A stretch of 34,464 nt of DNA from Candidatus Fermentithermobacillaceae bacterium (GTDB lineage: Bacteria; Bacillota; Sulfobacillia; Fermentithermobacillales; Fermentithermobacillaceae). Below, piece after piece: positions 1 to 34,464 of the stretch; the stretch's first letter is position 1, and every line of letters begins with the position of its first letter. Location: assembly GCA_012842425.1 (NCBI GenBank), contig DUSU01000039.1, positions 1 through 34,464 of the forward strand, written 5' to 3'. Below the pieces are notes generated by a model. It saw only the letters and a list, made by a program, of their open reading frames with translations. It ran no database searches and was not told the origin of the DNA. The position numbers were made by a program, and so were the translations under genes.

Positions 1-32
1 CCTTATCCAGTGACGATTATGCAGGGGCGGAT

Positions 33-80
33 GGAGCCGGCAGCGCGGTCCGCTGCCCGGCTCCTTGACACTCTTTTTTT
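33..80 (+). terminator. Strong GC hairpin followed by a T-run; candidate terminator of the upstream (off-window) gene
   Basis: GGAGCCGGCAGCG (33-45), loop CGGTC, CGCTGCCCGGCTCC (51-64) with one bulged base; T-run at 73-80, though about 8 nt after the stem. Confidence 0.5.
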
Positions 81-94
81 CGCCTGAGTATAAT
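65..94 (+). promoter_or_regulatory. Sigma-A-type promoter for yceD-rpmF
   Basis: TTGACA (65-70), 18-bp spacer, TATAAT (89-94); both hexamers match consensus exactly. Confidence 0.8.
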
Positions 95-123
95 CCCTAT
101 TGTGCCTTGGATGGAGGACCGAG

Positions 124-672
124 ATGAAGATCGACGTGACAGAGATACTGAAAACGCCGGGCGCCGGAATGTCCTTCGAGGTCGAAGGGGACGTCCGCAG
201 TCCTGAGGAACCGGAAGGGTCTCAGGTAATGGGCGCTTTTGTCGTTCGGGGGGTCGCCACGTCCATCGGGATAGGCGTATATGTTGACGCGCACGCCACA
301 GGCACGGTTGAACTCACGTGCTCGCGCTGCCTCGGCTCTTTCACCAAGAAGATGGAGCTGGATTCTGAAGCCGAGTTTTTTGAGAATCCGGACGAGAGAC
401 TTAAGGAAGATCCGCAAGAGGTAGAGGTCTTCCCGCTCAAGAATGGCGTCTGCGACCTTAGTGAAATGGTACGACACGAGATCCTACTGAATCTTCCTAT
501 GAAGCCGCTTTGCTCTCATGACTGCAAGGGACTGTGCCCCGTATGCGGCGCGAACCTAAACGAGGGCGATTGCGGCTGCGATAGGTCCGACTCCGGAGTT
601 ACGGTGTTCGGCAGGAAGCTTCTTAGTGCTCTTAACGAAAGCGAAAGGGGAAAGAAAAATGGCCGTTCCTAA
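124..672 (+). CDS. yceD: YceD/DUF177 family protein
   Basis: ORF 100..672, start likely ATG at 124; ELTCSRCLGSFTKKMELDSEAEFF and CxHDCKGLCPVCGANLNEGDCGC motifs; directly precedes rpmF as usual. Confidence 0.88.
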   Translation: MKIDVTEILKTPGAGMSFEVEGDVRSPEEPEGSQVMGAFVVRGVATSIGIGVYVDAHATGTVELTCSRCLGSFTKKMELDSEAEFFENPDERLKEDPQEVEVFPLKNGVCDLSEMVRHEILLNLPMKPLCSHDCKGLCPVCGANLNEGDCGCDRSDSGVTVFGRKLLSALNESERGKKNGRS

Positions 673-841
673 GAAAAGAACGTCGGCTTCCCGCCGGGAC
701 AAGAGAAAGGCCAACTGGAAACTTGAGGCCCCGAACTTGGTTGAGTGCCCGCATTGCCACGCCCTCATCCTGCCTCACAAAGTGTGTCCAGACTGCGGCT
801 GGTACGGCGGCAAGCAGGTAGTGAAGATCGAAGAGAAGTAA
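659..841 (+). CDS. rpmF: 50S ribosomal protein L32 (Zn-binding Cys form)
   Basis: MAVPKKRTSASRRDKRKANWKL start and CPHCHALILPHKVCPDCGWYGGKQV. Confidence 0.97.
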   Translation: MAVPKKRTSASRRDKRKANWKLEAPNLVECPHCHALILPHKVCPDCGWYGGKQVVKIEEK

Positions 842-911
842 GGCGTCCGCAAAGGCTTGAGTTCTGTGGGGAACGGCGTCCTTAAGGTGCCTGCCCCTCG
901 GAGAGGAAATC

Positions 912-948
912 GGCTCCGGTACCAATGCCGGAGCCTTCTGCTTTCTTG
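912..948 (+). terminator. Rho-independent terminator after rpmF
   Basis: GGCTCCGG (912-919)-TACCAATG-CCGGAGCC (928-935) followed by TTCTGCTTTCTT. Confidence 0.75.
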
Positions 949-1004
949 GAAACCGTCATATCTTGCAGGACAGTCCTGGCCAGTTTTCCACTCATCATTA
1001 TCTG

Positions 1005-1033
1005 TTGCCAACTTCGGACAAACATTATATACT
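1005..1033 (+). promoter_or_regulatory. Promoter of the fapR-plsX-fab operon
   Basis: TTGCCA (1005-1010), 17-bp spacer, TATACT (1028-1033). Confidence 0.7.
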
Positions 1034-1051
1034 TGCCACTAACATCAAGGT

Positions 1052-1070
1052 ATTAGTACCAGGCTACAAT
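1052..1070 (+). promoter_or_regulatory. FapR operator
   Basis: ATTAGTACCAGGCTACAAT: left half is the canonical TTAGTACC half-site; located just downstream of the predicted start site and upstream of fapR. Confidence 0.75.
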
Positions 1071-1096
1071 GAATCCGTCTCGGGAGATGAAGCCCT

Positions 1097-1648
1097 ATGC
1101 CTGCAAGCCCAAAGGACCGCAGAGAGCGTCTCCGAGCAGTATTGGGCTCCAATCCGTTCCTGTCCGATGGACGGTTGGCCCGCCATTTTGGCGTGAGCGT
1201 CCAGACAATCCGGCTTGACAGGATGGCTCTCGGGATACCGGACCAGAGGACCCGCATGAAGGAAGTGGCGGAGAGGGCCTACGGCCGGGTCAAGTCCATG
1301 GGACAGGGTGAGATTGTCGGGGAGCTTATTGACCTGGAGCTCGGCAAGTCGGCCATATCTGTCCTCGAGGTGACCCCGGAAATGGCCTTCCAACGGACCG
1401 GCGTCGCGAGAGGCCACTACATTTTCGCTCAGGCCGACTCACTGGCGATAGCCGTGATTGACGCTCAGAACGTGGTGACCGGCATAGCAAACCTCAAGTT
1501 CAAGAGGCGCGCACGCGTCGGCGAGAAGCTAATAGCCAAGGCGACGGTGATCAGGGAAAAGGGCAATAAGTCGGTAGTCTTGGTCGAAACCCGTTCGAAC
1601 GGCGAGGAAGTGTTTCGCGGTAAATTCCTCGTGTTCGCCCTCGAATAG
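1097..1648 (+). CDS. fapR: Transcription factor FapR (fatty acid and phospholipid biosynthesis repressor)
   Basis: N-terminal HTH (LSDGRLARHFGVSVQTIRLDRMALGIP) and C-terminal hot-dog thioesterase-like domain; precedes plsX. Confidence 0.93.
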   Translation: MPASPKDRRERLRAVLGSNPFLSDGRLARHFGVSVQTIRLDRMALGIPDQRTRMKEVAERAYGRVKSMGQGEIVGELIDLELGKSAISVLEVTPEMAFQRTGVARGHYIFAQADSLAIAVIDAQNVVTGIANLKFKRRARVGEKLIAKATVIREKGNKSVVLVETRSNGEEVFRGKFLVFALE

Positions 1649-1666
1649 GAGCAGGAGGCAAAACCA

Positions 1667-2689
1667 ATGTCCCAGACCCTGAAGGAAAACCGCCTGATCG
1701 GCGTGGATCTCATGGGCGGCGACAATGCGCCGGAGTCAAACATCGAAGCCTGCCTCGCGGCCGCCCAAGACGGGTTTCACCTTGCCGCCTTCGGCACCGA
1801 GGAGGCAGTAGACGCCCTTGAGTCCCGGGCGGGCGGGCTCTCCATCATCACCGTAGTGTGCAGTGAGGTTGTGGTTCCTGACGAGCCTCCCCTCCAGGCC
1901 ATCCGCAGAAAGCCCGACTCATCCATAAGACGTGGGATCACCGCCGTGAAAGAAGGTGCCGTGGATGCCTTTGTGTCAGCCGGGTCCACGGGGGCTTTGG
2001 TTGCGGGCGGCGCCCTGATCCTGGGGAGAGCCGGCGGCGTAGACAAGCCGTGTCTCGCCCAGGTGCTGCCCGATAGGCTTCAGCGCGGGGTGCTCTTTCT
2101 CGACCTCGGGGCTTCGACCGACTCCCGTCCCCAGACGCTCGTCCAGTTCGCGGTTATGGGAAGCGCGTACGCCGAAGGCGTTCTCGGTAGGGAGAACCCT
2201 AAGGTGTTCCTTCTAAACAACGGGACGGAACCGGAGAAAGGAAACGCTGTTACAAAAAAGGCTTTTGAACTGCTTAAGAGCGCGCCCGTGAACTTCATGG
2301 GCAATATAGAGGCTAGAGATGTGTTTTCGGGTATCGCGGATGTCATCGTATCAGACGGTTTCAGCGGCAACGTCTTCCTGAAGACATGTGAAGGTACGTC
2401 AGAGTTCTTGATGTCGGTCCTCCGGGAAGAGATCACGCGGGGACTTATGCAGAAAGCCGCCTCACTAATCCTAAAGCCTGCCTTCTCCAGAGTACGGGCT
2501 CTTCTCGACTACTCGAACTACGGAGGCGCGCCGCTTCTAGGCCTACGGGGGTGCGTGGTCAAGTGCCACGGCTCATCCGGCCACATCGCGGTGGCCAACG
2601 GGATAAGGCAAGCACACCGGTACATTGTGGGAAAAGTATCTGACGTAATAGAACGCACGTTGGCTGCGCTGAACTTGGAAGGTGAATAG
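1667..2689 (+). CDS. plsX: Phosphate acyltransferase PlsX
   Basis: GVDLMGGDNAPE..., VSAGSTGALVAGG, SDGFSGNVFLKTCEG motifs. Confidence 0.96.
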   Translation: MSQTLKENRLIGVDLMGGDNAPESNIEACLAAAQDGFHLAAFGTEEAVDALESRAGGLSIITVVCSEVVVPDEPPLQAIRRKPDSSIRRGITAVKEGAVDAFVSAGSTGALVAGGALILGRAGGVDKPCLAQVLPDRLQRGVLFLDLGASTDSRPQTLVQFAVMGSAYAEGVLGRENPKVFLLNNGTEPEKGNAVTKKAFELLKSAPVNFMGNIEARDVFSGIADVIVSDGFSGNVFLKTCEGTSEFLMSVLREEITRGLMQKAASLILKPAFSRVRALLDYSNYGGAPLLGLRGCVVKCHGSSGHIAVANGIRQAHRYIVGKVSDVIERTLAALNLEGE

Positions 2690-2690
2690 G

Positions 2691-3680
2691 GTGTATTCCA
2701 CAAGGCCGGTGAAAATCGCGGGGATGGGTTACTATGTTCCCCCCAACGTACTGACCAACTTCGACCTGGAGAAAATGGTAGACACCTCTGACGCCTGGAT
2801 CCAGGAGAGGACCGGGATTAGGGAAAGGAGACTGGCAGGCAGAGGGGTTACTACTTCTGACCTGGCCAAAGAAGCTGCCCTGGCGTGCCTCAAGGACGCG
2901 GACGTGTCTGCAGACCAAGTAGACCTTATCATTGTGGCGTCCGCTAGTCCCGATCACCTCTTCCCGGCCACAGCCTGTATTGTGCAGCATGCCATCGGGG
3001 CACGGGGCGCCGCAGCTTTCGACATGGAAATCGGCTGTACCGGGTTTATATATGCTCTTGCTACGGGCGCCCAGTTTGTCGCGTCGGGGATGTACAAGAA
3101 GGTGCTGGTGGTCGGGGCGGAATGCCTTTCCCGGCTCGTGGACTGGAGCGACCGGACGACGTGTTGCCTGTTCGGCGACGGCGCCGGAGCGGCGCTCCTC
3201 GTAGAAGGTGAGGCAGGAGAGGGGTTCCTCGCCTTTCATCTCGGAGCCGATGGGTCGGGGGGCGACCTTTTGTCCTTGCCCGCGGGGGGTGCCAAGATGC
3301 CGGCTTCCCGGGAGACGGTGGACAAGGGCCTCCACTACATACACATGGAAGGCAAGGCGGTCTTCAAGTTTGCCGTGAAGATCGTGGACCTGGCCGTGAC
3401 GAAGGTGCTTGAGAAGTGCGGAAGGACCCCACAGGACATAGGTGTCCTCATACCGCACCAGGCCAACCTCAGGATAATCGAGTCGGCTTGCGCTAGGTTC
3501 GGGATATCCAAAGACAGGGTCATGGTCAACATCGACAAGTACGGCAACACCTCGTCGGCTTCAGTGCCCATCGCTATGTGCGAGGCCATCTCGGAAGGGC
3601 GCATCAAGAAGGGTGACCTGGTTGTACTCGTTGCGTTCGGCGCCGGGCTTTCATACGGGTCCGCCGCGATTATCTGGTGA
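2691..3680 (+). CDS. fabH: Beta-ketoacyl-ACP synthase III
   Basis: ORF 2682..3680, likely GTG start at 2691; DAWIQERTGIRERR, ACTGFIYAL-type active site (IGCTGFIYAL), LIPHQANLRI, YGNTSSAS. Confidence 0.96.
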   Translation: MYSTRPVKIAGMGYYVPPNVLTNFDLEKMVDTSDAWIQERTGIRERRLAGRGVTTSDLAKEAALACLKDADVSADQVDLIIVASASPDHLFPATACIVQHAIGARGAAAFDMEIGCTGFIYALATGAQFVASGMYKKVLVVGAECLSRLVDWSDRTTCCLFGDGAGAALLVEGEAGEGFLAFHLGADGSGGDLLSLPAGGAKMPASRETVDKGLHYIHMEGKAVFKFAVKIVDLAVTKVLEKCGRTPQDIGVLIPHQANLRIIESACARFGISKDRVMVNIDKYGNTSSASVPIAMCEAISEGRIKKGDLVVLVAFGAGLSYGSAAIIW

Positions 3681-3696
3681 CAAGGAGGAGAACTAA

Positions 3697-4545
3697 ATGC
3701 CCAAAGTGAGGATTGTGACCGACTCGGCTCAAGACCTCGAGCCCCGGTTTCTTGAGTCCAAAGGCATTTCGGTAGTCCCACTCACCGTGTTTTTCGGTGA
3801 GGAGGCCTACCTCGACGGATACGAGCTCGCAGGCAAGGAGTTCTACGACAAGCTCAGGACTTCGCCCCACCACCCACATACTTCCCAGCCTTCGCCGGAG
3901 GCTTTCAGGTCCGTGTTCGATAGGCTGTCGGCTGACGGGTCACACGTAATCGCCATCCTCCTCTCGGCGGTCCTGAGCGGTACATATCAGTCCGCGATGC
4001 TCGCCAAAGATATGCTCCCCGACCGCGCCATAACCGTCATAAACTCCAAACTGGCTTCTTGCGGATACGGCGCTCTGGCGATTTTGGCTGCTGAGATGGC
4101 TGAGAAAGGGGAGACTCCCGAGCGGATAACCGCCGTTGTCGAGAAGATGGCCTCCGAGTGCGTCACGGTCTTCTCGGTCGATACTCTCGACTACCTCGCC
4201 AAGAACGGAAGGATAGGTAAGGCCCAGCACTTCCTGGGAGGTCTCTTGAACATGAAGCCTCTCCTCAGCCTGGACAAAGAAGGCTACGTGACCGCCATCG
4301 AGCGCGTACGCGGTAAGGGCAAAGTTCTGCCGCGGGTCTTGGAGATAATCGCGGAAAGGGTGCCCTCCAGAAAGGCTTCGATCGTAACCATATCCCACGC
4401 GGACGCGCCGGAAGACGCGCTCAAGATGAAAGAAGGGGTCCTTTCTCTCCTCAAAGTCGGACGGGTCTTTGAATCGCAGATCGGCGCCATCATCGGGACG
4501 CACGTTGGCCCCGGTTGCCTGGCCGTACAGGTATTTCCCGAGTAA
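3697..4545 (+). CDS. DegV family protein (fatty-acid-binding, FakB-like)
   Basis: VRIVTDSAQDLEP, TSQPSPEAF, SAVLSGTYQSA, VFSVDTLDYLAKNGRIGKA motifs typical of DegV. Confidence 0.92.
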   Translation: MPKVRIVTDSAQDLEPRFLESKGISVVPLTVFFGEEAYLDGYELAGKEFYDKLRTSPHHPHTSQPSPEAFRSVFDRLSADGSHVIAILLSAVLSGTYQSAMLAKDMLPDRAITVINSKLASCGYGALAILAAEMAEKGETPERITAVVEKMASECVTVFSVDTLDYLAKNGRIGKAQHFLGGLLNMKPLLSLDKEGYVTAIERVRGKGKVLPRVLEIIAERVPSRKASIVTISHADAPEDALKMKEGVLSLLKVGRVFESQIGAIIGTHVGPGCLAVQVFPE

Positions 4546-4565
4546 GAAGTTTTGGAGGTCAGCCA

Positions 4566-5510
4566 ATGTCGAAAACGGCATGGGTCTTTCCCGGCCAGGG
4601 AGCTCAGGTCGTGGGCATGGGCAAGGATATGTGCGAGGCCTATCCCGCGGCGAGGAAGATATTCGAGACCGCAGACGAGGTGTTAGGCTTCTCCCTCTCA
4701 GGCCTGATCTTCGAGGGGCCAGATGAGAAACTGAGCTTAACCGAGAATGCACAACCTGCTCTTTTGGCGGTGGGTGTAGCTGGCGCGACGGTTCTCAGAG
4801 AACACGACTTGGAGCCGGATATGACCGCAGGGCTCAGCCTTGGAGAGTACACGGCGCTCGTCATAGCGGGTTCTCTGAGATTTGAGGACGCCGTGTACCT
4901 TACGCACAAACGGGGAGTTTACATGCAAGAGGCATGCCCCCCCGGCGAAGGGGCCATGGCGGCCGTCTTGGGTATCGGGCCCGGAGATGTGGACGCTGTG
5001 TGCGAAAAGGCAAGGGCCTTCGGAGAAGTGACGGGCGCTAACTACAACTGCCCGGGCCAGATCGTGATTTCCGGTAAGAAGGCTGCCGTGCAGGAGGCTT
5101 CGCGCCTTGCGAAGGAACTGGGCGCAAGAGTGATCCCCTTGAACGTAAGCGCGCCGTTTCACTGCTCGCTTATGGAGAGCGCTGCCCTGAAACTCCGTGC
5201 GATCCTGGATAAGGTGGAAGTAAGACCGCCGTCAATCCCGGTATACTCAAATGTGCACGGAGAAAGGCTCGTAAGCGCCTCGGACGTAAGAGAGGCGCTG
5301 ATAGCCCAGGTGACCATGCCCGTCTTCTGGCAGAAGGACATAGAGGCCATGGAGCGGGACGGTGCCCGCCTCTTTGTTGAGATAGGGGCGGGGAAGACGC
5401 TTCAGGGCTTTGGGAAGAGGACCCACCCACACATACCTTACGTGCGGTTTGAGACCCCTTCTGACTTAGCCGATGTCGTTGCGCTCACAAAGGAGGCACT
5501 GCTAAGATGA
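4566..5510 (+). CDS. fabD: Malonyl-CoA:ACP transacylase
   Basis: Start MSKTAWVFPGQGAQ at 4566; GLSLGEYTALV active-site motif; NVSAPFHCSLM. Confidence 0.96.
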   Translation: MSKTAWVFPGQGAQVVGMGKDMCEAYPAARKIFETADEVLGFSLSGLIFEGPDEKLSLTENAQPALLAVGVAGATVLREHDLEPDMTAGLSLGEYTALVIAGSLRFEDAVYLTHKRGVYMQEACPPGEGAMAAVLGIGPGDVDAVCEKARAFGEVTGANYNCPGQIVISGKKAAVQEASRLAKELGARVIPLNVSAPFHCSLMESAALKLRAILDKVEVRPPSIPVYSNVHGERLVSASDVREALIAQVTMPVFWQKDIEAMERDGARLFVEIGAGKTLQGFGKRTHPHIPYVRFETPSDLADVVALTKEALLR

Positions 5511-6262
5511 TGCAGAGCTCGGGAGTTGCCCTGGTTACGGGAGCATCGCGAGGTATCGGTAGGGCTACTGCTTGCGAGCTCGGGAGACGGGGTTACGCCG
5601 TAGCCGTGAACTATGTTGGAGACGAACAGGGGGCCTCGGAGACCGTAGAGCGCATAGTGGCTGAGGGCTCTCGGGCCATGGCGTTTCGAGCCGATGTTTC
5701 TTCCCACGATGGCGCGAGGGATCTCGTTGAGGCCGTTGAAAAAGCCATGGGGCCTCTTGAGGCCCTGGTCCTTAACGCAGGTATCACGCGGGACGGACTC
5801 CTTGCGCGTATGTCTGAGGAGGATTGGGACCGGGTGATTGATGTCAATCTCAAGGGGGTGTATAACGTCCTGAAGTGGGGCTCGCGGTCGATGATGCGGA
5901 GGAAGTCCGGTCGTATAGTGGCCGTTAGCTCGGTAGTGGCCCTCACCGGCAATGTCGGCCAGGCCAACTACTGCGCGTCAAAAGCGGGCGTCATCGGGCT
6001 CGTGCGTGCCTCTGCCCGTGAACTTTCACGATATGGTATAACAGTCAACGTTGTTGCCCCGGGATTTATCGACACCGACATGACCGGTGCTCTGACCGGA
6101 GAAGTACGGGATCGGCTCACGGCCGCCATCCCGCTCGGGCGAATGGGCACACCGGAAGATGTGGCGAAAGCCATAGCGTTCCTCTTGTCGCCTGACGCCT
6201 CGTACATAACAGGAGAGGTCCTGAGGGTGGACGGTGGTATGTCCATCGGGGCTCATACATAG
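5507..6262 (+). CDS. fabG: 3-oxoacyl-ACP reductase (SDR family)
   Basis: [40 protein letters not shown] motifs. Confidence 0.95.
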
Positions 6263-6287
6263 TGCTAGTGACAAGGAGGTGACTCGT

Positions 6288-6533
6288 GTGGCCGCAGATC
6301 CGATTTTTGAGAGAGTGAAGAAGATTATCATCGATCAGCTCAGCGTGGAAGAGTCTCTGGTGACCCTAGACGCGTCGTTCATCGACGATCTTGGTGCAGA
6401 TTCTCTTGAGATAGTCGACCTTATCATGGCTTTTGAAGGTGAGTTCGGTATCCCCATTCCTGACGAGGACGCCGAGAACCTGTCAACCGTCAGGGACGCG
6501 GTTGAGTACCTTCGCAAGAACGTGAAAGAGTAG
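6288..6533 (+). CDS. acpP: Acyl carrier protein
   Basis: GTG start at 6288 after [41 protein letters not shown] phosphopantetheine motif DSLE. Confidence 0.96.
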
Positions 6534-6542
6534 GTGGATACA

Positions 6543-6569
6543 CGGTCCCGCGAGTTCCTCGCGGGACCG
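6543..6569 (+). other. Perfect 12-bp inverted repeat (RNA hairpin) between acpP and fabF
   Basis: CGGTCCCGCGAG-TTC-CTCGCGGGACCG; no downstream U-tract. Confidence 0.85.
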
Positions 6570-6595
6570 CATGCATTTCGGGAGGAAGTGGCCGG

Positions 6596-7834
6596 TTGAA
6601 CACGAGGCGCGTGGTAGTCACAGGTATGGGCGTGATCTCGCCCATCGGGATAGGTCTTGCGGACTTTTGGGACAACCTTAGAAAGGGAAGTTCGGGGATA
6701 AGGAGGATTACGCGCTTTCCGGTCGATGAGTATCCGTGCAAGATTGCGGCCGAGGTAGACTTCGACCCTTCGGCATATATCGATAGGCGCGAAGCGCGCA
6801 AGATGGACCGCTTCTCGCAGTTCGCGGTCGTGTCCGCCAGGATGGCAGCTCAAGACGCCGGACTTGACGCCGGTTCCCTCGGAGAACGCGCGGGGATTGT
6901 CCTGGGTACAGGTATAGGTGGCATGGAGACTCTCGAGCGTGAGATGAAAACCTTGTGGGAACGAGGGCCGGGAAGAGTATCGCCGTTCTTTATCCCCATG
7001 ATGATAGCCAATATGGCTGCCGGACAAGTATCCATAGACCTGGGGCTGAAAGGGCCCATCAATACGGTAGTGACTGCGTGCGCTTCGGCGACCAACGCCA
7101 TTGGAGAGGCTTTCTGGATCGTAAAAAGAGGTGACGCGGATATCATGCTAACCGGCGGCACGGAAGCCCCGATTACCCCCACGGCGCTCGCCGGCTTTTG
7201 CGCGCTCAAGGCCTTGTCCACGCGAAACGACATTCTGGGAAGGGCCTCAAGCCCCTTCGACAAGTGCAGGGACGGGTTCGTGATGGGGGAAGGCGCCGCC
7301 GTCTTGGTGCTCGAGAGCCTCTCGAGCGCCCTCTCTAGAAACGCACCTATTTACGCAGAGATAGTAGGTTACGGCATGAGCTCCGATGCCTATCATATTA
7401 CCGCTCCCAGTCCCGGCGGCGAGGGCGCTGCCAGGGCCATGAGGGCGGCCCTCCGGACGGCCGGCATATCCCCCGACCGGGTGGACTACGTAAACGCCCA
7501 CGGTACGTCAACGCCCGCCAACGATGTTCACGAGACCATGGCCATTCAGTCGGTCCTCGGTGAGCACGCACGGAATGTAGCCGTGTCGTCGGTGAAGTCC
7601 ATGCTCGGGCACCTCCTGGGAGCCGCCGGCGCGGTTGAGACTGTGGCGACGGTCCTATCCCTCAAGCATCAGGTGATCCCGCCTACCATAAACTACGAGA
7701 CTCCCGACCCTGAGTGTGACCTCGACTACGTCCCGAACGAAGCCAGAGAGGCGCGGATCGACGTTGCGCTCAAAAACTCCTTTGGATTCGGTGGGCAGAA
7801 CGCCTGCCTCGTCCTAAAGAGGTATGACGGATGA
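6596..7834 (+). CDS. fabF: Beta-ketoacyl-ACP synthase II
   Basis: RRVVVTGMGVISPIG, VTACASATNAIGEA, NAHGTSTPAND, SMLGHLLGAAGAVE, NSFGFGGQNACLV. Confidence 0.97.
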   Translation: MNTRRVVVTGMGVISPIGIGLADFWDNLRKGSSGIRRITRFPVDEYPCKIAAEVDFDPSAYIDRREARKMDRFSQFAVVSARMAAQDAGLDAGSLGERAGIVLGTGIGGMETLEREMKTLWERGPGRVSPFFIPMMIANMAAGQVSIDLGLKGPINTVVTACASATNAIGEAFWIVKRGDADIMLTGGTEAPITPTALAGFCALKALSTRNDILGRASSPFDKCRDGFVMGEGAAVLVLESLSSALSRNAPIYAEIVGYGMSSDAYHITAPSPGGEGAARAMRAALRTAGISPDRVDYVNAHGTSTPANDVHETMAIQSVLGEHARNVAVSSVKSMLGHLLGAAGAVETVATVLSLKHQVIPPTINYETPDPECDLDYVPNEAREARIDVALKNSFGFGGQNACLVLKRYDG

Positions 7835-8493
7835 AGGATGTCTTGGAGAGAGCCCTGGAGAGCCTGTCCCGTGAAAAGCGGGAAGAGGCGCTCACTCACG
7901 TTTCCTATGCAAACGAGATGGGCTCTCCCGTAAACAACGAGCGTCTGGAGTTTTTGGGGGACGCGGTCCTTCATCTCGCCGTTGGCAGCATCCTCTACGA
8001 ACGCTACCCTTCTCTTTCTGAGGGAGACCTTACGAGGATGAGGGCCTCTCTCGTATCGGGCGCTACACTGGCCAAGATCGCCCTGGAGGGAGGTCTCGGA
8101 GACCTCGTGAATCTCGGAAAGGGCGAGAGCGCCTCAGGTGGGCGCCGGCGTCCGAGGGTTCTGGGGAGCGCGCTTGAGGCAGTGATCGGCGCGGTATTCT
8201 TGGAATGCGGGTGGGAAGCGGCCTTTAACCTCGTCAAAGACATTTTCGCCGGTAAGATCCACGACTCCGTTCCCGTCGACCCGAAGACAAGGATCCAGGA
8301 GATCGTTCAGAGAGTTCCCGGCTCTACTCTGGAGTACCGTGTCGTGGACTCCTCAGGGCCGGACCACCGCCGTGTTTTCACCGTAGCGTGCGTGGTGAAT
8401 GGGAAGGAAGTATCTACGGGCACGGGGTTCTCAAAGAAGGAAGCGGAGGAGCGGGCGGCCGAGGCCTACCTCCGGACGCTTACGGAGACTTGA
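7831..8493 (+). CDS. rnc: Ribonuclease III
   Basis: NERLEFLGDAVLHLAVG signature and C-terminal dsRBD. Confidence 0.96.
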   Translation: MKDVLERALESLSREKREEALTHVSYANEMGSPVNNERLEFLGDAVLHLAVGSILYERYPSLSEGDLTRMRASLVSGATLAKIALEGGLGDLVNLGKGESASGGRRRPRVLGSALEAVIGAVFLECGWEAAFNLVKDIFAGKIHDSVPVDPKTRIQEIVQRVPGSTLEYRVVDSSGPDHRRVFTVACVVNGKEVSTGTGFSKKEAEERAAEAYLRTLTET

Positions 8494-9049
8494 CGATAAG
8501 CACTACCTTGCCGTCCACCGAGTCGGGAACGAGCACCATTCCGGGTCTCATGGCGTCGACGAAGACATCTTGGTCATCTGATTGTCCGTATCTCCTCACC
8601 AAACGCTTGGAGCCTTTCACGCTTACCCAGACTAGGTCGCCCTGAAAAAAAGGGGCGTGGGGGTCCACAACCAGCACATCGCCGCGGGATACCAGCGGCG
8701 GGAAATCGGACTTTGTAAGGAGCACCCCGTAGCTGTGGGGCCCTGCCTGTTTGCGGATGTGTTCCCAGAGGCCTGTGGGAAGGGCACGTGTGTCCTCCTC
8801 GGGGTATAGCCTAAACGGCGGCTCGCCGGCCTCTCTTACATATCCGGCCTGCGGTGGCTCAACTTGAGGCTGCGGAGGGGTTCTCTTAAGAACGGCAAGT
8901 TTGAAATCTTTAAGTCCGCGGAAGCCTGCTTTCCCCAGCCAGTAATAGACTGATTTCTCTTCTGCGTATCCGAGCTCCGTGGCTATGTCCTTGGCCGTGG
9001 CGTTCGGATTCCTCATAACGATATGTACCATGTCGTCTATAATGGACAA
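8480..9049 (-). CDS. HTH protein with C-terminal S24/LexA-like domain, probably catalytically inactive
   Basis: N-terminal HTH-like NATAKDIATELGYAEEKSVYYWLGKAGF; C-terminal PPLVSRGDVLVVDPHAPFFQGDLVWVSVKGSKRLVRRYG resembles the S24 fold but lacks the Ser of GDSMxP. Confidence 0.6.
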   Translation of the reverse strand: MSIIDDMVHIVMRNPNATAKDIATELGYAEEKSVYYWLGKAGFRGLKDFKLAVLKRTPPQPQVEPPQAGYVREAGEPPFRLYPEEDTRALPTGLWEHIRKQAGPHSYGVLLTKSDFPPLVSRGDVLVVDPHAPFFQGDLVWVSVKGSKRLVRRYGQSDDQDVFVDAMRPGMVLVPDSVDGKVVLIVKSP

Positions 9050-9171
9050 ACAGCGTTCACTCCTAGGGAAAGTGGCAGCGCGGGTAGAAAGTTATACCTT
9101 ATGTGGAAGATCCCTTTACAGGGGTCGTATACACTTGCATACATGACTTATGTACAGGAGGCACCCTGCTC

Positions 9172-12100
9172 GTGCTAAAGAAGCTCACACTGCACGGCTT
9201 CAAATCTTTCTGCGACAGGACCGAAATAACTCTCGGAAAAGGAGCCACGGCCATCGTGGGGCCCAACGGCTGCGGGAAGTCCAACCTGGCCGACGCCCTG
9301 AGGTGGGTTCTCGGCGAGCAGAACCCGCGGGTTCTGAGGTCATCAAAGCAGCAGGACTTCATTTTCTCGGGTACTGAGACAAGGAAGGCCATGGGTTCGT
9401 GCGAAGTCAGGCTCCTTTTTGACGGGATCACGGAAGATACGGAGACCGAAATCGTTAGGCGCCTCAACCGGGACGGGACGGGTGAGTACAGGCTGAACGG
9501 CAAGGCCTGCCGCTGGAAAGACATTGTAGAGACTCTGGCCGGGACGGGGCTCTCCCACACCGGATACGTGGTCATCGGCCAAGGCACCATACACGAACTC
9601 GCTTCCGGGCGTCCCGAGGACCGGCGCCTATGGATTGAGGAGGCGTCAGGGGTTGCGCGTGTCAGGCTGGACAAGAGAGACATGGAGTCGCGCCTTACAC
9701 ATGCGGCGGCAGAGCTCCAACGGCTTGACGACCTCACTGTAGAACTTGTCTCGCGAAAAGAGAAACTGGCCGTAGACTGCGAGGCGACCTCGAAGTACCG
9801 GGAGCTCACTTCTGAGAAGCGCGAAGTGGAGCTGGCCATGTGGCTCTCCCAGGCAGAAGAGGAAGGGCGAAAGGTCTCGGCGCTCACAAAGAGGCTTGAG
9901 AGGCTCAAGTCCGATCGCGAGCACATGGAGCTTTCCGGACCCCGGCTTAAGGAACGGGAAGCGTCTCTCTTGGAGAAGAAGCCCGCGCTGGACGAAGCCA
10001 TCTCCGAAGTCCAGAAACTCAGGGAAGAGTCGGCCGCAGCCCTGCTGGCCCTCGAGAAGGAGCGGGACGGCGCCAGGGGCCAGGCGATGGCGCTCATGAG
10101 GGAGATCGAGAACCGCTCCGCCAGAAGGGAAGCCCTAAAGAAGGACCTGGATAAGCTGGCGGCCGAAGAGGCGTCTCTCGTGTCCCGGAGGGAGGTCCTG
10201 GCGCAGCGTCTCCAGGAAGCGGCGCAGAAACTCGAGGAAGCCGAGGCCGAACGGGCGAAGCACGAGGACCTTCGCCGGGAATACAGCGAAAGGGCCATTT
10301 CCCTCCGTACCGAGGTCGTGCAGCTCACCGGCGACCTTGCCAAGCTACAGAGGTCCGGCGATGAGCTCCGGAGGAAGCTCGACGAAAACCGGCGGAGGGC
10401 GAGAGAGCTCGCGTCTTTCTTGACCAGTTCCAAGGCGAGGGCCGAATCGGAAGCGGCGCTTGTGACCGAACTGGAAGCGCGACTTAAGGAGCAGTCCGCG
10501 AAGCGCTCCGAGCATGAGCGGCGGATCGCTGAGCTTGACTCCGGGATCGCTTCGGCCAGAGCTGCTCTTGACAAGGAACTGGCCGCTGAGAAGAACCTGG
10601 GCGCCCGGCTCTCCGCGGTGAGAGCAAGGAAGAAAGTACTGGAAGACCTAGAGAAGGCGTTTGAGGGTTACGGCAAGGGGCCCCGCTCCGTACTTGAGGC
10701 CGCGTCGCAGGGAAGGCTCAAAGGAGTCGTGGGTTCGGTGAGCCAGCTCGTCTCGTGCGAGGCCAAGTACATATCCGCCCTGTCGGCTGCCATCGGGGGA
10801 GCCGCCGAGAATATCGTCGTCGAGGACGAAGAGGCTGCCAAGGCAGCAATCGCGATGCTCAAGAAAACAAACGGGGGCAGGGCTACCTTCCTTCCTATAA
10901 GCCTCATGAGGCCGAGGGAGATGCCTCCCAGGGCCCAAGAAGCCCTTTCCAGGATGAAACGCGTTCGCCCTCTTCTTTCGGTGCTCGCCTATCCCGAAAA
11001 CGTGGAAGCAGCTGTCAGATACCTGTGCGGGCGCATTGTGCTTGCGGATGACCTGGATACCGCCCTCGCCTTCATGAGGGCGTCCGGATGGACGACCCGT
11101 GCCGTCACCCTTTCCGGCGAAAGCATCGAACCCGGTGGGGCCATGACGGGAGGCGAGGCGCCCAGGAGCGAGGCGCTCTTCAGGAGGAAACAGGACCTTT
11201 TGGACCTCACGTCCGAAGAGACGAGGCTGGCCGGAGAGATGGACCGTGTGCTCGGCCGGCGGAAGGCCGTGGAGAAAGAGGTTAGCAGCCTTTCCGGGGA
11301 GCGCGAACGGTGCGTGTCTCTCCTCGGGAAGGTTGCCGCACAGGTCTCAAGGCTTGAGGAACAGCTCAAGAGGGCTCAGGCTTCGCTGAGCTCGCTTCGC
11401 GCCGAGATTGAGAGGCGAGAGCCGGAGAAGGCTTCCCTCGAGGCAGAGGAAAGAGAGGTCCTCGCGGAACTCGGCGCCATAAGCGAGCGCTTGAGCCAAG
11501 TCTCCCGGGTTATGGAGACGAAGCAAAGTGAACTTGAGAAGCTCGACGCTCACCTGAAAGAGGTATCGCTCTCAGACCGGAAGTCATCCGACGAGATACA
11601 GAGGCTCAGGGCAGAGAAAGAAGTCCTGGAACGGGACCTGTCTTCGGTCCTAAGGCGCCTTGATGGAATAGTTGGGGAGAAATCGTCCCACGAGAAGTCC
11701 CTTGTCGAAGAAGAGAACGAGATAAAGAAGCAGAGCCGGAGCCTTGATGAAATGAAGAGCCTTACAGAGTCGCTGGGTGAGCGAATATCGGACTTGGAGG
11801 AGGAGTCAAGGCGTCTTGCGAGGCTCTTCGAGGAGAAGTCCGCTGAGAGGGAAGCGCTCCTTGCGGCCATCTCTGAGTGCCAGGCCGAGATCGCGAGGAT
11901 AGAACGGGATTCGGAGACCTTGCTTACCAGGATTGAGGAAACCGCTGCCGAGATAGAGGTCCAGCAGCGGGCGCTACTCGATACCAAGGAGCTCATCGCA
12001 TCCGAGTTCGGCGTCCAAGACTTAAGCGCGGTGACGTTTGAGAGGCTGACGAGGGCCCAGGCCCTCGGGAAGCTCGAGGAGCTGGACGAAGCCTTGAGAG

Positions 12101-12723
12101 CTTTGGGCAGCGTCAACCTGAAGGCCGAGGAAGAGCTGAAGGAGCTTTCGGACAGGCTCGAGATTATCGCAGCCGAGAGGGCAGACGTAGAAGAAGCCAT
12201 CAAGGAGATCCACAGGGCGAGAGAAGTAGTGGAAAAGGAGATCGAGAGGCGTTTCCTGGAGACCTTCGCCTTGGTGCGCGACAGCTTCCGGGAGATATTC
12301 AGGGAGCTTTTCGGAGGAGGGAGTGGCGACCTCCACCTCATCGAAGAGACTCTGGGCGTGGAAGTCACCGCCGAGCCTCCGGGCAGGAGACAGAAGCACC
12401 TGAACCTCCTATCCGGTGGCGAAAGGTCCCTATGTGGTATCGCTCTCATTTTCGCTATACTGTCTGTAAAGCCGTCGCCTCTCATTGTGCTTGACGAGGT
12501 AGACACGGCTTTGGACGAGGTAAACGTCGTGAGATTCGGCGAGTTCTTGAGAAGGTATTCCCAGAACACTCAGTTCCTTGTCATAACGCACCAGAAAGCC
12601 ACCATGGAAGCAGCCGACCTCTTGTACGGGGTGACCATGCAGGAACCCGGGGTATCGAAGGTCTTCGGCATGCGCCTTAATGACGGTAATACGAGGCAGG
12701 GAGAGTTCAATGAGTCTTTTTGA
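9172..12723 (+). CDS. smc: Chromosome segregation protein SMC
   Basis: ORF 9103..12723, likely GTG start at 9172; LHGFKSFCDRTEI, VGPNGCGKSNLADALRWVLGEQ, long coiled coil with hinge, LNLLSGGERSLCGIALIFAI, LDEVDTALDEVNV. Confidence 0.97.
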   Translation: MLKKLTLHGFKSFCDRTEITLGKGATAIVGPNGCGKSNLADALRWVLGEQNPRVLRSSKQQDFIFSGTETRKAMGSCEVRLLFDGITEDTETEIVRRLNRDGTGEYRLNGKACRWKDIVETLAGTGLSHTGYVVIGQGTIHELASGRPEDRRLWIEEASGVARVRLDKRDMESRLTHAAAELQRLDDLTVELVSRKEKLAVDCEATSKYRELTSEKREVELAMWLSQAEEEGRKVSALTKRLERLKSDREHMELSGPRLKEREASLLEKKPALDEAISEVQKLREESAAALLALEKERDGARGQAMALMREIENRSARREALKKDLDKLAAEEASLVSRREVLAQRLQEAAQKLEEAEAERAKHEDLRREYSERAISLRTEVVQLTGDLAKLQRSGDELRRKLDENRRRARELASFLTSSKARAESEAALVTELEARLKEQSAKRSEHERRIAELDSGIASARAALDKELAAEKNLGARLSAVRARKKVLEDLEKAFEGYGKGPRSVLEAASQGRLKGVVGSVSQLVSCEAKYISALSAAIGGAAENIVVEDEEAAKAAIAMLKKTNGGRATFLPISLMRPREMPPRAQEALSRMKRVRPLLSVLAYPENVEAAVRYLCGRIVLADDLDTALAFMRASGWTTRAVTLSGESIEPGGAMTGGEAPRSEALFRRKQDLLDLTSEETRLAGEMDRVLGRRKAVEKEVSSLSGERERCVSLLGKVAAQVSRLEEQLKRAQASLSSLRAEIERREPEKASLEAEEREVLAELGAISERLSQVSRVMETKQSELEKLDAHLKEVSLSDRKSSDEIQRLRAEKEVLERDLSSVLRRLDGIVGEKSSHEKSLVEEENEIKKQSRSLDEMKSLTESLGERISDLEEESRRLARLFEEKSAEREALLAAISECQAEIARIERDSETLLTRIEETAAEIEVQQRALLDTKELIASEFGVQDLSAVTFERLTRAQALGKLEELDEALRALGSVNLKAEEELKELSDRLEIIAAERADVEEAIKEIHRAREVVEKEIERRFLETFALVRDSFREIFRELFGGGSGDLHLIEETLGVEVTAEPPGRRQKHLNLLSGGERSLCGIALIFAILSVKPSPLIVLDEVDTALDEVNVVRFGEFLRRYSQNTQFLVITHQKATMEAADLLYGVTMQEPGVSKVFGMRLNDGNTRQGEFNESF

Positions 12724-13627
12724 TAGGCTTCGCCAGGGGCTTAGGCGGACGTCGGCCAACCTGAGGGATGCCGTATCCGCAATCTTCACCGGGGGTCGAG
12801 TGACCGGCGAGTTCCTGGACGAACTTGAGGAAGTGCTGATCCAGTCCGACGTGGGCGTAAAGGCAGCGATGACGCTTAGGGACAGGATCCAAGAAGAGAA
12901 CAAGAAAAGGAACCTTAAAACCACCGAGGAGCTCTTCGGTGTGATGGAGGAGCTCGTCACCGAGATCCTGGAGGGCGTGGCCGAACCTCTTAAGACGGCG
13001 CCTTCAGGCCCCACGGTCTACGTCCTCGTGGGAGTAAACGGAGCAGGGAAGACCACGACCATCGGGAAACTGGCCGAGAGATGGCGGAGCCAAGGGAAGA
13101 GCGTCATCATGGCGGCGGCTGATACCTTTAGGGCGGCAGCCCAGGATCAGCTCGCGGTATGGGCGAAGAGGACGGGTTCCGCCCTCATAGCGCACCAGCC
13201 GGGTTCCGATCCGGGGGCGGTTGCTTTCGATGCCATTAGGGCCGCGCTCGCCAGGAACACGGACCTTGTGCTTGTTGACACTGCGGGAAGGCTCCACACC
13301 AAAGGAAACCTGATGGAGGAGCTCAGAAAGATCGTCCGGGTGATCGGAAGGGAGCTTCCCGGCGCGCCCCACGAAGTCATCCTCGTCATAGACGGGACCA
13401 CCGGTCAGAACGGTCTAAACCAAGCCAAGGTGTTTGCCGAGGCCGCGGGAGTAACGGGCGTGTGCATAACCAAACTCGACGGGTCATCCAAGGGTGGCAT
13501 CGCCGTTGCGATAGCAGATGAGCTGCGCCTGCCCATAAAGCTGATCGGAGTGGGAGAGTCTTTGGACGATCTCCGGGATTTCGAGGCGGGACCTTTCGCC
13601 AAGGCCTTGTTCGCCAAGCCTGAATAG
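12710..13627 (+). CDS. ftsY: Signal recognition particle receptor FtsY
   Basis: ATG at 12710; GVNGAGKTTTIGKLA, DTFRAAAQDQL, DTAGRLH, ITKLDGSSKGG; overlaps the smc 3' end. Confidence 0.96.
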   Translation: MSLFDRLRQGLRRTSANLRDAVSAIFTGGRVTGEFLDELEEVLIQSDVGVKAAMTLRDRIQEENKKRNLKTTEELFGVMEELVTEILEGVAEPLKTAPSGPTVYVLVGVNGAGKTTTIGKLAERWRSQGKSVIMAAADTFRAAAQDQLAVWAKRTGSALIAHQPGSDPGAVAFDAIRAALARNTDLVLVDTAGRLHTKGNLMEELRKIVRVIGRELPGAPHEVILVIDGTTGQNGLNQAKVFAEAAGVTGVCITKLDGSSKGGIAVAIADELRLPIKLIGVGESLDDLRDFEAGPFAKALFAKPE

Positions 13628-13640
13628 GGAGATGTGAGCC

Positions 13641-14555
13641 GTGGAAGGCCCGAGCGGCACTATCTTCAACATACAGAGGTTTTCCCTGCACGACGGTCCG
13701 GGTCTTAGAACCACTGTGTTCCTGAAGGGGTGTCCGCTCAGGTGTCCCTGGTGTCACAACCCCGAGAGCCAGAGTCCCGTACCCGAGGTCATGTACTGGA
13801 AGACAAGGTGCGTGGGTTGCGGCGCATGCGTTGCTGCCTGCCCTGAGGGCGTCCTGAGGCTCGAAGGCGGGCAGGTCGTCTTGACCGGCGAACGGTGCGC
13901 GGCTTGCGAAGAGTGCGTTAGTAGGTGCCCCGCGGGAGCGAGGGGCGTTTCCGGCAAAAAAGCCACTCCGGGGGAAGTCCTTTCGGAGGTCCTCAAGGAC
14001 ACCGTGTTTTTTGACCAGTCGGGCGGTGGAGTCACCTTCTCGGGCGGCGAGCCCCTATTCCAACCGGAGTTCTTGGAGGCTTCCCTCAGGCTTTGCAAGG
14101 AAGCCGGGCTCATGACCGCAGTCGACACCAGCGGGTTCGCACCCTGGGAGGCAATCGAAAGGCTCCTTCCTTTCACTGACCTCTTCCTCTATGACGTAAA
14201 GCACATGGATGATGCGGTACACCGCGAACTAATCGGCGTATCCAACAAGCTTATCCTGGAGAACCTTTGTCGCCTCGGCGGGACAGGAAAGGAAGTCTTG
14301 GCAAGGTTGCCGCTCATCCCTGGCGTAAATGACCAAAGGGACAACATAGAGAAGACTGGGGAGTTTCTTTCGTCTGTAGGAGTCTCGCGGATAACGGTGC
14401 TTCCCTATCACGACATGGGGAAAGAAAAGTATGAGCGTTTGGGAAGGGATTACGCGCTGACGGAACTCTTGGAGCCACCGGACGAAGACATCGAGAGGGT
14501 AGTCAATGCGCTTAAGGGTCTTGGATTGCGGGTTGAAGTGAGCGGGCGGTCATAG
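13641..14555 (+). CDS. Glycyl-radical enzyme activating protein (radical SAM), HypE-like
   Basis: FLKGCPLRCPWCHNPES (CxxxCxxC) plus two ferredoxin-like Cys clusters (CVGCGACVAACPEG, CAACEECVSRCPAG); FSGGEPLFQPEF; directly upstream of the glycyl-radical enzyme. Confidence 0.93.
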   Translation: MEGPSGTIFNIQRFSLHDGPGLRTTVFLKGCPLRCPWCHNPESQSPVPEVMYWKTRCVGCGACVAACPEGVLRLEGGQVVLTGERCAACEECVSRCPAGARGVSGKKATPGEVLSEVLKDTVFFDQSGGGVTFSGGEPLFQPEFLEASLRLCKEAGLMTAVDTSGFAPWEAIERLLPFTDLFLYDVKHMDDAVHRELIGVSNKLILENLCRLGGTGKEVLARLPLIPGVNDQRDNIEKTGEFLSSVGVSRITVLPYHDMGKEKYERLGRDYALTELLEPPDEDIERVVNALKGLGLRVEVSGRS

Positions 14556-14583
14556 GTTGTTATAAGTACCGGAGGGATGAGCC

Positions 14584-16944
14584 GTGAGAGAGAGAGTTCA
14601 GAGACTGCGTGAGAGAAGCCTTAGCGCCGTGCCGGAGCTTTCCATTGAGCGCGCCCTCATAGTCACCGACGTGTACAAGGAATACCAGGGCAAAGTATCG
14701 ACTCCCGTCCTGAGAGCCCTCACGTTCAAAGCATTGATGGAAAAGAAGGCAGTTTATATAGGAGAAGATGAACTTATCGTCGGAGAGCGTGGAGAACGCC
14801 CGAAGAGGACTCCTACATATCCGGAGCTTTGCTGCCACACGCTCGACGATTTCCAAATCATCAACGATAGGGAAAAGACCTTCTTCCGGGTAGATCCCGA
14901 AGCCCGAAAGGCTCAGGCCGAGATAATCATTCCTTACTGGGAAAAGAGGTCTATGAGGCACAAACTCTTCTCCCAGATGTCCCAAGAGTGGATAGACTGT
15001 TACGAAGCAGGCATTTTCACCGAGTTCATGGAGCAGCGCGCTCCCGGACACACGGTCCTCGACGGGAAGATCTACGAGAAGGGCTTCCTCGATTTCAAGG
15101 AAGACATCCGTCGGGCCATAGGGGCGCTTGACTTCGCGAATGACCCGCGCGCGTACGAAAAGCGTGAAGAGCTCAGGGCCATGGACATCTGCTGCGATGC
15201 CATCATCACCTATGCGTGGCGCCACGCCGAGCTGGCGAGGAAGATGGCAGAGGAGTGCCACGATCCGGTGAGGAAGGAAGAACTCCTCAAGATTGCCGAG
15301 ATATCGTCTCACGTGCCTGCCCGTCCTCCCAGGACCTTCTGGGAGGCGCTCCAGATGTACTGGTACGTCCACATATGCGTCATAACCGAGCTCAACACGT
15401 GGGATTCCTTTAACCCCGGAAGGCTCGACCAGCACCTGTATCCCTTCTACAAGAAGGAACTCGAGGAAGGTACCCTCACCCGCGAGGACGCCAGGGAGCT
15501 CCTGCAGTGCTTCTGGGTTAAGTTCAACAACCAGCCGGCACCGCCCAAAGTAGGCATCACGCTGGCTGAGAGCGGCACGTATACCGATTTTGCCAATATC
15601 AACGTGGGCGGTCTAAAGGTGGACGGATCGTGCGGAGTCAATGACGTCTCCTACTTGCTCCTGGAAGTCATCGACGAGATGCGGCTACTCCAACCTTCTT
15701 CCAATATCCAGCTTAGCGCCAAGAACCCTGACCACTTCTTGCGCAAAGCCTGCGAGGTCATCAGGAAGGGCTGGGGACAGCCTTCTGTGTTTAACGCCGA
15801 TGTGGTAGTGCAGGAGATGCTCCGAGCGGGCAAGACCGTCGAAGATGCGCGGCAAGGAGGCACGTCCGGTTGCGTGGAAACCGGGGCCTTTGGCAAGGAG
15901 AGCTACATCCTCACCGGGTACCTAAACCTTCCCAAGATACTGGAGATCACCCTCCACAACGGAGTTGACCCCCGTACGGGCAAGGAGATAGGGAAGAAAA
16001 CCGGCGAGCCGTCTTCGTGGGCTACTTTCGAGGACCTCCTTAGGGCCTACGAGGAGCAGCTCCGGTACTTCATAGACGTTAAGATCAAAGGCAACAACAT
16101 AATCGAGTACCTCTACGCCGAGAACATGCCCTGCCCGTTCCTGTCGACCATAATCAGCGACTGCATTGAGAACGGCACCGACTACAATGCGGGCGGAGCC
16201 AGATACCACACCAGGTACATCCAAGGTGTGGGGATAGCGTCGATCACCGACAGCCTCGCCGCGATCAAGGACCTCGTGTTTGAGAGGCAGCTCCTAACGG
16301 CCGACGAGCTGGTGGGGGTGCTTGAGAGGAACTTCGAGGACGCTCCCTCTCTCAGGGAGATCGCGGTCTCCCAGTGTCCCAAGTACGGAAACGACGACGA
16401 CCGGGCCGACGAGATCATGACACGGGTGTTCCACATGTTCTTCCGGCTTGTGGACGGGCGGAAGAGCCCGACCGGCGGCACTTACCATATCGACATGCTT
16501 CCTACCACGTGCCACGTATACTTCGGGTCCGTCACGGGCGCAACCCCCGACGGCAGGCTCGCGGGCGAGCCGCTCTCAGAGGGCATCTCCCCGGTGCAGG
16601 GGCGGGATAAGTACGGGCCAACTGCCGTCTTGAAGTCGGCTTCAAAGATGGATCACGTGAAGACGGGAGGTACGCTCCTAAACCAGAAGTTCTCGCCCGA
16701 GGTCTTAGAGGGAGAAGAGGGGCTCAGGGCTCTCATGAACCTCATACGGGCTTACTTCAAGCTCGGCGGCCATCACATACAGTTCAACGTGATAAACGCC
16801 CAGACGCTCCGCGACGCTCAGGCAAATCCCGATAGGTACAGAGACCTTATCGTCAGGGTAGCGGGGTACAGCGATTACTTCTGCGACCTGAGCCGCGCCT
16901 TGCAGGATGAGATAATCGCGAGGACGGAGCACAAATCATTCTGA
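14584..16944 (+). CDS. hypD: Glycyl-radical enzyme, likely trans-4-hydroxy-L-proline dehydratase (HypD-like)
   Basis: C-terminal glycyl-radical motif VRVAGYSDYF; thiyl site GGTSGCVETGAFGKESYILTGYLN; GIFTEFMEQRAPGHTV, ITELNTWDSFNPGRLDQHL, ESGTYTDFANIN, DMLPTTCH as recalled for C. difficile HypD. Confidence 0.82.
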   Translation: MRERVQRLRERSLSAVPELSIERALIVTDVYKEYQGKVSTPVLRALTFKALMEKKAVYIGEDELIVGERGERPKRTPTYPELCCHTLDDFQIINDREKTFFRVDPEARKAQAEIIIPYWEKRSMRHKLFSQMSQEWIDCYEAGIFTEFMEQRAPGHTVLDGKIYEKGFLDFKEDIRRAIGALDFANDPRAYEKREELRAMDICCDAIITYAWRHAELARKMAEECHDPVRKEELLKIAEISSHVPARPPRTFWEALQMYWYVHICVITELNTWDSFNPGRLDQHLYPFYKKELEEGTLTREDARELLQCFWVKFNNQPAPPKVGITLAESGTYTDFANINVGGLKVDGSCGVNDVSYLLLEVIDEMRLLQPSSNIQLSAKNPDHFLRKACEVIRKGWGQPSVFNADVVVQEMLRAGKTVEDARQGGTSGCVETGAFGKESYILTGYLNLPKILEITLHNGVDPRTGKEIGKKTGEPSSWATFEDLLRAYEEQLRYFIDVKIKGNNIIEYLYAENMPCPFLSTIISDCIENGTDYNAGGARYHTRYIQGVGIASITDSLAAIKDLVFERQLLTADELVGVLERNFEDAPSLREIAVSQCPKYGNDDDRADEIMTRVFHMFFRLVDGRKSPTGGTYHIDMLPTTCHVYFGSVTGATPDGRLAGEPLSEGISPVQGRDKYGPTAVLKSASKMDHVKTGGTLLNQKFSPEVLEGEEGLRALMNLIRAYFKLGGHHIQFNVINAQTLRDAQANPDRYRDLIVRVAGYSDYFCDLSRALQDEIIARTEHKSF

Positions 16945-17000
16945 CACAAGTTCTGAGTAAGGCCGGCATGAAGGGCGTCATTAAGTTCTCACGCGCGTTC

Positions 17001-17030
17001 AGGCTCCGGTAAGCTCCGGAGCCTTGCTTT
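17001..17030 (+). terminator. Terminator after the hypD-like gene
   Basis: GGCTCCGG (17002-17009)-TAAGCT-CCGGAGCC (17016-17023)-TTGCTTT. Confidence 0.65.
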
Positions 17031-17034
17031 AGCC

Positions 17035-18225
17035 TTACCGAAGTATTTGCTCGTACACCTCGGCGACCCTGTGGGCGGTGGCCTCAGCCGAGTGCTCTTC
17101 TCGGACGAGTTCCAGGCCAAATGCCTTAATCTCGTCTAGCCGGGGATGGGACAGGGCCTCTTCGATTTCTGCCGCGAGGACTTTCGGTTCTACCGGTTTC
17201 GGGGCGCCTCTGGATATGAAGTTCCGCTTTTCCAGTTCTTCCGCGTTCTCGGGTTGGACGAGGCCGAAGTCGCCTTCCGGTCCTGCCACTATGCAGGGCT
17301 TTCCGCAAGCCATGGCCTCAAGGACCACCCTTGACATCCCGACGATCAAATCGGCGGCTTGGTAGAGCCGGGCCATGTCGCTCACGAAACCCAGGCACTT
17401 CACAAACTCCCTGCCGAAGCGCTCATTGGCCTCTTGAGCGGCCTTCTGGACTTTTCCCAGAGAGTCGCCGTCCCCGGCTATCAAAAGGCGCAGGCCGGGA
17501 TGGGCCTCCGCCAGGATACAAGCGGCCTCGACGGTAAGGCATGCCGTGGTGCTCAAGTCGGGGTTCATCCGCGAGGCGTAGACAAGGACAGGTCCCTCCC
17601 CTGCGTCGGTGAAAAAATCCTTCCTGAGGCTTAGGGACTCTTCGCGGGAGACGGGCCGGAACTCCGAACAATCGATCCCGTTGGGGATGACGGTTATCTT
17701 TTCCGGGGAGAAACCGAACTCTTTCACAATGTAATCCTTGATCACGTCGCTTACGGCGATGGTCCAGTCGCCCGGGCGCGAGACCAGGTTCCAGGGAAAG
17801 CCCGAGACGAAGGTCCAATGGTATGTCGTCACGAGGGGCACGTTAAGCTTTTTCGCCACGTAGGTGCCTATCCAGGCGGGGATCCTGGCGTGGGCGTGGA
17901 TGAGATCAACGTTTCGCGTCTTCACGATGTGGGTGAGAGACCGGTATGCCCGGAGCATTTTGAGTGGATCTCGCGAGCCAAGCGGGACGTGGAAGTGCTC
18001 GATCCCGGAATCCGTGATGTCTCTAACCCTCCTGCCGCCGCCTGATGCTACGAGGACCTTCCAGCCCATCTCCTTCAAGGACCTGGAGAGGCTCACTATG
18101 TGAGTCTCGGCGCCTCCGATATCCAGACCCATGGCCAGCTCAAGCACAACTCTCTCTCTATGTTCCCGCGACGTCTCTTCGGTCTTGCCCACACTGTTCC
18201 TCCTTCCGCCAATGAGCCCGGACAC
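17035..18225 (-). CDS. Glycosyltransferase family 4 (group 1) protein
   Basis: LELAMGLDIGGAETHIVSLSRSL, HAHARIPAWIG, VIPNGIDCSEFRPV, LLIAGDGDS, EAMACGKPCIV. Confidence 0.88.
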   Translation of the reverse strand: MSGLIGGRRNSVGKTEETSREHRERVVLELAMGLDIGGAETHIVSLSRSLKEMGWKVLVASGGGRRVRDITDSGIEHFHVPLGSRDPLKMLRAYRSLTHIVKTRNVDLIHAHARIPAWIGTYVAKKLNVPLVTTYHWTFVSGFPWNLVSRPGDWTIAVSDVIKDYIVKEFGFSPEKITVIPNGIDCSEFRPVSREESLSLRKDFFTDAGEGPVLVYASRMNPDLSTTACLTVEAACILAEAHPGLRLLIAGDGDSLGKVQKAAQEANERFGREFVKCLGFVSDMARLYQAADLIVGMSRVVLEAMACGKPCIVAGPEGDFGLVQPENAEELEKRNFISRGAPKPVEPKVLAAEIEEALSHPRLDEIKAFGLELVREEHSAEATAHRVAEVYEQILR

Positions 18226-18270
18226 TGGGGGATATTCCCCTCAGCATGTACGTTTCCCTGCAAACATGTC

Positions 18271-18299
18271 TTGATCTCAGCCCCTGAAAGGTGTAGTAT
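18271..18299 (+). promoter_or_regulatory. Candidate promoter for ylxM-ffh
   Basis: TTGATC (18271-18276), 17-bp spacer, TAGTAT (18294-18299). Confidence 0.5.
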
Positions 18300-18343
18300 G
18301 CAAGGGGGTGTAAAGGTGTAGACCAATACAGTGGGGTCTGAAC

Positions 18344-18718
18344 ATGTCGTACTCGCCGGAAAAGGTTCATGAGATGTCGGTGCTTTTCGACCTATATGAA
18401 AGCATGCTGGCTCCCAGGCAGAGGGAAGTCCTCGACCTGAAGCTGCATGAGGACCTATCGCTCATGGAGATCTCGGAGCGTCTCGCGATATCCAGGCAGG
18501 CCTGCGAGGATGCGCTGAAACGCGGCGAGAGGATACTGCGCAAACTGGAAAGCAGCATCGGGCTCCGGAAGCGGATTTTGGAGGAAGAGGACCGCGCCGC
18601 CCGTCTTGCGGAGAGGTTGTCTTCCATGGACTCGTATAACTGGCGAGAGGTAAGAGACATGTGCCTTAAGATCTTGTCTCCCGTCTTGAGCGGTGGTGAT
18701 GCTGAAGATGGAGTTTGA
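18344..18718 (+). CDS. ylxM: YlxM/UPF0122 family HTH protein, SRP-associated
   Basis: LYESMLAPRQREVLDLKLHEDLSLMEISERLAISRQACEDALKRGE; immediately upstream of ffh. Confidence 0.92.
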   Translation: MSYSPEKVHEMSVLFDLYESMLAPRQREVLDLKLHEDLSLMEISERLAISRQACEDALKRGERILRKLESSIGLRKRILEEEDRAARLAERLSSMDSYNWREVRDMCLKILSPVLSGGDAEDGV

Positions 18719-20024
18719 GGGACTTTCAGCGCGCCTTTCGGGCGTGTTCAGGAAATTGCGCGGAAAGGGCAAGCTTTCGGAGAAGGACATCGACGAAGCC
18801 CTCCGTGAAGTCCGTCTTTCCCTTCTTGAGGCGGACGTCAATTTCAAGGTTGTAAGGGAATTCATTGCGCAGGTAAAGGAGAAGAGCCTCTCTGCGGAGG
18901 TTCTGGAGAGCCTTACTCCCGCGCAGCAAGTGATCAAGATCGTAAACGACGAGATGGTCGCCCTCATGGGCGGGAGGGCCAAACCCCTGGACCTTTCCGG
19001 GAACCCGCCTGCTGTACTCGTCCTCTACGGGCTCCAGGGTTCCGGGAAGACCACTACCGCGGGAAAACTGGCCCTCAGTCTCAGGAAGAACGGCAGACGG
19101 GTTATGCTGGTGTCTTGCGACGTATACCGTCCGGCCGCCCAGAGGCAGCTTGAGATCCTCGCCGAGAAGTCAGGTGCCGGCTTTTTCACCATGGATACCG
19201 GTACCGATCCCGCGATAATCGCCAAGAACGGTTACGAAAAGGCCCGTACGTCGGCATATGACGTCGTCATTTTCGATACTGCCGGCAGGACCCAGCTTGA
19301 TGACGAGATGATGGACGAGGCCAAGAGGATCAGGGATGCGGTTTATCCCAGAGAGAGTATCCTCGTGGTTGACGCCATGACCGGTCAGGAAGCGTGCAGG
19401 GTGGCCCAGGCGTTTGATGAGAAAGTGGGGCTCACCGGCATCATACTCACCAAGATTGACTCCGACGCCCGCGGCGGCGCGGCGCTTTCCATCGCTAAAG
19501 TCACGGGTAAACCCATCAAGTTCGCTTCCAGCGGAGAGAAGCTCGAAGACTTCCAGGTGTTCCACCCTGACCGCATGGCTTCCAGGATCCTGGGGATGGG
19601 CGACGTCTTGACCCTCATCGAGAAAGCCCAGGCGTCCTTCGACGAGAAGAAAGCGGAGGAGATGGAGCGCAAGCTCCGCCGGAAGGAGTTCACTCTGGAA
19701 GACTTCGTGGACCAGATGAAGGAAGTAAAGAAGATGGGGTCTTTTGGAGACCTCCTCAGGATGATCCCGGGCTTCAACAAGATGAAGATCGACGTGGACA
19801 TCGACCCCAAGGAGTGGGGGCGCCTCGAAGCGATCATCAGTTCAATGACGCCCCTCGAGAGACGGAAACCCGAGATTATCGACGGTTCGAGAAAACGCAG
19901 GATAGCAAGAGGCAGCGGTACGCAGGTACAGGATGTGAACCGGCTGCTCAAACAGTTTTTCCAGGCGCGCAGGATGATGTTCCAGATGACGCCTGAGAAG
20001 CGGGGCAGATTACGTCTGCCTTGA
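18699..20024 (+). CDS. ffh: Signal recognition particle protein Ffh
   Basis: ORF 18693..20024; [53 protein letters not shown], Met-rich M domain. Confidence 0.96.
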
Positions 20025-20058
20025 CAAGACACAGGGACGAGAAAGGAGATGCGGCAAG

Positions 20059-20328
20059 TTGGCGGTTAAGATCCGGCTCAAGCGGATTGGCGCGAAGAAG
20101 GCCCCGGTATACCGGATAGTGGTGGCCGATTCCCGGATCCAGAGGGACGGCAAGCCCATCGAGGAGCTTGGCTACTACGACCCCACAAAGAATCCGGCGG
20201 TGTACAAGGTCCAAGAAGAAAGGGCGCTTCTTTGGTTGGAGCGTGGCGCCGTGCCCACCCCTACGGCCAAGACGATCCTGGCCAGGGCGGGCGTTATAGA
20301 GAAGTGGACAGCCTCGAAGGCGAAGTAG
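20059..20328 (+). CDS. rpsP: 30S ribosomal protein S16
   Basis: [45 protein letters not shown] start. Confidence 0.97.
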
Positions 20329-20362
20329 TTACAGCACGACGTCAGGCGTAAGGAGGGCTAAT

Positions 20363-20596
20363 ATGCTGCGTGATCTTGTATTATTCATCGCACAGGCCAT
20401 TGTGGATGAGCCCGACAAAGTAACGGTGAACGAAGTTGAGGGCGAGAGAGCGGTCGTGTTTGAACTCAGGGTTTCGCCTGACGATATGGGAAAGATCATC
20501 GGTCGCAAAGGCAGGGTCATCCACGCAGTGAGAGCGCTGGTGCAGGCTGCGGCGGCCAGAGAAGGCAAGAGGGCGACTGTAGAGATCCTTGAATAG
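20363..20596 (+). CDS. khpA: KH-domain RNA-binding protein KhpA (YlqC)
   Basis: DDMGKIIGRKGRVIHAVRALVQAAA KH motif; position after rpsP. Confidence 0.93.
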   Translation: MLRDLVLFIAQAIVDEPDKVTVNEVEGERAVVFELRVSPDDMGKIIGRKGRVIHAVRALVQAAAAREGKRATVEILE

Positions 20597-20602
20597 AAGG
20601 CG

Positions 20603-21049
20603 GTGCAGACGGTGCTCATCTCCAGGGCGGTGACCGTGAAGTCGAAAGTGACACCTCTCCTTCGCGCCCGGCTCGGCGCTGAGGCGCAGAAAGCCATTCG
20701 AGACGTGGAACAAGAGATGGAGCGGTTTCTGTCCGAGATCGAAAAGCGCCGTGCTCTAGGAAAGAGCGACGAGATAGCCGGACTGGAACGGAAGCTGCGC
20801 GACCTTCAGGCCAGGAAAGATGTCCTGACGGCGAAACTCAAGGACATCGCGAAACTCAGCGAGGGACAGGAAGTGACGCAGGGCCAGGTCCAGGGGTTCT
20901 ACGAAGTGAAGGTCGGAGATGTGTGGTCCGAGATCGGGACGGCGGAGATCGTCCTGGAAGACGGAAGGGTTGTGGCCATTAGGGAAGGCAACTCGGTGAC
21001 GGTTGAAGTGATCGGCAGAGAAACCGCAGCCGGAGAACCTGAGCGATGA
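20603..21049 (+). CDS. ylqD: YlqD family protein
   Basis: [22 protein letters not shown] start, central coiled coil, [28 protein letters not shown]-terminus; position after khpA. Confidence 0.85.
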
Positions 21050-21801
21050 AGGTCTACATCCTGACCCTTTTCCCTGAGGTCTTTGGACCCGTACTTCAGT
21101 CCAGCATACTGAAGAGAGCCGGGGAGGCCGGAATCTTGCAGGTCAAGACGGTGAACATAAGGGACTTCGCCGTCGATAGCCACGGCACCGTCGACGACTA
21201 TCCCTACGGCGGCGGGCCGGGGATGGTCCTCAAGCCGGAGCCGGTCTACGATGCCCTGGCTTGGGTACGGAGTGACTGTGGCACAAAGCCGTATGTGGCG
21301 CTTATGACGCCCCAGGGCAGGAGATTCAGCGCGCAAGTGGCCAGAGACCTCGCGAAACGCGATCCCCTGGTCTTGGTCGCAGGTCATTACGAGGGGTTTG
21401 ATGAGAGGATCCGGTCATTCTCAGACGATGAGATCTCCATAGGGGATTTCGTCTTGACCGGAGGAGAGATCGCCGCGATGGCAGTCCTGGATGCAACCGC
21501 AAGGTTCCTCCCGGGCGTCTTAGGTGATGAGACCTCGGCGGAGTCGGATTCGTTCTCAGACGGGCTCCTTGAAGGGCCCCAGTATACGAGGCCCCAGGAG
21601 TTCCTCGGAATGGAAGTGCCCCTAGTGCTCAGGCAAGGTGACCGGGCGGCGATTGTGAGATGGAGGAGAAAGGAATCTCTCCGGAGGACACTTGAGAGGC
21701 GCAGAGATCTCTTGCGTGACGCCGTCCTAACTTATGAAGACAGGCGCCTTCTGGCGGAAGTTTTGGAGGAAGAGAGAGTAGACGGCAAGGATTTGTGGTA
21801 A
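21046..21801 (+). CDS. trmD: tRNA (guanosine(37)-N1)-methyltransferase
   Basis: [62 protein letters not shown]. Confidence 0.97.
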
Positions 21802-21804
21802 GGA

Positions 21805-22158
21805 GTGACCAACGTGGACGTTCTGAAACTCATTGAAGAGTCGCAGATGAAGAAGGATATACCCGACTTCTCGCCCGGCGACAGGGTGAGAGTCCACTAC
21901 AAGGTCGTTGAGGGCGGACGCGAGAGGATCCAGGTCTTCGACGGCGTTGTTATCGCAAGGCAGCGCGGTGGCGCGAGGGAGACGTTCCTCGTGAGGAGGG
22001 TTACCTACGGAATAGGTGTTGAACGCACCTTCCCGGTACATTCGCCCAGGATAGCCAAGATAGAGGTAGTCCGCAGAGGGCGAGTGAGGAGAGCGAAACT
22101 GTACTACCTGAGAGGTCTGTCGGGGAAGTCAGCTAGGATAGCCGAGCAGAAGAGATAG
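21805..22158 (+). CDS. rplS: 50S ribosomal protein L19
   Basis: [55 protein letters not shown]. Confidence 0.97.
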
Positions 22159-22160
22159 CC

Positions 22161-22664
22161 ATGAACGCAGTTCGGGACATCCTGGAAACCGTCCTCATAG
22201 CCCTGCTAATAGCGATCCTGGTGAGAGCGTTCGTCATCGAGAGGTTTCTCGTTGACGGTCCGTCAATGGAGCCGACTTTGTGGGATTCCCAGTCGCTTCT
22301 CGTGAACAAGCTTGCGTACAAGTTCTCCAAGCCGAAGCGGGGCGACGTGGTCGTTTTCCGCTACCCGCTGGACCCTTCGAGGGACTATGTAAAACGGTGC
22401 GTGGCAGTGGGCGGCGACACCGTTGAGATGAGATTGGGTAGGCTATACGTGAACGGTCTCCTCAAGGAGGAGCCATACGTGAGGTTTCCCGGGCTATACG
22501 AGATGAAGAGCATTACCGTACCCGAAGACTGCATATTCGTCTTGGGTGACCACAGGACCAACAGCGAAGACTCCCGCATGTTCGGTCCGGTGAAATTGAG
22601 CCTGGTCAAGGGAAAGGCCGTGTTCATAATATGGCCCCTCAAAGACATGGGCGCAATAAGGTAG
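22161..22664 (+). CDS. lepB: Signal peptidase I
   Basis: N-terminal TM; DGPSMEPTLWDSQ (catalytic Ser), RDYVKRCVAVGGD (catalytic Lys), LGDHRTNSEDSR. Confidence 0.95.
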   Translation: MNAVRDILETVLIALLIAILVRAFVIERFLVDGPSMEPTLWDSQSLLVNKLAYKFSKPKRGDVVVFRYPLDPSRDYVKRCVAVGGDTVEMRLGRLYVNGLLKEEPYVRFPGLYEMKSITVPEDCIFVLGDHRTNSEDSRMFGPVKLSLVKGKAVFIIWPLKDMGAIR

Positions 22665-23494
22665 TCGCGCGTTCCAAAGCGGTGTCAGGAAAGACACATC
22701 CCGGTCTACCGGCCAAGAAGGCCCTAGACTTGGTGGATGTGTTTCTTTTTCTCGCCGATGCGAGGATACCGCTCACTTCGGTCACGCTTGCCGAGCCGTA
22801 CCTTCTGAAGCGACGCAGGATCTACGTGCTTACGAAGCCTGATCTTGCCGATCCGGAGATGACCTCAGCGTGGACGGGGTTCTTCGCTTCCCTAGGTAAC
22901 CGGGCTTTTGCGGTGAACTGCAAGAAAGGCGACGGGCTCTCTGCGCTCCTCGGGGAGCTGAGGGCGATGAAGGCCGAGATCGACGCCAAGAAGCCGGCCG
23001 TGCTCCTTCACAGGCCGCTCAGGATCATGCTTTTTGGCCCGCCCAATGTGGGGAAGTCGTCTCTGGCGAACAGGCTTCTGGGCACCACCAAGGCGCCCTT
23101 TGGGGCGAAGCCCGGGCTCACCAGGTCCAGCAACTGGCTTAAGGGGCGAGGTTTCCTGGAGATCCTCGATACGCCGGGAGTGGTAGATACATCATTGGTG
23201 AAGGGCGAGGCGCAGATGAAACTGGCCGCAGCCTGGGCCATCCCCGATAACAGGTATGACCCGGAGGAAGTCGCGCGCTATCTGGTCGGAAAGGTCTGCG
23301 GGGAATGCGAGCCCGAGAAGTACCTTGAGGAGTACGGCAGGAACAGGGGGTTCATGCGTGAGGGCGGAATGGTGGACTTTGAGAGGACGTGCAAGACGTT
23401 CATCCAGGACTTCCGTGAAGGGAGACTGGGCCGTTTCACGCTTGAGACGCCCGATGAGTGGGAGCAGCAAACAACATTGACGAGGGGAGAGTGA
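22631..23494 (+). CDS. rbgA: Ribosome biogenesis GTPase YlqF/RbgA
   Basis: Circularly permuted GTPase: LTKPDL (G4) precedes GPPNVGKSSLANRL (G1) and LDTPGV (G3). Confidence 0.93.
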   Translation: MAPQRHGRNKVVARSKAVSGKTHPGLPAKKALDLVDVFLFLADARIPLTSVTLAEPYLLKRRRIYVLTKPDLADPEMTSAWTGFFASLGNRAFAVNCKKGDGLSALLGELRAMKAEIDAKKPAVLLHRPLRIMLFGPPNVGKSSLANRLLGTTKAPFGAKPGLTRSSNWLKGRGFLEILDTPGVVDTSLVKGEAQMKLAAAWAIPDNRYDPEEVARYLVGKVCGECEPEKYLEEYGRNRGFMREGGMVDFERTCKTFIQDFREGRLGRFTLETPDEWEQQTTLTRGE

Positions 23495-23518
23495 GGCGTC
23501 CAGGGAGACGCCGGAGAA

Positions 23519-24724
23519 ATGGCTACATACCTGAAAGAGCTCTACTGTCCCAGGTGCAATACCACCTATGACGCGCACCGCCCGCAGAACCTCTGCGAGT
23601 GCGGGACGCCGCTCCTTGTGAGGTATGACCTGGAGCGGATCGCAAAGGAGGTCAGCCCCGATGCGTGGCGGGGACGTCCGGAGGGGCTATGGAGGTACCG
23701 CGAGCTCCTTCCCGTGGTCCACGAGGAGAACATGTTGTCTCTGGGCGAAGGGGGCACGCCTGTCTACTCGATGGACAAGATCGCAGGCGAATACGGGCTG
23801 AAGAAACTGTACCTTAAGGACGAAGGGATGAACCCCACCGGCTCGTTCAAGGCCAGGGGCGCTGCCGTCGGAGTCGCGCGGGCAAAGGAACTAGGCCTGA
23901 AGACGCTGGCCATGCCTACTGCCGGCAACGCCGGCGCAGCCTGGGCAGCCTACACTTCCAGGGCCGGCATCGAGATGGTCGTGGTCATGCCGGAGGATGC
24001 TCCGCTCACTACCCAATCCGAATGCGTCGCTTACGGCGCCGACACCTACCTCATAAAAGGCCTGATCTCCGATGCCGGGAAAGCCGTGAGAGAGGCTTGC
24101 GTCAAGTACGGTTGGTTTGAGGTAGCAACGCTCAAAGAGCCTTACCGCATCGAGGGCAAGAAGACCATGGGGCTTGAGATCTGGGAGCAGTTTGAGGGGA
24201 AGCTCCCGGACGTCATCCTCTACCCCACGGGCGGCGGCGTAGGCATCATCGGCATGTGGAAGGCGTTCAACGAGCTCAAGGAGATGGGTTGGCTAAAGGG
24301 GCGTCTCCCGAAGATGGTCGCCGTGCAGGCAGAAGGGTGCGCACCTATCGTAAGGGCTTACAAAGAAGGGAAGGACAAGGCGGAGTTCTTCCAGGGGGTC
24401 CACACGATTGCCGCCGGGATACGAGTCCCGTCCGCCCTAGGTGACTTCCTCGTCCTCGAGGCCGTCAGGAAGTCGGGCGGCACCGCGCTTACGGTTAGCG
24501 ATGAAGAGATCCTTTCCGCCTGGAGCCACCTGGCCAAGACCGAAGGAGCCCTCATATGCCCTGAAGGAGCCGCATGCGTGGCCGCGACCAAAAAGCTCAG
24601 GGAACAGGGTGTGGTAGGCGCGGAGGAATCCGTCCTTATCCTCAACACCGGAGCCGGGATGAAGTACATCGAACTCCTCAAAGAAAGGGCGAAGCTCCTG
24701 GAAACGGGCAGCCTGGTGAACTGA
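23519..24724 (+). CDS. thrC: Threonine synthase (PLP-dependent, N-terminal zinc-ribbon type)
   Basis: CPRCNTTYDAHRPQNLCECG ribbon; DEGMNPTGSFKARGAA PLP-Lys motif; PTAGNAGAAWAAY; YPTGGGVGIIGMWKAF. Confidence 0.88.
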   Translation: MATYLKELYCPRCNTTYDAHRPQNLCECGTPLLVRYDLERIAKEVSPDAWRGRPEGLWRYRELLPVVHEENMLSLGEGGTPVYSMDKIAGEYGLKKLYLKDEGMNPTGSFKARGAAVGVARAKELGLKTLAMPTAGNAGAAWAAYTSRAGIEMVVVMPEDAPLTTQSECVAYGADTYLIKGLISDAGKAVREACVKYGWFEVATLKEPYRIEGKKTMGLEIWEQFEGKLPDVILYPTGGGVGIIGMWKAFNELKEMGWLKGRLPKMVAVQAEGCAPIVRAYKEGKDKAEFFQGVHTIAAGIRVPSALGDFLVLEAVRKSGGTALTVSDEEILSAWSHLAKTEGALICPEGAACVAATKKLREQGVVGAEESVLILNTGAGMKYIELLKERAKLLETGSLVN

Positions 24725-24816
24725 CAGGTTGTTGATTTGGTTGGAAGAGCCTTAGGCAGGAGTAGTACGGGTAGAAGAGATCAGAATCAAAGACGTCATA
24801 AGTAGAGGGTCCGCGA

Positions 24817-24855
24817 GGTCAGCCACCTTAAGAAGACGGGCTGACCTTTCTTCTT
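24817..24855 (+). terminator. Terminator downstream of thrC
   Basis: GGTCAGCC (24817-24824) ... GGCTGACC (24839-24846) followed by TTTCTTCTT. Confidence 0.65.
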
Positions 24856-24914
24856 GGGCACAATATAGACCGGGCCTTTGAATCAAGGGCGCTGAGGTTA
24901 CGGGAGGGTATGCG

Positions 24915-25787
24915 TTGATCCAGGAACCAAAACGTTTCTCATTCAGGCACTGGTGGAACTACGTCACGGTCTTGCTCGTTGCCGCAGGGCTCGGCCTTTG
25001 GGCCGCAGGCTTGGTCGATGGGAGGATAGTCTTCGGTGCCTTGTTCCTGTGGGTGATCTTGGGACTTCGGGTCGCTCCCGAGATCCTCTGGGAGCACCTG
25101 GGCTTCTTGGATAGGTGGGTGTTTCACGACTACCAGAAGGCTCACCTGCGCTACCGCAAGGCCGCTTCCACGAACAAGGCAACTCCCCAGGCGTATTGCG
25201 CTCTGGCGAGCCTGGCCTACGCCGAAGGCGACCTGACCGAGGCGGCGAGGCTTCTGGAAGAAGCGGCTACCAGGCTTCCCGGCGACCCCTACCTCCGTTT
25301 CCTGCTCTCGGTCGTGTTGACGAAGCAAGGAAGGTACGATGAGGCGCTCAATGAAGCGGTCCTCACCGGCAAGCTATCCAACGAAGGCGTCCTTGGTGAC
25401 ATGGCGATGGGGACGGTGCTGAGGGCAAAAGGAGATATTCAGGCGGCCGCCTCCGCCTATCAGTCGGCGTCTAGAAAAGCCCCACGCCTTGTCTCGGCCA
25501 GGTTGGGCCTTGCGGAGTGCTACCTGTCGATGGGTTTGGTGGATGCCGCCGAAGCAGAGGCCGAAGAGGCGCTTAGGCTGGACCCCGAAAACCCCGACGC
25601 GCTTTATTGGTCAGGACAAGTCGCACGGGCCCAGAACAAGATCCGCGACGCCGCCAGGATGCTTCAGGAGGCACTGGACTCTCGCCCCATAGAAGACCGG
25701 GCGTTCCTCGTCCCTTACCGGAACATAGTGGCAGCGCTCAGCGAGGCGAGGTCCGAACCTGATCGGGCTCACTTTGATAGGACGTAG
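24915..25787 (+). CDS. Membrane-anchored TPR-repeat protein
   Basis: Two N-terminal hydrophobic segments, then TPR-like repeats (AYCALASLAYAEGDLTEAARLLEEAATRLP; RLGLAECYLSMGLVDAAEAEAEEALRLDPENPDALYWSGQVARAQ). Confidence 0.82.
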   Translation: MIQEPKRFSFRHWWNYVTVLLVAAGLGLWAAGLVDGRIVFGALFLWVILGLRVAPEILWEHLGFLDRWVFHDYQKAHLRYRKAASTNKATPQAYCALASLAYAEGDLTEAARLLEEAATRLPGDPYLRFLLSVVLTKQGRYDEALNEAVLTGKLSNEGVLGDMAMGTVLRAKGDIQAAASAYQSASRKAPRLVSARLGLAECYLSMGLVDAAEAEAEEALRLDPENPDALYWSGQVARAQNKIRDAARMLQEALDSRPIEDRAFLVPYRNIVAALSEARSEPDRAHFDRT

Positions 25788-27403
25788 ACTATTTCCTCCG
25801 AATGTGGGTCTCTCACCTCCAACCAGACGGTCGCAGAGACCGGGCCTGTATCTGTCATTCCAGTGAACACTGCCGGGTAGAACCCCGCCGCCAGTCCGAG
25901 CGGCACAGTCTGAGCACCTGCCCAAGATCCCGGACACAGCTCCGTGAGACTCGTGTCTTCACCAAACAGGGAGACCGTCACACCCAGGACTGAAGGTGCC
26001 GAGAGAGCTTCCAGCCGAAGAGCCTGCCCCCACGCTGCGGGGTTCGGCTCAACAGCAGCCAGGATCCAGGCGGCCTGGACGCGTTCGAAGTATAGCGTTC
26101 TGATCCTCTCGGCCTCTGGGAACTTGGCCCTAACATCGACCGGCTGGAGTCCGACAGGTAGCGGAGGACCTACCGTTGCTTCGAGAACCCAGGTGCGGCC
26201 TCCGTCGGGAGAGTAGAGACTCCGGGCCGGCCCTGACGCGAACTCCGCGGTTACCGCGGAGGCTTCCGGCACTGTCTCGGCGACAACCGTGAGCGTTTGG
26301 CCGTCGGAGCACTGCTCCGGATCGAGCCACGCATCCAGAGTGTGGACCTCGAGGAACAAGGGTTTAAGAACGGAGAAAAACGTCCTGTTTCCCACGTCTC
26401 CGACCCATGCCTGGTAGTAATATAGGCCGCGAGGGAGTGGGTTTCCGGCGTTGTCCCGCCCATCCCAGGTGACGGAGGGCGGCGGCTCTCCACGGGCGTT
26501 GGACTTGTTGAAATGGTAGACCGGCAACAAGGCTTCGGTGACTATTGCTGCTTGCCAGGTCCTTATTCTTCGGTTCTTGAGGTAGGCCACGTCGAAACAG
26601 GCAGTGTCGTCGACACCGTCGCCGTCAGGCGAGAACACATCCTTTCTCGCCGAGAACCTTATTAGGCATGAACGGGCTATCACGGTGGCGGCTTCTCCGC
26701 GGGTCATGAGACGTCCGGGCTTTAGGGTACCATCCTCGTATCCCTGGATTATCCCCAGCTGTACAGCGCAGGCCATGGCGTTCCTCCTGTTTGGGGAGAC
26801 GCTCTGCCGGTCGCTGAACCTCCCCAGGATGCTCTCGATTTCCACCGCCGTCAATGAAGAAGCATAGGGTTCGAGATCAAGTGATCTAACGAGGAAGGCC
26901 ACTGCATCCTCTCTAGTTGTGTAGCTGTCCGGGTAGAAGCGGTGTCCCGGGTCTACTAGAGAGAGTCCGTCCAGCACGGCGCTTTCGATGAACTCCCAGG
27001 CAGGCTTACCGTAAAGCATCTCGTAGTTCTTAGGGACGTCCGGATAGGAAGGGACCTCGGGAGAAGCCGGTGGAAGTCCGAAGACCTTGCTGAGAAGAAC
27101 CACAAACTGGGCTCTGGTAACCGAGTTATCAGGGTAGAACCAGGCTATTTCCGGATTTGTCGGGTAGACGACTCCGTCGGCAACGCCTTCCTCCCAGAGC
27201 ACCTTTACGTAAGGCCACGACCAGTGGATGTCGACGTCGGTGTACCACGGATCGGCCCCCGGTGAAGCACCCGCGCGGCCCGGGAACGCTCCTAGAGCCA
27301 GAGAGAGTGCAAACCAGAGAGCAGTGAAGGCTTTTCTATGGGGCAGCCGGATCCTAGAGATGAAGCAAAACCTAGAGACGAAGTTCACAGTGGGCTCCTT
27401 CAT
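25769..27403 (-). CDS. Secreted S-layer-homology (SLH) domain protein with FlgD/gliding-type Ig-like segment
   Basis: Signal peptide (FTALWFALSLALGAFPGRAGA); SLH-like repeats (WSWPYVKVLWEEGVADG...FYPDNSVTRAQFVVLLSKVFG; FYPDSYTTREDAVAFLVRSL; GIIQGYEDGTLKPGRLMTRGEAATVIAR); FSPDGDGVDDTACFDVAY. Confidence 0.85.
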   Translation of the reverse strand: MKEPTVNFVSRFCFISRIRLPHRKAFTALWFALSLALGAFPGRAGASPGADPWYTDVDIHWSWPYVKVLWEEGVADGVVYPTNPEIAWFYPDNSVTRAQFVVLLSKVFGLPPASPEVPSYPDVPKNYEMLYGKPAWEFIESAVLDGLSLVDPGHRFYPDSYTTREDAVAFLVRSLDLEPYASSLTAVEIESILGRFSDRQSVSPNRRNAMACAVQLGIIQGYEDGTLKPGRLMTRGEAATVIARSCLIRFSARKDVFSPDGDGVDDTACFDVAYLKNRRIRTWQAAIVTEALLPVYHFNKSNARGEPPPSVTWDGRDNAGNPLPRGLYYYQAWVGDVGNRTFFSVLKPLFLEVHTLDAWLDPEQCSDGQTLTVVAETVPEASAVTAEFASGPARSLYSPDGGRTWVLEATVGPPLPVGLQPVDVRAKFPEAERIRTLYFERVQAAWILAAVEPNPAAWGQALRLEALSAPSVLGVTVSLFGEDTSLTELCPGSWAGAQTVPLGLAAGFYPAVFTGMTDTGPVSATVWLEVRDPHSEEIVYVLSK

Positions 27404-27436
27404 GAAACCATCCTCCGGTCCACCGCGCCCCTACAG

Positions 27437-27467
27437 ATAATAACAGATTCCGCAGGGGATATGTCAA
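27437..27467 (-). promoter_or_regulatory. Candidate promoter of the SLH gene
   Basis: Minus strand TTGACA (27467-27462) and TATTAT (27442-27437), 19-bp spacer. Confidence 0.5.
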
Positions 27468-27492
27468 GTTATGGCAAATTTGGACGAAGATG

Positions 27493-27521
27493 TTGACAAG
27501 GAATGGAAATCCTTGTAACCT
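27493..27521 (+). promoter_or_regulatory. Promoter of the tad/flp locus with embedded palindromic operator
   Basis: TTGACA (27493-27498), 17-bp spacer, TAACCT (27516-27521); spacer carries ACAAGGA-N7-TCCTTGT (27496-27516). Confidence 0.6.
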
Positions 27522-27703
27522 TGTGTCGCTGGCAATTACTGCCAAAGCCGCGCCCGGTCTCTAGGTCGTTGGACTGCAGCATGAGAGGAGGTGTGAATTA
27601 GCTGCGTCCGAACCCCCAAAGCTCAACATGCCACCGGCGCCCTTCGCAAGCCCTTCCCAGGCCGGGCGCGGCGCACTTGCAGGTAAAGGATTGAGGTGTA
27701 AAG

Positions 27704-28378
27704 TTGAGGACGATCTTAAGAAAGCACAGGCTTCTCATCATATCCGGTATCCTTGGCATTTCTGCCGCGGCCATAACCCACGCTGCCGTATCCCCGTATG
27801 TGGTCACCTCTCCAGTGGTAGTAGCAGCGCGTGACATCCGGCCATACGAAAGCATTGAGCCCGGCGACCTCAGGATCGTCGACTTCCCCCGAAAGGCCGT
27901 GCCCAAAGACCACTTCTCTGAAGCCGGATCTCTCCAGGGGGCCTACGCTTTGTCGCGCATCTTGCCGGGTCAGGTTGTCATGAGCGGACATGTGGCCCGC
28001 GGGAAGGGCGAGGTGGGGCTGTCGGTGGACCTGGAGCCGGATATGAGGTGCGTGTTTGTCCCGGCAGGAGAGGAGCGGGCAGTCGGCGGGCTCATTAAAC
28101 GCGGCGAGAGAGTTGACATCGTGTTTACCCCGAAAGGAGTGACCTATGCCGCGATAGGCGGAGGACAACCTTCGTTGATAGTCAGGTCACTCCTGGTTGT
28201 TGAGGTCTGTCGCCGGCCATCTTCAGGGGAGTTTGCCGGCGTTGTTGTGCTTGCAAGGAAGACCGAGGCGGAAGCCATCGCTACCGGCATAGAGACATGC
28301 GCTGTGAGCCTGCTTCTTGCACCCAAGGAGCTTTTAGTGAACGAGAGCGTGCCCGGGACGGAGGCCTGGCTGCCGTGA
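27704..28378 (+). CDS. cpaB: Flp pilus assembly protein CpaB/RcpC (SAF domain)
   Basis: N-terminal TM; VVVAARDIRPYESIEPGDLRIVDFPRKAVPKDHF ... ALSRILPGQVVMSGHV SAF pattern; VGGLIKRGERVDIVF. Confidence 0.88.
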   Translation: MRTILRKHRLLIISGILGISAAAITHAAVSPYVVTSPVVVAARDIRPYESIEPGDLRIVDFPRKAVPKDHFSEAGSLQGAYALSRILPGQVVMSGHVARGKGEVGLSVDLEPDMRCVFVPAGEERAVGGLIKRGERVDIVFTPKGVTYAAIGGGQPSLIVRSLLVVEVCRRPSSGEFAGVVVLARKTEAEAIATGIETCAVSLLLAPKELLVNESVPGTEAWLP

Positions 28379-29472
28379 TGACCGATAGTCCCCTTGTGCT
28401 GGTAGGCGGTGACGTCCACACTGAGAGAGCCGTCTCGGCCCGGTGGCCGAAGGCCAGGATCGGAGGCACTTTTCGAGACCTTTCCCTACTGGAGTATGTT
28501 GCATCCGGGATTCGTCCCGACATAGTAGCGGTTGATGTGTCTTTGTCCCCTCGCGGCGAAACCCTGGAAGCGTGGACTGTCCGGTTCAAATCAGCCTATC
28601 CGTCATCGACGGTGACCGTGATAGATGGCTCTTCCAACAGGGTAAGCGAGGATATCGGCGAGGTTCCGGGTCTGACCACAGTCTTGGGGTCCCAAACGGT
28701 CGTCATCTGGAGCCCCAAGGGTGGAGTGGGCAAGACCTTCCTTTCAACCAATCTGGCATGCGCCGCTTCCCTCGTGACCGGCGGTAACGCAGTGCTCCTC
28801 GATATGGACTTGTGCTCGGGAGATGTGGCCGTCCACCTGGACCTCTTGGACGGACCGGCGATCACTGACTTAATCCCAGTTCTGCCGGATATCCGGCCCG
28901 AAGGCCTAGATAAGTACGCGCGCAGGCACGGGCCCTCAGGCCTGAATGTTATCTGTGGACCCAGGCAGCCGGAACTCTGCGACCTGGTTACCCCGGAAGT
29001 TGTCAGGACGGTGTTGACCCTCGCATCCAAACGTTGGGGGCTTACCTACGTGGACACTCCGCCGGACATGGCTTCCGATGTGGTCGGCGAGTGTGTCGAC
29101 GCGGCCACCAAGATCGTCCTGGTAACCACTCAGGACGTCGCTTCGCTCAAGCAATGCCGCTCGGCCCTGGAGATCTTCACGAAACTGGGCATTCCCGTTT
29201 CTGCCATGGCAGTGGTAGTGAACAGGGCTTCTAAGGACTCTCTTATGCCCCTGCAAAAGGTGGAGGAGTTCCTCGGCGTAGAGCTTGCCGGGGCAGTTCC
29301 TGAAGACCGGAAGGCAGCCGAACGGTCAGTCTTCGAGGGTCGTCCACTAGCCCTGATTTCCAAGAACGAGATTTCTGAGGCGGTGTGGAGCATCTTGGAC
29401 CACCTATCTCCGGGGCTGGGCAGAGCGTCATCGAACAAGAAAACTCCGCGAAGGAGGGGGTTATTCTGGTGA
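28378..29472 (+). CDS. cpaE: CpaE/TadZ-like MinD/ParA-family ATPase
   Basis: ATG at 28378; degenerate receiver-like N-terminus; VIWSPKGGVGKTFLSTNLACAASL; LLDMDLCSGDVAVHLDL. Confidence 0.9.
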   Translation: MTDSPLVLVGGDVHTERAVSARWPKARIGGTFRDLSLLEYVASGIRPDIVAVDVSLSPRGETLEAWTVRFKSAYPSSTVTVIDGSSNRVSEDIGEVPGLTTVLGSQTVVIWSPKGGVGKTFLSTNLACAASLVTGGNAVLLDMDLCSGDVAVHLDLLDGPAITDLIPVLPDIRPEGLDKYARRHGPSGLNVICGPRQPELCDLVTPEVVRTVLTLASKRWGLTYVDTPPDMASDVVGECVDAATKIVLVTTQDVASLKQCRSALEIFTKLGIPVSAMAVVVNRASKDSLMPLQKVEEFLGVELAGAVPEDRKAAERSVFEGRPLALISKNEISEAVWSILDHLSPGLGRASSNKKTPRRRGLFW

Positions 29473-30779
29473 GCCTCATAAAGAAGCTCGAATCGTCTCC
29501 TCACCGGACCATAGGGGGCGCGAGAACGGCCAGGGAGCGGTCGCTGGAAGATGTGATAGAGACCGTGAGGGAGAGGGTTCTCGAGAATCACGCGGAGCTG
29601 GTCATGGAAGCGCGGCTCTCGCGCGCCAAGAGGAACGAAGTGCTGGCCCTGGTCTCGGAACTAATAGTGTCAGGAGACCTGTATGTGGGGCGCCTCACCC
29701 GAAAAGACCTGGCTGAGAGGATCGTTCAGGAACTTTGCGGCCTTGGGCCCATTGACGAGTTCCTGGACGACCCAACGGTGACAGAGATAATGGTAAACGG
29801 CCCATACGAGGTCTACATAGAGCGAGACGGAGTTATCTACAAGACATCGGCTCAATTCGCCGATGAACGGCATGTCCTCGAACTCATAAACCGCATTGTG
29901 GGAAGCGCCGGCAGAAGAGTGGATAAGTCTTCGCCGTACGTAGACGCCAGGCTTCCCGACGGATCGCGGGTGAACGCCGTGATTCCTCCACTGTCCTTGA
30001 CCGGCCCTGTGCTGACCATCAGGCGGTTCCCGAGGCGGTACTCAACGTTGGACGAGCTGATCGCCCTAGGCACGATAACTCCCCAAGCGGCCGAGTTTCT
30101 CAGGGAATGCGTTGAAGCGAGGCTCGACATCGTGATCTCAGGCGGGAGCGGTACCGGGAAGACAACTACAATGAACGTGCTCGCCAACCTTTTTCGTGAG
30201 GATGAGAGAGTCATTGTGATCGAGGATTCGTCGGAGCTGAAGCTGTCCCTGAGCCATGTGATATACCTTCAGACCAGGCCGGAGAGCGTTGAAGGGAAAG
30301 GGAAGGTCACGATACGGGACCTCCTTCGAAACGCCCTCCGCATGAGGCCCGACCGCATTATCATCGGCGAGTGCCGCGGCGTCGAGACTTTCGACCTGAT
30401 TGCCGCCATGAATACGGGGCACGAAGGCTGTCTGAGCACCGTTCACGCGAACTCAACTCGTGATTGCCTCGCGCGCCTGGCCGCCATGGCCCTGATGGCC
30501 CAAGAGTCCGTGCCTCTAAGCGTCTTGGAGGCTTGGATCGGGTCAGCCGTTGACGTCATCGTGCAGCAGGCGAGAGTGGATAGCGGAGCGAGACGCGTCG
30601 TCGAGATATCGCTCGTCGGCGTTAGCGGCGGGAGAATTGAGACGGCCACCGTCTATGACGTGGAGAACAGGCCGGGATCTGACGAGTGGCCAGAGTTCTT
30701 CAACGGGAAGCTCCGCCGCGACGCAGCCGAGAGACTCAAAAAAGCCCTCAAAGGCCTGAACGGGGGAGATGCCTCCTGA
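29469..30779 (+). CDS. cpaF: Tad secretion ATPase CpaF/TadA
   Basis: GTG at 29469; ISGGSGTGKTTTMNVLANLF; RPDRIIIGECRGVETFDLIAAMNTGHEGCLSTVHANS. Confidence 0.95.
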   Translation: MSLIKKLESSPHRTIGGARTARERSLEDVIETVRERVLENHAELVMEARLSRAKRNEVLALVSELIVSGDLYVGRLTRKDLAERIVQELCGLGPIDEFLDDPTVTEIMVNGPYEVYIERDGVIYKTSAQFADERHVLELINRIVGSAGRRVDKSSPYVDARLPDGSRVNAVIPPLSLTGPVLTIRRFPRRYSTLDELIALGTITPQAAEFLRECVEARLDIVISGGSGTGKTTTMNVLANLFREDERVIVIEDSSELKLSLSHVIYLQTRPESVEGKGKVTIRDLLRNALRMRPDRIIIGECRGVETFDLIAAMNTGHEGCLSTVHANSTRDCLARLAAMALMAQESVPLSVLEAWIGSAVDVIVQQARVDSGARRVVEISLVGVSGGRIETATVYDVENRPGSDEWPEFFNGKLRRDAAERLKKALKGLNGGDAS

Positions 30780-30784
30780 ACAAC

Positions 30785-31492
30785 GTGAGCAGTATTCTGG
30801 CGGCGGCCGCAGTATTCGCAGCCTCACTATATATAGGAAGCCTCAGGGATCCCACGCATTCCTCTGTGCTTCGCCGCGGCACGAGGTACGGGCCTACACG
30901 TCGTCTACCCGTTGCAGGTGCACTCAAGGCCGTATCGCTCCTCAACCGGAGATGCGAGCCGCACGTATGGGAGGAGGTCTTCTACTCCCTGGCGTTCCGC
31001 CTAAGAGCAGGTGAAGCTCTTTCCCAGGCGGTCCGGGGAGTGTCGGAAGAAGGCTCGACTCCCGCTCATGAATCGCTCAGAAGGGTTGTGAGGGCTTACG
31101 AGGCGGGAGTCCCACTGGCACAGGCGTTTCACAGCCATGCGAGCGGAGCGGAGATGGAGAGACTGGCGGCAACAGTGGAGACCGGGGTTTCCGCGGGCAG
31201 TGACTTGCCGTCTCTCTTGTGTCACAGCGCAGAGGTGCTCAGCAGAAAACGGTCTTTGGTCAAAGAGGCCCAAGCCAAGATCACCGAGTCGCGGATAACT
31301 GCGGTTCTACTGATAGCCCTTCCCTGGATCATAGGTGGAATCACATACTTTTACGACCCGGCGCTAATCGGCCAGGGGGTCTCGAGCCCGAGAGGGCGGG
31401 CAATCCTGCTGTTCTCGCTAGCGTTATGGCTCGTGGGTGTGGTCCTTATCGCTGCAACGCTTTCCACAATCACCCGGGGGAGGAGGGGTTGA
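30785..31492 (+). CDS. tadB: TadB-like inner-membrane platform protein (T2SSF domain)
   Basis: EVFYSLAFRLRAGEALSQAVRGVSEEG; terminal TM segments; follows cpaF; GTG start at 30785. Confidence 0.85.
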   Translation: MSSILAAAAVFAASLYIGSLRDPTHSSVLRRGTRYGPTRRLPVAGALKAVSLLNRRCEPHVWEEVFYSLAFRLRAGEALSQAVRGVSEEGSTPAHESLRRVVRAYEAGVPLAQAFHSHASGAEMERLAATVETGVSAGSDLPSLLCHSAEVLSRKRSLVKEAQAKITESRITAVLLIALPWIIGGITYFYDPALIGQGVSSPRGRAILLFSLALWLVGVVLIAATLSTITRGRRG

Positions 31493-32216
31493 GATAGAGC
31501 GCTTCTTGGGGCCGCTTTCATTCGGTGTATCTGCGGCATTCTTCGGGCTCTGGGTGCTCAGAGCCGATCTCAGGCGCATGGGGTTTGCTGCGCCGAGACA
31601 GGCAGCTCCTGATGGATTTCGCCGGACCTTCCCTCGTGTGCGGAGAGCTTTGCCGTGGTCTACTTTGGCCTTGGTGGCTTGCGCTATGCTCGGCCGGAGC
31701 GGGCTCTTCGGCCTAGCCCTGGCTTGGGTAGCGCACCGGCTGGTTAGGGACCATAGGCGTCTGAAAAGGCAGCAAGAGCTACGCCGCGAGTGGCCGTTTC
31801 TCATCGAAAGCATGGCCGTCGCCGCGTTGTCCGGCATGGGTCCGGGAGACGCGTTCCAGGCCGCTGCTCAACGGGCGCGCGGGCCAATGAGAGAAGAGAC
31901 CGAAAAGGTAGTGCTGCGTCTGGCCGGAGGCGCAAGCCTGAGCAGGGCATTGAGCGCCATGGAAGGCTGCGGGCTTCCCGAAGTGAGGCGTTTGCGGGCT
32001 CTTGTTTCCCAGTGCGAGATACTGGGAACCCCGGTTGCCGACATGCTGAAGCAGCTTTCTGACGAGGGGTATGCAGAAGAAAGGCGGGCGATGGAAGAGA
32101 GGTTCAATGCTCTTCCGATCAAACTCTCGGCCATCACCGTTTTCTTCTTACTTCCACCCGTTCTTGCGGTTTCAGTTATGCCTCATATACTCGCCTTCAT
32201 TGAGGCGGGATGGTAA
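31437..32216 (+). CDS. tadC: TadC-like inner-membrane platform protein (T2SSF domain)
   Basis: WPFLIESMAVAALSGMGPGDAFQAAAQRARGPMREETEKVV; C-terminal TM FFLLPPVLAVSVMPHIL; start uncertain. Confidence 0.83.
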   Translation: MWSLSLQRFPQSPGGGGVEIERFLGPLSFGVSAAFFGLWVLRADLRRMGFAAPRQAAPDGFRRTFPRVRRALPWSTLALVACAMLGRSGLFGLALAWVAHRLVRDHRRLKRQQELRREWPFLIESMAVAALSGMGPGDAFQAAAQRARGPMREETEKVVLRLAGGASLSRALSAMEGCGLPEVRRLRALVSQCEILGTPVADMLKQLSDEGYAEERRAMEERFNALPIKLSAITVFFLLPPVLAVSVMPHILAFIEAGW

Positions 32217-32253
32217 GCGTATCTCGTCTATCACCGGATAGGGAGGTGAAAAG

Positions 32254-32472
32254 GTGACTGCATTGTACGTTCGTACTCGGATCTGGTGGGACAGGGCGCT
32301 GTCACGCCTTGCGAAGATCTGGTCGGATGAACAGGGGGCCACGGTCGCGGAATACGCCCTCGTACTCGTCATCGTAGCTGTCGCCCTCATCACTGTCCTG
32401 ACCGACCTCAGGGCTGCACTGGAAGACAAGATAAACGGCATCATCTGCGAGATCAGAGGAGTAAACCCGTGA
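32254..32472 (+). CDS. flp: Flp-family type IVb pilin
   Basis: 72 aa; EQGATVAEYALVLVIVAVALITVL = G|xxxxEY prepilin-like motif plus hydrophobic segment; GGGAGGTGAAAAG RBS region. Confidence 0.88.
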   Translation: MTALYVRTRIWWDRALSRLAKIWSDEQGATVAEYALVLVIVAVALITVLTDLRAALEDKINGIICEIRGVNP

Positions 32473-32885
32473 GAAGACTGCGCGCGGTATGGAGCGAGAC
32501 TCGCGGACAAGCCCTGGTCGAGTTCAGCCTCGTCGTGTTCTTGCTGGTGGTGATCCTCTTCTCAATCCTGGAAGGAGGGCTCGTGATCAATGCCAAGACT
32601 GTCCTCACTTCTGCCGCCAGAGAGACGGCCAGGGTCTGCGCCGTCGAGGGTGGGAGGACGCCTGGGGCCCTCCAGAGGCTCAGCGACAGCCTTACGGCGG
32701 GAGGCATTGATCCCGATGAGGTGACGGCCCTTATTTCTCCAGGCCAGGCCATCTACGGCACCACCATACGGGTGGAACTCCATTACGACTACAAAGTGGT
32801 GAGCCCTGTTGTAAGGGCAATCGTGGGAAACTCGATTCCCCTGACATCCAAGGCGGTGACCAGAAGTGAGTTCGTTCCGAGGTAG
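32469..32885 (+). CDS. tadE: TadE-like pseudopilin
   Basis: RGQALVEFSLVVFLLVVILFSILEGGLVINAKTVLTSAARETARVCAVEGG. Confidence 0.9.
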   Translation: MRRLRAVWSETRGQALVEFSLVVFLLVVILFSILEGGLVINAKTVLTSAARETARVCAVEGGRTPGALQRLSDSLTAGGIDPDEVTALISPGQAIYGTTIRVELHYDYKVVSPVVRAIVGNSIPLTSKAVTRSEFVPR

Positions 32886-33378
32886 CGTAAAGCGGAGAGG
32901 AGGTTTCCGGCCGGGACTGCGCTTGCTCCCGACATCCGAGGACGGCGCGGTCCTGGCCCTGGTCGCCGTCTTCCTGCCTGTTGCGGTCCTCACCGTGGGT
33001 ATGGTACTGGACCTGGGTATAGTGTACTTCGCCAAGAGGGCTGTTCAAGGAGCATGCGACCTAGGTGCTCTGGCGGGAGTCATCGAACTCGATTGGGACG
33101 CGTTGGCCTTGGGAGATGTGCGCATTGACCCCACCATGGGACAGGCGAAGGCAGTTCAAGTCGCAAGTGAGAACGTCTACGCCTTGGGAGGCGTCATCCG
33201 CGAGGCTTCCATTTCGGCTCATGTTCTCAACGCACCGGACCGGGAAGAACCCACAGTGCGAGTGGAATGCTGCTTCAAGGTCAGAGCTCACTTCCTTGGG
33301 TTTCTTCCCGGGCTCGGTGAGGGCATCTCGTGCTCCGTTTCTTCAGAAGGCTCAGTCGTGAGGAGAACGAAATGGTAG
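32866..33378 (+). CDS. tadG: TadG/TadE-like pilus assembly protein
   Basis: EDGAVLALVAVFLPVAVLTVGMVLDLGIVYFAKRAVQGACDLGALAGV N-terminal region; no von Willebrand A domain visible. Confidence 0.8.
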   Translation: MSSFRGSVKRRGGFRPGLRLLPTSEDGAVLALVAVFLPVAVLTVGMVLDLGIVYFAKRAVQGACDLGALAGVIELDWDALALGDVRIDPTMGQAKAVQVASENVYALGGVIREASISAHVLNAPDREEPTVRVECCFKVRAHFLGFLPGLGEGISCSVSSEGSVVRRTKW

Positions 33379-33422
33379 GAGGAGTGGTAGGATAATGGCT
33401 CTGGCCGGACCCGACAGGGAAC

Positions 33423-33451
33423 TTGATTCCGATCATGTGCTGTCTTACACT
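33423..33451 (+). promoter_or_regulatory. Promoter of vapBC
   Basis: TTGATT (33423-33428), 17-bp spacer, TACACT (33446-33451). Confidence 0.6.
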
Positions 33452-33482
33452 CAAGACGGTAGTACGCTCGTATGTGTAAGAC
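33442..33482. promoter_or_regulatory. Inverted-repeat operator of vapBC
   Basis: Perfect 9-bp arms GTCTTACAC (33442-33450) and GTGTAAGAC (33474-33482), 23-bp spacer, left arm over the -10. Confidence 0.7.
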
Positions 33483-33496
33483 GCGAGGTGATTCCG

Positions 33497-33748
33497 GTGA
33501 CCGTAGTGAAGTTATCGAACAAGGGACAACTGGTGATTCCAAGCGAGATCAGGGACAAGTACAACCTCTCCAAGGGAGACAGATTCTTGGTGAGAGACAT
33601 AGGAGGGAAGATAGTGTTGGAACCACTTCCGCGGCACCCGTTGCTGGAATTGAGAGGCGCTTTCAAATCGAAAGCGAGCGCGGTGGACTTGCTCCTACGT
33701 GAGCGGGAGGAGGACCGGATCAGGGAGGATGGCAAACATAGCTGGTAG
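33497..33748 (+). CDS. vapB: AbrB/SpoVT-fold antitoxin (VapB-type)
   Basis: VVKLSNKGQLVIPSEIRDKYNLSKGDRFLVRDIGGKIVLEPL; ORF 33395..33748 but GTG at 33497 follows GCGAGGTG. Confidence 0.9.
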   Translation: MTVVKLSNKGQLVIPSEIRDKYNLSKGDRFLVRDIGGKIVLEPLPRHPLLELRGAFKSKASAVDLLLREREEDRIREDGKHSW

Positions 33749-34160
33749 GTACGTGCTCGACAGCTCTGCCCTCATCGCGTTCCTCTGGGACGAAGCCGGC
33801 GCCCAGACGGTCGAAGACATCCTGGTAGAGGAAGACGCGGAAGTGTTCATGAGCGTGGTCAACTTGGGAGAGGTTATATACATCGTGCACAGGCTGGCCG
33901 GCGAACAGACTGCCGCCGCAGTTGAAACCAAGGTTTTTGAGACGCCCAAATTGCGGGTCATTGACGCGACCTGGCCAAGGGTGAAACATGCCGCGGGGAT
34001 CAAAGTGGACGGAAGACTCTCCTTTGCCGACTGCTTCTGCGTGGGGCTCGCTCAAGAGAAAGAAGCCGTGCTGGTGACCTGCGATCGCGAGTTTGAGCGG
34101 CTGGAGCAACAAGGTAAGGTTGCAGTCCTGTGGCTGCCGGGAGGGGAACGCAGCAGCTGA
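33729..34160 (+). CDS. vapC: PIN-domain ribonuclease toxin (VapC-type)
   Basis: ATG at 33729; acidic motifs VLDSSALI, NLGEVIY, LSFADCF, VTCDREFERL; overlaps the antitoxin by 20 nt. Confidence 0.92.
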   Translation: MANIAGRYVLDSSALIAFLWDEAGAQTVEDILVEEDAEVFMSVVNLGEVIYIVHRLAGEQTAAAVETKVFETPKLRVIDATWPRVKHAAGIKVDGRLSFADCFCVGLAQEKEAVLVTCDREFERLEQQGKVAVLWLPGGERSS

Positions 34161-34395
34161 CCAGTCAAGGACGGTATTGTGGGGCTACGGACACCTTCCG
34201 GTCTCATTTCGAATCCAGGTTATTCTCCACAGCTCCACCTCGCGAAAGTCAGACCACACCACAAACTAGGATACCTGACCCCATCGAGTACCCGGAAAAG
34301 CTGGAGAAGGCAGAGTGTCTTGCATGATCTGAACTAGTGTCAGTGTAACTTTACTGTAGGAGTTTTTGGAGGTTGGTGGTTAGCAGATAACGAAA

Positions 34396-34449
34396 GAGAC
34401 CCCACCGTCCTTGCTGGGACGAGTGTTAACACTCGAGAGGTGAGGTCTC
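34396..34449 (+). other. Structured leader sequestering the RBS of an ORF that starts at 34450 (ATGCAAATTGTACAA, MQIVQ...) and runs off the window
   Basis: GAGACCCCACC (34396-34406) pairs with GGTGAGGTCTC (34439-34449); inside, GTCC-TTGCTG-GGAC and palindrome GAGTGTTAACACTC (34421-34434). Confidence 0.65.
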
Positions 34450-34464
34450 ATGCAAATTGTACAA

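Follow-up and report, generated by a model that had tools for sequence, protein, structure and literature searches.

A predicted trans-4-hydroxy-L-proline dehydratase and its activase in a housekeeping gene row of Candidatus Fermentithermobacillaceae

The window, by which we mean the whole stretch of 34,464 nucleotides that was analysed, belongs to a metagenome-assembled genome of Candidatus Fermentithermobacillaceae (G000; 1.68 Mb, 113 contigs, 84% complete). It carries a gene for a glycyl-radical enzyme (GRE), assigned here to trans-4-hydroxy-L-proline dehydratase (HypD), directly downstream of a gene for a radical-SAM activase (Table 1). Both genes use a GTG start codon. The activase gene begins 13 bp past ftsY and is preceded by a Shine-Dalgarno-like GGAG at 13628, while the HypD gene begins 28 bp past the activase gene and is preceded by GGAGGG at 14571. 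In three genomes of one genus (G000, G001 and G003) the gene row reads smc, ftsY, activase, HypD, a glycosyltransferase gene in reverse orientation, ylxM and ffh, and no other proline-metabolism gene is found at this locus.

Table 1. Features of the HypD locus, in window positions
Feature	Position	Strand	Basis
Radical-SAM GRE activase, two additional ferredoxin-type 4Fe-4S motifs, 304 aa	13641..14555	+	TIGR02494, Cys motifs
HypD, trans-4-hydroxy-L-proline dehydratase, GRE, 786 aa	14584..16944	+	NF043068, 6vxc alignment, tree
Cys loop CVE: thiyl C430, acid/hydrogen-bond E432 (C. difficile C434, E436)	15871..15879	+	6vxc alignment; 92/92 identical
Codon of radical glycine G761 (C. difficile G765)	16864..16866	+	6vxc alignment; 92/92 identical
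Stem-loop with a perfect 9-bp stem, between the converging genes for HypD and the glycosyltransferase	17001..17024		Read from sequence

The stem-loop is a possible terminator. The terminator scan requires a longer T run and does not report it, and a promoter scan of positions 12500-18800 returned no sigma-70-like sites, a result that says little. The family 4 glycosyltransferase gene (17035-18225, reverse strand) accompanies the HypD pair in the host genus and is missing from the ftsY-ffh site of G004 and G007. These two genomes represent other genera in which HypD was not found, and in them ftsY is followed directly by ylxM-ffh. In G002, a further member of the host genus, the glycosyltransferase gene is present, and the apparent absence of HypD is uninformative because the contig ends within that gene, just before the expected HypD position. 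We therefore do not count G002 as a genome that lacks HypD.

The earlier note, made from the sequence alone, had described a GRE of this length with a VRVAGYSDYF radical loop and a GCVETG loop, and had named HypD as the best guess. Both loops lie where it had read them, and the assignment is borne out by several comparisons. The enzyme scores 1376.5 bits against the HypD equivalog model NF043068 (cut-off 1100), its best match among GRE models, whereas the next equivalog gives 576.6 bits and no other specific GRE model exceeds 577; the broader subfamily TIGR01774 is also passed. Among solved structures, the HypD of C. difficile ranks highest (6vxc, 1101 bits), ahead of glycerol dehydratase (551) and HplG (7vua, 432). 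The alignment to 6vxc shows 58.4% identity over 781 residues with no gaps and a numbering offset of 4. Chance similarity is excluded because E is reported as 0 for both NF043068 and 6vxc.

A quick maximum-likelihood tree places the enzyme within a HypD clade that stands apart from other GREs (SH-aLRT 100). It forms a short branch well inside this clade. The HypD sequences of Candidatus Fermentithermobacillaceae, which were found above cut-off in 9 of 14 genomes, form a single clade inside HypD (SH-aLRT 99), and the three sequences from the host genus group together with a support of 100. The nearest GREs to the window enzyme are all from Candidatus Fermentithermobacillaceae, at 88% and then 70-73% identity. 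No other GRE was found in G000.

The core features of a GRE are present in the form of the radical glycine G761 and the CXE Cys loop. The nine residues of the C. difficile enzyme whose counterparts had been proposed from recall (F152, H160, D278, S334, F340, C434, E436, Y450 and T645) all map as claimed, to F148, H156, D274, S330, F336, C430, E432, Y446 and T641 of the window enzyme in the 6vxc alignment. Further conserved HypD positions in C. difficile numbering are R156, W277, K326, D339 and G765. There are no substitutions at the hydroxyproline-binding residues, and every one of the hydroxyproline-specific positions is kept (F152, R156, H160, W277, D278, K326, S334, D339, F340, Y450 and T645). 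The 14 catalytic and substrate positions are invariant in all 92 HypD-clade sequences, while GREs beyond this clade carry different residues at most substrate positions. The roles of these residues have been described for C. difficile HypD, in which variants at C434, H160, D278, D339, E436, S334 and F340 have no detectable activity (PMC7077986).

One GRE from a relative in the same class (G053, L132:589-2943) was examined as a candidate intermediate. It is 42% identical to the window enzyme and scores about equally against the glycerol dehydratase and HypD structures. In it S334, F340, Y450 and T645 are retained, whereas F152 and D278 are both replaced by Tyr.

The description of the upstream protein as a radical-SAM activase with two extra 4Fe-4S clusters also holds. 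Its cysteine motifs comprise the radical-SAM CX3CX2C (CPLRCPWC, at residue 31) and two ferredoxin-type CX2CX2CX3C motifs starting at residues 57 and 86. It passes the GRE-activase subfamily model TIGR02494 (358 bits, cut-off 174), and its top-scoring model is that of the HypD activase, NF043069, with 378.8 bits under a curated cut-off of 425. By its sequence, the protein is thus a GRE activase by subfamily that is most similar to HypD activases. It would be expected to activate the neighbouring HypD because the genes adjoin and no other GRE was found in the genome. The pair resembles that of C. difficile (6vxc, 6vxe and HypD-AE) in these residues, in the ungapped alignment and in the architecture of the activase.

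Taken as a whole, the gene pair is predicted to be a genuine HypD with its activase, and we give HypD activity a probability of roughly 0.93. The window enzyme appears to be an ordinary and well-supported new HypD member from an uncultured fermenting lineage. A different GRE, such as the trans-4-hydroxy-D-proline C-N lyase HplG or some other GRE eliminase, shares the superfamily, and HplG is likewise a hydroxyproline enzyme (PMC11528403), which counts in its favour. HplG belongs to another GRE branch and performs another reaction, and the window enzyme matches it with 432 bits against 1101 for HypD. Along with the low scores for the other specific GRE models and the different substrate residues outside the HypD clade, this leads us to reject HplG and the other GRE classes, as far as sequence can decide, as next to inconceivable. 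That the enzyme, although of the HypD clade, now acts on a related substrate, for example another hydroxyproline isomer, might be suspected from the orphan position of the gene in a housekeeping row, away from proline genes. However, the substrate-contacting residues are all unchanged, the enzyme lies on a short branch well within the clade, and sister genera with enzymes that are 70-73% identical have proline-related neighbours. We consider such a shift very improbable.

The HypD loci of these sister genera (L004, L005, L007, L122 and L124) encode enzymes that share 69-73% identity and one clade with the window enzyme and, wherever the stretch reaches it, have the activase upstream as well. 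Unlike in the window, they lie outside the ftsY-ffh row, near flavoprotein dehydrogenase-like genes and an M24 (prolidase-like) peptidase gene. In L004 and L005, HypD is followed by genes for a GntR regulator, a proline-racemase-family protein, flavoprotein dehydrogenase-like proteins, a DUF885 protein and the M24 peptidase. The DUF885 protein, encoded beside the M24 peptidase (L004:17093-18799; L005:17634-19379), is possibly a peptidase as well. The flavoprotein genes are also present in L007 and L122-L124, as is the M24 peptidase gene where the stretch extends far enough. The proline-racemase-family protein occurs near HypD in one sister genus, and a 24.8-bit match to proline racemase in G000 is below cut-off and was rejected. 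The simplest reading of these sequences is that HypD was inherited by descent within Candidatus Fermentithermobacillaceae, and we infer that in the host genus it moved into the ftsY-ffh row.

The earlier note had also pointed out that no gene for pyrroline-5-carboxylate (P5C) reductase, proC, adjoins HypD, and had offered a variant substrate as one implication. It is correct that proC is absent from the window, but the genome search that it proposed finds the gene above cut-off elsewhere. In G000, proC lies on contig C58 and HypD on contig C21, and the gene adjacency that would mark the HypD-P5CR-proline reductase (Stickland) pathway of Clostridiales is thus not seen. ProC forms the N-terminal half of a 601 amino acid ProC-ProB fusion in one frame (L150:2431-4236), in which the ProC part scores 243.8 bits against TIGR00112 (cut-off 196.75) and the glutamate 5-kinase part, ProB, scores 277 bits against TIGR01027 (cut-off 186). 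Judged by its sequence, the gene that follows looks like proA (glutamyl-phosphate reductase). The single-frame fusion and the proA-like gene behind it are seen in full in G000, G002 and G007 (also L147:2770-4656 and L148:3240-4919), and searches also indicate the fusion in G004, G006 and G009, plus G014 of a sister family. A shallow check of the literature gave no obvious description of this fusion.

The absence of proC next to HypD means little because proC is located elsewhere in the same genome. Moreover, adjacency is exceptional among related HypD loci. Of 80 such loci only 12 have proC nearby. When only loci flanked on each side by 1.5 kb or more are counted, the figure is 11 of 62, and for flanks of 5 kb or more it is 9 of 45. 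These figures come from a neighbour search with one diverged ProC as query, and an independent neighbour clustering likewise gives 12 loci. Eleven of the 12 belong to the branch that includes C. difficile HypD, the gene of which adjoins proC, and in this set of loci proC adjacency is mostly confined to that one branch. Similarly, of four clostridia compared in a published study, two have hypD next to proC and two have the genes separated (PMC9044972). We therefore reject the distant position of proC as a sign of a variant substrate.

As homology to the characterised enzyme suggests, the activase and SAM would place a radical on G761, from which it would pass to C430. The resulting thiyl radical would abstract a hydrogen from C5 of hydroxyproline, and D274, with H156 and E432, would help the loss of the 4-hydroxyl group to yield (S)-P5C. 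Most likely, P5C would then be converted to proline by the ProC half of the fusion protein encoded on the other contig.

Because ProC is found and no P5C dehydrogenase scores above cut-off, G000 most likely makes proline, which we regard as the probable main fate of P5C in this genome. A less likely course is that HypD acts as named and that P5C is for the most part not reduced to proline: a P5C dehydrogenase would oxidise it to glutamate, and it would be fermented. P5C dehydrogenase does adjoin HypD at some other HypD loci, the model TIGR01236 is matched above cut-off in G002, G003, G008, G009 and G010, and a copy could be missing from G000 since that genome is 84% complete. However, ProC is present in G000, and the sole aldehyde dehydrogenase match there seems to resemble the betaine-aldehyde or ExaC type most and falls short of the cut-offs for both. 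TIGR01236 is likewise not matched above cut-off in G001, G004, G005, G006 and G007, where gaps in the assemblies limit the meaning of absence. Ornithine aminotransferase was considered as an exit for P5C and rejected, with matches within the family that are all below cut-off.

ProC is found in G000, G002, G004, G006, G007 and G009 and was not found in G001, G003, G005, G008 and G010, subject to the same assembly gaps. Four of these latter genomes are HypD-positive (G001, G003, G005 and G008; L113, L114, L121 and L119). ProC is thus not an obligate partner across the host genus, because G001 and G003 carry HypD without a detectable ProC. In G003 and G008, P5C probably proceeds to glutamate. G001 (97% complete) and G005 (92%) carry HypD, yet the searches detected no ProC and no curated P5C dehydrogenase in either. 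One further possibility, which we hold to be rather unlikely, is that in the host genus the move of HypD into the smc-ftsY-ffh row uncoupled it from known P5C-using enzymes, and that in G001 and G005 an unrecognised enzyme handles P5C or its open-chain form.

Fermentation by proline reductase in the Stickland manner is unlikely in the host. The proline reductase PrdB presumably belongs to the GRDB family (PF07355), and the search for this reductase, also proposed in the earlier note, gave no PF07355 match in any of the 14 Candidatus Fermentithermobacillaceae genomes, including the 84% complete G000. The same search produced matches in 10 class relatives as a positive control. The host genome thus differs from C. 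difficile in that no GRDB-family protein was found and in the location of the HypD pair between ftsY and ylxM-ffh.

These observations caution that a missing neighbour gene is poor ground for inferring a variant substrate. The HypD-positive relatives with no detectable ProC or P5C dehydrogenase pose a small, testable question about the destination of P5C. For one described member of this lineage, a metabolism that ferments peptides and amino acids has been predicted (PMC10215811). For the host, HypD would provide a means to recover hydroxyproline from peptides of collagen or plant origin, and the known carriers of this enzyme are extended by an uncultured fermenting lineage.
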